Below, piece by piece: positions 1 through 64,000 of a stretch of DNA of 64,000 nucleotides. The notes under the pieces are model-generated. The model did no database searches and was not told where the DNA came from. It was given only the letters and a program-made list of their open reading frames with translations. A program made the position numbers and the translations under genes. Source of the DNA: Arthrobacter sp. efr-133-R2A-120 (lineage in GTDB: Bacteria > Actinomycetota > Actinomycetes > Actinomycetales > Micrococcaceae); NCBI RefSeq assembly GCF_030209835.1, contig NZ_JARVRF010000014.1:1-64000 (forward strand), written 5' to 3'. Within the stretch, counting starts at the first letter, position 1. Each line of letters starts with the position of its first letter.

Positions 1-143
1 AAGCGGCGTTCCGTGAAGTTGCGGACATCATCGCCGAGGCGCTGATCGCCGACGCAGACGCCGACCTCTCCGGCCTGCGGCACCGCGTGGAGGCACTCGC
101 CGCCGCGCACCCGCTCTACCCGGGCGTCGCGAACCTCAGCTGA
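1..143 (+). CDS. glyA: Serine hydroxymethyltransferase, C-terminal end only
   Basis: Only the last 46 codons are in the window; the frame is open from the first bases to the TGA at 141-143. The tail reads as an alternating Ala/Asp-rich helix followed by HPLYPGV, which matches how actinobacterial GlyA proteins end. GlyA interconverts serine and glycine with tetrahydrofolate in the cytoplasm. The next gene is a serine deaminase, which fits a serine/glycine context. The identification rests on a short tail and this context, so it is likely rather than certain. Confidence 0.7.
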   Translation, partial: AAFREVADIIAEALIADADADLSGLRHRVEALAAAHPLYPGVANLS

Positions 144-154
144 CGTCTCTCTTT

Positions 155-194
155 GGGCCGTTGGGTCCGGCAAGCGTGTCGGAACCAACGGCCC
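155..194 (+). terminator. Hairpin terminator after glyA
   Basis: A 10-bp perfect stem (GGGCCGTTGG at 155-164, CCAACGGCCC at 185-194) continues inward after one mismatch with four more pairs. It begins 11 bases after the glyA stop. There is no T-run after it, so it is either a weak intrinsic terminator or an mRNA-stabilising hairpin. Confidence 0.6.
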
Positions 195-197
195 GTC

Positions 198-288
198 GGG
201 ACCGGCATCCTCTGCGGGCTCGGTCGCGAAGACGCCCGCTGAGCGGACGTGACGCTCCCTTAGACGCCCGCTGCCGGATGTCGGTCCC
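198..288 (+). ncRNA. Structured leader upstream of sdaA, class unassigned
   Basis: The 208-bp gap before sdaA can fold as a closed multi-branch RNA. The outer stem pairs GGGACCGGCATCC (198-210) with GGATGTCGGTCCC (276-288): 12 Watson-Crick pairs and one G-U. Inside are GCGGGC/GCCCGC (214-219 with 234-239) and AGCGG/CCGCT (242-246 with 268-272). The 12-mer AGACGCCCGCTG occurs twice (230-241, 262-273). The fold lies between the glyA terminator and the sdaA ribosome-binding site. It does not match the glycine riboswitch consensus. A regulatory role is inference. Confidence 0.4.
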
Positions 289-351
289 GAAGGGGCCGCG
301 CTTCTCACCTCACCCACCGTCCCCGTCCATATATCTAGTTAGGAACCGACA

Positions 352-1782
352 ATGGCTGTTGGCGTCTTCGATCTTTTCTCTATTGGGATTGGTCCTTCGA
401 GTTCGCATACCGTGGGGCCGATGCGGGCTGCTGCGGTCTTTGCGGGTGAGCTGAGGGAGTCTGGTGCCCTGGAACGGGTGGCTTCCCTGCGCGTTGATCT
501 GTACGGTTCCTTGGCTGCTACGGGCCGGGGGCATGGCACCATGACTGCGGTGCTGCTGGGCCTGGAGGGTTACCACCCCGAGGAGATCCTTCCCGAGGAA
601 GTGGAGGAACGGCTCGCCTCGATCGCCGAAACCGGGACGCTGAACCTTTGCGGTGCCGTCGATCCCGATTCCGGGGTGCGGCTGCCGTACGGCGAGTCGG
701 ACATGATCCTGCATCCGCTCACGGTCCTTCCCCGGCATACGAACGGGATGAAGTTCTCCGTGTCCGACGCCGACGGCGAGGTGCTGCACGAGGCGACGTT
801 CTTCTCAGTCGGCGGTGGCTTCATCGTCCGCGAAGGCGAAGAGGACGCGGCCCAGAAGGAACTGGAGGAGTCCAAGAAGGAACTCCCGCTGCCTTTCCGC
901 ACTGCCGCCGAGCTCATGGGCCGCTGCTCGTCCAAGGGGCTTGGCATTTCGGACATTATGTTCATCAACGAGCGTGCGTCCCGGACGGAAGAGGAAATCC
1001 GGGAAGGGCTGCTGCACATCTACTCCGTCATGGAGGCTTGTGTCGAGACGTCCCTCAAGCGCGAAGGCGTGCTGCCCGGCGGACTGAAGGTCCGCCGTCG
1101 GGCTCCCGACTGGCACGAGCGGCTCCTGAAGGAAACCAAAGACCAGGACCCTGACTACCGGGATCCGAAGTACTGGCAGGAATGGGTGAACCTCATCGCC
1201 CTGGCTGTGAACGAGGAAAATGCCTCGGGCGGGCGCGTGGTCACCGCGCCCACGAACGGCGCCGCCGGGATCATCCCCGCCGTGCTTTACTACGCCCTGC
1301 ACTTCGCCCCCGGCATGGACAAGGCCACGCAGCAGGACCGCGACGACGTCGTGGTGAAGTTCCTGCTCGCCGCGGGTGCCGTCGGGGTGCTCTACAAGGA
1401 GCAGGCCTCGATCTCCGGTGCCGAAGTTGGCTGCCAGGGTGAGGTCGGCTCCGCTTCGTCGATGGCCGCCGCCGGCTTGGCCGAAATCATGGGCGGCTCC
1501 CCGGGACAGGTGGAGAACGCAGCGGAGATCGCGATGGAACACAACCTGGGCCTGACGTGCGACCCGATCGGCGGACTTGTCCAGATCCCGTGCATCGAAC
1601 GCAACGCGATCGCAGCGGCGAAGGCCATCAACGCCGCGAAGATGGCGCTCTGGGGGGACGGCACCCATCGCGTCTCCCTGGACGAGGTCATCGTGACCAT
1701 GCGCGAGACAGGCAAGGACATGTCCTCCAAATACAAGGAAACCGCCATGGGCGGGCTCGCCGTCAACGTTGTGGAGTGCTAG
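352..1782 (+). CDS. sdaA: L-serine ammonia-lyase (iron-sulfur, single-chain type)
   Basis: Deaminates L-serine to pyruvate and ammonia using a 4Fe-4S cluster. The 476-residue length is that of the single-chain enzymes with the beta domain first and the alpha domain second. The N-terminus has the family signature GPSSSHT (residues 14-20). Three conserved cysteines suited to cluster binding are seen at about 361 ([13 protein letters not shown]), 403 and 414 ([12 protein letters not shown]). The ATG at 352 follows AGGAA at a suitable distance. The gene lies behind glyA but is separated from it by a hairpin and a long structured leader, so it probably has its own control. Confidence 0.95.
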
Positions 1783-2143
1783 CGCCCGCTTCCTGATATT
1801 CGACGCGGCGGCTACCGGACGGCCAGGCAGGGCCCAGCAATGCCGCCGATGCCATTGCAGCGAACACCGACCACAAGCTGTTGCTGCGGCCGGTCGAGAG
1901 CGGCGGAATGGGGCGGTAGACGATCATGGGATCCTCCCGGTTCGGTTTTTGTGATAACCACTTTCCGTCGCTGGAATAGTTGCGGACTTTGGGGAACCTT
2001 TGCCGTGGCTGTGAGAAATCGAAGGGGACCCGCTTGGAGGCGATTGAAACCGATCAGGCGGTAGCTCCCTGTAGGGGCCGATAGACTTGAGGCTGAACGC
2101 CTGCGCCGCACACCGGTGCCTGCTGCCTCAAGTACGCAACTGA
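1783..2143. other. Gene-free gap between sdaA and the FemAB-like gene
   Basis: About 360 bp with no convincing reading frame, RNA gene or long repeat. The promoter of the following gene presumably lies in the last 150 bases. A TAGACT hexamer at 2082-2087 is a possible -10, but no matching -35 was found. Confidence 0.5.
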
Positions 2144-3232
2144 TTGGACACGGCCCCCTTGCGAGAATTTACCGCACGCTTTGCCACCGCCGAGGAAATC
2201 GAACACTGGGACAAACACGTCACGGCCAACCCCAACGGCGGCAACCTCCTCCAATCCGAGGCCTTCGCAGACGTGAAGCAACACTTCGGCTGGAAGCCCT
2301 TGCATCTCGTCTACGAGACCGCGGACTACAGCAGCTACAACCTGGTCCTGGAGAAGTCCTTTCCACTGCTCGGCAAGCTCTGGTACCTCATCAAGGGCCC
2401 TGACGTTGCCGGCGTCGAGGACATCCCCGGGATCATCAAGGCCAACCGGGAATTCGTGAAGCGGGACAAGCTCGGGGTTTTCGCCGTGAAAATCGAGCCG
2501 GACATCGTCCTCAGCGGCGAAGCACGGGACGCGATTGAGGCCACCGGAGTGGTCAAGACCCCCAACCTGCAGCCGAACGACTCCACAGCCCTGTTGGACA
2601 TCTCTCCCGAGGAGAACCAGCTGCTGCGCAACCTGCATTCCCGCGGCCGCAACGCCGTTCGCCGGGCCATCCGCGAAGGCGTCGAAGTCCACACGATGGA
2701 ACCGACGGAAGAGAACTTCCGCTCCATGTATGCGCTGATGACCAACACGGTCGAGGCGAAGTCCCAAGTGCGGGTCCGTGAATTCGGGTACTACCGCCAG
2801 TTCTGGACGAATTTCATCGACCGTGGCCAGGGCAGGCTCCTGTTTGTCTTCGAAAACGGTGTCCCCTCCGTCGGAGCCTTCGTGATCAACTATGGCCGAA
2901 AGGGCACCTACAAGGACGGCGGATCGCTGCAGAAGCGCGCGCAGTACGGCGATTCGCATTTGGTCCAGTGGACGGCCATCAACCAGGTCAAGGAACTGGG
3001 TTGCACTGAGTACGATTTCTGCGGCACTCCGCCCGCGGACCGGCTCAAAGACACCTCGCACCCGTTCCACGGACTTGGCTTGTTCAAGACCAGCTTCAGC
3101 AAGACCGTCACCGACTTCGTGGGCTGCTACGACCAAGTCATCAGCCCGCTGAAGTACAAGCTGTGGACCGCTGCCGGGGAACGTATCGCACGGCAGATCT
3201 ACACCCGACGCACAGGGCAGCAGTTCTACTAG
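2144..3232 (+). CDS. FemAB-type peptidyltransferase (aminoacyl-tRNA-dependent, cell wall)
   Basis: A 362-residue protein of the FemABX/GNAT-fold family, which adds amino acids from aminoacyl-tRNA to the peptide stem of lipid II to build the interpeptide bridge. Family-like features include the early GGNLLQSEAF segment, LRNLHSRGRNAVRRA in the middle, and a C-terminal YDFCGTPP followed by a KTSFSKTVTDFVG block. Arthrobacter peptidoglycan has variable cross-bridges that need such ligases, but the residue added cannot be told from sequence. The start is uncertain: TTG at 2144 has no clear Shine-Dalgarno, and another TTG lies at 2159. The gene appears to be monocistronic. Confidence 0.85.
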   Translation: MDTAPLREFTARFATAEEIEHWDKHVTANPNGGNLLQSEAFADVKQHFGWKPLHLVYETADYSSYNLVLEKSFPLLGKLWYLIKGPDVAGVEDIPGIIKANREFVKRDKLGVFAVKIEPDIVLSGEARDAIEATGVVKTPNLQPNDSTALLDISPEENQLLRNLHSRGRNAVRRAIREGVEVHTMEPTEENFRSMYALMTNTVEAKSQVRVREFGYYRQFWTNFIDRGQGRLLFVFENGVPSVGAFVINYGRKGTYKDGGSLQKRAQYGDSHLVQWTAINQVKELGCTEYDFCGTPPADRLKDTSHPFHGLGLFKTSFSKTVTDFVGCYDQVISPLKYKLWTAAGERIARQIYTRRTGQQFY

Positions 3233-3275
3233 AATCGCAGCGCCACCCCGCCTATCGCATGTGCATGACACCGTA

Positions 3276-3304
3276 TTTGGAGGAACCACGCCCTTTGGAG
3301 GAAC
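3276..3304 (+). promoter_or_regulatory. Duplicated Shine-Dalgarno before the ThrE-type gene
   Basis: TTTGGAGGAAC occurs twice, at 3276-3286 and 3294-3304, 18 bp apart. The second copy is correctly spaced for the GTG at 3311. No start codon with a reading frame follows the first copy. Confidence 0.6.
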
Positions 3305-3310
3305 ACCCGC

Positions 3311-4789
3311 GTGACTGAACGCCCCGACAACAGGCCCAACACGGACGGCTTGCCCAAGACGCAGCCTCTGAAGCCATCCCAGGTGCGCCAGAATGTCAAC
3401 GCCAAGCGCATGCTCCGCAGGCTCGTGCAGGGCGAGAATCCTCCCACCGCTCCCATGAGCATCGTCGACCGCCTGGCGGGCAGTCCCTATGCCAACCCCA
3501 TCATCCATGTGGGCGGTGTTGATGCTTCGGCCCGCAAGACCATCGACTTCGCGCTACATATGGCCGAAACGATGTTCCGCTACGGGGCAGGTGCCCTGGA
3601 AGTGGAGACCAGCATCATCGCGGTCACGGCTGCGCTCGGCTTGAAGAATATCGAAGTCGACATCACCAACCAGTCAGTCGCGCTCAACTATGCGCCCAAG
3701 GACCAGACCCCCATTACACTGCTCCGGGTTGTTCGCTCCTGGACCAATAACTACGCGGGCCTGGCCCAGGTGCACCAGCTCGTCACGGATATCGTGGCTG
3801 GCGGTGTGGGCAGGTCAGAAGCGGTGAACCGGCTGGATGACATCATCCGCAGCAGCAAGCCCTTCCCACGGTGGATGGTCACCATGGCGTTCGGCGTCTT
3901 CTCCGCTGTTTTCGTCGGGGTCCTGGGTGGGGGACTTGGAGCATCCGCCCTGGCTTTCGTCTCCAATATGCTTGTCAATCTCGTGGCCCGGCAATTGGGC
4001 AAGTGGCGCACGCCTGACTTCTTCGTAACGGCGGCCTGCTCCTTCCTGGTCACGTTCATCGCGCTCATGCTGCACTGGGCCGGTGCCGACATCCCGCCGT
4101 CCATTGTGGTGGCGGGCGGCATCCTCTTGCTGTTGCCGACGGGGCGGCTCGTGTCTTCGGTGCAAGATGCCATTAACGGATTCCCCGTGACTGCGGCAGG
4201 ACGTTTCCTGTCCACCATCCTGACCTTCGGCGCGATCGTTGCGGGCATCGCTGTCGCGGTGGTTGTGGGTGAACTCATCGGCAGCGTGGCGATCGACGTC
4301 ACCCAAACATTCCCCGAGGCGTATCCATTGTGGGGCCAGGCGATCCTGATCGCTGTGGCCGTGATTGCCATCGGCATTACGGAGCAGACCCTGCTCAAAC
4401 TTCTGCTCCCGACGGCGGCAGTGGGTTTGGTGGGTTACTTCGTTTTGTGGGGGGCTTCCAATCTCGGATTCGGAGACCGGCTCTCGCCCGCGATTTCCGC
4501 TGTGGTCATCGGTCTGCTCGCCCGAATGGTGGCGCTGAAACTCGGGGCCCCGCAATTGGTGGTGGCCGTACCGGCAGCCCTCATCCTGCTCCCTGGGCTG
4601 AAGATATTCCGTTCCATGTATGTATTGACGGTGCAGGAAGCGGACGTCTTGCTGGGCTCAGGTGGAATGCTCAACGCGGGAGCAATCGTGCTGGGCGTGG
4701 CCGCGGGAATCGTGCTGGGCGACAACCTCGCCCGACCGCTGACCAAGGGACTGGCCAGCAACGAGCGCCGCCGCGTGCGCCGGCGGTAG
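3311..4789 (+). CDS. Threonine/serine exporter family protein (ThrE-like)
   Basis: A 492-residue membrane protein with the two-part layout of the ThrE family. A soluble N-terminal domain (about residues 1-190) contains the ETMFRYGAGALEVETSI segment typical of DUF1212, followed by about ten hydrophobic helices (roughly 195-480). Characterised members export threonine and serine. The single protein carries both the DUF1212 half and the ThrE_2 half. It starts at GTG 3311 behind GGAGGAA. The TAG stop sits in the loop of a short GC-rich hairpin. Its exact substrate here is inferred from the family. Confidence 0.85.
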   Translation: MTERPDNRPNTDGLPKTQPLKPSQVRQNVNAKRMLRRLVQGENPPTAPMSIVDRLAGSPYANPIIHVGGVDASARKTIDFALHMAETMFRYGAGALEVETSIIAVTAALGLKNIEVDITNQSVALNYAPKDQTPITLLRVVRSWTNNYAGLAQVHQLVTDIVAGGVGRSEAVNRLDDIIRSSKPFPRWMVTMAFGVFSAVFVGVLGGGLGASALAFVSNMLVNLVARQLGKWRTPDFFVTAACSFLVTFIALMLHWAGADIPPSIVVAGGILLLLPTGRLVSSVQDAINGFPVTAAGRFLSTILTFGAIVAGIAVAVVVGELIGSVAIDVTQTFPEAYPLWGQAILIAVAVIAIGITEQTLLKLLLPTAAVGLVGYFVLWGASNLGFGDRLSPAISAVVIGLLARMVALKLGAPQLVVAVPAALILLPGLKIFRSMYVLTVQEADVLLGSGGMLNAGAIVLGVAAGIVLGDNLARPLTKGLASNERRRVRRR

Positions 4790-4796
4790 GCCGCCG
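4781..4796 (+). terminator. Short hairpin enclosing the ThrE stop codon
   Basis: CGGCGG (4781-4786) pairs with CCGCCG (4791-4796), with the TAG stop in the loop, followed by a GC-rich CAGGCCG repeat. It lies between convergent genes and is a weak terminator candidate. Confidence 0.35.
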
Positions 4797-4833
4797 CAGG
4801 CCGCAGGCCGCAGCCCGCCAGTGTATGCAGGCC

Positions 4834-5673
4834 CTAGATCTGCCCGATCGGGAGTTTCTTTTCCGCCTGGAAATCGTCCTCCACGCGCCCCTGGGCCCAG
4901 TAACCGGAAAGCGATACCTGGGAACGCTCCAGACCACGCTGCTTGAAGAAGATGTCCCGCAGGCCCTTCATGTAGCCGCGTTCACCATGCGCAAACACGT
5001 CGACGCGGCCGGGCAGCCACTCGGCTTCGCCCAGGGCATCGAGCAGGATCGAGCTTGATCCCGCCGGGACTCCGGAGCGAAGGAGCCAGCGCAGCTCCAC
5101 GCCGTCGGGAGCCGCGATATCAAGGATGTCGGCGTCGCTATCGACTTCGAGGAAAGCAAGGCCCTCGGCGCCGGCCGGCAGGGATTCGATTGCGGCGGCA
5201 ATCGCCGGGAGCGCGGCGTCGTCGCCCGCGAAAAGGTACCAGTCGGCGTCGGGCGCCGGGTTGTAGGCGCCGCCGGGACCCGTGAAAACAAGCGCGTCGC
5301 CGGGCTGGGCTGCCAGGGCCCACGGACCTGCAAGGCCCTCGTCGCCGTGGACCACAAAGTCGATGGCCAGTTCCTGGGCAGCTTGGTCCACCCAGCGGAC
5401 AGTGTAAGTGCGGGTGTAAGGCCACTGTTCGCGTGGCATGGTCTCGCGGATCGCCCAAAGATCCAGCGGCAGCTCATAGTCGACGCCGGGCTGCGGGAAC
5501 ACGATCTTCACATACCGGTCCACGAAGTCGTTGTTCGCGTAACCGGCAAAACCGGGTCCACCTGCAATGATGCGCACCATGTGGGGCGAAAGCTGTTCCG
5601 TGCGCAACACAGTCAGGTTCACTTGGGGGCGGGTATTGCGGGACGCGGACGACGTCGCGGGCAAAGATGTCAT
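4834..5673 (-). CDS. Siderophore-interacting FAD/NAD(P)H-dependent ferric reductase (SIP family)
   Basis: A 279-residue SIP/ViuB-type flavoprotein that releases iron from imported ferric siderophores by reduction in the cytoplasm. The N-terminal FAD-binding domain includes the flavin motif RTYTVR (about residues 88-93). A C-terminal SIP domain carries WYLFAGDDAALPAI for the nicotinamide nucleotide and a late FAHGERGYMKGLR segment. An IdeR/DtxR-type box lies immediately before the ATG at 5673, and an ideR gene is elsewhere in the window, so iron repression is expected. No Shine-Dalgarno is visible, so the transcript may have a very short leader. Confidence 0.9.
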   Translation of the reverse strand: MTSLPATSSASRNTRPQVNLTVLRTEQLSPHMVRIIAGGPGFAGYANNDFVDRYVKIVFPQPGVDYELPLDLWAIRETMPREQWPYTRTYTVRWVDQAAQELAIDFVVHGDEGLAGPWALAAQPGDALVFTGPGGAYNPAPDADWYLFAGDDAALPAIAAAIESLPAGAEGLAFLEVDSDADILDIAAPDGVELRWLLRSGVPAGSSSILLDALGEAEWLPGRVDVFAHGERGYMKGLRDIFFKQRGLERSQVSLSGYWAQGRVEDDFQAEKKLPIGQI

Positions 5674-5692
5674 GTAGGCAAGCCTAAGCTAG
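5674..5692 (-). promoter_or_regulatory. IdeR/DtxR-type iron box
   Basis: Read on the minus strand, CTAGCTTAGGCTTGCCTAC matches the 19-bp DtxR/IdeR consensus (TTAGGTTAGGCTAACCTAA) at 14 positions. It abuts the ATG of the siderophore-interacting protein and overlaps the last bases, including the stop, of the upstream ung gene. A promoter -10 (TAGCTT) appears to lie inside the box, so bound IdeR would cover it. Confidence 0.7.
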
Positions 5693-6525
5693 GGCAGCGG
5701 TGGAAGCTCCCAGATGACGGGATCTGCGCCTTGCACACGGAGCAGGGCGTTGGCCCGGCTGAACGGCCGCGAGCCGAAGAAACCCCTCGAGGCGGAGAGC
5801 GGACTGGGGTGCGCGGAGGAGATCACGGGGGCGCCTTCAAGCAGCGGCTGTACGGCCTCAGCGTCCTTGCCCCACAGGATCGCGACGAGCGGACTCTGCT
5901 GCCCGGCAACTGTGCGGCGGCGGGCGACGGCGGTGACCGCCGCCGTCGTGATGGCCTCCCAGCCTTTGCCCCGGTGCGAGCCGGCTGCGCCGGCCGCGAC
6001 GCTGAGCACCCTGTTCAGGAGGAGCACTCCTTGGCCTGTCCAGGCCGAAAGGTCGCCGTGGACCCGCGGTGGCAGCCCGAGATCGGTTTCCATCTCCCGG
6101 TAGATGTTTGCGAGGCTGCGGGGGATGGGCCGGGTTTGCCCGGAAACCGCGAAAGAGAGCCCGACGGCGTGTCCCGGCGTCGGATAGGGGTCCTGGCCCA
6201 GGATCAGCACCTTGACGTCTGCCAGAGGCTGCCGGAAGGCGCGAAGGATGTTGGACGCCGCAGGCAGCACGTGGGTTCCGCGGGTGGCCTCCGCCGCCAC
6301 GAAGGCCAGTGCCGAGCGCAAGTCGTCCTCGACGCCGGAGAGCGCGTGAGCCCAGTCCGGCGCCATGAGATCCTCCAAGGCCATTCCGGGTAGTGCTTCG
6401 AACCCGGCGGAGTGATCCTCGGATTCGAGCTCAAATAACGCTTCTTCGCCTGCCACCCAGCCATTGTCCCTGTCGTGAGGCACTGAGGGAAAGCGCCGGG
6501 ACTCCCGCGGCGGGGCAAATGACAT
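5689..6525 (-). CDS. ung: Uracil-DNA glycosylase, family 1
   Basis: Removes uracil from DNA to start base-excision repair. Both catalytic motifs are present: the water-activating loop GQDPYP with an upstream KVLILG strand, and the HPSPLSA leucine loop near the C-terminus. The ATG at 6525 gives 278 residues. This is longer than the usual 220-230 because of an N-terminal stretch of about 50 residues before the conserved core. A GTG/ATG further upstream (to 6561) would overlap the divergent gene region and is less likely. The gene ends 15 bases before the siderophore-interacting gene on the same strand. Confidence 0.93.
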
Positions 6526-6591
6526 CGGTGTTATTCGCCGGTTAGCATGGGCGGGGGACATTTTTCAGTCAATGCGTCGAAGGAGTGTGTC

Positions 6592-6927
6592 GTGGCAGAA
6601 CCCGCACGGGAACCCATGGCGTCCGAAGCAACTGGATTGGTGCTCGAGGACCTGTCCGCCGGACTCCGCAGCGATTCGCCGCTCGGCGAGCGTGAACAGC
6701 AGATGCTCGCCCTGGAGAGGCAATGGTGGAAGTACGCCGGGGCCAAGGAACAGGCCGTCAGGGAACTCTTCGATCTCTCCGCTACCCACTACTACCAGCT
6801 GCTCAATGCCCTCATCGACACCGAGGAAGCATTGGCGCACGATCCTATGCTGGTCAAGAGATTGCGTAGACTACGTCTGTCACGTCAGAGGGCCCGCACC
6901 GCGCGCCGTCTCGGTTCCGACGCATAA
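6592..6927 (+). CDS. DUF3263 family protein
   Basis: A small (111 residue) soluble protein of the actinobacterial DUF3263 family; its function is unknown. Conserved parts are PLGEREQQMLALERQWW followed by AKEQAVRELFDLSATHYYQ, which looks like a helix-turn-helix fold, and a basic C-terminus (LRRLRLSRQRARTARRL) that could bind nucleic acid. The GTG at 6592 is chosen because AAGGAG precedes it by six bases. The gene stands directly before a LytR_C-domain gene, an arrangement commonly seen in this order. Confidence 0.85.
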   Translation: MAEPAREPMASEATGLVLEDLSAGLRSDSPLGEREQQMLALERQWWKYAGAKEQAVRELFDLSATHYYQLLNALIDTEEALAHDPMLVKRLRRLRLSRQRARTARRLGSDA

Positions 6928-6976
6928 AGCACACGCTGATCCCCCAGCAAGCAAGCAGCAAGGACAAGGCTTCACC

Positions 6977-7594
6977 ATGACCAAATTTGCCCGGGATGAA
7001 TTCGACCGCGTCCCGCAGAGCTCATCGCGCCAAGGTGTCCACAGGCTCGTCGCGTCCGCTTCCCGGCCCACCCTGTGGCCGGTGCTGCTCCTGGGTGGCA
7101 TCGCGCTGGCTGTCGGCCTCGTTGCGTTCCTCATCCTTCCGAAGCTTGGCTTCACCTCGTCGACGACGCCGCAAGCCGTCGTCACCGCTGACGCCTCCAA
7201 GCAGAGCACCGTGGCGTCGCCTTCGGCGAACAGTTCTGCGCAGGCATCCAGCCAGCCGTCCACCCAGCCGAGCCCCAGCGACACTCCATCCAGCACGCCG
7301 ACGCCCAGCACGGCGCCATTGGACAAGACCGCGGCAGTCGCGGTCTACAACGGCACCACCACCAGTGGCCTGGCTGCCCGTGTGGCCGGCATGGTGCAAG
7401 TCGGTGGCTGGCCGTTGTCCACCGTCGCAAACTGGGGCGGCATGCCCCAGCAGACGTCGTCGGTCTTCTACAAAGGCGCTGCCCAGAAGGGCAATGCCGA
7501 AGCCCTCGGCAAATTGCTGGGCATTTCCAATCTTGTGGACAGCGCCGAATTCCAGCAGCCCGTGGTTGTCATTCTGGGTCCAGGTTACAAGTAG
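6977..7594 (+). CDS. LytR C-terminal-domain membrane protein
   Basis: A 205-residue protein with an N-terminal cytoplasmic tail (about 35 residues), one transmembrane helix (WPVLLLGGIALAVGLVAFL), a Ser/Thr/Pro/Ala-rich linker of about 60 residues, and an external LytR_C domain. The domain begins near AVAVYNGTTTSGLAARVAG and ends VVVILGPGYK. LytR_C domains accompany cell-envelope proteins; the LCP catalytic domain is absent. The ATG at 6977 follows AGGACAAGG. It is 49 bp downstream of the DUF3263 gene and probably co-transcribed. Confidence 0.85.
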   Translation: MTKFARDEFDRVPQSSSRQGVHRLVASASRPTLWPVLLLGGIALAVGLVAFLILPKLGFTSSTTPQAVVTADASKQSTVASPSANSSAQASSQPSTQPSPSDTPSSTPTPSTAPLDKTAAVAVYNGTTTSGLAARVAGMVQVGGWPLSTVANWGGMPQQTSSVFYKGAAQKGNAEALGKLLGISNLVDSAEFQQPVVVILGPGYK

Positions 7595-7733
7595 CAACTC
7601 GGTTACGCCTCAATAACATTGCGGCCACCCACACCCGAGGTTGCGCCACTGCAACGTGACTGTGGTTACAGTAGTTGTGAGCTGGCCCGGAGATCCCGGA
7701 AGCCGGCCACTGCTAGTTGAAAGTGTGGGGATC

Positions 7734-7937
7734 ATGGCTTTGGGAACCGTCAAATGGTTCAATGCCGAAAAGGGCTACGGATTCATCACCGTGGATGAGT
7801 CCGGTGACGACATCTTTGTGCATTGGTCCGCTATCCAGATGGATGGCTTCCGTGCGCTCGAAGAAGGACAACGGGTCGACTTCGAACTGGGCGAGGGCCA
7901 GAAGGGCCCGCAGGCAGAAAGCGTGCGGCTTATCTAG
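7734..7937 (+). CDS. Cold-shock protein, CspA family
   Basis: A 67-residue single cold-shock domain and nucleic-acid chaperone. The RNA-binding motifs are intact: KGYGFI (RNP1 type) and DIFVHWSAI (RNP2 type), after the usual [11 protein letters not shown] start. The length is normal. The ATG at 7734 follows a GGGG Shine-Dalgarno-like run. A leader of about 100 bp precedes it, as is common for csp genes. Its TAG stop shares one base with the GTG start of the next gene, so the two are translationally coupled. Confidence 0.95.
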
Positions 7938-9289
7938 TGGGTGTTGCGGCAACAGGGCTGTCCTGGCCTATTGGAAGGCACCGCTCCCGGGTAGTTTCTC
8001 TTCTCGCAGCTTTTGCAGCTCTGGCCCTCGGACTGGCCGGATGTTCCGCCCCCATCGGCAACGCCAGGCTTGCCTCGGTTACCCCGAGCGGCGACGGCAC
8101 CTTGCGCATCGGCGTGATCCTGGACAGTACCGGTAGTTCCGCGTTCCTCAACGAGTCCGAGCTGGCTGCCGCCAAGTTGGCTATCAAGCAGATCAACGAC
8201 GCCGGCGGATACAAGGGCCGCCCCGTCGAGTTGCTCCCGGCATCGGCGGCCGGCGAAGGCAGCAGCGCAAGCCAGGGGGCCGGCGCGGCGGCCTTCACTG
8301 CCGACACAGCGGCCCAAGCGAAGGCGTTGCTGTCCGCCCACGCCGACGTGGTTGTGGGGCCGACCGATTCCAGCCATGCGCCCGCCGCTATCGATGTGCT
8401 CTCTCCCGCCCGGATTCCGCTCATCTCGCCGGCCAACACGGCATCTGGACTGAGCAGCTACAAGAGCGGCGGCTTCTATTTCCGCACCTCGGCTGCTGAT
8501 GCCGCACAGGGCAGCGTCCTGGCGAAGCTGGCCCACGACGCCGGCGCCAAGAGGATTTCCGTTCTCCACGAAGCCGGGGATTACGGTGTGCGCGTCTCGG
8601 GAGCGGTCATGGATGCCGCCCGCAGCCTCGGAATGGAGGCCGTGTCCAACGTAGAATTCACGGCCGGCAAAGCAGCTCCGGCCGCGGCGGGGATCAAGTC
8701 CGGCACGCCGGACGCCGTCGTCGTGGTTGCCCGTGATGGTGCCCAAGGCGCCTTGGCCGAGCTCATGAACGCTGGTCTGAGCGGCAAGAGCCTGATCTTG
8801 AGCGACGGTGCCATCCGCCAATACGGAACCGCACTCGGCGCCGGCGGCCTCCACGGCGCGCGGGGAATTCTTCCGGGGGTCTTCCCGAGTGCGGAATTCC
8901 AGGCAGATCTGACGGGGATCGACCCCAAACTCAAGGACACGACGTACGCCGCCGAGACGTACGACGCCGTCACCCTCGCGGCGCTTGCGGCCGCAGCGGC
9001 GGGCGACGACGCTGGTGGCTCGATCGCGGCCTGGCTCACCACGGTGTCCGGCGGGACGCGTCCGACGTCGGGCGATGCGGCAACGAAGGAACGCACGTCT
9101 TGTACGTCATACAAGGACTGCGTCGAGGTGCTGAAGGGGGCCAAGCTCCCGGATTACGACGGCGAGTCCGGCTCCATCGGTTTCGACGCCAACGGCGACG
9201 TTACCTCGTCCAATTACATGGTCTTCACGTACGGTGCCGACAATACTGCTCGGGTGAGTGGCAAGGAGACCGCCTCACGGACCCCGTGA
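7937..9289 (+). CDS. ABC-type substrate-binding lipoprotein (Leu/Ile/Val-receptor-like fold)
   Basis: A 450-residue exported lipoprotein. The N-terminus has basic residues, a hydrophobic core and the lipobox LAGC, then a type-I periplasmic binding fold of the branched-chain amino-acid receptor family. Visible family features are LRIGVILDSTGSSAFLNESE, AAKLAIKQINDAGG, VVVGPTDSS and LISPANTA. No ABC permease or ATPase gene is adjacent, so it may act with distant partners or as a sensor. The chosen GTG at 7937 overlaps the csp stop (TAGTG). Starts further upstream would overlap the cold-shock gene and lack a signal peptide. Confidence 0.85.
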   Translation: MGVAATGLSWPIGRHRSRVVSLLAAFAALALGLAGCSAPIGNARLASVTPSGDGTLRIGVILDSTGSSAFLNESELAAAKLAIKQINDAGGYKGRPVELLPASAAGEGSSASQGAGAAAFTADTAAQAKALLSAHADVVVGPTDSSHAPAAIDVLSPARIPLISPANTASGLSSYKSGGFYFRTSAADAAQGSVLAKLAHDAGAKRISVLHEAGDYGVRVSGAVMDAARSLGMEAVSNVEFTAGKAAPAAAGIKSGTPDAVVVVARDGAQGALAELMNAGLSGKSLILSDGAIRQYGTALGAGGLHGARGILPGVFPSAEFQADLTGIDPKLKDTTYAAETYDAVTLAALAAAAAGDDAGGSIAAWLTTVSGGTRPTSGDAATKERTSCTSYKDCVEVLKGAKLPDYDGESGSIGFDANGDVTSSNYMVFTYGADNTARVSGKETASRTP

Positions 9290-9347
9290 TCGGCTTGTGC
9301 CGGTAGCGAATTCCCTTGGCGTGGCGAGTAGTTTCCTGCGTTTGCTG

Positions 9348-9374
9348 CTTGCACTCTCCTCGGGTGAGTGCTAA
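9348..9374 (+). promoter_or_regulatory. CIRCE element 1 (HrcA operator)
   Basis: CTTGCACTC - 9 bases - GAGTGCTAA. The right arm is perfect and the left arm has two mismatches to the consensus TTAGCACTC. It lies upstream of groEL. Confidence 0.85.
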
Positions 9375-9381
9375 TTATTGA

Positions 9382-9408
9382 TTAGCACTCTCAAGCACTG
9401 ACTGCTAA
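9382..9408 (+). promoter_or_regulatory. CIRCE element 2 (HrcA operator)
   Basis: TTAGCACTC - 9 bases - GACTGCTAA. The left arm is perfect and the right arm has one mismatch. It starts 7 bp after the first CIRCE, so the two give a double HrcA site 180-240 bp before groEL. A GAGTGCTAA/TTAGCACTC inverted pair appears between them simply because the two elements adjoin. Confidence 0.88.
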
Positions 9409-9544
9409 TTCTTCGCGGCTCCGGCCGTATGGAAATAATGGCGGTGCCTGGGAGAACAAAGAAAACCTTGCTGGGGTGAGGTCCGGAGCACGCGGCGTAC
9501 AGAGGCCGAATGTGAAGGATCGTCCGTCGCGGGCACCGCAGTGA

Positions 9545-11215
<1,671 letters not shown>

Positions 11216-11245
11216 GCCCCGGTCTAGCTCACTAGCCACACGCAC

Positions 11246-11278
11246 GACGGCGGTCCCCACCTCAGGTGGGGGCCGTCG
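11246..11278 (+). terminator. groEL terminator
   Basis: GACGGC-(GGT bulge)-CCCCACC pairs with GGTGGGG-GCCGTC around a TCA loop, followed by a short T-run a few bases later. It lies 30 bp after the groEL stop. Confidence 0.8.
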
Positions 11279-11284
11279 CCGTTT

Positions 11285-11449
11285 AACGACGCTCGCTCAC
11301 CTATATCGGGTTTTGGCCGGACGCTCGCTCACTTGTGTCGGGTTCTGGGCGGACGCTCGCTCACTTCTGCTGCAGAGGGGTTTTGGGTTAGGGCGCCAGA
11401 TCTGAAAGAGGGTTTGGATTGTTGGCCATATATGTGAGCGAGCGTCGTT
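11285..11449. repeat. 32-bp tandem repeats closed by an inverted copy
   Basis: GACGCTCGCTCAC recurs at exact 32-bp spacing (11288, 11320, 11352). The first two full units share 27 of 32 bases; the third diverges after its first 15 bases. A fourth copy lies inverted at 11434-11446. The outer ends (11285-11306 and 11428-11449) form a 22-bp inverted repeat with one mismatch. It sits between groEL and the RNase H gene and encodes nothing evident. It is probably a dispersed intergenic repeat of this lineage. Confidence 0.75.
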
Positions 11450-11522
11450 CGGGGAGCGGTGTGACCCGGCGGCTGGGGCATTCGGTCCGGGAGTGTCGGG
11501 GTGGTCTGGCAGGATGGAAACC

Positions 11523-12623
11523 ATGACGATTATTGCTGCCGCCGATGGTTCTGCCCTCGGCAATCCCGGGCCTGCCGGTTGGGCCTGGTACGTGAACGAC
11601 TCTTGCTGGAGGGCCGGCGGGTGGCCGCACGGAACCAACAACCAGGGCGAGCTCATGGCTGTGTTGGACCTCTTCCGGTCCACGGCACATGTTCCCGATG
11701 AAGAGCTGAAGATTCTCTGCGACAGCCAGTACGTCATCAATTGCATCACCAAGTGGATGCCGGGTTGGAAGCGCAAAGGCTGGCGTAAGGCGGACGGGAA
11801 GCCCGTCTTGAACGTCGATCTCCTCAAGGACATCGACCAGGCTATTGTCGGCCGCAAGTACTCGTTCGAGTGGGTCAAGGGCCACGCCGGCCACGACCTC
11901 AACGAGGCTGCCGACGATCGCGCGCGTGCGGTCGCCACAGCGTTCCAGCAGGGAATAGCCGCTCCTGCCGGGCCGGGCTATCCGGGAGCTGAAGCCGCAC
12001 GGTCCTTGTCCCGCACGCTGTCAGTCGGCACACCATCAGTCGGCACACCATCAGTCCGCACACCATCAGTCCGCACAGCGCCTGTGGACGCGCCATCGCT
12101 TTTCGACGACGCAGACGACACGGATGCCCAGGATGAAGACCTCACGCTGTTCGGCGGTCAGGATCTCTCGAGCGGTTCCATGCCGAACGCGCCGGCTGAG
12201 TTCCCGGAGCAGGAGAGGTTCATCGAGCCCACTTTGTTCGCTGGTGATGACGAAGAAGCGGTCCTCGGCCAGGCAGGCGGGCGCTCAGACGAGGAAACGG
12301 TCATTCTCCTTGAGAGGGAGCTCCTGAGGCCCGATGTCAGGGGAGACCTTGGGCGCACAGGGATCCTGCTCCACCCGGACTTTACCGAGATTGGCAGCTC
12401 CGGGCGTGTCTGGTCCCGCGACGAGCTCATGATGGCGCTGGAGGGCAACCCGGGCGAAACCGCGGAGGTAGAGATAATTTCCGCAGAGCGCCTCTCCAGC
12501 AACACCATGCTGCTCAGCTACAGAAGTTATGGGCGAACAGGCTCGGCATTGCGGAGTTCGATCTGGTTGCTCGACGACGGCCGCTGGCGGTTGCGTTTCC
12601 ACCAGTCGACGCCGGAGAAGTAA
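11523..12623 (+). CDS. RNase HI fused to an NTF2/SnoaL-like C-terminal domain
   Basis: The N-terminal RNase H domain (about residues 1-145) degrades the RNA of RNA-DNA hybrids. Its acidic residues are all visible: Asp in AAADGSALGNPGP, Glu in NNQGELMAV, Asp in CDSQYV and Asp in NEAADDRARA. A low-complexity acidic linker follows, including a five-residue repeat (SVGTP/SVRTP). The C-terminal domain (about 250-365, HPDFTEIGSSGRVWSRDEL to WRLRFHQSTP) resembles DUF4440/NTF2-like folds. At 366 residues it is far longer than stand-alone RNase HI (about 155). The ATG at 11523 follows AGGATGGAAACC. The second domain's role is unknown. Confidence 0.85.
   Translation: MTIIAAADGSALGNPGPAGWAWYVNDSCWRAGGWPHGTNNQGELMAVLDLFRSTAHVPDEELKILCDSQYVINCITKWMPGWKRKGWRKADGKPVLNVDLLKDIDQAIVGRKYSFEWVKGHAGHDLNEAADDRARAVATAFQQGIAAPAGPGYPGAEAARSLSRTLSVGTPSVGTPSVRTPSVRTAPVDAPSLFDDADDTDAQDEDLTLFGGQDLSSGSMPNAPAEFPEQERFIEPTLFAGDDEEAVLGQAGGRSDEETVILLERELLRPDVRGDLGRTGILLHPDFTEIGSSGRVWSRDELMMALEGNPGETAEVEIISAERLSSNTMLLSYRSYGRTGSALRSSIWLLDDGRWRLRFHQSTPEK
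12021..12080 (+). repeat. In-frame 15-bp tandem repeat inside the RNase H gene
   Basis: Four 15-bp units starting at 12021, 12036, 12051 and 12066 (TCAGTCGGCACACCA and variants) encode the SVGTP/SVRTP linker. The unit length keeps the frame, so copy number could vary without breaking the gene. Confidence 0.85.
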
Positions 12624-12683
12624 CACCGGAGAAGTAACGGCGCAGAAGTAACGGCGCAGAAGCGGGCGCGGACACTGGAACGG

Positions 12684-12758
12684 ACCCGGAAAGAAACCGG
12701 GTGCTGGAAAGCAATTGGATCCCGGCGGGAAGGCGGATTGGCCGTCCCGCCGGGATCC
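12684..12758. terminator. Two hairpins between convergent genes
   Basis: ACCCGG/CCGGGT (12684-12702) is followed by a perfect 14-bp stem, GGATCCCGGCGGGA (12717-12730) with TCCCGCCGGGATCC (12745-12758). It can terminate both the RNase H gene (plus) and the WXG100 gene (minus). Confidence 0.75.
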
Positions 12759-12769
12759 CACCTCGGCTC

Positions 12770-13060
12770 TTAGTAGCCGAACCGTTGGGTGTTGCCCTGC
12801 TCGGTCTGGAGATAGCTTGCCGCGGCGGAGGACAGTGCCAGGTTGATGGATGCCAGCGAAGCCTCCACTTTGTTCTGGGTCACTGTCCACTCCGAGACGA
12901 GGGCCTGGAAATTGTTGGCTGCCGATCCTTTCCATGTGGCTTGGAGCTCGTCGAGGCCACGTTTCATCGCTTGGACGTCGGCGCTGATGCGATCCACGGT
13001 GGCCTTGACGTTGGCGGACTTGAGCTGGAGGAGTTCGGTATCGACGGAGATGACGCTCAT
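12770..13060 (-). CDS. WXG100 (ESAT-6-like) protein, orphan
   Basis: A 96-residue all-helical protein of the type VII secretion substrate family. The central turn motif is WKG (ATWKGSAANNF) at about residues 43-45, between two helices. Members are secreted as helical-hairpin dimers. No EccC ATPase, partner WXG100 gene or toxin lies beside it, so its secretion machinery would be elsewhere. The ATG at 13060 is preferred over an in-frame upstream start because the homologous region begins at MSVISVD and AAAGG lies upstream. A terminator pair follows the stop. Confidence 0.88.
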   Translation of the reverse strand: MSVISVDTELLQLKSANVKATVDRISADVQAMKRGLDELQATWKGSAANNFQALVSEWTVTQNKVEASLASINLALSSAAASYLQTEQGNTQRFGY

Positions 13061-13210
13061 AGGGCGTTGCCTTTCGACTAAAGGGGTCCGCAGGTTGCGG
13101 CTGGCTTGTGGTCCACACAATGAGCCTAGAAGCCGTCACATGGCCCGGACAGAGCCGAATCTCCCTATGTGGACAACTCGCTAGATCAAGCCGCCCGGCG
13201 TAGAAAACTC

Positions 13211-14692
13211 CTAGTCGGAGATCTCCGCCTCGGCAATACCCGCATCGTCAGGCACCTCGGACAGCTCGTCCTGGAAGGGGAGGCTGACAACCAGGGTGGC
13301 GCCGCCGCCGTCGGTCTCTTCGACCCTCACGGTACCGCGGTGGGACCCCACAATTGCCGCGACAATCGCGAGGCCGAGCCCGCTACCGCCTGTCTCCCGC
13401 GTGCGCGAAGTGTCCGCCCTGTAGAAGCGCTCGAAAATCCGGGGCAGTTCCTCGGCCGGAATGCCGCTGCCGTGGTCCCGCACCTCGAGAACGGATAGCG
13501 GGCCGGCGGGCGTGTTCCGCACCCCGACAGCGAGCTCAATCGGCGTTCCTTCGGGGGTATATCGCAAGGCGTTGCCAACCAGGTTACCGAGCACCTGACG
13601 AAGCTTGGCCTCGTCACCCTGGACGGGGGCAGACGCTGCCGCTCCGCCGTCGAGCCCTGTGAGTGAAATCTTCCGCTCGCCCGACGTTGCGAGTGAGTCC
13701 ACGACGGCGTCGTTCGCCAGGAGGTGCAGATCCACCGGCTTGAGCTGCAACGGCCGTTGTTCGTCCAGGCGGGCAAGCAGCAGCAGGTCTTCCACCATGG
13801 ATCCCATGCGCTTGGCTTCGCTCTCGATCCTGCCCATGGCGGTGCCTACATCTTCCGGCGTGGCAAGGGCGCCGTGGCGGTAGAGCTCGGAGAAGCCGCG
13901 GATGGTGACCAAGGGGGTGCGCAGCTCGTGGGAGGCGTCGGCGGCGAACCGCCGCATCCTGGCCTCGGAGGCGGCACGCGCCGCAAAGGATGATTCGATG
14001 TGCGCGAGCATGGCGTTGAGGGAGGCGCCCAGGCGGCCGACCTCGGTGACCGGATTCTCGATGTCCACGCGACGCGAGAGATCACCGGCAGCGATAGCGG
14101 CCGCCGTCTTTTCAACGCGAGCGAGGGGGCGGAAGGAACGTGCAACGGTCCACGTTGCGATGAAGAACGCGAGCACGAGCGTCAAGAGTCCGACGCCGAC
14201 CACCACGAGGGTGGCGTGTTCCATGACTCGGTCCACAGGGGTTAGTGGGAGGCCCACGATCACCACCGCGTTCTGCCCGGTCCGGTTGTCCACGACGTTG
14301 ACCGCCACCACACGCCAATCCCCGCCAGCGGTGCCACTCACTTGGAAGGGTGCGTAATTGCGGTTCTTGGCTTCAACCGGGGTGATGTTGGCAATGCTCG
14401 GCCGATCGGTCTTGCTTCCGCCGAACGGATAGGGTGGCTGGCCCTGGACGTAGAGCGTCAGGGAATAGTCCGTGGGCACGGCGGGGCTCGCCTCGGACAA
14501 GTTGGCGAAAGATTGCTGTTGCTGGGCGGTCTGGACAGCTGCCCTGAGCTTGTCATCCACTTGCCCTTGGAGGTAGCTCTTGACGAGCGTCAGCGTCCCG
14601 GCGCCTGTGGCGGCCAGGGCAAGAAGCAGCAGCCCCATGATGATGGCGACCAGCTGCGACCTGAGGGAGGCCGACTTCCAACGGTTGAACAA
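13211..14692 (-). CDS. Sensor histidine kinase (OmpR-system partner)
   Basis: A 493-residue membrane kinase. It has an N-terminal transmembrane helix (about residues 12-35), an extracellular sensor region, a second helix (about 155-180, TLVVVGVGLLTLVLAFFIA) and a HAMP linker. The HisKA box is ASHELRTPLVTIRG, and the HATPase has N (GNLVGNALRYTP), G1 (DHGSGIP) and G2 (GGSGLGLAI) boxes. It starts with TTG two bases after the stop of the response regulator, so the two are one operon. Its domain layout is that of the PhoR/TcrY-type kinases of actinobacteria; the stimulus is unknown. Confidence 0.92.
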   Translation of the reverse strand: MFNRWKSASLRSQLVAIIMGLLLLALAATGAGTLTLVKSYLQGQVDDKLRAAVQTAQQQQSFANLSEASPAVPTDYSLTLYVQGQPPYPFGGSKTDRPSIANITPVEAKNRNYAPFQVSGTAGGDWRVVAVNVVDNRTGQNAVVIVGLPLTPVDRVMEHATLVVVGVGLLTLVLAFFIATWTVARSFRPLARVEKTAAAIAAGDLSRRVDIENPVTEVGRLGASLNAMLAHIESSFAARAASEARMRRFAADASHELRTPLVTIRGFSELYRHGALATPEDVGTAMGRIESEAKRMGSMVEDLLLLARLDEQRPLQLKPVDLHLLANDAVVDSLATSGERKISLTGLDGGAAASAPVQGDEAKLRQVLGNLVGNALRYTPEGTPIELAVGVRNTPAGPLSVLEVRDHGSGIPAEELPRIFERFYRADTSRTRETGGSGLGLAIVAAIVGSHRGTVRVEETDGGGATLVVSLPFQDELSEVPDDAGIAEAEISD

Positions 14693-14694
14693 GG

Positions 14695-15414
14695 TCAGCG
14701 CTTCTCGGCCGTCCGCAGTACGTAGCCGACGCCGCGCTTGGTCTGGATCAAGGCGGTGGCATCCGGATCAATGTCTACCTTGCGCCGGAGGTAGGAAATG
14801 TAGGACTCCACGATCGAGGCGTCGCCGTTGAAGTCGTATTCCCAGACGTGGTCCAGGATCTGCGCCTTCGAAAGCACCCGGTTAGGGTTCAGCATGAGGT
14901 AGCGCAGCAGCTTGAACTCGGTGGGCGACAGCTCGATGATGGTGCCGCCGCGGCGGACCTCGTGCGCGTCGTCGTCGAGCTCCAGGTCATCCACGCGGAT
15001 GACGGCGTCGTCGTCTTCCATCGGCTGCGTGCGGCGCAGCACGGCGCGGATCCGGGCCACCACTTCATCCAGGCTGAAAGGCTTGGTGACGTAGTCGTCG
15101 CCGCCCACGGTCAGGCCCGTGACCTTGTCTTCCGTGTCGTCCTTGGCAGTCAGGAACAGGACAGGGAAGTGCTTTCCGGCGGCCCGAAGGCGGCGGGTGA
15201 CAGTGAAACCGTCCATGTCGGGGAGCATGACGTCCAGGACCGCGAGATCCGGTGCGTGAAGATCGGCGGCAGCGAGCGCTTCGCGGCCGTTCGACGCCGC
15301 AACGACCTCAAAGCCAGCAAAGCGCAGCGAGGTGGAGAGCAGCTCACGGATGTTGGGTTCGTCGTCGACGACAAGCAGCTTGGCTTCGGGGCCGTTCTTT
15401 TTCATACCATTCAT
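14695..15414 (-). CDS. OmpR/PhoP-family response regulator
   Basis: A 239-residue two-domain regulator. The receiver (about 12-125) has the acidic pair DDE, phospho-acceptor Asp in LAVLDVMLPD, the switch Thr in LFLTAKD and Lys in YVTKPFSLDEVVAR. A winged-helix DNA-binding domain (about 140-235) contains LSPTEFKLLRYLMLNPNRVLSKAQ and ends in RGVGYVLR. It resembles mycobacterial PhoP most closely by eye, but the orthology is not proven, so no symbol is given. It is transcribed first, with the kinase following at 2 bp. Confidence 0.93.
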   Translation of the reverse strand: MNGMKKNGPEAKLLVVDDEPNIRELLSTSLRFAGFEVVAASNGREALAAADLHAPDLAVLDVMLPDMDGFTVTRRLRAAGKHFPVLFLTAKDDTEDKVTGLTVGGDDYVTKPFSLDEVVARIRAVLRRTQPMEDDDAVIRVDDLELDDDAHEVRRGGTIIELSPTEFKLLRYLMLNPNRVLSKAQILDHVWEYDFNGDASIVESYISYLRRKVDIDPDATALIQTKRGVGYVLRTAEKR

Positions 15415-15488
15415 GATGCTCCCAGTTTCTGGGAGTTGACTGGATGCTTGTTGTGAGAATTATCGGGGTGTCGCGGTAGTTGGCCCGG

Positions 15489-16124
15489 CTAACTGCCGAG
15501 AGCCAGCCCGACGCCGAGTCCCACCATGATGACGGCAATCCCGCCGTCGAGAATCCGCCAAGACGCCGGGCGAGCAAAGAAGCCGCGCAGCAGTTTCGCG
15601 CCGAACCCGAGCGAACAAAACCACAAAATACTGCCCAGCATGGCTCCCGCGCCGAACCACCACTGCAGCCCGGGCCCTTGCGCGTTCGCCACGGACCCCA
15701 GGAGCAGCACGGTGTCCAGGTAGACGTGCGGGTTGAGCCATGTCAGTGCCGTGACGGTCGCCAGCGCTGCCCCCAGTCCGCCTCGGCCGGCACCCGAAGG
15801 CCCGGGCTCCGCGGACACGAGCGCTTGCGGCTTGAGGATCCGCCGTGCCGCCATTACGCCGTACGTGACCAGGAATGCTGCGCCGACATAGCGGAGGACG
15901 ACGACGGCGGCAGGCGCCGCAGTGAGCAGGGCGCCTGTGCCGAGTACCCCGGCCGCGATGAGCACGGCGTCCGAGATGGCGCACACGGCAACGATTGGGC
16001 CGATATGTTCGCCGCGGATTCCTTGCCGGAGGACGAAGGCATTTTGAGCGCCAATGGCAACAATGAGGGCCAGGCCTGTGCCGAGGCCCAAACCGGCAGC
16101 GTGGAAAACATCGGGGGAGTTCAT
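15489..16124 (-). CDS. lysE: LysE/ArgO-type amino-acid exporter
   Basis: A 211-residue inner-membrane exporter with about six helices. It starts with the family signature GLALIVAIGAQNAFVLRQG and has TWLNPHVYLDTV in the middle. Family members export lysine and arginine, driven by the membrane potential. It is transcribed away from a LysR-type regulator with 69 bp between the starts, the classic lysE-lysG arrangement. Expression is therefore expected to be induced by intracellular basic amino acids. Confidence 0.92.
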   Translation of the reverse strand: MNSPDVFHAAGLGLGTGLALIVAIGAQNAFVLRQGIRGEHIGPIVAVCAISDAVLIAAGVLGTGALLTAAPAAVVVLRYVGAAFLVTYGVMAARRILKPQALVSAEPGPSGAGRGGLGAALATVTALTWLNPHVYLDTVLLLGSVANAQGPGLQWWFGAGAMLGSILWFCSLGFGAKLLRGFFARPASWRILDGGIAVIMVGLGVGLALGS

Positions 16125-16193
16125 GCTTCGAGGCTAAGTTTCGCCTTCGGCATTAGTCCAGCTAAATATTCTTATGCATCGTAAGATCACCTT
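16125..16193. promoter_or_regulatory. Divergent lysE-lysG control region
   Basis: A 69-bp AT-rich spacer shared by both promoters. It holds several T-N11-A-type sequences of the kind bound by LysR proteins, but no single operator can be fixed by eye. Confidence 0.45.
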
Positions 16194-17102
16194 ATGGCCA
16201 GATTCTCTTCTGAACAGTTGCACACCTTCGCCGCCGTGCTCACGGAAGGCACGCTCGACGCCGCCGCCCGATCACTGAACATCACGCCGTCGGCGGTCTC
16301 CCAGCGCCTCAAGGCGCTTGAACAAGCATCCGGAAGGGTGTTGCTTCAGCGCAGCAATCCGGTCCAGGCCACGGAGTCGGGACATGTAGTGCTCAGGCTG
16401 GCGCGGCAGCTCGCCCAGTTGGAGGCCGACGCCGAACTGGAACTGGGCCTGCCGGGCGAATCGCCGATGGTCTCGGTTCCGATCGTCGTCAACGCGGATT
16501 CCCTGTCCGTCTGGTTCCTCAAGGCCCTCACGAGGGTCCCCGCGGAGCTGAACGCTGTTTTTGATCTTCACCGGGACGACGAACAGCATTCCACGTCCAT
16601 GCTGCGCGCCGGAACGGTCATGGCCGCCGTGACCGCGACTCCCGAGCCTGTACAGGGCTGCCGCGTGGAGCCGTTGGGGAGCATGCGATACCGCGCCGTC
16701 ACCACCCCGGAATTCAGGGCACGGTGGCTTCCCGACGGCGTCGATGTCGCCTCGCTGCGCGCCGCTCCGGCCGTGGACTTCGACCGCAAGGATGAGTACC
16801 AGCACCGTTTCCTGGAACTGCTGGGCGGCGCGGCGCGTGGGACGGAGCCGGCAGGGCCGCGCCACTATGTTCCGTCCAGCCAGGAGTTTGCCGAGGCCAT
16901 TCGATTGGGGCTTGGGTGGGGACTGCTGCCTGAATCGCAATGCGGCCAGGACGTAGCCGATGGGTCCCTGGTGGAACTCGCGCCCGAGCGGCCGTTGGAC
17001 GTTCCCTTGTACTGGCAGCGGTGGCGGACACCGTCGCGGATATTGGACGCCGTGACCGAGGCGGTCCGCAGCACCGCCGAGGAGGTGCTGCGCAGGGCCT
17101 AA
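16194..17102 (+). CDS. lysG: LysR-family regulator of the lysE exporter (LysG/ArgP)
   Basis: A 302-residue LysR-type regulator. The N-terminal winged helix (about residues 3-60: QLHTFAAVLTEGTLDAAARSL, then SAVSQRLKALE) is followed by a linker helix and an effector-binding domain (about 90-295). The opening, domain order and divergent position to lysE identify it as LysG/ArgP, which activates the exporter when lysine, arginine or related effectors are bound. The ATG at 16194 has no evident Shine-Dalgarno, so it may be read from a very short leader. Confidence 0.92.
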   Translation: MARFSSEQLHTFAAVLTEGTLDAAARSLNITPSAVSQRLKALEQASGRVLLQRSNPVQATESGHVVLRLARQLAQLEADAELELGLPGESPMVSVPIVVNADSLSVWFLKALTRVPAELNAVFDLHRDDEQHSTSMLRAGTVMAAVTATPEPVQGCRVEPLGSMRYRAVTTPEFRARWLPDGVDVASLRAAPAVDFDRKDEYQHRFLELLGGAARGTEPAGPRHYVPSSQEFAEAIRLGLGWGLLPESQCGQDVADGSLVELAPERPLDVPLYWQRWRTPSRILDAVTEAVRSTAEEVLRRA

Positions 17103-17117
17103 ACAAGCGGCCGAACA

Positions 17118-17157
17118 GTGCTGCGTCAGGCCTGACAAAGCTGCGCAGGGCCTGACA
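17118..17157. repeat. Imperfect 20-bp tandem repeat
   Basis: GCTGCGTCAGGCCTGACAAA at 17118-17137 is followed directly by GCTGCGCAGGGCCTGACAAA (17138-17157), 17 of 20 bases identical. It lies after lysG and has no known role. Confidence 0.6.
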
Positions 17158-17226
17158 AACCGGCCAAAAGCCAACACGCCGCGGGCACAGTCCTAAATTG
17201 TCGGACCCCCGATTCACACTTGAGCC

Positions 17227-17454
17227 ATGGAAAACAAACAAGAATCACGCGTTGAAACTCAGCATGTCGAATTCCATGTCAGCTACCTTGACACGCTCTC
17301 CGGACGCATCGAGCACGAGGAGTTCAGCGACCGCCCCGCCGCTGAACGCTTCGCCGACGCGCAGCTCAAGGACGAGGACTCTTGGGCTGTCGTCGACGTC
17401 GTCGTACTGCAAGCAGCGCAGCAACAGGAGCGCGCACAACAGCTGGTTGCCTAA
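17227..17454 (+). CDS. Small hypothetical acidic protein
   Basis: A 75-residue predicted soluble, acidic protein (many Glu/Asp, no membrane segment, no Cys). A central segment reads FSDRPAAERFADAQLKDEDSWAVVDVVVLQ, given here in two pieces: FSDRPAAERFADAQ and LKDEDSWAVVDVV. It ends in a Gln-rich helix. I do not recognise the family. Coding-like third-position GC and a start soon after a plausible promoter region support it. The next gene is convergent, 17 bp away. Confidence 0.6.
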   Translation: MENKQESRVETQHVEFHVSYLDTLSGRIEHEEFSDRPAAERFADAQLKDEDSWAVVDVVVLQAAQQQERAQQLVA

Positions 17455-17471
17455 CTTGAGTTAACCCAGCC

Positions 17472-19115
17472 CTACCCGGTCGATACGTCCTTGGCGTCCA
17501 TGATCCGGTAGGCGTAGCCCTGTTCGGCGAGGAAGCGTTGCCGTTTGGCGGCGAAGTCCTGGTCGAGGGTGTCCCTGGCCACCAAGGAGTAGAAGCGTGC
17601 CGCGCGGCCGTCCTGCTTGGGACGAAGCAGGCGCCCCAAGCGTTGAGCTTCTTCCTGGCGGGAACCGAAAGATCCCGATACCTGGATCGCCACGGATGCC
17701 TCGGGCAGGTCGATCGAGAAGTTGGCCACTTTGGACACCACGAGGGTCTTGATGTCGCCGGCGCGGAAGGCGTCGAACAGCTTCTGCCGCACCTTGACTG
17801 TTGTATCGCCCTTGATCACGGGTGCGTCCAAGCGCTCGCCGATCTCATCCAACTGGTCGATGTACTGGCCTATCACCAGCAACTGCTCGCCTTGGTGCAG
17901 GGCCACGAGCTGCTCCACCAAGTGGGTCTTGGTCTCCGACGTCGCGCAGAGCCGGTACTTGTCCGCATCTTCGGCCATCGCGTAGGCCACGCGCTCGTCC
18001 CGGGGCAGGTCCACGCGGACCTCCACGCAGTCCGCCGGCGCAATGTAGCCCTGGGCTTCGATGTCCTTCCACGGTGCGTCGTAGCGTTTGGGACCGATCA
18101 GGCTGAAGACCTCACCTTCGCGACCATCCTCACGCACAAGCGTTGCCGTGAGTCCAAGACGCCGCCGGGCCTGCAAGTCCGCCGTCATCCGGAAAATCGG
18201 TGCAGGCAAGAGGTGGACCTCGTCGTAAATGATGAGTCCCCAGTCGTGCCCGTCCACGAGCTCCAGGTGCGGGTACAGGCCGCCGCGCTTGGTGGTCAGG
18301 ACCTGGTAGGTGGCGATCGTGACAGGCCGGACTTCCTTGACCGCGCCCGAATACTCACCGATCTCCTGCTCCGTCAGCGACGTCCGCTTGAGGAGTTCGT
18401 CCTTCCATTGCCGGGCCGCGACCGTGTTGGTCACCAGGATCAGCGTGGTTGTCGAGCTGGTGGCCATGGCTGCAGCCCCCACCAGGGTCTTGCCCGCACC
18501 GCAGGGCAGCACGACGACGCCGCTGCCGCCCGCCCAGAAGTTCTCCGTGGCGAGCTTCTGGTATGGCCGCAGGTGCCAGCCGTCCTCGTTCAAGGCGATC
18601 AGGTGCGGAGTACCGTCCACGTAGCCCGCGAGGTCCTCGGCCGGCCATCCGAGCTTGAGCAACAATTGCTTGAGCTGACCCCGCTGGGAGGAATGCACCA
18701 CCACGGTTTCGCCATCGATCCTGGGCCCCAGCAACGGCGCGATTTTCTTGGCCCGGCTGACTTCCTCGAGCACGGGGTAGTCGGTGGTCCGCATGACCAA
18801 TCCGTGCTGCGGGTCCTTTTCCAGACGCAAGCGGCCGTAGCGGGACATCGTCTCTTCGATGTCGATCAGCAATGAGTGCGGCACCGGGAAACGGGAGTAG
18901 CGCAGGAGCGTGTCGAGGACTTTTTCGGCGTCCAGTCCCGCGGCGCGCGCATTCCATAGGCCCAGAGGGGTGAGCCGGAAGCTGTGGACGTGTTCGGGGG
19001 CGCGCTCGAGCTCGGCGAACGCCGCAATCGCATGCCGAGCCTCGGTGGCGAGCTCGTGGTCGACTTCCAGCAGGATGGTTTTGTCGCTCTGTACGATCAG
19101 CGGACCGTCGCTCAC
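17472..19115 (-). CDS. XPB/ERCC3-type DNA repair helicase
   Basis: A 547-residue superfamily 2 DNA helicase of the bacterial XPB type (ATP-dependent 3'-5' DNA opening, probable repair role). An N-terminal damage-recognition-like region (about 1-180) is followed by helicase domain 1 with Walker A PCGAGKT and Walker B DEVH. Domain 2 has a QVSGSFGSRQEEAQRLGRLLR block (motif VI, shown in full family form). The GTG at 19115 behind GAGGAAGC is preferred. Upstream in-frame codons would extend it into the preceding gene. It follows the helicase-associated gene by 10 bp in one operon. Confidence 0.92.
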   Translation of the reverse strand: MSDGPLIVQSDKTILLEVDHELATEARHAIAAFAELERAPEHVHSFRLTPLGLWNARAAGLDAEKVLDTLLRYSRFPVPHSLLIDIEETMSRYGRLRLEKDPQHGLVMRTTDYPVLEEVSRAKKIAPLLGPRIDGETVVVHSSQRGQLKQLLLKLGWPAEDLAGYVDGTPHLIALNEDGWHLRPYQKLATENFWAGGSGVVVLPCGAGKTLVGAAAMATSSTTTLILVTNTVAARQWKDELLKRTSLTEQEIGEYSGAVKEVRPVTIATYQVLTTKRGGLYPHLELVDGHDWGLIIYDEVHLLPAPIFRMTADLQARRRLGLTATLVREDGREGEVFSLIGPKRYDAPWKDIEAQGYIAPADCVEVRVDLPRDERVAYAMAEDADKYRLCATSETKTHLVEQLVALHQGEQLLVIGQYIDQLDEIGERLDAPVIKGDTTVKVRQKLFDAFRAGDIKTLVVSKVANFSIDLPEASVAIQVSGSFGSRQEEAQRLGRLLRPKQDGRAARFYSLVARDTLDQDFAAKRQRFLAEQGYAYRIMDAKDVSTG

Positions 19116-19125
19116 TATTGCTTCC

Positions 19126-21588
19126 TCACTTGTGCGGCTCGCCCGCAGGTTCCACATCGATGATGCGGTGGATGGACAAGACTCTCTCGGTGTCCCTGGC
19201 GGCGTCGAACACCCGGACGCGCCCTCCGGACACCGATACCGGAACAACGGTCTCGGTGTTGGAATTCCCCAAGCCGTCAACCACGTTCATGGTGACCGCT
19301 TGCTTCAGCCGGATGGCCCGCTGCAGGGTTTCGAGTCCCAGTTGCGTTGCCGCCTCGCCGGTCACGTCGCCGTGGACCGCGCGATGGTGCCTCAAGACCG
19401 CGAGCTGGGCGTCGACGTCGTCGTCCGGCGGCGCGGTGCGGGGCGCCGTGTACACGGGGCGGACGCCAGCGGCCACCGATGCCGTCCTCTTATAGCGCAC
19501 GACGGCGGTCTCCGCCTCCTGCACGGCGGGCGAAAGTCCCAGCTCGCGCAGCACCCTGGCGGTCTCCCGGGGGCTCGCTGTGGAGGTCAGTACCGTGGGG
19601 GCGATCCGGACAAGCCCGAGGCTTGCGGCCCCCGGCTCCTGAACGAGCTCGGCGATGGCGGCCTCGTCGTCGCTCTGGATGAAACTGGGGCTGCTGGCGA
19701 CGCGCATCCGGCCATGCCGCGATGCGATGTCCTTGATCAAGTACCGGAGCGGCTGGGGAACATCGGTGGCCGAGTGGGTATGCAGGAACGCGAGGATGGC
19801 TTCCGCGTCCTGCCCTGCGTCCAAACCGCGCCGGATCGAATCTCCGGAGAAGCGGAAGATCGTGGCTGGGCCCTGGCCTTCGGCGTCGGCGATCAAGAGC
19901 AGTTTTTCGCTCAGCTCAGGTGCCAGGTACCCAGGCGCGACGGCGGTCAGGTCTGCTTGGAGCAGGACATGGTTGACCGCGGCAGGCAGGTGTTCGCCGA
20001 GGATCCTCAGGGCCAGCTCGGGCTGTTCAGTGGCAATCGCCGAACCAAGCTGGGTCAGGGCGCCGGAACCCATGAGCCCCAGGAGTTCCGCTTCGTGCAG
20101 GATGCCACGGACGAGGGAGCTGAACCGCCGCGACATCCGGGGCTGGGCCCATTCAGCGCGTTCCATGACGGCTTCGGCGTTGAGCACCGGAGCCTTTCCG
20201 TCCGGTGCTTCCACCTCGAGGGTCAGCTCTTCGAGGATCTCCAGGATCCGTTTTCGGACCAGCGGGGCGTCAGGGCGTTGGGCCTCGGCGGACAGGGCAT
20301 TGATGGAACTTGCCGGAGAGCCGGATCGCGGTGCCGTGGTGGCAGGCCCGGGGAGGGTCTGGCCCACGAGGGAGGGGGCGCGCTCGCTCGCGAGCCAGGC
20401 GTTGACCAGCCAGAGCCATTGTTCCTGGCGGGGGAGCGTGAGCCATTCCAGCGATGGCGGTTGTACCCAGGTGGAACTGTCCACATCGAGGCGCAGCAAT
20501 CCGGACAAGGCACTGAGCTCAAGGATCAACGCCGTCTCGGACAACCCCAAGCGGAGGCTGTCGGCCAGGCGTTTGAGCTCACGAACGCCCACCCCTCCGC
20601 TGCGCAAGGTGACCACCGGCTGCTCGCGGACCGCGTACAGGAGTTCACCCACCAGTCGGAGCGCTTCGGCTATGGCACCCATGGCGGCATTCCGGCGCAA
20701 GGCCGCACTCGTCTGGCCCAGCTCCGGCACGGGAGGCTTCAACGTGAAGTGGTCCACGATCGCGCCGCCGCGCAGCGACAGGCCGACGCTGTGCGGGAGC
20801 TCAACGTGGCCGGCGTCCAGGGGGACAAGCAAGCCGCGGGCCAAGAGCCAGTCCACGGGACCGACGTCGCGACCTTCGTGGAGAACGGAGGCCTTGCGCT
20901 GTGCCTGGGGAACGGCACCCATGGCCCAGCTGCCGAACTTGTTCAAAAGGGGACGCGTCCGTACAGGTGCCTCGGACAGGATGTGCTGAAGGTTCTCCGG
21001 CGTCGACGTCCATCGCTGCAGAGCCAGCGCCGCGTCCATGGGCGTCGTGGCGGCCAGGACCTTGGCGCCGCTCTGATGGAGTTCGGCGACGAGATGCACC
21101 ACGCGCTGGGCGAAGGCCGGTTGAAGCCGTACCAACTCGGTGTAGCTGCGGCCCAAACCGGCCGGGTAGATGCCGATGACGTCCTTGAGGCTGCCCACCG
21201 GCAAGTAGAAACGCTGCCTGCCTGGATTGTGCACCGTGGCCGGCGGATCAGCCCGGTGGATGAGGGCCAGCTCCTGGAGCTTGTTCAGGATCGGTTCGAG
21301 CGCGGCAAGGGTGGCGCCGTTGATGCATTTCTTCAATCCCGCGGCGGAGACGCTGTGGCCGGTGTCCGTGTTGGTGCATAGGTGGAGTGTCTCCAGTACC
21401 TGCATCTCCGGTTTGTTGAGCCGCTCCAGGGCACGCTGCACGCTCACCCGTGCGCTTGCCCGCGCCGCGAGGGCAGCGAAGTCCGGGGCTATCGGGGAGA
21501 TGAGGTCCGGCCGCGCGGCAAACAAGGCCCGCAGCGAATCGTCGCTGCGCGCTTCCAGTTCCTTGCTGAGCGCGCGAATAAGGGACAT
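19126..21588 (-). CDS. Helicase-associated domain protein (XPB partner)
   Basis: An 820-residue protein with no Walker motifs. The N-terminal half has repeated winged-helix-like modules (for example LEALHL-type helices with LNKPEMQVLETL, about residues 50-65). The C-terminus carries the helicase C-terminal domain 3 type of fold, ending near GRVRVFDAARDTERVLSIHRI. Such proteins are regularly encoded just upstream of bacterial XPB helicases in actinobacteria and probably act with them, but no biochemical role is established to my knowledge. The ATG at 21588 is chosen where conserved sequence begins (MSLIRALSKELEAR). Confidence 0.82.
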   Translation of the reverse strand: MSLIRALSKELEARSDDSLRALFAARPDLISPIAPDFAALAARASARVSVQRALERLNKPEMQVLETLHLCTNTDTGHSVSAAGLKKCINGATLAALEPILNKLQELALIHRADPPATVHNPGRQRFYLPVGSLKDVIGIYPAGLGRSYTELVRLQPAFAQRVVHLVAELHQSGAKVLAATTPMDAALALQRWTSTPENLQHILSEAPVRTRPLLNKFGSWAMGAVPQAQRKASVLHEGRDVGPVDWLLARGLLVPLDAGHVELPHSVGLSLRGGAIVDHFTLKPPVPELGQTSAALRRNAAMGAIAEALRLVGELLYAVREQPVVTLRSGGVGVRELKRLADSLRLGLSETALILELSALSGLLRLDVDSSTWVQPPSLEWLTLPRQEQWLWLVNAWLASERAPSLVGQTLPGPATTAPRSGSPASSINALSAEAQRPDAPLVRKRILEILEELTLEVEAPDGKAPVLNAEAVMERAEWAQPRMSRRFSSLVRGILHEAELLGLMGSGALTQLGSAIATEQPELALRILGEHLPAAVNHVLLQADLTAVAPGYLAPELSEKLLLIADAEGQGPATIFRFSGDSIRRGLDAGQDAEAILAFLHTHSATDVPQPLRYLIKDIASRHGRMRVASSPSFIQSDDEAAIAELVQEPGAASLGLVRIAPTVLTSTASPRETARVLRELGLSPAVQEAETAVVRYKRTASVAAGVRPVYTAPRTAPPDDDVDAQLAVLRHHRAVHGDVTGEAATQLGLETLQRAIRLKQAVTMNVVDGLGNSNTETVVPVSVSGGRVRVFDAARDTERVLSIHRIIDVEPAGEPHK

Positions 21589-21637
21589 CAGTTCAACGTT
21601 ACCGCCAGCCGGGCCCGCCGTCGGGCTTTCCGGCTGC

Positions 21638-21853
21638 TCATTGGCGACGCCGTGCCCACACCGAGTCAACCACCAATGCGGCCATCAGAATGAAGGCGAG
21701 CGGCAGCCCGTAGAGAGCAGTTGACGTGACCCAGACCGGAGCCACGCCGTTGGCAAAAGCGACGGCCATGACGGCGGCTACGGCCGCCAGGGACAGGATT
21801 GCGACGACGGCGGCAACGATCGTGAGCGGGCGGCGGAAGCCGTGGGGAATCAT
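21638..21853 (-). CDS. Small two-helix membrane protein
   Basis: A 71-residue protein with two hydrophobic helices (about residues 11-33 and 43-63) joined by a short GVAPVW loop, and a basic ending (WARRRQ) that places the C-terminus inside. No family recognised. It is separated by about 50 bp from the helicase-associated gene on the same strand and could be its first operon member. The ATG at 21853 avoids a non-hydrophobic extension. Confidence 0.6.
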   Translation of the reverse strand: MIPHGFRRPLTIVAAVVAILSLAAVAAVMAVAFANGVAPVWVTSTALYGLPLAFILMAALVVDSVWARRRQ

Positions 21854-22097
21854 GCAAGCAACGCTAACAGTCCCGGGCCGCATCCCCTGTTCCAGGCCAG
21901 GGTGCAGCCTGGTTGCGGGCAAAAGGCGGCGAGACCTGCCTGCGGGGGTCTCAAAGCGCGAATCCGTGGCCGGGCAGGATAACCTTGAAGCAATAGACCA
22001 ACACGGTCCAGGCAGTCACCCCTATTCCCGCAGTTTCCTGCGGATGCGGTGGCGCGCCTGCTGTGTCTCGCAAGTAAGAACGAAGAAGGTTGATTAC

Positions 22098-22481
22098 GTG
22101 CCCACCGGCAAGGTCAAGTGGTATGACAAGGACAAAGGCTTCGGATTCCTCGCAGCAGAGGACGGCCAGGAAGTGTTTCTGCCCAAATCCGCACTGCCCG
22201 AAGGCGTAGCGGATCTCAAGGCAGGCACCCGGGTTGAGTTCGGCGTCGCCGACGGTCGCCGGGGCGCCCAGGCGCTGGGCCTGCGTGTGCTGGACAAATT
22301 GCCATCCATCGCCAAAGCCAAGCGCATGAACGCCCGCGAGCTCGCCCCGGTAGTCCAGGATCTCGTATCTGTCCTGGACAACCTCTCCGGAACCTTGTCC
22401 GCCGGCAAGTACCCTGAAGGCGCCAAGGGCAAAGCCATCGCCGCAGCCCTGCGCAAGGTTGCCGACGAGCTGGAAGCCTAA
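22098..22481 (+). CDS. Cold-shock-domain protein with helical C-terminal extension
   Basis: A 127-residue protein. A cold-shock domain (about residues 1-67) has the RNP motifs KGFGFL and EVFLPKSAL; the second lacks the usual FVH aromatic-His. A helical tail of about 60 residues (ARELAPVVQDLVSVLDNLSG) follows. It is about twice the length of CspA, so it is a distinct actinobacterial class rather than a canonical cold-shock chaperone. GTG at 22098 follows AAGG. The DUF3027 gene begins 7 bp after its stop, suggesting co-transcription. Confidence 0.85.
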   Translation: MPTGKVKWYDKDKGFGFLAAEDGQEVFLPKSALPEGVADLKAGTRVEFGVADGRRGAQALGLRVLDKLPSIAKAKRMNARELAPVVQDLVSVLDNLSGTLSAGKYPEGAKGKAIAAALRKVADELEA

Positions 22482-22488
22482 AGCTGCC

Positions 22489-23064
22489 ATGACATCGGAA
22501 TCCGCTGAAGCCAGTCCTGAAGAAAACGGCACTGGTGCCGTTCCAGCCACGGCTGGACCCGGTGCTGAGCGGAAGCCGGCAACGGCGAAACCCCGCACCG
22601 GCATTCCTGTGTGGCGGGTCGGCAAGCCGGACGCCTTCCTGGCGGCCGCAGTCGACGTCGCCCGCAACGCGGTGGAGACCATTGCCAAACCGAGTGAAAT
22701 CGGACCGCATATTGCCGCGCGCTCCGAAGGCGAACGCGTGGTCACGCACCTTTTCGAATCGCGGCTGGCCGGATACGGCGGTTGGCAGTGGTACGCGGTG
22801 GTGACCCGCAACTCGCGCTCCAAAGTGGTCACCGTCAGCGAGCTTGGCCTGCTGCCGTCGGAGGACTCCATCCTCGCTCCTGAATGGGTGCCTTGGGCAA
22901 AGCGCGTCCGTCCGGAGGACGAGGCGGCCGCCGCCGAAGAGTTGGCGGAGGAGGCTGGCGCCCCCGTTGACGCGGACGACGACGGCGACCCCTCCGCTGA
23001 GGACCTCGCCGCCTCCGGTGACGGTCAAGAGAACGACGACGCCGACGACATCGAGGCTGACTAG
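22489..23064 (+). CDS. DUF3027 family protein
   Basis: A 191-residue actinobacterial protein of unknown function. A disordered Ala/Pro/Glu-rich N-terminus (about 40 residues) precedes the conserved core WRVGKPDAFLAAAVDVAR to YGGWQWYAVVTRNSRSK, and then LLPSEDSILAPEWVPW. The C-terminus (about 50 residues) is almost purely acidic and Ala-rich. It is almost certainly in one transcript with the cold-shock-domain gene before it and possibly the MFS gene after it. Confidence 0.85.
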   Translation: MTSESAEASPEENGTGAVPATAGPGAERKPATAKPRTGIPVWRVGKPDAFLAAAVDVARNAVETIAKPSEIGPHIAARSEGERVVTHLFESRLAGYGGWQWYAVVTRNSRSKVVTVSELGLLPSEDSILAPEWVPWAKRVRPEDEAAAAEELAEEAGAPVDADDDGDPSAEDLAASGDGQENDDADDIEAD

Positions 23065-23108
23065 CCCTTGGCGGACCCGGCGAGTGAATTCCGTGAAGGT
23101 GGAAATTG

Positions 23109-24473
23109 ATGTCCACCTTCAAGTCGCTCGGTGTCCTTAACTACCGCATTTGGTTCATCGGTGCGCTCGTTTCCAACATCGGCACGTGGATGCAACGCAC
23201 CGCCCAGGACTGGCTGGTCTTCGCCCATCTGAGCAACCACGATGCCGGCGCCATGGGCGTGACCTTGGCGCTCCAACTGGGCCCGCAGCTTTTCCTGGCC
23301 CCGTGGGCCGGACTGCTTGCCGACCGCTACAGCCGGCGCAGGCTCCTGGTCGTGACTCAATCGGCCATGGCGGTCCTGAGCACTGGCTTGGGACTCCTGG
23401 TCCTAAGCGGTGCAGCGCAGTTATGGCATGTCTATGTGTTCGCGCTGTTGCTTGGCGTCGTCTCGGCACTTGACGCCCCGGTTCGCCAGACGTTCGTCTC
23501 GGAGCTGGTCAAGGACGACTATCTGTCCAACGCCGTTGCGTTGAACAGCGCATCCTTCAACGTCGCCCGCATGATCGGTCCCGCCGTGGCCGGCGTGTTG
23601 ACGGTTGCGGTGGGGCCGGGCTGGGTATTCATGATCAATACCCTGACCTTCCTCGCAATGCTTGGCGCGATCCGGGCCATTCCCCTTTCTTCCTTGCGCG
23701 TCCAACCCCGGGCGGCCGCGGGCAAGGGCCGGATCCGCGAAGGGCTCCGCTATGTCCGCAATCGCCCGGACATCGTGGTTGTGCTCGTCGCGATTTTCAT
23801 CATGGGCACGTTCGGCCTGAACTTCGTCCTGTTCATCGCTGCCATGGTCGGCACGGAGTTCGGCATGGATGCGGGAGCATTCGGGCTGCTCAACTCAGTC
23901 ATGGCGATCGGCTCCGTCGCAGGAGCATTGTTGGCCGCCCGGCGCGGACGGCCACGAATGCGGCTCATCTTCGCGGCGGCGGGCGGGTTCGGCCTCGCGA
24001 GCGGACTGGCCGCCTTGGCACCGAATTACACCATGTTTGCCTTGGCCCTGATTCCCTGCGGCCTGTTTGCCCTGACCATGATCACGAGCGCCAACGGCTA
24101 TGTGCAGTCCACCACCGAACCCGTCATGCGCGGCAGGGTCATGGCGCTCTACATGGCCATTTTCATGGGTGGAACGCCCATCGGTGCACCGTTCGTCGGC
24201 TGGGTGTCCAACGTGGCCGGACCCCGATGGGCTGTGGGCGTGGCCGCGGCCGCGGGCGCCAGCACCGCCGTCGTCGGGATCGTGTGGATCATCCGCGCCC
24301 GCCAGTTGCGGCTCCGTTTCGATCGCAGCGCCCGGGGACTGCAGTTCTTCCGCATTGAGTCCCAAGGCGCGGGGGATGCTCTTAAAGGGGACAGCGCTGT
24401 TAAAAGGGACAGCGCCGTTAAAGAAGCTAGCGCCGCCCGGGATCCTCACCCGGACGACGCCGACCAGTCCTGA
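23109..24473 (+). CDS. MFS exporter, EntS/MFS_3 type
   Basis: A 454-residue membrane protein with about 12 helices. The N-terminal block IWFIGALVSNIGTWMQRTAQDW and LADRYSRRRLL (motif A type loop) are typical of the MFS_3/EntS-like drug or siderophore efflux group. The substrate is unknown. The hydrophilic C-tail contains short repeats (KGDSAVKRDSAVK) encoded by a roughly 18-bp DNA repeat at about 24380-24420. The ATG at 23109 follows GAAGGTGG and lies 44 bp after DUF3027. Confidence 0.82.
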   Translation: MSTFKSLGVLNYRIWFIGALVSNIGTWMQRTAQDWLVFAHLSNHDAGAMGVTLALQLGPQLFLAPWAGLLADRYSRRRLLVVTQSAMAVLSTGLGLLVLSGAAQLWHVYVFALLLGVVSALDAPVRQTFVSELVKDDYLSNAVALNSASFNVARMIGPAVAGVLTVAVGPGWVFMINTLTFLAMLGAIRAIPLSSLRVQPRAAAGKGRIREGLRYVRNRPDIVVVLVAIFIMGTFGLNFVLFIAAMVGTEFGMDAGAFGLLNSVMAIGSVAGALLAARRGRPRMRLIFAAAGGFGLASGLAALAPNYTMFALALIPCGLFALTMITSANGYVQSTTEPVMRGRVMALYMAIFMGGTPIGAPFVGWVSNVAGPRWAVGVAAAAGASTAVVGIVWIIRARQLRLRFDRSARGLQFFRIESQGAGDALKGDSAVKRDSAVKEASAARDPHPDDADQS

Positions 24474-24494
24474 CCGCGGGAACGCGGCAGGCCC

Positions 24495-25652
<1,158 letters not shown>

Positions 25653-25987
25653 CTAGATGGGTCGTGGCAGGCGGCAAGCTGCCCCCTTCGACTCCCCAAT
25701 TCTGCCTGACTCCGCGGGCGGGGACAGAACCGAAGGTGTCATAGTCCGCCACGTGGAAAGCATTTGTTCCACCGGGCGTGGGGCCCGTGCCTGACCGGGC
25801 GACGGAGGGGCGCTGGAGCGGGACGCTGAGCGGGTGCCGGAATTATCCGGAGTAATTCAAAATAGGCTAAGCTTGGAGCTGGCGCCCGGACCGGGACGGC
25901 CGGCCGGTTCGGCCATTGTTCGACCACTGAGTCGGCTGCGGTACGGTGGAAAATACGCAAGATACTGCGCTCGAGGAGCTGAGCTGG

Positions 25988-26683
25988 ATGACGGATCTGA
26001 TCGATACCACTGAGATGTATCTTCGGACCATTTTGGAGCTTGAAGAAGAGAACATCGTGGCTCTTCGCGCACGCATCGCCGAGCGCTTGCGGCACTCCGG
26101 CCCAACCGTTTCCCAGACCATCGGACGCATGGAACGCGACGGCCTGGTTATTGTTTCAAATGACCGGCACCTTGAGCTGACCGAAACCGGCCGGAAACGC
26201 GCCACCGAGGTCATGCGAAAGCACCGGCTCGCCGAGCGGCTCCTGGCCGATGTCATCGGGCTGGACTGGGCCTACGTCCACGATGAGGCATGCCGCTGGG
26301 AGCACGTTATGAGTGAGCGCGTGGAACGGCGGCTCTATGAGCTCCTGGACCACCCCACGGAATCGCCGTACGGCAACCCCATTCCCGGACTCGAAGCACT
26401 GGGTGGAGCCGCATCGCATGCCTTCACGGATGGCGTGGTCAACCTTCTTGAAGCAATGAACGAATACTCACCGGAAAACAGGGTCACCGTCAGTCGGCTG
26501 GCCGAACCCATCCAGGTGGAACCGGAACTGCTCGTGCAGCTGGACGAGGGCGGAATCCGGCCCGGCGCGAGGGTTTCCCTGGAACGTGTGGGGGAATACA
26601 TCTCCGTTCGCGTACCCAATATCGACGGCGCGCTGGAGCTGCCGCCCGAGGTTGCCTCGCACGTGTTTGTCACGGTCGCCTAA
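25988..26683 (+). CDS. ideR: Iron-dependent repressor IdeR/DtxR
   Basis: A 231-residue metal-dependent repressor. The N-terminal winged helix (about residues 1-70) includes ALRARIAERLRHSGPTVSQTI. The metal-binding and dimerisation domain has CRWEHVMSERVERRL, which holds the Cys/Glu/His ligands. A C-terminal SH3-like domain covers about 150-230. With Fe2+ it represses iron-uptake genes; the box before the siderophore-interacting gene at 5674-5692 fits. The ATG at 25988 behind GAGGAGCTGAGC is preferred to an upstream start at 25946. Confidence 0.93.
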   Translation: MTDLIDTTEMYLRTILELEEENIVALRARIAERLRHSGPTVSQTIGRMERDGLVIVSNDRHLELTETGRKRATEVMRKHRLAERLLADVIGLDWAYVHDEACRWEHVMSERVERRLYELLDHPTESPYGNPIPGLEALGGAASHAFTDGVVNLLEAMNEYSPENRVTVSRLAEPIQVEPELLVQLDEGGIRPGARVSLERVGEYISVRVPNIDGALELPPEVASHVFVTVA

Positions 26684-26743
26684 GCTGCCCGGTAAGGGCC
26701 GTCGGCAAAGATAACGAAATTATTACTGCGGGGGTTAATCCCC

Positions 26744-26749
26744 TATAGT
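26744..26749 (+). promoter_or_regulatory. Probable -10 element of the M23 transcript
   Basis: TATAGT lies about 40 bp before the c-di-AMP riboswitch. The stretch upstream is AT-rich (TTATTA at about 26720), a weak -35 at 18-bp spacing. Confidence 0.4.
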
Positions 26750-26784
26750 TGACTACTGGCGCCGATACCAAAGCGTTACCTGAT

Positions 26785-27010
26785 CCGAAGCCGAGTTCTG
26801 CCAGCGGATCAGGTGGATTAGTCCATTCACTGGCAGAAGCGGGGGAACCACCATCGGCTGTCGAAAGGCGGCCTTGGGGTGAAGTCCGCAGCGGAAGTGC
26901 AAGCAGCGCAGGGTTCCTCCGGGACATACCTGCGCTTCGCGCCCTTCGCGCGGACCGGGTCCACGATCTCTCTGGCCCGAATCCGACAGCTAACTTCGCA
27001 GGCTTGTCAG
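26785..27010 (+). ncRNA. c-di-AMP riboswitch (ydaO-yuaA type) 1
   Basis: Conserved blocks of this class are visible in order: GCCGAGTTCTGCC, then GGCAGAAGCGGGGGAACCAC, CCTTGGGGTGAAGTCC, and CCGAATCCGACAGCTAAC followed by TTCGCAGGC. It occupies most of the leader of the M23 peptidase gene, ending 12 bases before its start. In actinobacteria this class controls secreted cell-wall hydrolases and usually shuts expression when c-di-AMP is high. Confidence 0.9.
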
Positions 27011-27021
27011 AGAGGAAAATC

Positions 27022-27840
27022 TTGACTACGCAGAACACCAGGGGCCGCAGACGCGCGTCCGGTCCTACTGCTGAGCTGCGGAGCACAAGCGCCGTCGTGC
27101 ACGAGCGGCCCCGCGATCCCCATCGCGAAGTCCGCCGCCGCAAGGGTCCCTTGCGGCAAATGGCCGAGTTCGCCGCCGCGAGCGGAGCAGGACAGAAGGC
27201 CGGAGTGGCCCTTGCCGCCACAGGCCTCATTCTGACGGTCGCCATGCCGGGCACCGGCGCCCTGACGGCCACTGCCAACTCAAACCAAGTCGCGTCGGCC
27301 GTGGGCACCCAGCCCGAGATTCCGGCCGCGGCAAGCGCCACGATCGACTTCAGCCGCGCTGCGGTTTCCACCACGGCGGATCCGGACAGCAAGCTCAAGC
27401 AGCTCTTGAGTGCGCAGTCCGTCGGCACCATCAAGCAGTCGTCCTCCAAGGGCACCCTGGGGGCGCCGCTGGACACGCTGGTCACCGCCTCGCCGTTCGG
27501 CTACCGCGTGAATCCCATCACGGGCGGTTTGGGGGAGTTCCACCGGGGCCAGGACTTCGTGGCCCAGTGCGGCACCCAGGTCCACGCGGCCGCGGCCGGC
27601 AAGGTCACATTCGCTGGATGGCATCCGTATGGCGGCGGAAACCGCATCGTGGTGGACCACGGCAACGGCCTGGAAACCACGTACAACCATTTGTCTTCGT
27701 TCAGCGTCCAAGTGGGCCAAACGGTCAGCCGCGGCGATGTGATCGCTTTGAGCGGCACCACTGGCGCCTCTACGGGCTGCCACCTCCATTTTGAAGTCAT
27801 GGTCAACGGCGACGTCGTTGACCCCCTGGGCTGGCTGTAG
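27022..27840 (+). CDS. Secreted M23 metallopeptidase (cell-wall hydrolase)
   Basis: A 272-residue protein: an Arg-rich N-terminal tail of about 45 residues, a hydrophobic export segment (about 60-85, AGVALAATGLILTVAMPGTG), a linker, and a C-terminal LytM/M23 domain (about 155-272). The zinc ligands are visible: H174 and D178 in HRGQD, and the HLH motif at about 254-256. It cuts peptidoglycan cross-bridges outside the cell. It begins with TTG at 27022 behind GAGAGGAAAA, directly after a c-di-AMP riboswitch. Reading frames that extend upstream run through the riboswitch and are not coding. Confidence 0.9.
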   Translation: MTTQNTRGRRRASGPTAELRSTSAVVHERPRDPHREVRRRKGPLRQMAEFAAASGAGQKAGVALAATGLILTVAMPGTGALTATANSNQVASAVGTQPEIPAAASATIDFSRAAVSTTADPDSKLKQLLSAQSVGTIKQSSSKGTLGAPLDTLVTASPFGYRVNPITGGLGEFHRGQDFVAQCGTQVHAAAAGKVTFAGWHPYGGGNRIVVDHGNGLETTYNHLSSFSVQVGQTVSRGDVIALSGTTGASTGCHLHFEVMVNGDVVDPLGWL

Positions 27841-27879
27841 CCAATCCGATGGACGTCTCTCGCATGCTTGTCACGCTCC

Positions 27880-27896
27880 GTGACCTGAATGTGACA
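27880..27896 (+). promoter_or_regulatory. MtrA-like direct repeat before the NlpC/P60 gene
   Basis: GTGACC-TGAAT-GTGACA: two 6-bp direct repeats with a 5-bp gap, the arrangement reported for MtrA sites upstream of cell-wall hydrolase genes in corynebacteria and streptomycetes. Overlapping inverted repeats GTCAC-N5-GTGAC (27870-27884) and CTGAATGTGACATTCAG (27885-27901) lie in the same spot. Confidence 0.5.
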
Positions 27897-27946
27897 TTCA
27901 GCCAAAACTCATGTACCGTCTAACTCGCATCAACTTTTAGAGAGTT

Positions 27947-28140
27947 GATGCACTCGGGTGGATTGCCTAGCTCTGCCACTGCCCGAGGTTCCGTTCGCAA
28001 AACATCGTCTGGCAGAGGCGGGGGACCCACTTTTGGTCATCTTCACCGATGGCCTTGGGGTTAAGTCGCATGACTTCCGAGAGGGAGAAGTGTGGCCGGA
28101 TGACTCCCATCCGAATCCGACAGCTTACCTCGCGGGCATA
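27947..28140 (+). ncRNA. c-di-AMP riboswitch (ydaO-yuaA type) 2
   Basis: The same ordered blocks as the first copy: AGCTCTGCC, GGCAGAGGCGGGGGACCCAC, CCTTGGGGTTAAGTC and CCGAATCCGACAGCTTACC followed by TCGCGGGC. It ends about 18 bases before the NlpC/P60 start. It differs from copy 1 mainly in the variable loops. Confidence 0.92.
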
Positions 28141-28157
28141 GGGAGAGGCCTCTTAAC

Positions 28158-28919
28158 GTGTCTTCACGCTCTACTGTTGCGCGCCACCGTGCCGCGGTCA
28201 CCAAGACCAACTCGCTTGCCGTTATCGCTAAGACTGTCGGCAGCAACGCCGGTGGCGTAGGCCGCCAGGCGGCAGTTATCGCTGCTGCTTCCGGCCTGGT
28301 GCTTACTAGCGGTATCGCAGCCAACGCTGCAGAAACCAACGTCCCCCGCGAGTCCACTTCGACCTCCGCCCTGGAAGTCCAGTCCATCGCCCAAGCCAGC
28401 ATTTCGGCCGACTCCTCCGTCGCCATCAAGTACGAGCGCCCGGTGGTTTCCACCGAAGCTGCTCCGGTTGTCGCAGCTCCGGTTGCCACCCAGGAAGCCG
28501 CTCCGGCTTCGCAGGCTGCGGGTGCCGCTACCGGCGTCTCAACGCTTTCTGTCACGGCTGCTGTTTCACCCGCCACCAAGGTTGCCAGTGGCAAGGGAGC
28601 AGCAATTGCTGCCGCAGCTTACGCACAGCTTGGCGTTGCCCAGGATTGCACCGCCCTGGCTTCGAACTCCCTGGCCGCTGTTGGCATCAACTTCCACGGC
28701 TGGCCGGCAGACTACCTCTCCCTTGGCCGCACGGTCAGCGCTGCTGAAGCGCAGCCGGGAGACCTGGTCTACTACCAGAACGGTGGCATGGGCATGGCCC
28801 ACATCGCCGTTTACGTCGGCAACGGCATGGCAGTCCACGGTGGCTGGAACGGCGGCACCACCGCCCTGTACAGCGTCAACGTCGGCTCCGGCCCGGTCTT
28901 CATCCGCGTTGGTGGCTAA
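28158..28919 (+). CDS. Secreted NlpC/P60-family endopeptidase
   Basis: A 253-residue exported protein. A basic N-terminus and hydrophobic segment (about 35-58, AAVIAAASGLVLTSGIAANAA) end in a likely AxA cleavage site. A Pro/Ala/Val-rich linker follows (about 90-135), then a C-terminal NlpC/P60-like domain with catalytic Cys at about 164 (QDCTALASNSLAAVG) and His at about 215 (MAHIAVYVG). The domain is compact and lacks LysM or SH3 targeting modules. It begins with GTG at 28158 and sits under its own c-di-AMP riboswitch. A strong terminator follows. Confidence 0.88.
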   Translation: MSSRSTVARHRAAVTKTNSLAVIAKTVGSNAGGVGRQAAVIAAASGLVLTSGIAANAAETNVPRESTSTSALEVQSIAQASISADSSVAIKYERPVVSTEAAPVVAAPVATQEAAPASQAAGAATGVSTLSVTAAVSPATKVASGKGAAIAAAAYAQLGVAQDCTALASNSLAAVGINFHGWPADYLSLGRTVSAAEAQPGDLVYYQNGGMGMAHIAVYVGNGMAVHGGWNGGTTALYSVNVGSGPVFIRVGG

Positions 28920-28945
28920 ATAGCTCCGGCTACAGAGCTTCACTG

Positions 28946-28985
28946 GAACATCCCCGCTGGTCCGCCCGCGGGGATGTTCTGTTTT
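28946..28985 (+). terminator. Strong intrinsic terminator after the NlpC/P60 gene
   Basis: A perfect 12-bp stem, GAACATCCCCGC (28946-28957) with GCGGGGATGTTC (28968-28979), followed by TGTTTT. Confidence 0.93.
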
Positions 28986-28990
28986 AACGT

Positions 28991-29140
28991 GTTACAGGGC
29001 AAAACGTGTGTAAATCCCGGGCGCGCTATGTCCGTCCCGCCCAGCCTAGGCGGTGCCATAGGCCCTCCTCGGCGGAGCCCGGTGCTGTAGAGCTCTGGTG
29101 GGAAGCAAGCACCTCCCATACACACGTTTTGTCCTATAAC
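28991..29140. mobile_element. MITE-like element with 22-bp terminal inverted repeats
   Basis: A 150-bp non-coding block. Its left end (28991-29012) and right end (29119-29140) are inverted copies matching at 20 of 22 positions around the shared core CAAAACGTGTGTA. It carries no reading frame, and no clear target-site duplication is seen. It follows a terminator in a 650-bp gene-free patch. The call as a miniature transposable element is inference from structure. Confidence 0.55.
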
Positions 29141-29180
29141 CCGACTACTTCGCGACGCGCAAATTACCTGGGGATGCGCT

Positions 29181-29222
29181 AGATCCCTGTCGACACCTGA
29201 ATACATGTGTCGACAGGGATCT
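29181..29222. repeat. Perfect 16-bp inverted repeat with 10-base loop
   Basis: AGATCCCTGTCGACAC and its exact reverse complement flank a 10-base AT-rich loop. G-U pairs extend the RNA stem by about five more pairs. There is no T-run, so this is not a usual terminator. Confidence 0.8.
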
Positions 29223-29277
29223 GGCGTGTCGCCCAGCTTTTGCTGTAGCGCTCGCTCGGGATTGTTTTCGCTCGGAT

Positions 29278-29402
29278 GTCGGATTCTGCTCAATCATTCG
29301 AATGGACAAATGCCGGCCCACGGAATCACAGGACCGGCAACTTCGGCGATGAGAGTGATCCAGCAGAATCCGACGGCATCCGTGGATCCAGCAGAATCCG
29401 AC
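29278..29402. repeat. Three copies of an 18-bp repeat, one inverted
   Basis: GATCCAGCAGAATCCGAC occurs at 29357-29374 and 29385-29402. An inverted copy with two mismatches lies at 29278-29295. This gives a 125-bp block with inverted ends. The rest of the gap to 29637 holds no convincing gene; the promoter of the HNH gene must lie in its last 100 bases. Confidence 0.7.
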
Positions 29403-29637
29403 AGCGTCCATTAGATCCCGTCGATCTGGATCTGGTCATGGACCTCGGGCGGTTTGGAAGGTTCCGGCTACGTGTCCGGCACATGAACTTTGACCGACAC
29501 TGCGCCGGAACCCCCGCAAGGATTCGTTGATCTGGCCTCCGGGTGTTTACTCTTAGGTTGTCGATCCACAGCCCGTACATGCAGAGGGCAGCCGGCCCTC
29601 GCGCCCCTGACGGGTGCGGCCGTGAAGAGGTACGTGC

Positions 29638-30138
29638 ATGCGCACACTCGTTCTGAATGCTGGATATGAACCGCTGGCGGTAGTAACCTTCCGCCGGGCG
29701 CTGGTCCTTGTGCTCACCGGAAAAGCGAGCGTAGTGGCCGAAGGCGACGAGCCTGTCGTCGGGCCACAGGAGATTCTCGGACGTCCGTCCGTGATTCTAC
29801 TCAATCGCTACATCCGGCCGAGATACAACACCATCACAGCGGTTACACGCCGCGGCGTTTTGCGCCGCGACGGCCACCGTTGCGCCTATTGCGGGAAAGC
29901 AGCCCACACCATTGACCACGTCCACCCCAAATCCAGGGGCGGCGCGGATTCCTGGGAAAACCTGGTGGCAGCGTGCTTGCGCTGCAACAACGCCAAGAGT
30001 GACCACACGCCGGCGGAGATGGGCTGGAAACTGAGGTTCACTCCCGCGGCGCCCACCGGGACTATCTGGCAGATCAAGGAGCTTGAGAAACCTGCGCCCG
30101 CATGGGATCCCTTCCTCCTGCCTGAATCGGCGGCCTGA
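29638..30138 (+). CDS. HNH endonuclease family protein
   Basis: A 166-residue protein with an HNH nuclease domain (about residues 75-130). A zinc-binding CAYCG pair and a second LRCNNAKSDH pair enclose the catalytic IDHVHPKSRGG. The N-terminal 70 residues (MRTLVLNAGYEPLAVVTFRRAL) are the conserved extension found in a widespread housekeeping-type actinobacterial/bacterial group, not a restriction or phage enzyme. The physiological role is not established. ATG at 29638 follows AAGAGG. Confidence 0.9.
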   Translation: MRTLVLNAGYEPLAVVTFRRALVLVLTGKASVVAEGDEPVVGPQEILGRPSVILLNRYIRPRYNTITAVTRRGVLRRDGHRCAYCGKAAHTIDHVHPKSRGGADSWENLVAACLRCNNAKSDHTPAEMGWKLRFTPAAPTGTIWQIKELEKPAPAWDPFLLPESAA

Positions 30139-30175
30139 ACCGGAATTGAGCCTGCTCCCCGGGTAATCTGGGCGG

Positions 30176-30793
30176 GTGGACTTTGATGCGGTGATATTGG
30201 CGGGTGGCAAGTCCTCCCGTCTCGGCGGTGTGCCCAAAGCCCAGCTGAGGTACGACGGCGCCACGCTCCTTCACCGCGCCGTGGCGGCAGCGCGCGGCGC
30301 CGGGACTGTCGTCGTCGTCGGGCCTGATCCCGGGGCTTTGCCGCACGGCACATTGATAGCGCGGGAGGACCCGCCCTTCGCCGGACCGGCAGCCGCGATC
30401 GCCGCCGGACTCGCCGTGCTAGAGGGACAAGACGGCGACAGTCCGTCCCCGAAGTGCGCGCCCTGGGTACTCGTCCTGGCCTGCGACATGCCCCTGGCCG
30501 CGGCCGCGGTTCCGGTCCTGCTCCAGGAACTTGCCGCCCACCCGGAAGCGGACGGGGCCATGTCCGTATCGGCAGATGGCCGGAAACAACCGTTGCTCGG
30601 GATCTATCAGGTATCCGCTTTGCGGCGGGAAGTGCAGGCTGCGGCAGAACAAGGTGGCCTGGTCAACGCCGCGGTGTTCCGGCTGCTTGCTAGGCTTGAT
30701 CTGCTGGCCGTGCCTGTCCCCGCAGGATCCACCGATGACGTGGATACCTGGGACGATGCCGCGGCGCTTGGAGTGGACGGCGACCTGCCGTGA
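30176..30793 (+). CDS. mobA: Molybdenum cofactor guanylyltransferase-like protein
   Basis: A 205-residue nucleotidyltransferase that adds GMP to molybdopterin to make the guanine-dinucleotide cofactor used by formate-dehydrogenase-type enzymes. The signature is AVILAGGKSSRLGGVPKAQL near the N-terminus; the metal-binding Asp is in LACDMPLA. Its product would be used by the oxidoreductase three genes downstream. The GTG start at 30176 lies 7 bases after TAATCT, which resembles a -10, so the transcript may be leaderless. Confidence 0.85.
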   Translation: MDFDAVILAGGKSSRLGGVPKAQLRYDGATLLHRAVAAARGAGTVVVVGPDPGALPHGTLIAREDPPFAGPAAAIAAGLAVLEGQDGDSPSPKCAPWVLVLACDMPLAAAAVPVLLQELAAHPEADGAMSVSADGRKQPLLGIYQVSALRREVQAAAEQGGLVNAAVFRLLARLDLLAVPVPAGSTDDVDTWDDAAALGVDGDLP

Positions 30794-30824
30794 CAACAGC
30801 TGTACCGGACTGTGGAGGCGGATC

Positions 30825-31112
30825 GTGAAGAGCCAGGAAGAAACGCTCGAGGAATGGTGCAGGAGCCTGCTGCAAGCATATGAGTTGGAAGACGTCGAGA
30901 TCGACATCAACGATGTCCTGTCCCTGGCAGGCGTTGCAGCCCATTCAGTGGTTCGGCCGGCGGCTCCTTTGACTACCTTCATTGCCGGCTTCGCGGCCGG
31001 ACTTGCCGCGGGTTCGGGACAAGCCACTAAATCCGCGTCGATGGATGCCGCCATGGGCCTGGCACGCACGCTCGCGAAAGATTATACGAACCCCGGAACC
31101 GACGCCGGATGA
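30825..31112 (+). CDS. DUF6457-type small protein of the molybdenum cofactor cluster
   Basis: A 95-residue protein. It opens with a helical EETLEEWCRSLLQAYELEDVEIDIND segment (shown here as EETLEEWCRSLL and AYELEDVEIDIN) and continues with APLTTFIAGFAAGLAAG. I know similar proteins only as conserved neighbours of mobA/moeA in actinobacteria, with no assigned function. The GTG at 30825 follows GGAGGCGGATC. Its TGA overlaps the ATG of moeA (ATGA), so it is translated in step with moeA. Confidence 0.8.
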   Translation: MKSQEETLEEWCRSLLQAYELEDVEIDINDVLSLAGVAAHSVVRPAAPLTTFIAGFAAGLAAGSGQATKSASMDAAMGLARTLAKDYTNPGTDAG

Positions 31113-32434
31113 CGGAAGCCCCCGAGCATGTCCCGCACGCCGACCACTTGTGGGCCGAGGCGCGGCAACTTGCCTTCGATAGTGCCACGCCCATTCCCGC
31201 CGCACCCGTTGCGCTGAAGGACGCCATCGGCAGGACCCTGGCCTTGGATGTCCATGCCTTGCAGGACCTGCCGCATTATGCGTCGTCGGCGATGGATGGC
31301 TGGGCGGTCAACGGCAGCGGCCCGTGGATCCTGGCGGAGCCGGGCCATAGGCTGGCCCCGCACCAAGCGAGCCCGATCGCCACCGGCGGCCTGATTCCGC
31401 CGGGGGCCAAAGCCGTGCTGCGGAGCGAGAGCGGGGTCCTGACCACCGACGAAGACGGCTTGCCGCTACTCGCCCTCGGCGGGAACGCGAAGCCCGGCGA
31501 ACCGCGCAACGGGCAACATATCCGCAACGCGGGAGAAGAAGCCGCGGCGGGCGAGCTGCTGATCAAATCCGGCGTTGTCTTGAATCCGGCCCATCTCGCC
31601 CTCGCCGCCTTGGCCGGCCGCGACGAACTGGACGTCCTGGGCAAACCCCTCGTGAAGATGCTCCTGACCGGCTCCGAAGTGGTGACCGCGGGTGTCCCGG
31701 CCCCCGGCAGGGTGAGGGATACCTTCGGTCCCCAGCTTGGCACCGTCGTCGAACTCCTTGGCGGGATCCGCGGCGGGCAAACCAAGGTGGGCGACTCCTA
31801 TGAGGAATGGCTCTCGGCCCTTGAGGAAGGCGAGCCGTCGCCGGACGCGCCACCCGCCGACGTCGTCATCACCACCGGGGGAACCGGCCGTTCGGGGACG
31901 GACCACTTCCGGCGGGCCATTGCGGAACTCGGCGGCCGATTGCTGATTGATGGAATCGCGATGCGTCCGGGACATCCTGCCGTCCTGGCCGAGTTGCCGG
32001 ACGGCCGCTTCGTGTTGGGTCTTCCCGGCAATCCGCTCGCGGCCATGATGGTTCTCTTCACGATCGGCGCACCCCTCCTCGCGGGGCTGGGTCACGGGAC
32101 GCTGCCCGAGGTGGGAGAGGTGCCTTGCGGCGCAATGCTCGACGCGGACCCCGGGCGAACGCGTTTGCTTCCCTTCAGGTTCGTGTACGGCTTGGCGTCG
32201 CCTGCCCAGCATGCGGGGCCAGGGATGATGCGCGGCCTCGCCGGCGCGGACGGCGTCATGGTGGTGCCACCGCACGGCGTGCAACTGGGCGAAGCAGTGC
32301 CCGCTTTTCCGTTGCCGTGGGGGCCGCCGTTTCCCCTGCCGAAGCCCACACAGGACAAGGCCAAGAAGACTCCCGCCCGGCCAGCCCGCAAAGTTCCGTC
32401 CGGGCCGGTGGACTGGAGCGCCCTGACAGGCTGA
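31109..32434 (+). CDS. moeA: Molybdopterin molybdenumtransferase
   Basis: A 441-residue MoeA protein that inserts molybdate into adenylylated molybdopterin. Seen are SAMDGWAV near residue 55, TGGLIPPGAKAV and the MPT-binding core DVVITTGGTGRSGTDHF. RPGHPAVLAELPDGRFVLGLPGNP is the domain-3 hallmark (pieces RPGHPAV and FVLGLPGNPLAAM). The C-terminus carries a basic, Pro-rich tail of about 40 residues, not typical of MoeA. ATGA overlap with the small gene before it indicates coupling. Confidence 0.9.
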   Translation: MTEAPEHVPHADHLWAEARQLAFDSATPIPAAPVALKDAIGRTLALDVHALQDLPHYASSAMDGWAVNGSGPWILAEPGHRLAPHQASPIATGGLIPPGAKAVLRSESGVLTTDEDGLPLLALGGNAKPGEPRNGQHIRNAGEEAAAGELLIKSGVVLNPAHLALAALAGRDELDVLGKPLVKMLLTGSEVVTAGVPAPGRVRDTFGPQLGTVVELLGGIRGGQTKVGDSYEEWLSALEEGEPSPDAPPADVVITTGGTGRSGTDHFRRAIAELGGRLLIDGIAMRPGHPAVLAELPDGRFVLGLPGNPLAAMMVLFTIGAPLLAGLGHGTLPEVGEVPCGAMLDADPGRTRLLPFRFVYGLASPAQHAGPGMMRGLAGADGVMVVPPHGVQLGEAVPAFPLPWGPPFPLPKPTQDKAKKTPARPARKVPSGPVDWSALTG

Positions 32435-32496
32435 GAACTTCCCGTGCAGGATGGACGCGGGTGGATTAGCGAGTCAGGCCTTGCAATGATGGGGAC

Positions 32497-34833
32497 ATGA
32501 ACAGGCATGCTCCCGAACAGGACATCAATGAAGATGACCTCCAGATCCACCCACCCAAGCGCTCCGCCGCGGGCGTCAAGGCAGTCACCGTGGCATTGGA
32601 ACGGGGCTGGGCCCAAGCGGGCGTCAGCCGGACTGTCAAGTCAATGCTCCGCGTCAACCAGCGGGACGGGTTCGACTGTCCCGGCTGCGCCTGGCCGGAG
32701 TCCATTACCGGCAAACGCAGTCCCGCCGAGTTCTGTGAAAACGGGGCCAAGGCAATCGCCGAGGAGAGCACCACGCGCGTAGTCGACGCGGAGTTCTGGG
32801 CCCGGCACTCCCTGGCCGAGCTCGAGGACAAGACCGAATACTGGCTGGGCAGCCAAGGGCGCATCGCCGAGCCCGTCGTCATCCGCCCTGGCGACACGCA
32901 CTATTCGCCCATCAGCTGGACGGATGCTTTCAGCCTGATCGGCGAGCACGTGAATGCCACCACGCCGGAGCGCTGCGTGTTCTACACTTCCGGGCGCACG
33001 GCCAACGAGACAGCCTTCATGTACCAGTTGTTCGCCCGGAGCCTGGGCACCAACAACCTGCCCGACTGCTCGAACATGTGCCACGAGTCTTCGGGAAGCG
33101 CACTCAACCCGACCATCGGCATCGGCAAGGGCACTGTCTCACTCGAAGACATCCATGAAGCGCAGTTGGTGCTCGTTGTGGGGCAGAACCCGGGCACGAA
33201 CCACCCGCGCATGCTCTCAGCCCTGCGTGATTGCAAGAACAACGGCGGCAAGGTTGTAGCCGTCAATCCTTTGCCGGAAGCCGGACTCCTGAACTTCAAG
33301 GATCCCCAGTCGCTCAACGGCGTGGTGGGCGGTGGCACGGACATTGCCGATGAATTCCTGCAGATCAAGGTAGGTGGCGACCTCGCTCTGTTCCAGGCGC
33401 TGGGCCACCTCCTGCTGGAGGAGGAGAAGCGGCAGCCGGGAACAGTGGTGGACCGAGCCTTCATCGAGGCGCAGACCGACGGATTCGAGGCCTACGCCGA
33501 AACCCGGGCTACGCTGGACTGGGCAGAGACGGAACGCGCCACGGGCCTGAGCCGCATCGAAATCACCAAGGTGGCCGGCATGCTGGCCGCGTCGAAGGGC
33601 ACCATCATTTGCTGGGCGCTGGGACTGACCCAGCAACCCCACTCCGTAGACACCTTGCGGGAAATCATCAACCTGCTGCTCTTGCAGGGAAACTTCGGCA
33701 AGCGTGGCGCCGGCGCCTGCCCCGTCCGCGGCCACTCCAACGTGCAGGGCGACCGCACCATGGGCATCTGGGAGAAGCCGTCCGAAGGCTTCCTGGCAGC
33801 CCTGGACAAAGAGTTTGGATTCACCATGCCGCGGGAACACGGATACGACTCCGTGGAAACCCAACACGCCTTGGAGAAGGGCGACGTGGATGTGTTCGTT
33901 TCCATGGGCGGAAACTTCGCCGCGGCAGGCTCTGACACTGTCGCGCTGGAAGAAGGGCTCAAGAAGGCCGGGCTGACGGTCCACATCTCCACCAAGCCCA
34001 ACCGCGCCCACGTGGTGCACGGAAAGACCTCCCTGATCCTGCCCACCCTGGGCCGCACGGACACGGACGACAAACACCCGGGCGGACGGCAAATCCTCTC
34101 CGTGGAAGACTCCATGTCCGTCATCCACTCCACCCAGGGCCGCTTGACCCCGATCTCGGAGCACCTGCTCAGCGAACCCGTCATCGTCGCACGCATGGCG
34201 CAGGCGGTGCTCGGCGATAGCCGCCCCGTGGATTGGCGTGCCATGGCCGAGGACTACGACGTCATCCGGGACCACATCTCCAGGGTGATCCCCGGCTTCG
34301 ACGACTTCAACGCAAGGGTGCGGACCAAGAACGGCTTCGTGCTGCCCAACCCGCCACGCGACACCCGCACGTTCGCCACGGATATCGGCAAAGCACGATT
34401 CACCGTGAGCCCGCTGGAGTACCTTGAAGCCCCGGCCGGCCACCTGATCCTGCAGACAGTCCGCAGCCACGACCAGTACAACACCACGTTCTACGGCCTC
34501 GACGACCGCTACCGGGGCATTTCCGAAGGCCGCCGGGTCATCCTGGTCCACGAGGACGATCTCAGCGAGCTCGGCTTCGGGGATAGGGACATGGTGGACG
34601 TCATCTCCACTTTCGGCGGAACGGAACGCCGGGCGAACAAGTTCCGACTGGTTGCCTACCCCACGGCCAAGGGTTGCGCGGCCGCGTACTTCCCGGAGGC
34701 CAACGCCCTCGTCCACCGGGAGCTCGTTGCCCGGGAATCCAACACGCCGGGCTACAAGGCCATGACGGTGCGGTTCGTCAAGCACGGGGAAGCCGCCGAG
34801 CACGCGGAAGCTGCCGGGACGGTGGGTATCTGA
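32497..34833 (+). CDS. Formate-dehydrogenase-like molybdopterin oxidoreductase (YdeP/FdhA family)
   Basis: A 778-residue cytoplasmic oxidoreductase binding bis-molybdopterin guanine dinucleotide. An N-terminal CPGC pair (Cys61, Cys64) may bind iron-sulfur. SNMCHESSG carries the likely Mo-ligand Cys in the place of the selenocysteine of classical formate dehydrogenases. The C-terminal dinucleotide-binding domain covers about 660-760. The substrate of YdeP-type enzymes is not settled; formate is possible. fdhD follows after one base and mobA/moeA precede, so cofactor supply and sulfuration are encoded together. Confidence 0.88.
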   Translation: MNRHAPEQDINEDDLQIHPPKRSAAGVKAVTVALERGWAQAGVSRTVKSMLRVNQRDGFDCPGCAWPESITGKRSPAEFCENGAKAIAEESTTRVVDAEFWARHSLAELEDKTEYWLGSQGRIAEPVVIRPGDTHYSPISWTDAFSLIGEHVNATTPERCVFYTSGRTANETAFMYQLFARSLGTNNLPDCSNMCHESSGSALNPTIGIGKGTVSLEDIHEAQLVLVVGQNPGTNHPRMLSALRDCKNNGGKVVAVNPLPEAGLLNFKDPQSLNGVVGGGTDIADEFLQIKVGGDLALFQALGHLLLEEEKRQPGTVVDRAFIEAQTDGFEAYAETRATLDWAETERATGLSRIEITKVAGMLAASKGTIICWALGLTQQPHSVDTLREIINLLLLQGNFGKRGAGACPVRGHSNVQGDRTMGIWEKPSEGFLAALDKEFGFTMPREHGYDSVETQHALEKGDVDVFVSMGGNFAAAGSDTVALEEGLKKAGLTVHISTKPNRAHVVHGKTSLILPTLGRTDTDDKHPGGRQILSVEDSMSVIHSTQGRLTPISEHLLSEPVIVARMAQAVLGDSRPVDWRAMAEDYDVIRDHISRVIPGFDDFNARVRTKNGFVLPNPPRDTRTFATDIGKARFTVSPLEYLEAPAGHLILQTVRSHDQYNTTFYGLDDRYRGISEGRRVILVHEDDLSELGFGDRDMVDVISTFGGTERRANKFRLVAYPTAKGCAAAYFPEANALVHRELVARESNTPGYKAMTVRFVKHGEAAEHAEAAGTVGI

Positions 34834-34834
34834 G

Positions 34835-35710
34835 ATGGGACGGGTGACCCAGCGCCGCAAGGTGCACAAATTCGTCCTGGATGGCTCCGAACAGGCGCTG
34901 GAGCACCCGGTCCGCTACCGCGAAGACTTCCTTGCCGTCGAGGAACCGCTCGAGGTGCGCCTGGGGCACATGTCCTTCTCCGTAACCATGCGGACCCCTG
35001 GCGACGACTTTGACCTCGTGGCGGGCTTCCTGGTCTCCGAAGGTGTCATTTGGGACCCCGCCCAGCTCATTTCCTTGCGCTTCTGCGCCGGCGAGGACGA
35101 GAACGGCGTTCAGACCTTCAACGTGGTGGAGGCCCAGTTGCGTCCCGACGTCGTCCTTCCGGAGACGGGCCGCAACGTCTACACCTCCAGCTCGTGCGGG
35201 ATCTGCGGCACCGACTCTATCGAGGCAGTGCGCAAATCCTCACACTTCAGCCCTTCGGGCGACCCCCTGAGCGTTCCGGTGGAGGTTCTTGCCTCGCTGC
35301 CTGACCGTCTCCGCGAAGCACAGGCGGTTTTCGACAAGACCGGGGGAGTGCACGCCGCCGGACTCTTCAGAATCCACGACGACGGCGAGGCTGAGCTACT
35401 GTGCCTGCGAGAAGACGTGGGTAGGCACAACGCAGTGGACAAGGTAGTGGGCTGGGCACTGCGCGAAGGATTATTGCCCTTGCGCGGTACTGTCTTGCAG
35501 GTTTCCGGGAGGGCGTCCTTCGAACTGGTCCAGAAGGCGGCGCTCGCAGGAATCCCGGTTCTGGCAGCCGTCAGCGCACCCTCCAGCCTCGCCGTGGAGC
35601 TCGCCCAGGAGACTGGTTTGACCCTGGTGGGATTCAGCCGGGGGACCAGCCTGAACGTCTACGCGGGCAGTGACAGGGTGGCGGTGGGGGCTAAGGACCT
35701 GCAGGGATAG
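34835..35710 (+). CDS. fdhD: Formate dehydrogenase accessory sulfurtransferase FdhD
   Basis: A 291-residue protein that passes sulfur from a cysteine desulfurase to the molybdenum site of formate-dehydrogenase-type enzymes. The functional loop CGICG (Cys121, Cys124) is intact, and EDVGRHNAVDKVVGWAL and LQVSGRASFELVQKAA follow in the order expected. It starts one base after the oxidoreductase stop, strongly suggesting that it serves that enzyme. Confidence 0.95.
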   Translation: MGRVTQRRKVHKFVLDGSEQALEHPVRYREDFLAVEEPLEVRLGHMSFSVTMRTPGDDFDLVAGFLVSEGVIWDPAQLISLRFCAGEDENGVQTFNVVEAQLRPDVVLPETGRNVYTSSSCGICGTDSIEAVRKSSHFSPSGDPLSVPVEVLASLPDRLREAQAVFDKTGGVHAAGLFRIHDDGEAELLCLREDVGRHNAVDKVVGWALREGLLPLRGTVLQVSGRASFELVQKAALAGIPVLAAVSAPSSLAVELAQETGLTLVGFSRGTSLNVYAGSDRVAVGAKDLQG

Positions 35711-35753
35711 CCGCCAATCACTTGGCTATTGTCCCGGAACAACGTAGATTTTA

Positions 35754-35766
35754 TCCATCGAATGGA
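35754..35766 (+). promoter_or_regulatory. Candidate operator before the alpha-mannosidase gene
   Basis: TCCAT-CGA-ATGGA is a perfect 5-bp-arm inverted repeat within an AT-rich stretch 36 bp upstream of the start. Its position suits a repressor of a sugar-hydrolase gene, but no regulator is encoded nearby. Confidence 0.35.
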
Positions 35767-35801
35767 ATCTCGACCTAGCCCACCGCCAAAGGGGACTTCA
35801 A

Positions 35802-38800
35802 TTGCACGACGACCGCCGGATCACTGAGAAGCGGCTCGAACGTTTTGTCCGGGAGCGGATAGCCCCCGCCATCTATGGCCGCGCGCTGCCCCTTGAACTG
35901 AGCAGCTGGGATGCCCCGGGCGAGCCGGTTCCAGCCTCGGAAGCACTCCGCCAGGTCTTCGAACCCCAGGAACACGGTGCTGCGTGGGGCAAGGCCTGGA
36001 GCACCAAGTGGCTGCGGCTTCGGGGCGAGGTTCCGGAGGGCTGGGGAGTTGCCGATGGCACCACGGTGGAGATCGTCGTCGATCTCGGGTTCAGCAACGA
36101 TTCCCCCGGCTTCCAGTGCGAGGGCATCGCCTGGCGGCCCGACGGCACCATCATCAAGGCCATTTCTCCCCGCAATCAGCACGTCCCGCTGAAGCTTTTG
36201 GGTGGCGGCCTGTCAGTCGACTTCTACGTCGAAGCCGCAGCTAATCCGGATCTCAGCCAGGAGTGGAGCTTCGCGGCAACCCCCCTGGGGGACAAGTCCA
36301 CCTCCGGAGACAAGCCCCGCTACCGGCTCGGACGCATCGCCATAGCCGAACTCAACGAGGTGGTCTGGGAGCTCCACCAAGACATCTGGACCCTCAGCGG
36401 GTTGATGCACGAGCTGCCCTTCGAACTGCCGCGGCGGCACGAGATTCTCCGCGCCTTTGAGCGCATGCTGGACGTCATGGACCCGGACGATATTGCGGGT
36501 ACCGCAGCCGCCGGCAGGGATGCCCTAGCCGAGGTCTTGAGCCGGCCCGCTTACGCCTCGGCCCACGAACTTCTGGCCACTGGCCACGCCCATATTGACT
36601 CGGCCTGGCTATGGCCGGTCCGTGAGACCATCCGCAAATGCGCCCGCACCTTCTCCAACGTTGTCGCCCTCATGGATGAGAACCCCGATTTCGTCTTCTC
36701 CTGCTCCTCGGCGCAGCAATTGGCATGGATGAAGGAGTTCTATCCTGAGCTGTTCATCCGGATCCGGGAGAAGGTGAAGGCCGGGCAATTCGTGCCGGTT
36801 GGCGGCATGTGGGTTGAATCGGACACCAATATGCCCGGCGGCGAGGCAATGGCCCGCCAATTCGTCGAGGGCAAGAGCTTCTTCCTGCAGGAGTTCGGCA
36901 TCGACTGCCAGGAGGCCTGGCTGCCTGACTCCTTCGGATATTCCGGGGCCCTCCCGCAGATCGTCAAGTCCGCTGGTTCCCGGTGGTTCCTGACCCAGAA
37001 GATCTCCTGGAACCAGGTCAACAAGATGCCGCACCACACCTTCAATTGGGAGGGTATCGACGGCACGCGGCTTTTCACCCATTTCCCGCCCGTGGACACC
37101 TACAACTCCGAGCTCCACGGCCGCGAGCTCGCCCACGCCCAGCGCAACTACCGGGAGCACGGCCGGGGCACCATTTCGCTGGTCCCCTTCGGATACGGCG
37201 ACGGCGGTGGCGGACCCACGCGCGAAATGGTTGCCGCAGCCCACCGAACGGCGGACCTGGAAGGTTCACCGAAAGTACGCATGGGAACCGCTAAGGAGTT
37301 CTTCACGCAGGCCGAGGCCGAGTACCACAACCTCCCGGTCTGGGTGGGCGAGATGTACCTCGAGCTGCACAGGGGCACCTACACGAGCCAGGCAAATACC
37401 AAGCAAGGCAACCGCCGCTCGGAGCACCTGCTCCGCGAGGCCGAACTTTGGTGCTCGACGGCGGCAGTGCGGACTGCCGGTTCGTTCACCTATCCCGCGG
37501 CGGACCTTAAGCGCTTGTGGCGGCTCGTACTGTTGCAGCAGTTCCACGACATCCTGCCGGGCAGCGCCATTGCGTGGGTCCACCAGGATGCGGAGCGGAA
37601 CTATGCCGCGATCGCCAGGGAGCTGGAAGGCATCATTGCCGGTGCCGCGTCTGCCCTTCTGGGCGAGGGAGACACCATGTTCCTGCTCAATGCGGCCCCG
37701 CATGAGCGCAACGGTGTTCCGGCGCTCGCCGCAGCGGAGGCGGTCCACTCGGATAGCCCAGTCAACGTCACAGAACGCGCCGGCGGCTATGTTTTGGACA
37801 ACGGCATCATCCGCGCGGTGCTGGACGCCAACGGATTGCTGACCTCCCTCTCGGATTACGCAACAGGCCGCGAAGCCATTGCGCCTGGTCAGTTCGGCAA
37901 CCATCTTGAGCTCCACCGGGACACGCCCAACGAATGGGATGCCTGGGACATCGACGAGTTCTACCGCCGGAATGTCGTCTCGGTAGTCGAGGCGCGATCG
38001 GTGACGCTGGAAAGCGCGGGCTGGGACGCCGTCGTCGTGGTGGAGCGGACCATCGGCTCCTCCACCATCACGCAGCGCATTTCCCTCGAGGCGGGCGCGG
38101 AATCCCTCGGGATTTCCACCACGGTGGACTGGCAGGAACACGAGAAGCTGCTGAAGATCGGTTTCCCGCTGGATGTCCGTGCGGACCGTTCCGCCTCGGA
38201 GACCCAATTCGGGCACGTATTCCGGGCTACGCACACCAACACCTCCTGGGAAGCCGCCAAGTTCGAATTCTGCGCCCACCGATGGATCCATGTGGCAGAG
38301 CCGGGTTACGGCGTCGCCATTTCCAATGCGTCAAGCTACGGGCATGACGTCACCCGGACCATCCGCGACGACGGCGGAACCACCACCAACGTCCGTGTGT
38401 CACTGTTGCGGGCGCCCAAGTTCCCGGACCCCCGGGCCGACCTCGGTATGCATGTCCTGGATCTGAGCGTCCGGCCCGGCGCCAGCATCGGCGACGCAGT
38501 GGAGGAAGGCTACCGGACCAACCTCAAACCGAGGCTGCTGGCGGGGGCGAACCCCGTGGAGCCGCTATTCACAGTGTTCAACCAAGCGCTGGTCATCGAG
38601 GCCGTCAAGCTTGCCGAAGACGGCTCCGGAGACGTCATTGTGCGGCTCTACGAATCGCTGGGAGAGCGCTCCACCGGTCTCATCACGGCCAACTTCGATT
38701 CCCGGACGGTGCAATCCGTGGACCTCCTGGAGCGCCCCCTCGATGCTCCCGGAGTGACGCCCGGAGCGGGCGCCGCCGAGCTGACCCTGCGCCCGTTCCA

Positions 38801-38825
38801 GTTGGTGACCTTGCGTTTCAGTTAG
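35802..38825 (+). CDS. Alpha-mannosidase, glycoside hydrolase family 38
   Basis: A 1007-residue cytoplasmic glycosidase without a signal peptide, removing alpha-linked mannose. The catalytic domain (about residues 260-520) has the zinc/nucleophile features ATGHAHIDSAWLWPVRET and AWLPDSFGYSGALPQI, with the nucleophile Asp in LPDSFG. A middle three-helix domain (about 525-610) and a large beta-sandwich C-terminal part follow. Length and order are normal for the bacterial/lysosomal-like GH38 type. TTG at 35802 follows AAAGGGGAC. No sugar transporter is adjacent. Confidence 0.92.
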   Translation: MHDDRRITEKRLERFVRERIAPAIYGRALPLELSSWDAPGEPVPASEALRQVFEPQEHGAAWGKAWSTKWLRLRGEVPEGWGVADGTTVEIVVDLGFSNDSPGFQCEGIAWRPDGTIIKAISPRNQHVPLKLLGGGLSVDFYVEAAANPDLSQEWSFAATPLGDKSTSGDKPRYRLGRIAIAELNEVVWELHQDIWTLSGLMHELPFELPRRHEILRAFERMLDVMDPDDIAGTAAAGRDALAEVLSRPAYASAHELLATGHAHIDSAWLWPVRETIRKCARTFSNVVALMDENPDFVFSCSSAQQLAWMKEFYPELFIRIREKVKAGQFVPVGGMWVESDTNMPGGEAMARQFVEGKSFFLQEFGIDCQEAWLPDSFGYSGALPQIVKSAGSRWFLTQKISWNQVNKMPHHTFNWEGIDGTRLFTHFPPVDTYNSELHGRELAHAQRNYREHGRGTISLVPFGYGDGGGGPTREMVAAAHRTADLEGSPKVRMGTAKEFFTQAEAEYHNLPVWVGEMYLELHRGTYTSQANTKQGNRRSEHLLREAELWCSTAAVRTAGSFTYPAADLKRLWRLVLLQQFHDILPGSAIAWVHQDAERNYAAIARELEGIIAGAASALLGEGDTMFLLNAAPHERNGVPALAAAEAVHSDSPVNVTERAGGYVLDNGIIRAVLDANGLLTSLSDYATGREAIAPGQFGNHLELHRDTPNEWDAWDIDEFYRRNVVSVVEARSVTLESAGWDAVVVVERTIGSSTITQRISLEAGAESLGISTTVDWQEHEKLLKIGFPLDVRADRSASETQFGHVFRATHTNTSWEAAKFEFCAHRWIHVAEPGYGVAISNASSYGHDVTRTIRDDGGTTTNVRVSLLRAPKFPDPRADLGMHVLDLSVRPGASIGDAVEEGYRTNLKPRLLAGANPVEPLFTVFNQALVIEAVKLAEDGSGDVIVRLYESLGERSTGLITANFDSRTVQSVDLLERPLDAPGVTPGAGAAELTLRPFQLVTLRFS

Positions 38826-38921
38826 TGGTGGCGGCGGAGCCGGGTGGCGTCCGATCCTGTTTACGGCGGACGCACAGGCTCCGTCAGGGAAGCCCTCACC
38901 TTCGTTGCATACCTTGGGACT

Positions 38922-40241
38922 ATGTCCAATGCGATGACGACCCACTCCGGGCCGCTGCCTGCCGGACAACCGGGGCGGCAGCAGCCTGGGGGACCAAGGC
39001 AAGCGGCCGAGTCCGGCGCCGGCCACATCCCTGCCATCCGGCCCGAACGGGCGCCGATCAGCACGTCCGACGGCAGCGTGATTCTTGACGTCGCGATACC
39101 GGTGTACAACGAAGAAGAGGCCCTCGAACCGGCGGTCCGTCGCCTGCATTCCTACCTCAAAGGCAGTTTCCCGCACCCGTTTACCATTACGATCGCGGAC
39201 AACGCCAGCACAGATTCGACCCTCGAGATTGCACGTAAGCTCAGCAGCGAACTCAGTGAAGTGCGCGTCGAGCACCTCGACCGGAAGGGGCGCGGGCGAG
39301 CGCTTCGCACCGTGTGGCTCGCGTCCGAGGCGGCAGTGGTGGCATACATGGACGTCGATTTGTCCACGGATCTGGCTGCCCTCGGACCGCTCATTGCCCC
39401 GCTCGTGTCAGGGCATTCGGATTTGGCGGTCGGAACACGCCTGAACCGCAACTCACGTGTGATTAGAGGGGCCAAGCGGGAGTTCATCTCCCGGAGTTAC
39501 AACCTCATCCTCCGCGGCTCACTAGGCGCCCGCTTCTCAGACGCCCAGTGCGGCTTCAAAGCCATCCGTTCCGACATTGCGCGTGCACTCCTGCCGTGCA
39601 CCGTCGACGACGCCTGGTTTTTCGACACCGAGCTGCTCGTCATCGCCGACCGCGCCGGCCTGAGGGTGGCCGAGGTGCCGGTGGACTGGGTTGACGACCC
39701 GGACTCGTCGGTTGACATACTGCGCACTTCCATCGATGACTTGAAAGGGATCGCGCGGATCGGGCGGGACATGATGACCGGGCGCATCCCTGTCGCCGAG
39801 CTGCGCAGCGCCCTCGGCCGCAAGGCTCCGGACAAAAGCAACGGCGCACTCCTCGGGCAAATGCTCCGATTTGGCGTCGTCGGTGTCGTCTCGACATTGG
39901 CCTATCTCGCCCTGTTTGTCTTCATGCGCACGATCGCCGATGCCCAGACCGCCAATTTCGTGGCAATGCTTGTCACCGCGGTTGCCAACACGGCGGCAAA
40001 CCGGCGGTTGACCTTCGGGGTCTCCGGAACCACGGGCGCCGTGCGGCATCAGTTCCAGGGCCTCGTGGTCTTCGCCCTCGGCCTGGCGTTGACCTCGGGG
40101 GTACTCTTCTGGCTGGCCTCCGGAGGTGAACCCTCCAGAGGGGTCGAAATAGCGGGCGTCGTCGGTGCCAACCTCCTGGGAACCCTGCTGAAGTTCATCC
40201 TGTTCAGGGTCTGGGTCTTCAAACAACCGCGATTGCCCTAG
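38922..40241 (+). CDS. Glycosyltransferase family 2 fused to a GtrA-like membrane domain
   Basis: A 439-residue two-domain protein. The N-terminal GT2 domain (about residues 50-290) resembles dolichyl- or polyprenyl-phosphate sugar synthases: VAIPVYNEEEALEPAV, the nucleotide-binding AYMDVDLSTDL and DAQCGFKA. The C-terminal GtrA domain (about 315-435) has four membrane helices. Such fusions make or flip polyprenyl-phosphate sugars used by GT39/GT-C enzymes like the next gene. ATG 38922 lies 8 bases after CATACC, a possible -10, so a leaderless transcript is plausible. Confidence 0.85.
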   Translation: MSNAMTTHSGPLPAGQPGRQQPGGPRQAAESGAGHIPAIRPERAPISTSDGSVILDVAIPVYNEEEALEPAVRRLHSYLKGSFPHPFTITIADNASTDSTLEIARKLSSELSEVRVEHLDRKGRGRALRTVWLASEAAVVAYMDVDLSTDLAALGPLIAPLVSGHSDLAVGTRLNRNSRVIRGAKREFISRSYNLILRGSLGARFSDAQCGFKAIRSDIARALLPCTVDDAWFFDTELLVIADRAGLRVAEVPVDWVDDPDSSVDILRTSIDDLKGIARIGRDMMTGRIPVAELRSALGRKAPDKSNGALLGQMLRFGVVGVVSTLAYLALFVFMRTIADAQTANFVAMLVTAVANTAANRRLTFGVSGTTGAVRHQFQGLVVFALGLALTSGVLFWLASGGEPSRGVEIAGVVGANLLGTLLKFILFRVWVFKQPRLP

Positions 40242-40288
40242 TCGTGCCGCGGGGCCCACAAACGCTCCATGATCAAGTGAAAGACACA

Positions 40289-42352
40289 ATGAGCTCCAAA
40301 TCCATCACTGTCAGCCCTACGGACCGGGACCGGAACGCAGCCACTTCCCGAGAGGCCGCTTTTGGCAAACGGTGGGCGCGCCTGGCATTCGGCGAGAAGC
40401 AAGCGCGATGGGTCCGGCCCTCGGCTGCGGCACTCCTCCTGGTAGCTGCGCTTGTCTACTTGTGGAATCTGACGAACTCCGGCTACGCCAATTCCTTCTA
40501 CGCGGCGGCCATCCAGTCGGGGACAAAGAACTGGACAGCGTTGCTTTTCGCATCCCTGGACCCATCGAACGCCATCACGGTCGATAAGCCGCCCGCAGCG
40601 TTCTGGATACCCGCCCTGCTGGGACGCGTCTTCGGATTCAGTTCCTTTACCATGCTGCTGCCCGAAGCCGCCATGGGAATCGCTTCCGTCGGGATGCTCT
40701 ACTTGGCCGTTAAGCGGGCGGCGGGACCGGCCGCAGGCCTTGTTGCAGGAGCCGCGCTTGCCGCGACGCCGGTAGCCGCACTCATGTTCCGTTTCAACAA
40801 CCCTGACGCCATGATGGTCTTCTGCCTTATGGTGGCCGCCTGGATGACCGTGACTGCCACCCAGAAGGCCAGCCCTGCCTTGCTTTTCTGGGCCGGCACA
40901 TTCATTGGCCTGGCCTTTCTGAGCAAAATGCTCGAAGGGTTCATGACCATCCCGGCGCTCGGACTTGCCTACCTATTGGCCGCCCCGGTTCCCCTCAAGA
41001 AGAGGCTTCTGCACTTGCTGGGCGCCGCAGGAGGCATCACGCTGGTCACTGGCGCGTACGCACTTGTTTTCCAGCTCACGCCGGTATCCGTGCGGCCCTA
41101 CATGGCGGGGTCGCAGGGAAATTCCCTGTGGGAACTCGTGTTCGGCTATAACGGGCTCAGCCGAATCGTGGGACGGGGCAACGGGATCCCCGGGGGTGGG
41201 GCACCGGACTTCGCCCGTTATCCCGGTGGCATCGGCGCGGAGCCCGGAGGCGCCGTACCCGGCGGAGGCGGATTTTCCTTTGGTGGCCCTCCCGGCATCC
41301 TCCGCCTGTTCGGCGGCGAGTTCAGCGCGGAAGTGGCGTGGTTACTGCCCACCGCGTTGCTCCTCCTTGCGGCAGGATTATGGTTCACGCGCCGGGCGGC
41401 GAGAACCGATGCAATCCGTGCTTCCTTGGTCTTGTGGGGCACGTGGCTGGTCATCACCGCCGCCGTCTTTTCGTTCATGAGTGGCACCATCCATGCCTAC
41501 TACACGGTTGAGCTTGCCCCTGCCGTAGCCGCTGTGATCGGCATCGTTGGGGTCCAACTCTGGAAACACCGGTCCCAGCCTGCGTCCCGGGCCGTGCTCG
41601 CGTCGGCGGTCCTGCTTACGTCGATCTGGTCTTTCGTTCTGCTGTCCAGCGACCTGGGGTGGCTCCCGTGGCTCCGTTGGACGGTTTTCGCTGCGGGCGC
41701 CTTGAGCGCGGTCCTGATCGCGGCTGGTCCGGTCCGACTTGGGAGGGCCGGTGTGGCAGTGGCGATTCTGGCGCTCCTGTCAGCTGGCCTTGGAACGGGT
41801 GCGTGGACCGTAGCTACTGCGGCGACGGGCCACACGGGAGGATCGCCATCCGCCGGACCGGACTCACGGACGAACAACCAGGCGATGGGGCTGGCCGGCA
41901 TCACCAGCCCGGCCGGTGCAGCCTCGCGCGGCGGGGCATTCGGCCGCTTCCGTGGTTCAGGTCCCGCCAACGCCCCTGCCGCGGCAGGGGGATTCACCGA
42001 GCCCCTCGGAAATTCCGCCGTGAATACCCTTCTGCAGACGACGAAGACGAAGTGGTCTGCCGCCACGGTCGGGGCGAACAGTGCAGCCGCCCTTGAGCTT
42101 GGTTCCAATACTTCGGTGATGGCCATTGGCGGATTCAGTGGCTCTGATCCGTTTCCGACCCTGGACCAGTTCAAGCAAATGGTTGCCACGGGACAAATTT
42201 CCTATTTCGTCCCGGGCAGTCCGTTTGGGGGTCCGGGTGGCCTGGGACGGGCAGGCGGGAACGGCACGTCGTCGGCCATCACCCAGTGGGTCGAAGCAAC
42301 GTTCCCGGCCACAAGGGCCGGTAGCAGCACCGTCTACCATCTGCACCAATGA
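40289..42352 (+). CDS. ArnT/GT39-type membrane glycosyltransferase
   Basis: A 687-residue polytopic protein of the dolichyl-phosphate-mannose/ArnT-like fold. Helix 1 is followed by an acidic first loop (YYA-type region FYAAAIQSGTKNW) and the lipid-sugar-binding DPSNAITVDKPPAAFW. About eleven more helices continue to residue 490. A Gly/Pro-rich insertion (about 300-345) and a C-terminal extracytoplasmic domain (about 560-687) follow. It probably transfers a sugar from a polyprenyl-phosphate carrier to an envelope acceptor. It lies 47 bp after the GT2-GtrA gene, the likely donor maker. Confidence 0.85.
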   Translation: MSSKSITVSPTDRDRNAATSREAAFGKRWARLAFGEKQARWVRPSAAALLLVAALVYLWNLTNSGYANSFYAAAIQSGTKNWTALLFASLDPSNAITVDKPPAAFWIPALLGRVFGFSSFTMLLPEAAMGIASVGMLYLAVKRAAGPAAGLVAGAALAATPVAALMFRFNNPDAMMVFCLMVAAWMTVTATQKASPALLFWAGTFIGLAFLSKMLEGFMTIPALGLAYLLAAPVPLKKRLLHLLGAAGGITLVTGAYALVFQLTPVSVRPYMAGSQGNSLWELVFGYNGLSRIVGRGNGIPGGGAPDFARYPGGIGAEPGGAVPGGGGFSFGGPPGILRLFGGEFSAEVAWLLPTALLLLAAGLWFTRRAARTDAIRASLVLWGTWLVITAAVFSFMSGTIHAYYTVELAPAVAAVIGIVGVQLWKHRSQPASRAVLASAVLLTSIWSFVLLSSDLGWLPWLRWTVFAAGALSAVLIAAGPVRLGRAGVAVAILALLSAGLGTGAWTVATAATGHTGGSPSAGPDSRTNNQAMGLAGITSPAGAASRGGAFGRFRGSGPANAPAAAGGFTEPLGNSAVNTLLQTTKTKWSAATVGANSAAALELGSNTSVMAIGGFSGSDPFPTLDQFKQMVATGQISYFVPGSPFGGPGGLGRAGGNGTSSAITQWVEATFPATRAGSSTVYHLHQ

Positions 42353-42353
42353 G

Positions 42354-42490
42354 CGGGCGGCCCCACCCAACTGGCTCGCAGTTGTTGTCGTTAGGAGGCC
42401 CAAAACGACAACAAATGCGTGGGCCCACGCCGCCAGGGTTCCCTGGCCGAGCTTGCGAGGCGAGGGTGGCGGTGGGGACTAGTTGGGAGG
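42354..42490. repeat. Structured intergenic repeat between convergent genes
   Basis: Ends CCCAACT (42366-42372) and AGTTGGG (42481-42487) are inverted. Inside are an 11-bp stem TTGTTGTCGTT/AACGACAACAA (42382-42392, 42404-42414), the palindrome GCGTGGGCCCACGC (42417-42430) and CCAGGG/CCCTGG (42433-42446). It may serve as a two-way terminator, but its elaborate form suggests a dispersed repeat element. Confidence 0.6.
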
Positions 42491-42495
42491 GAGGG

Positions 42496-43323
42496 TCAGA
42501 CGTCGTGCTGGAGGCGCTTGACGAATTGCTTGGTACGTTCCTCCCGCGGCTCCCGCAAGACCTCCGCGGCGGGACCGCGTTCCACCACCACGCCGCCGTC
42601 CATGAAGATGACTTCATCGGCAACCTGGCGGGCGAAGGCGAGCTCATGAGTCACGATCACCATGGTCCACCCCTCGTCGGCGAGTTCCTTGATGACACCG
42701 AGCACTTCACCCACGAGCTCCGGGTCCAGGGCTGAGGTGGGCTCGTCGAAGAGCAGAAGTTGTGGCTTCAGGGCCAATGCGCGCACGATTCCCACGCGTT
42801 GTTGCTGACCGCCTGACAACTCGAAGGGGTAGGCGTCCCGCCTGTCTGCGAGGCCTACCCGGGCCAGGAGCCGCTCGGCCTCTGCCACGACTTCCGCCCG
42901 GGGACGCTTCTGGACCTGGAGCGGTCCCTCGATGATGTTCTTGAGCACCGTCATGTGCGGGAACAGGTTGTAGTGCTGGAACACCATGGCGCTACGGTCC
43001 CGGAGGGCGGCGATCTCCCGCTTCCCGACGGTGCCGGCGAAATCGAGGGTCAGTCCCGCGCCGGACCCCCGGACCGTACCGGCGTCGGCGTCCCCGAAGG
43101 TGACCGTGCCGGCGTCGGGCACTTCGAGGCCGTTGAGCGAGCGCAGGACCGTCGTCTTGCCCGAACCGGACGGCCCGATCAAGGCGACCACCTGCCCGCG
43201 GCGGACATCGATGTCGATTCCGCGCAGCACCTTGTTGCTGCCGAAAGCTTTGGCGAGGTCCCGGGCGGACAGCACCAGCCCGGAGTTCCCTTGGGCGGCG
43301 TTGCTGGGCTCAGTGGGCGACAT
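42496..43323 (-). CDS. Polar amino-acid ABC transporter, ATP-binding protein
   Basis: A 275-residue ATPase with Walker A GPSGSGKTT, the Q-loop region MVFQHYNLFPHMTVLKN, signature LSGGQQQR and Walker B LLLFDEPTSALDPE. The GlnQ/TcyC-like class is clear. It is the last gene of the operon and its start overlaps the permease by 14 bp. A roughly 20-residue insertion after LEVPDAGTVTFGD contains a GSGAGLTLDF stretch not usual in the family. Confidence 0.93.
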   Translation of the reverse strand: MSPTEPSNAAQGNSGLVLSARDLAKAFGSNKVLRGIDIDVRRGQVVALIGPSGSGKTTVLRSLNGLEVPDAGTVTFGDADAGTVRGSGAGLTLDFAGTVGKREIAALRDRSAMVFQHYNLFPHMTVLKNIIEGPLQVQKRPRAEVVAEAERLLARVGLADRRDAYPFELSGGQQQRVGIVRALALKPQLLLFDEPTSALDPELVGEVLGVIKELADEGWTMVIVTHELAFARQVADEVIFMDGGVVVERGPAAEVLREPREERTKQFVKRLQHDV

Positions 43324-43975
43324 AACGGTCCAATCTGCGCTCCAGGGCGGACTGGCCCGTGGAGAGGACGAGGCAAATGACCCAGTAAACCAAGGCGGAC
43401 TCGAGGTACAGGATCATGAATTCCTGGCTGAACGCGGCGATCTGCTGGGCGTTGCGGAAAAGCTCGGTGACGAGGATGAGCGAAGCCAGCGAGGTGTCCT
43501 TCACGAGGGAAATGAAGGTGTTGGACAGTGGAGGCACCGAGACCCTTGCCGCTTGCGGGAGGATGATCCGCACGAGCGTTTGCGGCCGCGACATTCCGAT
43601 AGTGTGCCCGGCCTCCCATTGGCCCTTGGGCACGGACAGGATCGCCGCGCGGATGACCTCGGCCGCGTAGCCACCCACATTGAGCGAAAACGCGATGATG
43701 GCGCTGGGCCACGGCTCCAGCTTCACGCCGATGCTTGGGAGGCCATAGAAGATCACGAACAACTGCACCAGCAGGGGGGTCCCGCGGATCACCGAGACGT
43801 AGAAGCGTGCGATGCCGGAGAGCAAGCTGTTGGGGCTCAAGCGCAAGAGCGCGACGAGGAGCGCCAATGCCAGGCCAAAAGCGAACGAGGCCAAGGTCAG
43901 GGGGATGGTGCCCGTGACGGCGCCGCCGATGATTGGCCCGAAGGAACTCCAGACGAGGTCCCAGTTGAAGGTCAT
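43310..43975 (-). CDS. Polar amino-acid ABC transporter, permease (probable cystine)
   Basis: A 221-residue integral membrane subunit with about five helices and the HisM/YecS-type fold. The ATPase-contact EAA loop is seen as EAGHTIGMSRPQTLVRIILPQA, in pieces EAGHTIGMSR and LVRIILPQA. TPLLVQLFVIFYGLP is the typical N-terminal signature. It lies 15 bp after the binding-protein gene. Cystine as substrate is inferred from the binding protein. Confidence 0.92.
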   Translation of the reverse strand: MTFNWDLVWSSFGPIIGGAVTGTIPLTLASFAFGLALALLVALLRLSPNSLLSGIARFYVSVIRGTPLLVQLFVIFYGLPSIGVKLEPWPSAIIAFSLNVGGYAAEVIRAAILSVPKGQWEAGHTIGMSRPQTLVRIILPQAARVSVPPLSNTFISLVKDTSLASLILVTELFRNAQQIAAFSQEFMILYLESALVYWVICLVLSTGQSALERRLDRYVAH

Positions 43976-43990
43976 CTGTTTGGCCGCCGG

Positions 43991-44818
43991 CTACTTGGTA
44001 ACGTCTGCGCCGAAGTACTTCTGGGAGATCTTGGCCAGGGTTCCGTCGGCTCGAAGGTCCGCCAGGGCTTTGTCCACTGCGGCCTTGAGTTCGGTTGATC
44101 CCTTGCGGAAGACCATGGCGCTTTGGGTCTTGTCGGTGGTCTCCGCGGCGATCTTCAAACCGGAGTCCGGGGTGCTCTTGGCGTAGTCGAGGTAGGTCAG
44201 CTTGTCGTTGACGGTTGCGTCGACGCGGCCTTGGCGGACCAGGGTGGCGGCTTGCGCCCAGCCTTCGACGGACTGGACGTTGGCGCCTGCGTCAACTGCC
44301 ATCTTGTAGAAGTTGCTGGTCAGTGACTGGGCGGTGGTCCTGCCTTTGAGATCGGCGAAGCTGTTGATGGAGTTGTTGTCGGACTTGGTCACGACGACGC
44401 CATTGGAGATAGTGTACGGCGCCGAGAAGTCATACTTGGCTGTGCGCTCAGGGTTGATGGAGATCTGGTTGGCGATCGTGTCGAAGCGCTTGGAATCGAG
44501 GCCCGCGAAGATGCCATCGAACTGGGTTTCCTGGAATGTCGCCTTTACTCCGAGCTTGGCGGCCACGGCCTGGGCGATTTCGACGTCGAAGCCCGTCAGT
44601 GGACCTGCCCCGTTCTCATGGAAGCTGAAGGGCCGGTAGGTGCCTTCCGTGGCAATAACGATCTCGCCTTTGGACTTGATGGCGGACAGCGAGGTGTCTC
44701 CACCCGACGTCGACGACGGCGATGAGCCGCCGCCGCAAGCGGACAGTGCCAGCGCGACGGCGGCAAGGGTTGCGGACAGTGCTGTGCGGCGAGTGGGCAG
44801 GCTCTTCATGAAAGCCAT
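43991..44818 (-). CDS. Amino-acid-binding lipoprotein (probable L-cystine-binding)
   Basis: A roughly 275-residue secreted lipoprotein of the SBP3 family. The signal peptide is TRRTALSATLAAVALALSAC with lipobox LSAC, then a Ser/Gly linker. The binding-fold signatures are EIVIATEGTYRPFSF, FDVEIAQAVAAKLG and GLDSKRFDTIANQISINPER, the last matching the cystine (FliY/TcyA) branch best. It is first in the operon. The start is uncertain between GTG 44827, ATG 44818 and ATG 44809; none has a clear Shine-Dalgarno. Confidence 0.9.
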   Translation of the reverse strand: MAFMKSLPTRRTALSATLAAVALALSACGGGSSPSSTSGGDTSLSAIKSKGEIVIATEGTYRPFSFHENGAGPLTGFDVEIAQAVAAKLGVKATFQETQFDGIFAGLDSKRFDTIANQISINPERTAKYDFSAPYTISNGVVVTKSDNNSINSFADLKGRTTAQSLTSNFYKMAVDAGANVQSVEGWAQAATLVRQGRVDATVNDKLTYLDYAKSTPDSGLKIAAETTDKTQSAMVFRKGSTELKAAVDKALADLRADGTLAKISQKYFGADVTK

Positions 44819-44879
44819 CTTAGTCACGGGACCGGACTGGGGTGCTGCGGGCGGTGCCCGAAAGGACGCTTAAAAGGCT

Positions 44880-44914
44880 GAGTGGGGGCGGTCCCCAACA
44901 GCCCGCCACCACTC
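44880..44914 (-). promoter_or_regulatory. Hairpin in the leader of the cystine transporter operon
   Basis: GAGTGG..GCGG (44880-44891) can pair with CCGCCACCACTC (44903-44914), about 60 bp before the start. It may be a leader structure or an operator. The rest of the gap to 45055 is gene-free; its part nearest the membrane-protein gene is strikingly AT-rich. Confidence 0.3.
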
Positions 44915-45055
44915 ATCCCCCCAAAAGTGCTTCCGCACGCGCCACGAACCTTGGAAACCCGTTCATTGATTCAAAGGTCAGGCTGCGTCGCCTTCACACA
45001 TTCATAATTATGGCACGATATAATGGATTTATGAAAGAGGTTACGCGGTATGTTT

Positions 45056-45763
45056 TTAAATTACCGTGCGGCTAGTCCGCCTGGCAACGGTTTTTGACAG
45101 CCAGATGCCTCCCAAGCCAAGCGCAGTGGCCAGAGCGGCAGAGTAATTGATAAGCGGACGCAGCCACGTATTCGATAGCGGGATGAGCGGAAAGACCTGC
45201 GAAACCGTCAGCAAAGCAAGGCCCAGGAGCAGTGTCGCAGAGGCGGCCCGGAGCAGAACGGGACCGGAACCTCGAACGGACCGCCAGATGCCCGGGATGA
45301 GGCATACGGCAACATAGCCCGGGTAGAACCTGCCCAAGGCCGCATAGAGATCAAGGGCCGGCCCCTGGTCCAGGTCATTCAGGCCGACAGTGGAGTCCCG
45401 GGTGTCCATCGAGAAGAAAAAGAAGGCCGTGAGGACCCCGGTTGCTCCCAAAACGGCCAGGCCAACCGGCCCCCGGATGGCACGTTCCCCGCTAGCTGAG
45501 CCAAAGGCCCTGGCCACCTTGATGCCCATGAGCAGGAACGTTCCGTAGAGCATGAACCGGAGCAGCAGGTTGCCGAGGTTGAAGTTGCCGAGCCACCCGT
45601 CAATCAGCAAGTAGGGTTCCTCGATGCTGAGAAGGATGTCGAGGGAAATCAGTGCGAACAGGACGAACATCATCCGGTTCTCGCCCCGTACGGCGCTGGG
45701 AATGCGAATGGCCGTCAAAATGAGGCAAATGGAGAGCGTGGCCCACGCCAACACGGTGGTCAT
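45056..45763 (-). CDS. Hypothetical seven-helix membrane protein
   Basis: A 235-residue protein with about seven hydrophobic segments spread over its whole length and a short basic C-terminus (VARRTSRTVI). I do not recognise a catalytic motif. Its layout recalls the N-terminal part of the MAB_1171c-type putative transporters that occur beside XRE-like regulators, but the resemblance is by context only. Its start overlaps the stop of the regulator gene by 4 bp (ATGA), so both are made together. Confidence 0.7.
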   Translation of the reverse strand: MTTVLAWATLSICLILTAIRIPSAVRGENRMMFVLFALISLDILLSIEEPYLLIDGWLGNFNLGNLLLRFMLYGTFLLMGIKVARAFGSASGERAIRGPVGLAVLGATGVLTAFFFFSMDTRDSTVGLNDLDQGPALDLYAALGRFYPGYVAVCLIPGIWRSVRGSGPVLLRAASATLLLGLALLTVSQVFPLIPLSNTWLRPLINYSAALATALGLGGIWLSKTVARRTSRTVI

Positions 45764-46485
45764 CCCAGGTTCTCCCAGATTCTGTTGGTGTGGTCGAGCT
45801 CGTGCTCATGGCGGCGCAGGGCCTTGCCCAGGGCTTGCAGCCGTTCTCCGGCGAGCAGGGCTAGTTCGCCTTCCGTCATCCTGTCCAGGGCGTCCCGCCG
45901 GGCTCCGGGGCGCCATCCTGCTTCGGCCTCAGTGACGAGGCCGCTGGCTACGAGGCCTCCGGCCGGTCCGACGCCGCCCGCCCGGGACGTTGCCAAGGCC
46001 AGTTCCGGGGGAAGCCGGTTGGCGGTCAGGTGCGCGGAGAAGTTCTGCGGTGCGATCCCGGTGGCGTCGCTCACCCGGTGGCGCAGCTCGCCGTCGTCGA
46101 TCGCGTCCACCCAGTTCCTGACTGAACTCGCGTGCGGGGTCTCCGCCAGGACCAAGGGCGCGACGCCCTCCCTGGGCTCCTCGCGCTCGACAACTGCACG
46201 CAGCAGATCCATGGTGGAGACCTGGCTGACGAGTTCCGCGTCAGTGGGCGGAACCGGAGTCCCGCGAAGCGCCGCGTAGGCCTCGAATTGTGCCAAGGCA
46301 TCGAAAGGATTCATGTCGAAGGCCCGGCTGATGCTCACGAGCGAACTCTCGGCCACCTTGCCGCGGACCAATTGCTGGGCCAGCGTGGTGCGTTTCACTC
46401 CCGAAAAACGGCAGACATCGGCCGTGCTGGTGTTCGGGGCGATCCCGTGCAGCCAGCGTTGGAACGCCTTGGAAGGGAGGGACAT
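45760..46485 (-). CDS. Helix-turn-helix protein coupled to a membrane protein
   Basis: A 241-residue soluble protein. The N-terminal 70 residues look like a divergent helix-turn-helix: STADVCRFSGVKRTTLAQQL, then SLVSISRAFDMNPFDALAQF. The rest is helical with a second SDATGIAPQNFSAHLTANR segment that could be another DNA-binding turn, and a C-terminal coiled region. No ligand domain is recognised. It is probably the autoregulated controller of the coupled membrane protein. The start is supported by AGAAAGTGG six bases upstream. Confidence 0.7.
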   Translation of the reverse strand: MSLPSKAFQRWLHGIAPNTSTADVCRFSGVKRTTLAQQLVRGKVAESSLVSISRAFDMNPFDALAQFEAYAALRGTPVPPTDAELVSQVSTMDLLRAVVEREEPREGVAPLVLAETPHASSVRNWVDAIDDGELRHRVSDATGIAPQNFSAHLTANRLPPELALATSRAGGVGPAGGLVASGLVTEAEAGWRPGARRDALDRMTEGELALLAGERLQALGKALRRHEHELDHTNRIWENLG

Positions 46486-46614
46486 GAACCACTTTCTGAT
46501 GGACGGTGACTGGAAGACGGTTTCTGGCGGACGGTTTCCGCCAGGACTGGCAGGACTGGCAGGTCTGAGAGGTCGATTTTACGATGCTGGCACATTGAAT
46601 TATGCTTGATTCTC

Positions 46615-46659
46615 GAACCCGCTGGTCCGCACACCCCCCAAGTACGGACCAGCGGGTTC
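46615..46659 (+). terminator. Perfect 15-bp hairpin in a divergent promoter region
   Basis: GAACCCGCTGGTCCG (46615-46629) pairs with CGGACCAGCGGGTTC (46645-46659) around a C-rich loop, followed by TT. It lies between two genes transcribed away from each other, where no terminator is needed. It may end a short RNA or attenuate the ABC-F transcript. Confidence 0.6.
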
Positions 46660-46758
46660 TTCCATGCCCCGGTCTTTTCGCGGCAGGGTATTCGCACGGC
46701 CGCCCTTTCGCGTGGCCGGCCTTTCCGCTCAGGAGCGGAGCAGTGAGAGGATAGACCA

Positions 46759-48429
46759 ATGACTGCAACGCTTGTCGCCAAAGAGCTCTCCGGCGGCCAC
46801 GGTCACCGCACCTTGTTCTCGAAGCTCTCCCTTACTGTCGCGCCCGGAGATGTTGTGGGCGTCGTTGGTGCCAACGGTGCCGGGAAATCCACCCTGCTGC
46901 GCATCCTTGCGGGAGCTGACCGCCCCCAAGAAGGTTCGGTGAGCCTCGCTCCCAGCGACGCTTTTGTCGGCTGGCTGCCCCAGGAACACGAACGCACCCC
47001 CGGCGAAACCGTTGCCGCCTACATTGCCCGCCGTACTGGCTGCGCCCAGGCCACAGCCGAGATGGAGGCCGGCGCCGAAGGGCTCGCAGCCGGGACCGCG
47101 GAGGCCGACGACGCGTACTCCTTGGCTTTTGACCGCTGGATGGCATCGGGTGCCGCGGACCTCGAGGACCGGATCCCGGCGGTGCTGGCGGAACTTGGCC
47201 TGGAATCGGGTCCCGATGCCCTCATGACGGGCCTGTCCGGCGGTCAGGCCGCCCGCGTTGCCTTGGCGGCGCTCTTGCTGAGCCGCTTCGACGTCGTGCT
47301 CCTCGACGAACCCACCAATGACCTGGACCTTGACGGGCTCGCCCGGCTTGAATCATTCGTCCAAGGCCTTCGCGGCGGCGCCGTCTTGGTCTCGCATGAC
47401 CGCGAGTTCCTGGCACGCTGCATCACCAAGGTGCTGGAACTGGACCTGGCCCAGAACAGCGTGGCGGTCTACGACGGCGGTTACGATTCCTTCCTCGAAG
47501 AGCGGGCGGTAGCAAAGCAGCACGCCCGCGAACGCTACGAGGAATTCGCCAACACCAAGGCGGATCTCGTGTCCCGGGCCCGGACGCAGCGCGAATGGAG
47601 TTCGCAGGGCGTCCGCAACGCCATGAAGAAGAGCCCGGACAACGACAAAATCCGCAGGGCGGCGAGCGTCGAATCCTCGGAAAAGCAGGCCCAGAAAGTC
47701 CGGCAGATGGAGTCCCGCATCGCCCGGCTTGACGAGGTGGAAGAGCCACGCAAGGAATGGCAGCTGCAGTTCAGCATCGGCCAGGCTCCGCGCTCGAGCT
47801 CCGTCGTCGCAACTTTGCGCGACGTCGTGGCACACCAGGGCGACTTCACGCTGGGGCCCGTCAACCTCCAGCTCAATGCCGGCGAACGCATTGGCATCAC
47901 GGGACCCAACGGCGCGGGAAAGTCTACGCTCCTGCGGCTGCTGCTCGGGATTCAAGAGCCCGACGCCGGAGACGCCTCCATGGGTGCATCCGTGGCGATC
48001 GGTGAGATCGACCAAGCCCGGGGACTGCTGGCCGGGCACCTCGCCCTGGCAGACGCCGTCGAATCCGTCCTGGTCGAGTGGAACTCCGCGGATGTCCGCA
48101 CCCTGCTGGCCAAGTTCGGCCTCAAAGCGGACCACACCTCCCGGACCGTGGATTCCTTGTCCCCGGGCGAACGCACCCGCGCGGCGCTCGCGCTGTTGCA
48201 GGCCCGCGGGGTCAACCTGCTGGTCCTGGACGAGCCCACCAACCACCTCGACTTGCCGGCGATCGAGCAGCTCGAGGAAGCCCTCGACGGCTACGAAGGC
48301 GCGCTCCTGCTGGTCACGCACGACCGCCGCTTGCTCGAAAACGTCCGGCTCGATTCCCGCTGGCATCTTGACAACGGCACCGTGACCGAACTGCACCACA
48401 CTTCCGGAATGGGGAATCACAAGCCATGA
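46759..48429 (+). CDS. ABC-F family ATPase (ribosome-associated)
   Basis: A 556-residue soluble protein with two ABC domains and no membrane segment. Walker A is GANGAGKST (about residue 40) and GPNGAGKST (about 385). The signatures are LSGGQAARVAL and LSPGERTRAAL, each followed by LLLDEPTND/LDEPTNHLDLP-type Walker B. The charged interdomain linker (about 240-345) is the part that enters the ribosome in ABC-F proteins. Members protect ribosomes from antibiotics or tune translation; which applies here cannot be said. Its TGA overlaps the next ATG. Confidence 0.92.
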   Translation: MTATLVAKELSGGHGHRTLFSKLSLTVAPGDVVGVVGANGAGKSTLLRILAGADRPQEGSVSLAPSDAFVGWLPQEHERTPGETVAAYIARRTGCAQATAEMEAGAEGLAAGTAEADDAYSLAFDRWMASGAADLEDRIPAVLAELGLESGPDALMTGLSGGQAARVALAALLLSRFDVVLLDEPTNDLDLDGLARLESFVQGLRGGAVLVSHDREFLARCITKVLELDLAQNSVAVYDGGYDSFLEERAVAKQHARERYEEFANTKADLVSRARTQREWSSQGVRNAMKKSPDNDKIRRAASVESSEKQAQKVRQMESRIARLDEVEEPRKEWQLQFSIGQAPRSSSVVATLRDVVAHQGDFTLGPVNLQLNAGERIGITGPNGAGKSTLLRLLLGIQEPDAGDASMGASVAIGEIDQARGLLAGHLALADAVESVLVEWNSADVRTLLAKFGLKADHTSRTVDSLSPGERTRAALALLQARGVNLLVLDEPTNHLDLPAIEQLEEALDGYEGALLLVTHDRRLLENVRLDSRWHLDNGTVTELHHTSGMGNHKP

Positions 48430-50339
48430 GCATGGATGGCGTCGCCTGGCGCTCGCTCTACAACATCACCCGGGCCAAGAGCGGCTCCCAGCCGTTCTCC
48501 CGGGAAACCATCAAGCGCGTGCTTGCGTTCGCGAAACCGCACCGCAACAAGCTGATCGCCTTCGTGCTGGCCTCCATTGCCGGTGCATTCCTTGCCGTGG
48601 CCACCCCGGTGCTGGCCGGCAGGGTGGTGAACGCGATCATCGCCCATGCAGGCGTGGACGTCGTGGTAGGGCTGGCTGCGCTCATCGCGGCTGTGGCCGT
48701 CGCCGACGCCGGAGTGGGACTGCTGACCCGTTGGCTGTCTTCCGTGATCGGCGAAGGCGTGATCGTTGACCTGCGCACCCGGGTGTTCGACCATGTCCAG
48801 CGCATGCCCATCGCCTTCTTCACCCGGACCCGTACCGGAGCCCTCGTCAGCCGGCTCAACAACGACGTCATCGGAGCCCAGTCGGCGTTCGCGGGCACGC
48901 TCTCCGGGGTTGTCAGCAACGTCGTGTCCTTGGCGCTGACCCTCATTGTCATGCTCAACACGTCCTGGCTCGTCACCGTCCTCGCGATGGTGCTACTGCC
49001 GATCTTCCTCATCCCCGCACGCCGCATGGGCTCCAAGCTTGCCGACCTCCGTCGCGAAGCCGCGTCCCACAACGCGGCCATGGGAACCCAAATGACGGAG
49101 CGGTTCTCCGCACCCGGCGCCACGCTCGTCAAACTGTTCGGCCGACCGGACGAAGAGTCCGCCGAGTTCGCCCTGCGCGCCGGCCGTGTGCGGGACATCG
49201 GTGTCCGCACCGCCATGCTGCAGTTCACGTTCATCACTGCGCTGACGCTCGTTTCCGCCCTGGCCCTCGCCCTCGTTTACGGACTGGGCGGTTGGCTTGC
49301 GCTGAGCGGGCAGCTGGCGGCGGGCGACGTCGTCGTGCTGGCGCTGCTGCTCACCCGTCTCTATGCGCCGCTCACCGCGCTGTCGAGTGCCCATGTTGAG
49401 GTCATGAGCGCGTTGGTCAGCTTCGAGCGGGTGTTCGAGATCCTGGATCTCAAGCCGCTCATCCAGGAGAAGCCCGACGCCGTCGCGGTGCCCTCGGGAC
49501 CCGTTGCAGTGGAGTTCGACGACGTCCGCTTCGCCTATCCGTCCGCGGACAAGGTCTCCCTTGCGTCGCTGGAGGAAGTGGCGACGCTTGATACCCGCGG
49601 CGGCGAGGAGGTCCTGCACGGGATCAGCTTCCGCGTGGAGCCCGGGCAAACCGTGGCGCTCGTCGGGTCCTCCGGCGCGGGCAAGTCCACTGTGGCCCAG
49701 TTGCTGTCACGCCTGTACGACGTCGACTCCGGCGCCGTGCGCTTGGGCGGGCACGGGCGAGGTACCGGCTTGGATATCCGGGATGCAACGTTCGATTCCC
49801 TCCGGGCGACCCTGGGCATGGTCACGCAGGACGGCCACCTCTTCCATGAAAGCATCGCCTCCAACTTGCGACTGGCCCGGCCCGGCGCGACGGACGAAGA
49901 AATGTGGGACGTGCTCCGGCGCGCCCGGCTCGAAGCCATGGTCCGCTCCTTGCCGGATGGACTGGAGACTGTGGTTGGGGAGCGCGGCTACCGCCTTTCC
50001 GGCGGGGAACGCCAGCGGCTGACCATCGCACGCCTCCTCATCGCCCAACCGAGGGTCGTCATCCTGGACGAAGCCACGGCTGCCTTGGATTCCACCAGCG
50101 AAGCCGCGGTCCAGGCGGCCTTGGGCGAGGCACTCGAGGGACGCACCGCCGTCGTGATTGCCCACCGGCTCTCCACCATCCGGGCCGCCGACGTCATCCT
50201 GGTGGTGGAAGACGGATCGATCGTTGAGCGCGGCACACACGCAGAGCTCCTCGCCGCGGACGGTCGCTACGCCGAGCTGTACAACACGCAGTTCGCCGAG
50301 GCGACGGCGGTGGCCCAGGAAGCTGTTCCGGAACTGTAG
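48426..50339 (+). CDS. ABC transporter with fused membrane and ATPase domains (exporter type)
   Basis: A 637-residue type IV (MsbA-like) half-transporter. Six helices make up the membrane domain (about residues 35-330), then the ATPase (about 355-620) with Walker A GSSGAGKST, signature LSGGERQRLTIARLL and Walker B VVILDEATAALDS. A 30-residue insertion (SADKVSLASLEEVATLDTRGG region) lies between the start of the ATPase fold and Walker A. It works as a dimer, probably exporting a lipid, peptide or drug. ATGA overlap with the ABC-F gene shows coupled translation. Confidence 0.92.
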   Translation: MSMDGVAWRSLYNITRAKSGSQPFSRETIKRVLAFAKPHRNKLIAFVLASIAGAFLAVATPVLAGRVVNAIIAHAGVDVVVGLAALIAAVAVADAGVGLLTRWLSSVIGEGVIVDLRTRVFDHVQRMPIAFFTRTRTGALVSRLNNDVIGAQSAFAGTLSGVVSNVVSLALTLIVMLNTSWLVTVLAMVLLPIFLIPARRMGSKLADLRREAASHNAAMGTQMTERFSAPGATLVKLFGRPDEESAEFALRAGRVRDIGVRTAMLQFTFITALTLVSALALALVYGLGGWLALSGQLAAGDVVVLALLLTRLYAPLTALSSAHVEVMSALVSFERVFEILDLKPLIQEKPDAVAVPSGPVAVEFDDVRFAYPSADKVSLASLEEVATLDTRGGEEVLHGISFRVEPGQTVALVGSSGAGKSTVAQLLSRLYDVDSGAVRLGGHGRGTGLDIRDATFDSLRATLGMVTQDGHLFHESIASNLRLARPGATDEEMWDVLRRARLEAMVRSLPDGLETVVGERGYRLSGGERQRLTIARLLIAQPRVVILDEATAALDSTSEAAVQAALGEALEGRTAVVIAHRLSTIRAADVILVVEDGSIVERGTHAELLAADGRYAELYNTQFAEATAVAQEAVPEL

Positions 50340-50355
50340 ACGCGGTGCCGGGCTC

Positions 50356-51288
50356 TTAGCTCCGGGTGTGTTGACGGACTTCCGGCGCGACTTCCACGCG
50401 GTTCCGGCCGGCGGACTTGGCGGCGTACAACGCCATATCGGCCTCTTTGAGGAGCCGTTCGCTGCTGACTCGGTGGTCGGGCACAAAGGCCGAGAGACCA
50501 GCGCTCAAGGTCAGGGTGCCCGAGGGGTTTCCCGAGTGTGCAATGCCCAGGTCCCGCACGGCCTCCAGCGCGCGTGCCAGCCTTGTCTCTGCGCCGGATA
50601 CCGTCTGGCCGGGCAGCAGGAAGAGGAATTCCTCCCCGCCGAAGCGGTAGATTCCGTCGCTTTCGCGCCCTTGGCCGGCAAGGGTGGCCGCAACCGACTG
50701 CAAGGCGAGATCACCGGCCTGGTGGCCATAAAGATCGTTGTATCGCTTGAAGTTGTCCACGTCGCAGATCGCCAGGCTGTAATCCGTCCCGTATCGGGCG
50801 CATCTCTGGTGCAACTGTTCCAGGTCCTCCGAGAGCTTCAGCCGGTTGTGGAGTTTCGTCAGGGGATCGGTGCGCGCTTGCTCCGCGAGGGCGGCACGGT
50901 AGCGGGCAAGATCCGTATGCAGCGAAGTCACCCTTTGCGCCACCAGCAGCCGGGTATGCAAGGCGAAAGGGTCAAGGGGCTTGGCCACGTAGTCATCGGC
51001 ACCGGCCTGCATGCCCGCGACGACGTCCTCGCGTGAATCCTTCGAGGTGACAAGGACAAGGTATGTGTAGGAGTCCTCTTCCGAGCTGCGGATGGCGCGG
51101 CAGAGCTCCAGCCCGTTGAGCCCCGGCATCATCAGGTCGGTCACCACAACTTGCGGCCGGTGTTGCCTGTACAGCTCCCAAGCGGAGCTGCCATCCGCGG
51201 CCACGATGCATTCGTGGCCGGACTGCTCCACTGCTGCTTTCGCCACCAGACGCGAACCGAAGTCGTCGTCCGCCACCAGGACCTTCAC
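50356..51288 (-). CDS. Receiver-GGDEF diguanylate cyclase (response regulator)
   Basis: A 310-residue protein. The receiver (about residues 1-120) has phospho-acceptor Asp in VVVTDLMMPG and Lys in YVAKPLDP. The GGDEF domain (about 140-300) has the intact active-site loop GGEEF (YRFGGEEFLFLLPG). No RxxD inhibitory site is evident four residues before the loop. It makes c-di-GMP from GTP, probably on phosphorylation. Its ATG overlaps the stop of the hybrid kinase by 4 bp, so the kinase is the likely phosphodonor, through its HPt domain. Confidence 0.93.
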   Translation of the reverse strand: MKVLVADDDFGSRLVAKAAVEQSGHECIVAADGSSAWELYRQHRPQVVVTDLMMPGLNGLELCRAIRSSEEDSYTYLVLVTSKDSREDVVAGMQAGADDYVAKPLDPFALHTRLLVAQRVTSLHTDLARYRAALAEQARTDPLTKLHNRLKLSEDLEQLHQRCARYGTDYSLAICDVDNFKRYNDLYGHQAGDLALQSVAATLAGQGRESDGIYRFGGEEFLFLLPGQTVSGAETRLARALEAVRDLGIAHSGNPSGTLTLSAGLSAFVPDHRVSSERLLKEADMALYAAKSAGRNRVEVAPEVRQHTRS

Positions 51289-54200
51289 GAGGTCACCGAC
51301 AGGGCATGGTCCAACGCTTTGTCAACGAGGGCAAGTTCCGTTTCAAGGCCGGCCAGGAGCGCGGGATCGACCGGCTTGCCGTTTGATGAGCTGCGTTCCA
51401 ATTCCTCGCACATCCGGGCCGCGCGGGCTGCTCCGATGTTGGCTGCGGCGCCTTTCAATTTGTGGGCCACTTGCCTGAAAGCATCTCCGCTTCCGGTGTC
51501 CAAAGCCTGGCGGAGCGCTTGCAGGCTCGGTTGGATGTCTTGCCTGAAGGCTTGGGCCGCGGCAGGCAGCAACCCCAGTCCGTCTGCCGGGCCGAGGTCA
51601 CGCAACGTTTCGAGCCTCGCGGGGTCGAGGGCACTTTCCTTCGATGTTTCGGGTATCCATCGCGAGAGAACCCGCTCCAAATTGCCCGCGTCCACCGGTT
51701 TGGTCAAATAGTCGTCCATGCCTGCCGCAAGGCAGCGCTCACGGTCCTCATCCAGGGCGCCTGCGGTCATGGCAATGACGGGGAGCCTCCTGCGGCCATC
51801 GTCCCGTGCCCGGATGGCCTTGGTGGCCTCGAATCCGTCCATGACGGGCATATGGCAGTCCATCAGGACCGCGGCATACTCTGTGGCAGCAGTAGCGGCA
51901 ACGGCTTCGCTGCCGTCGGCTACGACGTCGGCCTCATACCCGAGCTTCGCGACCATGCTGCGGGCCACGAGCTGGTTGACCTCGTTGTCCTCGACGACCA
52001 AAATCAGGCCGCGCGAAGGCTGGCTGATGGTCACGGGGATTGCTGGAGAAACCGCGGGAGCCGGGAGCGGCCGGGCCGCCACAAGACGCATGAGGCGGTC
52101 GTAGAACTCGGAGCTACGCACGGGCTTCGTCAGCCACTCCTGGACCCCGGCGGCCACGAGTTCGGCTTTGTCCACATTCATGGTGGAGGTCAGCATGATG
52201 ATACGCGTGGAGTCCAGTGCGACGTCGGTGCTCAATTTGTGGGCCAGCTCCAACCCGTTCATGTCCGGCATGCACATGTCGAGCACCGCAATGTCGAAGG
52301 GACGTCCGGCGGCGGCCTCTTCGCGGCAACGGTCCAAGCCCTTTTGGGCGTCGCCGACAGCCTCCGGATTCATCCGCCAGCCCGCCAATTGTGCTTGGAG
52401 TACCAGCCGGTTGGTCGAGTTGTCATCCACCACGAGGACCCTGAGTCCCGTGAGTTGGTCGGGCGAGATCGACGGCGGAGCTGCCGCAGCTCCGCTCACT
52501 GCCAAGGGAAGGGTGGCCCAGAAGGTGCTGCCGTTGCCCAAGGAGCTGTCCACCCCGATCTCGCCGCCCATCACCTCGGTAAGCCTCCGCGAGATCGCCA
52601 GCCCAAGTCCGGTTCCGCCGTAGCGCCGGGTGGTTGAGGCGTCGGCTTGCGAGAACGACTCGAAGAGCCTGAGATGGTCTGCCTCCTCGATCCCGATTCC
52701 GGTGTCACGGACTTCGAAACGTACCCGCACGTTCGCGGATTCTTGTTCCACTACCTTCACGCTGATGACGACTTCCCCCGAGGGAGTGAACTTCACGGCG
52801 TTTGAGGCCAAATTGAGCAGGATCTGCCTGATGCGGCCAGCATCGCCCACCAGCATCGCCGGAACCTCCGGCCGGCAGTACGCAATCAGCTCCAGGCCTT
52901 TGGCCTGTGCTGCTTCGGCAAGGAGGACTGCGAGTTCTTCCACGAGGGTGCGTGGATTGAAGGGCGCAGGGTCCAGATCGACTTTTCCGGCTTCGAGTTT
53001 CGAGAAGTCCAGAATGTCGTTGATCAGGGTCAGCAAGGCTTCGCCCGCACCCTTGACGCCCTCGGCATATTGGCGCTGGGTTTCCTCCAAAGGGGTGTCA
53101 AGCAACAGGCCGGTCAGCCCGATCACACCGTTCATCGGTGTGCGGATCTCATGGCTCATAGTCGCGAGGAACTCCGACTTCAAGCGGCTGGCCTCCTCGG
53201 CGGCTTCCCGGGCGGTCACCAACTCGGCCTGGGCGATCCTGCGTTCAGTGATGTCCTGGGCTATCGTGGCGACTCCGCGGATGCCGCCGGTGCCGCGGAT
53301 CGGGGACATTGTCAACGAGACCGGAACGATGGAACCGTCGATGCGGACCCGGGTTGTTTCGTGGCTGTGGGTTTCTCCACCGGCCCGGATGGCCGCCATG
53401 AGATCTCTTTCCTCGTCCTGAAGATCTTCCGGAATGATGAAGGAAACATCCCTGCCGATTGCCTCCGCGGCGCTGTAGCCGTAGATCCGTTCGGCGCCGG
53501 GATTCCAGCTGGTGATGACACCGTCCAGGGTCTTGCCCACAATTGCGTCCGCGGAGGAGTTCACGATCGCGCCGAGGCCTTCGAGCTCCGCAGTGCGTTC
53601 GGCAACCTTGGATTCGAGATCCCGTGTCAGGTTGATGTTCTCCAGGATCATGAGGATCTGGCGCGTCACGGCGAGGGCCAACACGGTGAGTCCGACGGTC
53701 TGGAGGAAGGGGTCGCTGGGCCGCCCGGTCCGTATGGGCGCCACCATGACGGCTCCGAAGACGGGGACGTAGGGGAGGAGTTCCAACGCCAGGGTGTAGA
53801 GGCGCCCGTCCGTCCGCGGACGCGGGGCGTAGGGGACCATCGGGGCGAGGGCGATCAGCAGGAACGCAACGATCCAGCCGGTGGCCAGCGGAGTTCCGGT
53901 GAGCCCCGTGACGCCGTCGGACGTCAGCTTCACATAGGTGCTGTCGGTGAACGCCAGGATGAGGAGTCCGCCGCCCAGGCAGACCCATCTGAGGCGCTCC
54001 CCGGGTGACCTGCGCATGGTGAGCATGAGGACGATGGAGACCATCACGATATCGGCAATCGGATAGGCAAGGCCCGTGAGATGGACGAGGAGGTCCTGCC
54101 CCTCGGCCTTGTACATGGATCCGAGCACGGTGGCCCAGCTCATGAACAGCACGGCGGCTGCGATCACTGCCGCGTCCAGGAGTCCGCGCACGAAAGCGAC

Positions 54201-54590
54201 CCGGGAAACGCGTGGCCGGGGGAACAAGTAGAGGGCGATCCCGGCCGGGATCGAATAGCCCACGAATGCGGCGTCGGCTATGGAGGGGTAGGGATAGTCA
54301 TGGTCGAGCGTCAGCCCGTAGAAGGTCCAGATGGATTGGCCGGTTGTCCAGACCATCGTTGCCAGGGCCATGACCCACCACGCGGGGGAGCTTTCGTCTT
54401 TGCGCCGTGCAGCCCGGGCACAACTGACTGTGGCGAGCAGCGCGGCCGCCAGGATGGCGAGATCCCCGGCGGACTGCGCCGCGGACGTCCCCTGGTTTGC
54501 TCCCAGGACGATCGCCAGGACAGCGACCGCCGCACCGGCGGCGATGACTGTCCAGGCCAGGTTGGGCTTCGGCAGACTGCGGCCGCTCAT
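51285..54590 (-). CDS. Hybrid histidine kinase: membrane sensor-PAS-HisKA-HATPase-REC-REC-HPt
   Basis: A 1101-residue phosphorelay protein. The N-terminal part has about nine membrane helices (residues 12-315), a possible membrane sensor. It is followed by a coiled segment, a PAS domain (about 340-455), HisKA with MSHEIRTPMNGVIG (about 475) and HATPase boxes NLASNAVKFTP, DTGIGIE and GGTGLGLAI. Two receivers have LDMCMPDMNG and LMDCHMPVMDG. An HPt domain with AHKLKGAAANIGA lies near 1045. It overlaps both neighbours by 4 bp. The relay probably ends on the receiver-GGDEF protein encoded next. Confidence 0.93.
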   Translation of the reverse strand: MSGRSLPKPNLAWTVIAAGAAVAVLAIVLGANQGTSAAQSAGDLAILAAALLATVSCARAARRKDESSPAWWVMALATMVWTTGQSIWTFYGLTLDHDYPYPSIADAAFVGYSIPAGIALYLFPRPRVSRVAFVRGLLDAAVIAAAVLFMSWATVLGSMYKAEGQDLLVHLTGLAYPIADIVMVSIVLMLTMRRSPGERLRWVCLGGGLLILAFTDSTYVKLTSDGVTGLTGTPLATGWIVAFLLIALAPMVPYAPRPRTDGRLYTLALELLPYVPVFGAVMVAPIRTGRPSDPFLQTVGLTVLALAVTRQILMILENINLTRDLESKVAERTAELEGLGAIVNSSADAIVGKTLDGVITSWNPGAERIYGYSAAEAIGRDVSFIIPEDLQDEERDLMAAIRAGGETHSHETTRVRIDGSIVPVSLTMSPIRGTGGIRGVATIAQDITERRIAQAELVTAREAAEEASRLKSEFLATMSHEIRTPMNGVIGLTGLLLDTPLEETQRQYAEGVKGAGEALLTLINDILDFSKLEAGKVDLDPAPFNPRTLVEELAVLLAEAAQAKGLELIAYCRPEVPAMLVGDAGRIRQILLNLASNAVKFTPSGEVVISVKVVEQESANVRVRFEVRDTGIGIEEADHLRLFESFSQADASTTRRYGGTGLGLAISRRLTEVMGGEIGVDSSLGNGSTFWATLPLAVSGAAAAPPSISPDQLTGLRVLVVDDNSTNRLVLQAQLAGWRMNPEAVGDAQKGLDRCREEAAAGRPFDIAVLDMCMPDMNGLELAHKLSTDVALDSTRIIMLTSTMNVDKAELVAAGVQEWLTKPVRSSEFYDRLMRLVAARPLPAPAVSPAIPVTISQPSRGLILVVEDNEVNQLVARSMVAKLGYEADVVADGSEAVAATAATEYAAVLMDCHMPVMDGFEATKAIRARDDGRRRLPVIAMTAGALDEDRERCLAAGMDDYLTKPVDAGNLERVLSRWIPETSKESALDPARLETLRDLGPADGLGLLPAAAQAFRQDIQPSLQALRQALDTGSGDAFRQVAHKLKGAAANIGAARAARMCEELERSSSNGKPVDPALLAGLETELALVDKALDHALSVTS

Positions 54591-56608
54591 GCCGACTCCC
54601 GGGTTGCGACGGCAGGGACGCCGGGGGGAAAGCCGGGAAGAACATCATCGGGGGTATGGAACAGCCAGAGTGAGAGCCTGCGATACGCTTCCGAGTCCCG
54701 GTCACGAACCCGGAGCGAAGCGGTGTGCTCTCCCTTCGAACTTGACCAGATCCGGACGACATCCAGGGGAATCTGTGCGGCTCCCGGGAGTTCCAAAAGG
54801 ACACGGCCGGATTCCGGCAACGCATCGGCCCCGACCCGGACTGCGGCGCCCCCCATGGAGATGTCCAGCAGTTGGCCAGGGGTCCCGGCAACCGTGACGG
54901 GCACCTTGATGGGAACCCGGTGGGCGCTCCTGCGCGAGGTGGCGAATTCAGAGGCTCGGATCCGGAGTGTCCCCAGCACCAGGACAACCCCTGCCAGTAC
55001 CAACCAGACGCCGGCGGCAATGGTGGAGCCCGGGCTCGTCCGCCAAGGCACCCAGCCGAGGACCCCGGCGCTCGCATAGAGAATTATCGCGGCCACGATG
55101 ACGATCAGCACAATGAGGATCCGCGGGGCCCTTCCGCGGAGTCGGAGTTCCGCAGCGCCTTTCGGTGTCACTTGGAACTCCAAGGACTTCCGGGAAACGA
55201 GCCACCACAGGCAAGCCATGCCGACGGGAACCCGGAAAATCCGCAGGGCGAACGCCGTCGGCCAGTGGATCTGGTGGCGCATGAGTCTCTTGGCGCCCCA
55301 CAAACGGACCCAGAACATGGCTGCGAACGCAAGGGTGAACTCCACGGGCCCGGCGGTGGAGGTCTGCGCGCCGGAAACCATGACCGCCATGGGGATGATG
55401 AAGGCAATCAACGTGGCAATGCCCTCCAGCCACCATAAGGTTCCGTTGATGTATTCGTGGAAGTTCCGCCAGGTCATCCAGGTCTTGGCGGCCCAGAGGC
55501 GCTCGTACGTCAGGATCTGCATCGCGCCCATGCCCCAACGCCGGCGCTGCAGCAGGTATTGATCGGCTGTCGCCGGGGCCAGGCCCACTGCCAGGGTCTG
55601 GTGGTGGTAGACGGTCTTCCACCCGAGCCGGATGAGTTTGAGGGTCGTATGCATGTCCTCGGTGATGGTCTCGGTGGCAACACCACCTACTTCGCGAAGC
55701 GCTTTGACCCGGAGCAGGGAGGTCGATCCGCACCAGAACGGGCCTGCGCCAGGAACGTTGCGCGACGGCATGAGGACGTTGAAGAACAACCCCTGCTCCC
55801 CGGAGATTCCGTCGTCGTCGAAGGCTCCGGAGTTGTAGAACGCTTGCGGCCCCTGGATGAGGGCGACTTCCTCGTCGGCGAACCACCCCAGGGTGGCCGT
55901 CAGGAACGTCGGCAGCGGTACGTGGTCGCAGTCCAGCACGGCAATGATGCCTATTGCATCCTTCCCGGCCGCTTCCTCCGCGGCCATCAGCTCCAGTGCG
56001 TGGTTCATGTTGCCCGCCTTGGCATGGTCATGCTCCGCGCGGGTGACAACCCTCGCGCCGAAAGCCGCACACATCTCGGCAACCCACGGGCGGTCCCCGT
56101 CATCCAGCACCCATGTCTCGTGGCTCGGCTGAAGCGCGCAGGCCGCGGCGATGGTGGGCGCAAGGACTTCAACAGGTTCGTTGTACGTAGGGATCAGCAC
56201 TGCGACCCTCATGCCATTGGGAGGTTCGGCAACCGGCTCCGGCGCATAACAGTCGATGTTCCACAGCGTGATGGACTTCAGGACCAGGCCTATCAGCGGA
56301 AGGGCCTCAAACGTCACCAGCGTCCACGCGACGACGAGATCCCCGCCCCCAAGAGGCATGGTAAATGCGATCCGCCACGTCAAATAGACGACCAACGCCG
56401 CGATCGCAGCTATCCCACCGGTCCTGGCCATTCTGCGGGAACGCGGAGCCTCGGGAGCGGGAGAACCCAGTTGTGCCGCCCAGCCGGCCATTCCCGCGGT
56501 CGAGTACGCCTTGACCTCGGCAGGAGTGTCACGGAACTGTGTCCGTGCTCCGTCGGTTACTGCCCCGACGTCTCCCCAGGCGCGTCGGCGCTGTTCAAGA
56601 GATTGCAT
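54587..56608 (-). CDS. Cellulose-synthase-like GT2 with C-terminal PilZ domain
   Basis: A 673-residue membrane glycosyltransferase making a beta-linked polysaccharide. Two helices come first (about residues 65-110), then the GT2 core with WVLDDGDRP, VLDCDHVPLP (DxD), ITEDMHT (TED) and QRRRW. Five or more helices follow. The C-terminal PilZ domain (about 555-660) has both c-di-GMP motifs, RRSAHR (RxxxR type) and DISMGG (D/NxSxxG). This is the BcsA layout, but no bcsB, bcsZ or bcsC is present. The product may not be cellulose. It is first in an operon with a hybrid kinase and a diguanylate cyclase. Confidence 0.92.
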   Translation of the reverse strand: MQSLEQRRRAWGDVGAVTDGARTQFRDTPAEVKAYSTAGMAGWAAQLGSPAPEAPRSRRMARTGGIAAIAALVVYLTWRIAFTMPLGGGDLVVAWTLVTFEALPLIGLVLKSITLWNIDCYAPEPVAEPPNGMRVAVLIPTYNEPVEVLAPTIAAACALQPSHETWVLDDGDRPWVAEMCAAFGARVVTRAEHDHAKAGNMNHALELMAAEEAAGKDAIGIIAVLDCDHVPLPTFLTATLGWFADEEVALIQGPQAFYNSGAFDDDGISGEQGLFFNVLMPSRNVPGAGPFWCGSTSLLRVKALREVGGVATETITEDMHTTLKLIRLGWKTVYHHQTLAVGLAPATADQYLLQRRRWGMGAMQILTYERLWAAKTWMTWRNFHEYINGTLWWLEGIATLIAFIIPMAVMVSGAQTSTAGPVEFTLAFAAMFWVRLWGAKRLMRHQIHWPTAFALRIFRVPVGMACLWWLVSRKSLEFQVTPKGAAELRLRGRAPRILIVLIVIVAAIILYASAGVLGWVPWRTSPGSTIAAGVWLVLAGVVLVLGTLRIRASEFATSRRSAHRVPIKVPVTVAGTPGQLLDISMGGAAVRVGADALPESGRVLLELPGAAQIPLDVVRIWSSSKGEHTASLRVRDRDSEAYRRLSLWLFHTPDDVLPGFPPGVPAVATRESA

Positions 56609-56642
56609 GCGATCCCCCAGCTGGATCTGACGATGCAGATGT

Positions 56643-56657
56643 GAATTAAGTTAAATC
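56643..56657 (-). promoter_or_regulatory. AT-rich palindrome in the promoter of the PilZ-glycosyltransferase operon
   Basis: GAATTAA-G-TTAAATC, arms matching at 6 of 7 positions, lies about 35 bp upstream of the operon start. It includes possible -10 sequences (TTAATT on the minus strand), so a bound regulator would block the promoter. Confidence 0.35.
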
Positions 56658-56696
56658 AAACTTTGCCACCGGTAGCCTGAAAGCTCTACTGGTTCT

Positions 56697-57113
56697 TCAT
56701 CTTTTCACGAGCAGGGGCAGGACGTGGTCCGTCAGGAGCGGAGCCAAATCGTCCGGAAGTTCAGCAGAGAGATCCAACCAGCGGATCTCCGCGATCTCAG
56801 CCGAAGGATGGGCTTCCCACGTGCCAGGTGCGGTGAAGACGGTGGCCTCGATGTCCGTCGCGGCCTCGTTGGCGGCGACGGCGAGCCAGCTCCCCAAGAG
56901 CTGCAGATCCGCCGGGTCGACGTCGATTCCGACTTCCTCGGCCAGCTCGCGGGATGCAGCCTCCGCCGCGGTTTCACCCGGTTCGGGCTTGCCTCCCGGG
57001 TGCATGAACTTGTCCGTGCCACGCTTGCGCACCGTCAGCAGCCGTCCGGCGTCGTCGTGCACGCAGACCGCGCTGACGACTATCAGGTCCTTGGTTGAAC
57101 TGTTTTCGGTCAT
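56697..57113 (-). CDS. NUDIX hydrolase
   Basis: A 138-residue pyrophosphohydrolase. The Nudix box is complete: GKPEPGETAAEAASRELAEEVG at about residues 40-62 (pieces GKPEPGETAAEAA and RELAEEVG). The surrounding fold is a MutT-type single domain, and the substrate cannot be told. It overlaps the DUF6314 gene by 4 bp and is probably translated together with it. Confidence 0.92.
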   Translation of the reverse strand: MTENSSTKDLIVVSAVCVHDDAGRLLTVRKRGTDKFMHPGGKPEPGETAAEAASRELAEEVGIDVDPADLQLLGSWLAVAANEAATDIEATVFTAPGTWEAHPSAEIAEIRWLDLSAELPDDLAPLLTDHVLPLLVKR

Positions 57114-57565
57114 AGCTCTCTCCTTAGCCGGGATTCCAGCAGCAAATCCTTGGCCGGTCCGCGGACGTCCCAGGCGTAGCTGAAAGCGTCCTGCCCGCCC
57201 CAGAGGTAATTGACTTTGTAGTCATCGGGATCGCACCAGTGGCTGTCCTCGTTGGCGTGGTCGCGGAAGCTCATGCGGTGGAACGGTTTCCCATCCGGGA
57301 AGTAGACATCCATGGCTTCGGGGGAGTCGGAAGGCCGCAGGAGGTATTCGCGGAAGGCCGGGCCTGTGTGGGTAGGCCAGGTCATGGTGCCGTCCTCGCG
57401 AAGGAGGAGCCCGCCGTCGGGGGTTTCCGAATAGCGCACGACGCCGGTGAAGGTACCGCGGGTGCCGCCCGCCCGGTCCCACAGGGACCGTTCCACGGTC
57501 CAGCTGCCCAGCAGGTAGGCCCGCAGGTCTTGCGTCGGAGACGATTCGCGCAGCTGGTCTTTCAA
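57110..57565 (-). CDS. DUF6314 family protein
   Basis: A 151-residue soluble protein of unknown function. It has LLGSWTVERSLWDRAGG at the N-terminus (a lipocalin-like start), then GLLLREDGTMTWPTHTGPA and HWCDPDDYKVNYLW, ending with the basic DLLLESRLRREL. The start is odd: the best N-terminal codon is TTG at 57565, one base after the 3' end of the tRNA-Arg gene, leaving no room for a Shine-Dalgarno. A later start would cut into the conserved part. Confidence 0.8.
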   Translation of the reverse strand: MKDQLRESSPTQDLRAYLLGSWTVERSLWDRAGGTRGTFTGVVRYSETPDGGLLLREDGTMTWPTHTGPAFREYLLRPSDSPEAMDVYFPDGKPFHRMSFRDHANEDSHWCDPDDYKVNYLWGGQDAFSYAWDVRGPAKDLLLESRLRREL

Positions 57566-57566
57566 G

Positions 57567-57639
57567 TGCCCTCGATTGGAATCGAACCAACGACACCGGC
57601 TTTAGGAGAGCCGTGCTCTATCCACTGAGCTACGAGGGC
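57567..57639 (-). tRNA. tRNA-Arg (anticodon CCU)
   Basis: A 73-base gene on the minus strand. The acceptor stem is GCCCTCG/CGAGGGC, the D-arm contains TAGCTCAGTGGATAGAGC, and the anticodon loop CTCCTAA gives anticodon CCU (reads AGG). The T-arm GGTTCGATTCC is complete. The CCA end is not encoded. The DUF6314 start codon follows almost immediately on the same strand. Confidence 0.97.
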
Positions 57640-57781
57640 CTGTGCGCGTGCTGGAAGCTCCTGGGAGCCGCTGGCCGGGCACGCATACAAGCATACAAGC
57701 TGCCGGGGCAGCCCTCGAACACCGACGCAGGCGCGGCGACGCCTGCGACACGGGCGGAGCAGCACGCTGGTGGGCTGGCGC

Positions 57782-57787
57782 TAGGCT
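57782..57787 (+). promoter_or_regulatory. Possible -10 of a leaderless transcript (DUF998 gene)
   Basis: TAGGCT ends 7 bases before the ATG at 57795, and there is no Shine-Dalgarno in between. This spacing puts the transcription start on the A of ATG. Confidence 0.45.
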
Positions 57788-57794
57788 GGCCCGC

Positions 57795-58559
57795 ATGAGA
57801 GAGCAGATGACGGCGCCGGCCGCCTCCGGCTACCACCTCCCGGAGCTGGGCACCATCCGCTCGACCATCGGAGGCTGGGCCCAATTGAGCGTGGTTCAGT
57901 ATTTCGTGGCCGAATCGGCGGTGATCGAAGCATGGCGGGGTCCCGGGCCCTACGATCGCCGAACCGGGTTCATCAGCGATCTTGGCGCGCTCAAATGCGG
58001 GATCTATGAGCACCGCGACGTCTGTTCGCCCCTGCACCTGCTCATGAACGCCTCCTTTGTGGTGCAGGGCCTTGGGATGCTGTTCGGGGCGTTGCTGCTC
58101 AGTTCCGCGCTGCTATGCATTGCGGCCCGTCCCGGTGTGCGGATCCTGCAAGGCGCCGCCTACCGCAAGGCGTGGCCCACCGCCGTCGCGGTCCGGGTCC
58201 TGACGGGTATCTCCGGGCTGGGAACCGTGGTTGTTGGGTTTGTGCCGGAAGACCTTGGGTCTCCCTTGCATCTTGTGGGCGCCCTCATGTTCTTCATCGG
58301 AGGAGCATTCGCCCTGTTGCTCCTCGGGCTGCTCTGGCTGCCCCATACCGCCATGAGCTGGTTCGTCGTGGCATGCGGAACGGTGACACTGGGCGCCCTC
58401 GTAGTAGGGGGCCTGACCCGGATGGACGTCCCCGACCCCGGAACCCTGGAACGCTTGATGGCATATCCCACCACGATCGGGTTTTCCGCCGCTGGTCTCG
58501 TGGTGGCGCAAAGGGTCCGGGAAGTACGGCGAACGGCGGCGCGGCTTGCAAAACGCTGA
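57795..58559 (+). CDS. DUF998 family membrane protein
   Basis: A 254-residue integral membrane protein with about six helices. An early extracytoplasmic loop contains RRTGFISDLGALKCG, with a typical DUF998 SDLG motif, and a CSPLHLLMNASFVVQG segment follows. No catalytic residues are evident and the function is unknown. The ATG at 57795 is chosen over an upstream frame that would cross the tRNA flank. Confidence 0.85.
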   Translation: MREQMTAPAASGYHLPELGTIRSTIGGWAQLSVVQYFVAESAVIEAWRGPGPYDRRTGFISDLGALKCGIYEHRDVCSPLHLLMNASFVVQGLGMLFGALLLSSALLCIAARPGVRILQGAAYRKAWPTAVAVRVLTGISGLGTVVVGFVPEDLGSPLHLVGALMFFIGGAFALLLLGLLWLPHTAMSWFVVACGTVTLGALVVGGLTRMDVPDPGTLERLMAYPTTIGFSAAGLVVAQRVREVRRTAARLAKR

Positions 58560-58834
58560 GTTTTCGCGGGTAGCCTCGTGTCAGCGGGTGGGTAGTCTTT
58601 GCATTATCATGAGTGCACTCACCGGAATGGCGCCGGACTGAGGGTTCCATGCAGTTTGGCGCAGACTAGATGACCGACACGGCAGAACATAGGACCCATG
58701 ACTCATCAGCTTGTTCTGCGTCGTCCGGGACACGCAGGCGATACATCCCCCATAAAGGCAGCATCCCACCCCTCGGGTTGTGGCCTTCGGGACCTTCGCG
58801 GGCCGATCGCCCGACGGCGGCAGGCGACCCAGCG
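58560..58834. promoter_or_regulatory. Promoter region of the STAS/GGDEF-EAL operon
   Basis: A 275-bp gap. TTTGCATTAT at about 58599-58608 resembles an extended -10. Directly after it is the perfect 12-bp palindrome TGAGTGCACTCA (58610-58621), a candidate operator. In-frame codons exist from 58670 but have no ribosome-binding site or conserved sequence. Confidence 0.4.
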
Positions 58835-59284
58835 ATGAGCTCCCAGACACTGCCCGCCCGGGATTCCCGGATTCCCGATGATGCCTTGGATGCTTCGTCT
58901 GGAGACGCGATGGCCCCGGCCGACCAGATCACCGTTGACTTGGCGGAGGACGGGATTGTCGAGGTCACCCTGCCGCCGAACAGCGTAGTCCGCTCGCCGG
59001 AAGCCCGGGCGGCCGCGGCGGCCGTTCGTGTGTTTGCAGACGGGCGCAGGCTCCCGCTTCTGCTCAGGGTGACCGGAGTGCTGTCTGTCACCGACGACGC
59101 TCGCCTGGCCTACTCGAATTCCGTGGTCGTTTCAGCATGTGCCCTCTTGGGGGAGAGCCCGGTGGACCGCGTGATCGCGCATTTTCTCCTGCGTGCGAAG
59201 CCAGGCTCGCTTCCCGGGCAGTTCTTCACCTCAGAAGCAGAAGCCCGTGACTGGTTGAGAGAGCACCACCGTGAATCAGCGTGA
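58835..59284 (+). CDS. STAS/SEC14-like domain protein
   Basis: A 149-residue soluble protein. After a variable N-terminus, the conserved part runs ITVDLAEDGIVEVTLPP, then RRLPLLLRVTGVLSVTDDAR, SACALLGESPVDRVIAHFLL and FFTSEAEARDWL. This is a small alpha/beta fold of the STAS/SEC14-like type common in actinobacterial GGDEF/EAL neighbourhoods. The start is uncertain: ATG 58835, or ATG 58909 behind GGAG. It overlaps the GGDEF-EAL gene by 14 bp, so it may regulate or scaffold that enzyme. Confidence 0.75.
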   Translation: MSSQTLPARDSRIPDDALDASSGDAMAPADQITVDLAEDGIVEVTLPPNSVVRSPEARAAAAAVRVFADGRRLPLLLRVTGVLSVTDDARLAYSNSVVVSACALLGESPVDRVIAHFLLRAKPGSLPGQFFTSEAEARDWLREHHRESA

Positions 59285-60794
59285 GCCCCAGGACCCGCGA
59301 CTCCTTGCCCTTGTTGAAGGGGTAGTTCGGATTGCTGATGGCGACCTCAGCACAAGGATCCCGGTGTCCGGCCCGCGGGACGAAGTGGCTGCTGTGATTA
59401 CCGGGATCAACCTCATGGCGGACGATCTTCAAGCCATCTACCAGGAGCTCGAGGAACGGGTCGAAAGCCGAACTGCCATGCTTCGCGAGGCCCAGATCGA
59501 ACTCGAAAGGATGGCGCTCACTGATCCGCTGACCCAGTTGGCCAACCGCACGGCGCTCGAAAGGGCGCTGAACCATGAACTCGTCGAATCCGAGCGGGGA
59601 GAGCTCCCACCTGCGTTGCTCGTTTTGGACTTGAACTCATTCAAGGGGATCAACGACACCTTGGGGCACGGCGCCGGGGACACCGTCTTGAAAGTCACTG
59701 CGAGGCGCCTGCTCGCCGCGGTCCGTGATACGGACATGGTGGCCAGGCTCGGCGGGGACGAATTTGCCGTCATGCTGCCCAAATCCAATGCGGCGCATGC
59801 GCGTGGCGTTGCCAAGCGGATCCTTCGGGCCGTGGGTGAGAGCATCGACATCGGCGAAGTCCGGATCATCTGTGGAACAAGCATCGGGCTCCGTGTCGCC
59901 GAGCCAGGGCAGTCCGTGGACGACCTCGTGATGGAAGCCGACACGGCCATGTATGCGGCAAAGGCCGAGCAGGGGAGCAGCGTCAGGGTTTTCGAGCCGG
60001 CTTTGTTGTACGCGCGCAGGCTCCAGGGACTCATGATCTCGGAGCTGCGTGAAGCCATCCGGACAGATCAGCTGGTCCTCCATTTCCAGCCTGTTGTCGA
60101 GTTGGCCTCGGGGCGGATTGAAGGCGCTGAAGCGCTGGTGCGGTGGAACCACCCCGACAGGGGATTGTTGATGCCGGATGCATTCATCCCGCTGGCCGAG
60201 GAAACCGGCATCATCATCGATCTCGGCTATTGGGTTCTACGGCGTGCGATGCAGCAATTGCGCGAGTGGCAGGACGGCCCGGGCATGGACGAAGACTTCA
60301 GCATGCGGGTCAATATTTCGACGACCGAATTGCAAAGCCTGGAATTGATCGAGCATGTGCGGGAAGTGCTCTCCGAAACCGGAGTGGAGGCATCCAAGCT
60401 GGTCATCGAGCTCACGGAGTCAATGGCAGTGAACGGCAGCGACATCGACAAATACTCCCTGACCGGCCTCAGGCGTCTGGGTATCCGCTTGGAAATCGAC
60501 GATTTCGGCACCGGATATTCGTCTATCAGCTACCTGCGCAGCCTTCCCGTCAACGTGGTCAAGATTGACCGCTCCCTCATCCAAGGCCTGGGCACGGACG
60601 AGAAGGAACGGAACTTTGTGGCGGCGGTTCTCCAGCTCATTCATGCGTGCGGAATGCAAGCCGTTGCCGAGGGCATCGAAACGGCAGAGCAGGCGGCCGA
60701 GCTTGCCCGCCTGGGCTGCGCCAGTGGCCAGGGGTATTACTTTGGCCGGCCGATGGCAGCCGAAAAATTCGCGGAACTGTTCCGGGGCACCTGA
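59271..60794 (+). CDS. GGDEF-EAL protein (c-di-GMP turnover)
   Basis: A 507-residue cytoplasmic protein with no membrane helix. It has an N-terminal HAMP-like helix pair (about residues 15-70), a GGDEF domain with intact GGDEF (ARLGGDEFAVML, about 160) and an EAL domain with EAL (GAEALVRWNHP, about 285), DDFGTGYSS and a late AEGIETAEQ. Both catalytic motifs are intact, so it could make or break c-di-GMP; which activity dominates is unknown. The GTG start at 59271 lies inside the STAS-like gene's end. A bidirectional terminator follows. Confidence 0.95.
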   Translation: MNQREPQDPRLLALVEGVVRIADGDLSTRIPVSGPRDEVAAVITGINLMADDLQAIYQELEERVESRTAMLREAQIELERMALTDPLTQLANRTALERALNHELVESERGELPPALLVLDLNSFKGINDTLGHGAGDTVLKVTARRLLAAVRDTDMVARLGGDEFAVMLPKSNAAHARGVAKRILRAVGESIDIGEVRIICGTSIGLRVAEPGQSVDDLVMEADTAMYAAKAEQGSSVRVFEPALLYARRLQGLMISELREAIRTDQLVLHFQPVVELASGRIEGAEALVRWNHPDRGLLMPDAFIPLAEETGIIIDLGYWVLRRAMQQLREWQDGPGMDEDFSMRVNISTTELQSLELIEHVREVLSETGVEASKLVIELTESMAVNGSDIDKYSLTGLRRLGIRLEIDDFGTGYSSISYLRSLPVNVVKIDRSLIQGLGTDEKERNFVAAVLQLIHACGMQAVAEGIETAEQAAELARLGCASGQGYYFGRPMAAEKFAELFRGT

Positions 60795-60830
60795 GCCCGC
60801 GTCCTCCTGGCGGCGGAAAGGCAGCAACAG

Positions 60831-60861
60831 AAAGGCACCGGACCTCAGGTCCGGTGCCTTT
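60831..60861. terminator. Bidirectional terminator
   Basis: AAAGGCACCGGACC and GGTCCGGTGCCTTT form a perfect 14-bp stem with a 3-base loop, A-run on the left and T-run on the right. It serves both the GGDEF-EAL gene (plus) and the ATGWWPN-repeat gene (minus). Confidence 0.95.
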
Positions 60862-60870
60862 CAGGTGTAG

Positions 60871-61164
60871 CTAGTTGGAGGGGGTGGAGTTGGTGGTGGC
60901 GTTGGGCCACCAACCGGTGGCTTCAGGGGAACCCTGGGTGGTGGCGTTGGGCCACCAGCCAGTGGCCTCTGCCGAGTTCTGGGCGAAGTTCGGCCACCAG
61001 CCAGTGGCTTCTGCCGAGTTCTGCGCGAAGTTCGGCCACCAGCCAGTGGCTATGGACGAATCCTGTGAGGGGCTCTGGCTGCTGGCGGACACCGCTGCCG
61101 AGCCGGTAATTCCGGCGAGCAAGATTGCTGCTGCCGCGAGGAGGGCAGCGAGAGTTCTTTTCAT
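60871..61164 (-). CDS. Secreted small protein with four ATGWWPN repeats
   Basis: A 97-residue protein. A signal peptide (about residues 1-27: MKRTLAALLAAAAILLAG, then a likely cut after AVSA) is followed only by a repeat region. ATGWWPN occurs four times, separated by FAQNSAE twice and then by ATTQGSPE, with an ATTNSTPSN ending. There are no cysteines and no enzymatic domain. It has a near-consensus promoter and AGGAG before the ATG, so strong expression is likely. I do not recognise the family. A multi-copy peptide precursor or a repetitive envelope/adhesive protein are both possible. Confidence 0.85.
   Translation of the reverse strand: MKRTLAALLAAAAILLAGITGSAAVSASSQSPSQDSSIATGWWPNFAQNSAEATGWWPNFAQNSAEATGWWPNATTQGSPEATGWWPNATTNSTPSN
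60901..61050 (-). repeat. DNA repeat array encoding ATGWWPN
   Basis: Four 21-bp units at 60901-60921, 60946-60966, 60988-61008 and 61030-61050, at spacings of 45, 42 and 42 bp. The DNA is nearly identical between the two N-terminal units including the linker, pointing to recent duplication. Confidence 0.93.
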
Positions 61165-61224
61165 GCGAAAGCTCCTGATGGTATGTGACTGATGCGACTG
61201 GAGTGAACGAAGTGAAGCACGCTC

Positions 61225-61253
61225 ATTATAAGAGTAACGACACGCCGTGTCAT
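61225..61253 (-). promoter_or_regulatory. Near-consensus promoter of the ATGWWPN-repeat gene
   Basis: On the minus strand ATGACA (-35, 5 of 6) and TATAAT (-10, perfect) are spaced by 17 bp, about 60 bases before the start codon. It is the best sigma-70-type promoter noticed in the window. Confidence 0.85.
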
Positions 61254-61313
61254 CAGTGCTTTGTCCACATCTCCCAAAATCGTGCTAATTACCCGGCCGC
61301 ACCCTTGACGCAG

Positions 61314-61326
61314 TGTCTCAGAGACA
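61314..61326 (+). promoter_or_regulatory. Palindromic operator before the TPR gene
   Basis: TGTCTC-A-GAGACA, a perfect 6-bp-arm inverted repeat, runs into CATAAT (61325-61330), a possible -10, 10 bp before the ATG. TTGACG (61305-61310) lies just upstream but only 14 bp from that hexamer, so the -35 assignment is doubtful. Confidence 0.55.
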
Positions 61327-61336
61327 TAATGGAGCC

Positions 61337-62374
61337 ATGGGAGAAAAGAAGGTTGCGCCGTCGTACGCCGCCGCGGAACTGCAGGCGAGAGGACACCGGG
61401 CCAGCCACGACTTCGCCAAGGCTGCCGATGGTGCGCGCTCCGCTGCTGATATTGCCCTTGATGAGGGTGATTCCGCCGGATGGTGGAACATGACTTTCCT
61501 TCAAGCAGAGAATCTTCTCGACGCAGGTGATTTCGCTGCGAGCACTGCGCTGGCGAGGTCGCTTTCCGAGGCACCGTCGGCTGTGGCTTCACCCCAACAC
61601 CGGGCCCGGGCACTCATATTGATGGCGAACTCCCTGCGGGGTGAAGGGCTCCTGGAGATGGCCACCTCGGCTGCGGCGTCGGCCGTCGGCTTGGTCGATG
61701 ATGACGCGGACATGGAAATCGACGTCCACGCACGGCAGGCACTGATAGCGGCGTTTGGCGAATCCGGAAAACTTGGGGAGGCCTGGGAGGAATGCCTGTC
61801 CCTCTCGGAGAGGATCTCCGATGAAATGGATGACCAGTTGGCCGGAAAGGCGTACTGGGTCATCGGCAATGTGGCCTTCCTCTGTGACAAAGTCGATGAA
61901 GGGCTCCACTACCATGAGCTTGCAGCGGAAACCTTTTCCCCTTCGCGGAACCTTGATGTCTGGGCCAAGTTCAACAAGGCGTCGGCGGCGATGAGGCTGG
62001 CGGCGGAAGTGGCAGATGCGGCCACCCTGCGGTGCATTGAACGGGCCGAACTTGCCACGGACGTCGTCGGGGGCAGCGAAGAGGAAATTCTCCTGCTTCG
62101 GCTCAACCGCGCGCATTGGAACTATCTGGCGGGAGACGCGGGGGCGGCGCTTGAGCTGCTGGACGAAATCAGGGGCCGCGCTGACCAACTGCCCGCGCAG
62201 ATGGCGGGCGAGGTCTACCTCTTGATGGCGCGGGCCCAAGCCAGCACCGGGAACAAACAGGCAGCGAAAGAAAGTCTGGTCGAAGCGGCCGACCGCTTCG
62301 ACAAAGCCGGCGCCCACCAGCGTGCACTCCAAGCCCGGGAGATGCTCGAGCCGGGGAGCGATTCGGAAGCCTGA
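61337..62374 (+). CDS. TPR-repeat protein of unknown function
   Basis: A 345-residue all-helical protein whose pattern of paired helices (for example AGDFAASTALARSLSEAP and QMAGEVYLLMARAQASTG) fits tetratricopeptide repeats along most of its length. No DNA-binding or catalytic domain is seen, unlike TPR regulators with an HTH. It is probably a protein-interaction scaffold. The ATG at 61337 follows GGAG. It opens a plus-strand group with the SWIM-domain gene 104 bp downstream. Confidence 0.75.
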   Translation: MGEKKVAPSYAAAELQARGHRASHDFAKAADGARSAADIALDEGDSAGWWNMTFLQAENLLDAGDFAASTALARSLSEAPSAVASPQHRARALILMANSLRGEGLLEMATSAAASAVGLVDDDADMEIDVHARQALIAAFGESGKLGEAWEECLSLSERISDEMDDQLAGKAYWVIGNVAFLCDKVDEGLHYHELAAETFSPSRNLDVWAKFNKASAAMRLAAEVADAATLRCIERAELATDVVGGSEEEILLLRLNRAHWNYLAGDAGAALELLDEIRGRADQLPAQMAGEVYLLMARAQASTGNKQAAKESLVEAADRFDKAGAHQRALQAREMLEPGSDSEA

Positions 62375-62478
62375 GTTCGGAACAGGAGTAGTGCTCACGG
62401 GGCGCAGGCCCCTTCGCTCCCGTGTAGCCGGGGTCTACTCTGGCGCTATGACAAGCTCATCCAAGACGGGGGATTTGC

Positions 62479-63834
62479 ATGGGTATGTACCGCGCCGAAT
62501 CGATGCTTCTCGAATCGGAGGGAGTCCAACAGCTCTTTCTTGAGTCGGCCTTGGGTGTCACGCCTCAAGGCTTGGTCGAAAATCCGAGCTTCTTTCGTGG
62601 CTTTGCCGTCCGGCCCGACGTGGTTTCGAGCGCGCTTCTGGCCGTGGCGGATGTGGCAGCATCACGTTATTTTGATGCAGCCTTCAAGTTGAGCGATGTC
62701 CTGGATCCGGTCATGACCGCGGGGGGTGACCGCCTCCGGGCCGAGTCTTTTTCGGCTTGCAACGGCGTCTATGCCCGGCTGGACCTCGCGAGCAGCAGTC
62801 TCGACGGTGGGGAAATCGGCTTTGGGACAACGAACGTGGACATCAATGGTCCGCTACGCTCAATGCTGGCGAATGTGTCCAGAAACGAGCTGATGCATCT
62901 GGAGGTCGGCCGTGATCGCTTGGTGGTTTCCACCCCCGGCGAGAGCCATGTGGAACGCCAGGTTGAGCTGCCGGACCGATGGATCCGTGGCTTCGCCGAA
63001 ACGCCGTCCATCGCGGCAGGAATGGTTCATCTTGCCACCTTGGCAGGGTCCGCAATTAGCCAGTTCCTGGCTTCACTCCCTGCAGCACAGCCAGGACGGA
63101 CTGTCTTCCTCGCCCCCGCTCTTCGTGGACTCCGGGCGGAAGTCCGCCAAAAACCATCGACAGTCACGTTGGCGGGCACGGGGAGGCTCGCCGCCGCAAA
63201 GCGGGTGGCGAGGTTTGCGTCGAAACTGGAGATTTTCCGCCACGACAGCGGTGCAAGTGCGTGGGTTTTCAGGCTTCCCGGTGCCGACTTCACGCTGCTG
63301 CTTTCGCCGGCGCCTTACCGTGGATTCTCAGGAGAGGGCGGCATCTTGGAAGCGCTCGCTGTTCCCGGAGCCAAGGAAGCCGGGGCCGCGGTGCAGGAGT
63401 TTCTCCAGTGGCAGCCCGTCATCTCCACTGCGTCGCTGGGAGGCAGCGCGGGCCTCCCCGCCCAGAGAGTCACCCAAGGCCTAGCCTGCTTGGGCACGTC
63501 CGGAAAAGTCGGCTTCGACCTGCTTGAGAACGCTTATTTCCACCGGGAGTTGCCACTGGAACCTGACCGGATCGTCAAGGACTACCCGAGGCTTCGGGCC
63601 GCTCGCGACATCGTAGCCAAGAAGGGCGGCGTCGAGTGGTTAGGGGATCGATGGCAAGTCCTGGCGGGAGCTGGCACTTACGTCCACCATGTAATAAGAA
63701 TTGACGGCGTCTACCAGTGCACCTGTGCGTGGTGGGCTGACCACCGGGGCTCCAGGGGGCCTTGTAAACATGTGCTCGCGGTGCAGCTCTTCCGGATGGA
63801 GCCTGCACAAGATCCAGGACCGGCGAACTCATGA
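62479..63834 (+). CDS. SWIM zinc-finger protein
   Basis: A 451-residue protein with a C-terminal SWIM zinc finger (about residues 410-440). It reads CTCAWWADHRGSRGPCKHVLA, giving CxC-x(n)-CxH, a fold that binds DNA or protein. The large N-terminal region (1-400) has no recognised domain; it includes a repeated-strand portion resembling proteins encoded with MoxR/VWA gene groups. ATG at 62479 follows a G-rich Shine-Dalgarno-like run. Its TGA overlaps the next ATG (ATGA), so the two are coupled. Confidence 0.85.
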   Translation: MGMYRAESMLLESEGVQQLFLESALGVTPQGLVENPSFFRGFAVRPDVVSSALLAVADVAASRYFDAAFKLSDVLDPVMTAGGDRLRAESFSACNGVYARLDLASSSLDGGEIGFGTTNVDINGPLRSMLANVSRNELMHLEVGRDRLVVSTPGESHVERQVELPDRWIRGFAETPSIAAGMVHLATLAGSAISQFLASLPAAQPGRTVFLAPALRGLRAEVRQKPSTVTLAGTGRLAAAKRVARFASKLEIFRHDSGASAWVFRLPGADFTLLLSPAPYRGFSGEGGILEALAVPGAKEAGAAVQEFLQWQPVISTASLGGSAGLPAQRVTQGLACLGTSGKVGFDLLENAYFHRELPLEPDRIVKDYPRLRAARDIVAKKGGVEWLGDRWQVLAGAGTYVHHVIRIDGVYQCTCAWWADHRGSRGPCKHVLAVQLFRMEPAQDPGPANS

Positions 63835-64000
63835 CGGCCGCAGGGGCGGGAATGGGCAGCGCCGAGCCCAAGGTCGTTGAGCATGTACGTCACCTTGTCG
63901 AGTCTCGGCAATGGGACGCTCTGCGTGATTACCTCGCAGGGATTCTCCCAGATGAGCGGATGGAAGCGGCACACTGGTTCGCCAAGAACCGCAGATACCT
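63831..64000 (+). CDS. Partial gene following the SWIM protein (runs off the window)
   Basis: The first 56 codons of a protein, starting at ATG 63831 in ATGA overlap with the SWIM gene. It begins with a helical, hydrophilic region (VVEHVRHLVESRQWDALRDYLAGILPDERM, here as VVEHVRHLVESRQ and LRDYLAGILPDERM) that looks like HEAT-type or DUF6493-type repeat helices. No membrane segment or signal peptide is seen. The product cannot be named from this piece. Confidence 0.7.
   Translation, partial: MTAAGAGMGSAEPKVVEHVRHLVESRQWDALRDYLAGILPDERMEAAHWFAKNRRY

Follow-up and report, generated by a model that had tools for sequence, protein, structure and literature searches.

A repeated WWPN peptide precursor divergent from a TPR receptor gene: a probable RRNPP-like pheromone pair in Arthrobacter and other Micrococcaceae

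The closest described counterparts of the locus presented here, in terms of layout, are the RRNPP quorum sensing systems. Their signature, as given in a passage of PMC10075063, consists of a propeptide of 10-100 aa that is secreted via Sec and matured by peptidases, and of a TPR receptor of 250-500 aa, the two genes being adjacent. RRNPPA propeptides can contain repeated identical cores, up to six copies according to a section of PMC9765709, and the proteolysis of such tandem-core propeptides by extracellular proteases was studied in 2024 in Bacillota (excerpt of PMC11343458). In the sections concerned, the RRNPP surveys deal with Firmicutes (PMC9765709) and with Firmicutes and viruses (PMC10075063). 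Actinobacterial quorum sensing is described as small-molecule based in a passage of PMC10075063, and in terms of gamma-butyrolactones and cyclic or modified peptides in a passage of PMC4748050. Among the matches listed in a library of published open-access papers, there was no report of WWPN-type peptides or of an actinobacterial RRNPP system. Here we describe a locus that probably encodes a pheromone peptide together with its receptor; such pairs would form an undescribed class in Micrococcaceae that resembles RRNPP.

The window, i.e. the whole stretch of 64,000 nucleotides that was analysed, comes from Arthrobacter sp. efr-133-R2A-120. The original prediction drew attention to an open reading frame with a signal peptide and four ATGWWPN repeats, and this description is accurate: positions 60871-61164 of the minus strand translate into 97 aa with a signal-peptide-like start and four exact copies of the core at residues 39-45, 53-59, 67-73 and 82-88 (61030-61050, 60988-61008, 60946-60966 and 60901-60921, respectively, all on the minus strand). 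The N-terminus is basic and then hydrophobic, and is predicted from sequence and hydropathy to be Sec-like; the spacers between the ATGWWPN units are rich in Ser, Thr, Ala, Gln and Asn. We call it a peptide precursor gene on the basis of these features and of the homologues and selection described below. As had been stated, no known family is recognised: neither Pfam nor NCBIfam provides a match at E <= 1. The expression signals originally described are present as well. A good ribosome-binding site, AGGAG, is found at 61172-61176 (minus strand), 7 nt before the ATG, and the promoter ATGACA-17-TATAAT (61225-61253, minus strand; 11 of 12 consensus bases) is indeed the best by consensus in the window: no other site of the 64 kb, whichever strand is read, reaches 10 of 12 with a minimum of 4 matching bases in each hexamer and a spacer of 16-18. 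The claim that the gene has its own terminator may hold only in part: there is a hairpin of 15 bp at 60830-60862, not assigned to a strand (folding: -33.9 kcal/mol, z -6.9), but it may serve two genes because it is located between the convergent precursor and GGDEF-EAL genes. The T-run of this hairpin is short, and it is absent from the list of the consensus terminator scan.

The key element of the locus had been overlooked. At a distance of 172 bp from the precursor (between 61164 and 61337), and divergent from it, lies a TPR receptor-type gene (61337-62374, plus strand) of the kind that stands beside nearly every precursor. It encodes a protein of 345 aa from the ATG, or 353 aa from a GTG at 61313, in which the Pfam scan found no HTH, and we propose that this HTH-less TPR protein is a cytosolic peptide receptor. 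Scanning GTDB species genomes with the receptor alignment gave 194 relatives, the best 80 of which were taken as loci (numbered with L; genomes are numbered with G) and belong to Arthrobacter, Pseudarthrobacter, Paenarthrobacter and Sinomonas. They contain 83 receptors, 42 in loci with an HTH and 41 in loci without one, where the presence of an HTH was judged by similarity to the HTH of the paralogue described below and a diverged HTH could escape. A divergent signal-peptide ORF with 1-6 WP cores adjoins 82 of the 83 receptors (42/42 of the HTH type and 40/41 of the HTH-less type). In a strict scan 112 of 118 receptor rows (the receptors of the 80 loci, the loci of an order and a phylum sample, and a few duplicates) were positive for a precursor, as compared to a background of 0.55% of 12000 random 1160-bp stretches of the 80 loci and 0/6000 in the remaining window. 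Some misses have an explanation (the L123 precursor fails the filter, L132 lies at the locus edge and L037 carries an insertion), and for three receptors (the first one of L060, L126 and L139) the scan beside the receptor found no precursor. The pairing of precursor and receptor is well supported. Because it recurs in many related soil bacteria, the precursor is probably the signal half of a cell-to-cell system. The receptor occurs in 37 of 59 genomes, namely in all 37 that belong to the same genus, and 18 of these have two receptors. The insertion in L037 (3378-5001) parts the precursor, whose frame is open, from the receptor by more than 1 kb, i.e. beyond the 1.1-kb range of the scan, which had taken an incorrect ORF instead, and this row was set by hand in the precursor counts, the tree and the core-change test. 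Tandem receptor genes are seen in L060, L063, L065 and L119; in the latter three both receptors of the tandem are accompanied by a precursor, and the two precursors differ in their cores (DDWPH; GNWPD/G).

A second pair is present in the same genome. At positions 7768-9455 of L028 (G000:C7:96000-112000) a precursor with four GNWPDP units, which first surfaced in G000:C7 as a weak match to the reported precursor, is divergent from a gene for an XRE-HTH-TPR regulator. This regulator (428 aa) and the protein of 61337-62374 are paralogues with 39% identity, and they are the only two matches to the receptor family in this genome at E <= 0.01. The core type is associated with the receptor clade: on the receptor tree the two residues preceding WP change 18 times, while 200 shuffles required 42 changes on average and never fewer than 35, and some of this association is accounted for by shared descent alone. 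The tree includes 79 of the 118 rows, 76 of them with a core (it omits duplicates, receptors that are short, and many of the HTH-type rows that hardly differ from one another), and a long-branch warning applies to L139, L129, L128, L126, L127 and others. The stronger point comes from genomes in which two receptors have precursors (the present genome, L063, L065 and G381): there the core always matches the clade of the receptor beside it, for instance DDWPH with one receptor and GNWPD or GNWPG with the other.

Precursor matches at E <= 0.01 were found in 19 of 59 genomes, several of them weak. Among them are complete homologues, with five cores in G022 and G012 and four in G010 and G031, and short ones with a single core (G032, G019, G018). 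A check proposed at the outset, i.e. whether WWPN-repeat homologues exist and vary in repeat number, came out positive, with 1 to 6 cores; at least two cores are present in 61 of 82 precursors and one in 21, and lengths across the 80 loci range from 44 to 121 aa, the shortest having 44-50 aa and that of L034 121 aa. The frame itself is under selection. For the GWWPN codons (57 units of 13 homologous genes, the units within one gene not being independent of each other) pS is 0.31 and pN is 0.000, the latter partly by construction since the units were chosen by a motif fixing GWWP; a calculation restricted to a single unit from each gene leads to the same result (pN 0, pS 0.29 and 0.38). Gly and Pro account for the synonymous signal, since Trp has no synonymous sites and Asn is always AAC. 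The informative point is that the full translations of all 13 genes contain no degenerate units. In the 13 close homologues of the reported gene pN/pS is 0.14 for the signal peptide and 0.46 and 0.62 for the spacers of 8 and 7 residues, respectively. The two receptor types differ in their cores: in the HTH type 108/108 cores read WPDP after G, and in the HTH-less type W precedes WP in 84/98 cores and N or D follows it in 88/98. That WP never varies is in part a consequence of the precursor scan, which required it; the other core positions were free. The core is the exact C-terminus of 38/42 HTH-type precursors versus 7/40 HTH-less ones, 33/40 of the latter having residues after the last core. 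With conserved cores, variable copy number and drifting spacers, the interpretation as a multi-copy secreted peptide precursor is well supported.

Both types of loci carry palindromic elements that may act as operators. In the window the palindrome TGACACGGCGTGTC (61239-61252, minus strand) overlaps the -35 box and the spacer of the precursor promoter, and we regard it as a candidate operator that is conserved in close homologues. Among the matches listed, close HTH-less loci have TGACAC(G/C)GCGTGTC over the precursor -35 box, looser copies are present in some other HTH-less loci with none seen in L056 and L058, and TTGACA...TGTCAA is common between the two genes of HTH loci. Genome-wide searches with the window palindrome (one exact and one 1-mismatch copy; 1 match for the reversed control), with the element of the XRE locus (found once; control 0) and with a joint operator pattern (sole match the XRE locus with 3 mismatches; control also 1) revealed no regulon. 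Autoregulation of the precursor-receptor pairs via these elements is plausible.

AlphaFold2, run on 46 sequences, predicts the receptor to be a TPR superhelix in which a helix pair recurs about every 40 residues (pLDDT 92.7, pTM 0.85). Its fold matches include LGN (Z 27.6), NprR (20.3), RapI (19.8), RapH (19.1) and many other TPR proteins, and because Rap and NprR are equalled or surpassed in this comparison by LGN and many others, the fold says TPR and no more. The Pfam TPR match of the window receptor itself is below the curated cut-off, that of the paralogue is above a Pfam TPR cut-off. Conservation is highest in the inner helices of TPR5 (mean entropy 0.65 bits) and TPR6 (0.53 bits), and W174, G177, N178, W209, F212, N213, S216 and R220 are invariant in 46 rows; we speculate that the peptide site may lie at these helices. 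When the two receptor alignments were used as profiles against the PDB, pentatricopeptide, TPR and designed-repeat proteins were found, with RRNPP chains absent at E <= 1. For the XRE-TPR protein the model is weak (pLDDT 77, the HTH mostly below 50), and a fold search with it gave TPR proteins, with no RRNPP receptor among the best 50 matches listed.

Beyond the genus, the receptor was found at E <= 1e-30 in 21 of the 347 genomes sampled from the order, i.e. 20 in Micrococcaceae and G115, and at E <= 1e-15 in 3 of 396 genomes of the phylum sample, two of the same genus and G069. With so few matches the receptor family is not general to actinobacteria. In G115, a member of another family, an HTH-TPR protein is adjoined by a precursor with three TVGGSWPT units (L129, 2740-2916), which suggests that the class extends past Micrococcaceae with altered cores; in G069 no precursor was found beside the receptor. 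As for mobile elements, there was one 58-aa HTH match in phages and none in plasmids or viral contigs.

The convergent neighbours of the precursor point to a possible output. The genes for a SpoIIAA-like DUF7793 protein (58670-59284, plus strand), associated with HTH-less receptors by locus comparison, and for a HAMP-GGDEF-EAL protein (59271-60794, plus strand), a c-di-GMP enzyme according to Pfam and motifs and our proposed output, precede it in the window. The original prediction placed the precursor beside a c-di-GMP enzyme operon; across the 80 loci this linkage turned out to be conserved, but confined to the HTH-less receptor type. Of the 38 HTH-less loci 35 contain a GGDEF-EAL gene, in which both the GGDEF and the EAL motif are present (35/35), and these 38 loci contain zero matches to the HTH of the paralogue at E <= 1e-4; none of the 42 HTH-type loci has a GGDEF-EAL match above 200 bits. 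No complete GGDEF-EAL was seen within L062, L063 and L065, and partial pieces are found at the edge of L062 and L065. In L056, L058, L060 and L088 the GGDEF-EAL gene is downstream, on the other side of the receptor, and therefore the linkage has outlived rearrangement. In all of the two-receptor genomes (18/18) one of the receptors has a DUF7793 gene less than 2.5 kb away. From this linkage we infer that the HTH-less branch probably controls c-di-GMP, and linkage by itself does not prove that the GGDEF-EAL protein is the target. The pair might also be a signalling pair in which the HTH-less receptor targets something else, for example by sequestering another regulator, the linkage then reflecting shared regulation. 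This agrees with the three HTH-less loci that have no full GGDEF-EAL nearby and with the fact that contact between receptor and enzyme is deduced from linkage, but the persistence of linkage across gene orders and the proximity of DUF7793 in all 18 two-receptor genomes speak against it, and we consider it unlikely, though a serious alternative.

A few further observations concern this neighbourhood. A cellulose-synthase-like glycosyltransferase with a PilZ domain is encoded at 54587-56608 (minus strand), 2 kb before the DUF7793 gene, and could be a c-di-GMP effector; 6 of the 80 loci include a piece of it at their margin. Two more DUF7793 genes are present in the same genome (G000:C35:19835-20149 and G000:C14:25154-25468), and DUF7793 matches reach 8 in other genomes of the genus. 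In L059 (Arthrobacter sp. Hiyo8, 5001-6085) the receptor and GGDEF-EAL matches appear split, possibly by sequencing frameshifts, and the precursor is open with three cores.

We think it likely that the locus encodes an RRNPP-like pheromone pair, i.e. a multi-copy precursor and a divergent cytosolic TPR receptor that acts on the DUF7793/GGDEF-EAL module. The precursor would be exported by Sec, and, by analogy, proteases would free peptides that end in GWWPN or close to it. These would be taken up again by an oligopeptide permease and would bind on the concave side of the receptor, most likely where the conserved inner helices of TPR5 and TPR6 lie. The genome encodes 16 SBP_bac_5 oligopeptide-binding proteins, with which such an import appears possible. 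The HTH-less receptor would then act in a Rap-like manner, by protein contact, on the linked module, and the XRE-HTH-TPR paralogue would follow the same scheme with GNWPDP peptides but act on DNA. A broader proposal is that the pairs form a genus-wide, undescribed class of pheromone systems with intracellular receptors in Actinomycetota, that this class evolved separately from the RRNPP family of Firmicutes, that duplicated pairs diversified in specificity, and that in the HTH-less branch a WWPN pheromone is coupled straight to a c-di-GMP enzyme, with c-di-GMP then following cell density and no transcription factor in between; this we put forward tentatively, as something that falls a little short of an even chance.

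Two-gene adjacency, core conservation and the core-receptor association would be explained equally well if the TPR protein bound the core of unexported precursor inside the cell and monitored secretion capacity or precursor level, with no release, re-import or cell-cell signalling. However, multiple copies and exact C-terminal cores look like the release of short peptides, and Firmicutes systems of the same layout re-import theirs (PMC4873490), which makes such a monitor rather improbable. Short, secreted, repeated Trp-Pro peptides could also be antimicrobial or modified (bacteriocin or RiPP-like), with the TPR protein as a regulator or immunity factor, but among the ORFs in 10 kb around the gene none was recognised on inspection as coding for a modification enzyme, a dedicated exporter or an immunity protein, the neighbours that recur are GGDEF-EAL and DUF7793 genes, and searches of NCBIfam and Pfam gave no precursor family, so that we give little credence to this explanation. 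Finally, the repeats and the nearby c-di-GMP enzyme might recall a repetitive surface, adhesive or matrix protein under c-di-GMP control, as the original prediction also allowed, but with a single core in 21/82 homologues, the shortest of 44-50 aa, no anchor motif noticed and every precursor adjoining a TPR protein of the matching clade, this is hardly credible.

If the pheromone pair is real, a linear-peptide pheromone with a cytosolic TPR receptor would open peptide quorum sensing in abundant soil bacteria, dozens of receptor-pheromone pairs would be ready for specificity studies, and a direct path from pheromone to c-di-GMP could be tested.

It remains to compare the general features of the pair with the known systems. 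Like the tandem-core propeptides in the excerpt of PMC11343458, the Arthrobacter precursors contain several cores per predicted exported protein, the processing being our proposal. When the RRNPP signature is applied to the locus, the precursor (97 aa) is within the length range of propeptides, some homologues exceed it (121 aa in L034), and the receptor (345/353 aa) and its paralogue (428 aa) are within the range of receptors; the TPRs are those of the predicted superhelix, the genes are adjacent (divergent, 172 bp apart) and secretion is predicted. As in the RRNPP/RRNPPA systems (Rap-Phr, NprR-NprX, PlcR-PapR, AimR-AimP), a small gene for a propeptide, here predicted to be of the Sec type, adjoins a TPR receptor gene, receptors occur with and without an HTH (the latter as in Rap), and propeptides have repeated cores. 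We call the pair RRNPP-like in the way it would work, and make no claim of common descent because the sequence searches returned no RRNPP protein. Rap proteins act on a phosphorelay. The window receptor shares with them the TPR architecture, the absence of a DNA-binding domain and the proposed action by protein contact, while its linked partner is a c-di-GMP enzyme and no sequence relation to Rap was detected. The best structural match, the TPR domain of LGN/Pins (Z 27.6), was solved with bound peptides or partner proteins, but this is a eukaryotic cell-polarity protein whose likeness to the window receptor is one of fold only. The differences from RRNPP are several. Firstly, the Arthrobacter system belongs to Actinomycetota, has WP cores and shows no sequence match to an RRNPP structure. 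Secondly, the helix pairs of its receptor recur about every 40 residues, and multi-core precursors are the majority (61/82). Thirdly, its HTH-less branch is linked to a GGDEF-EAL gene.
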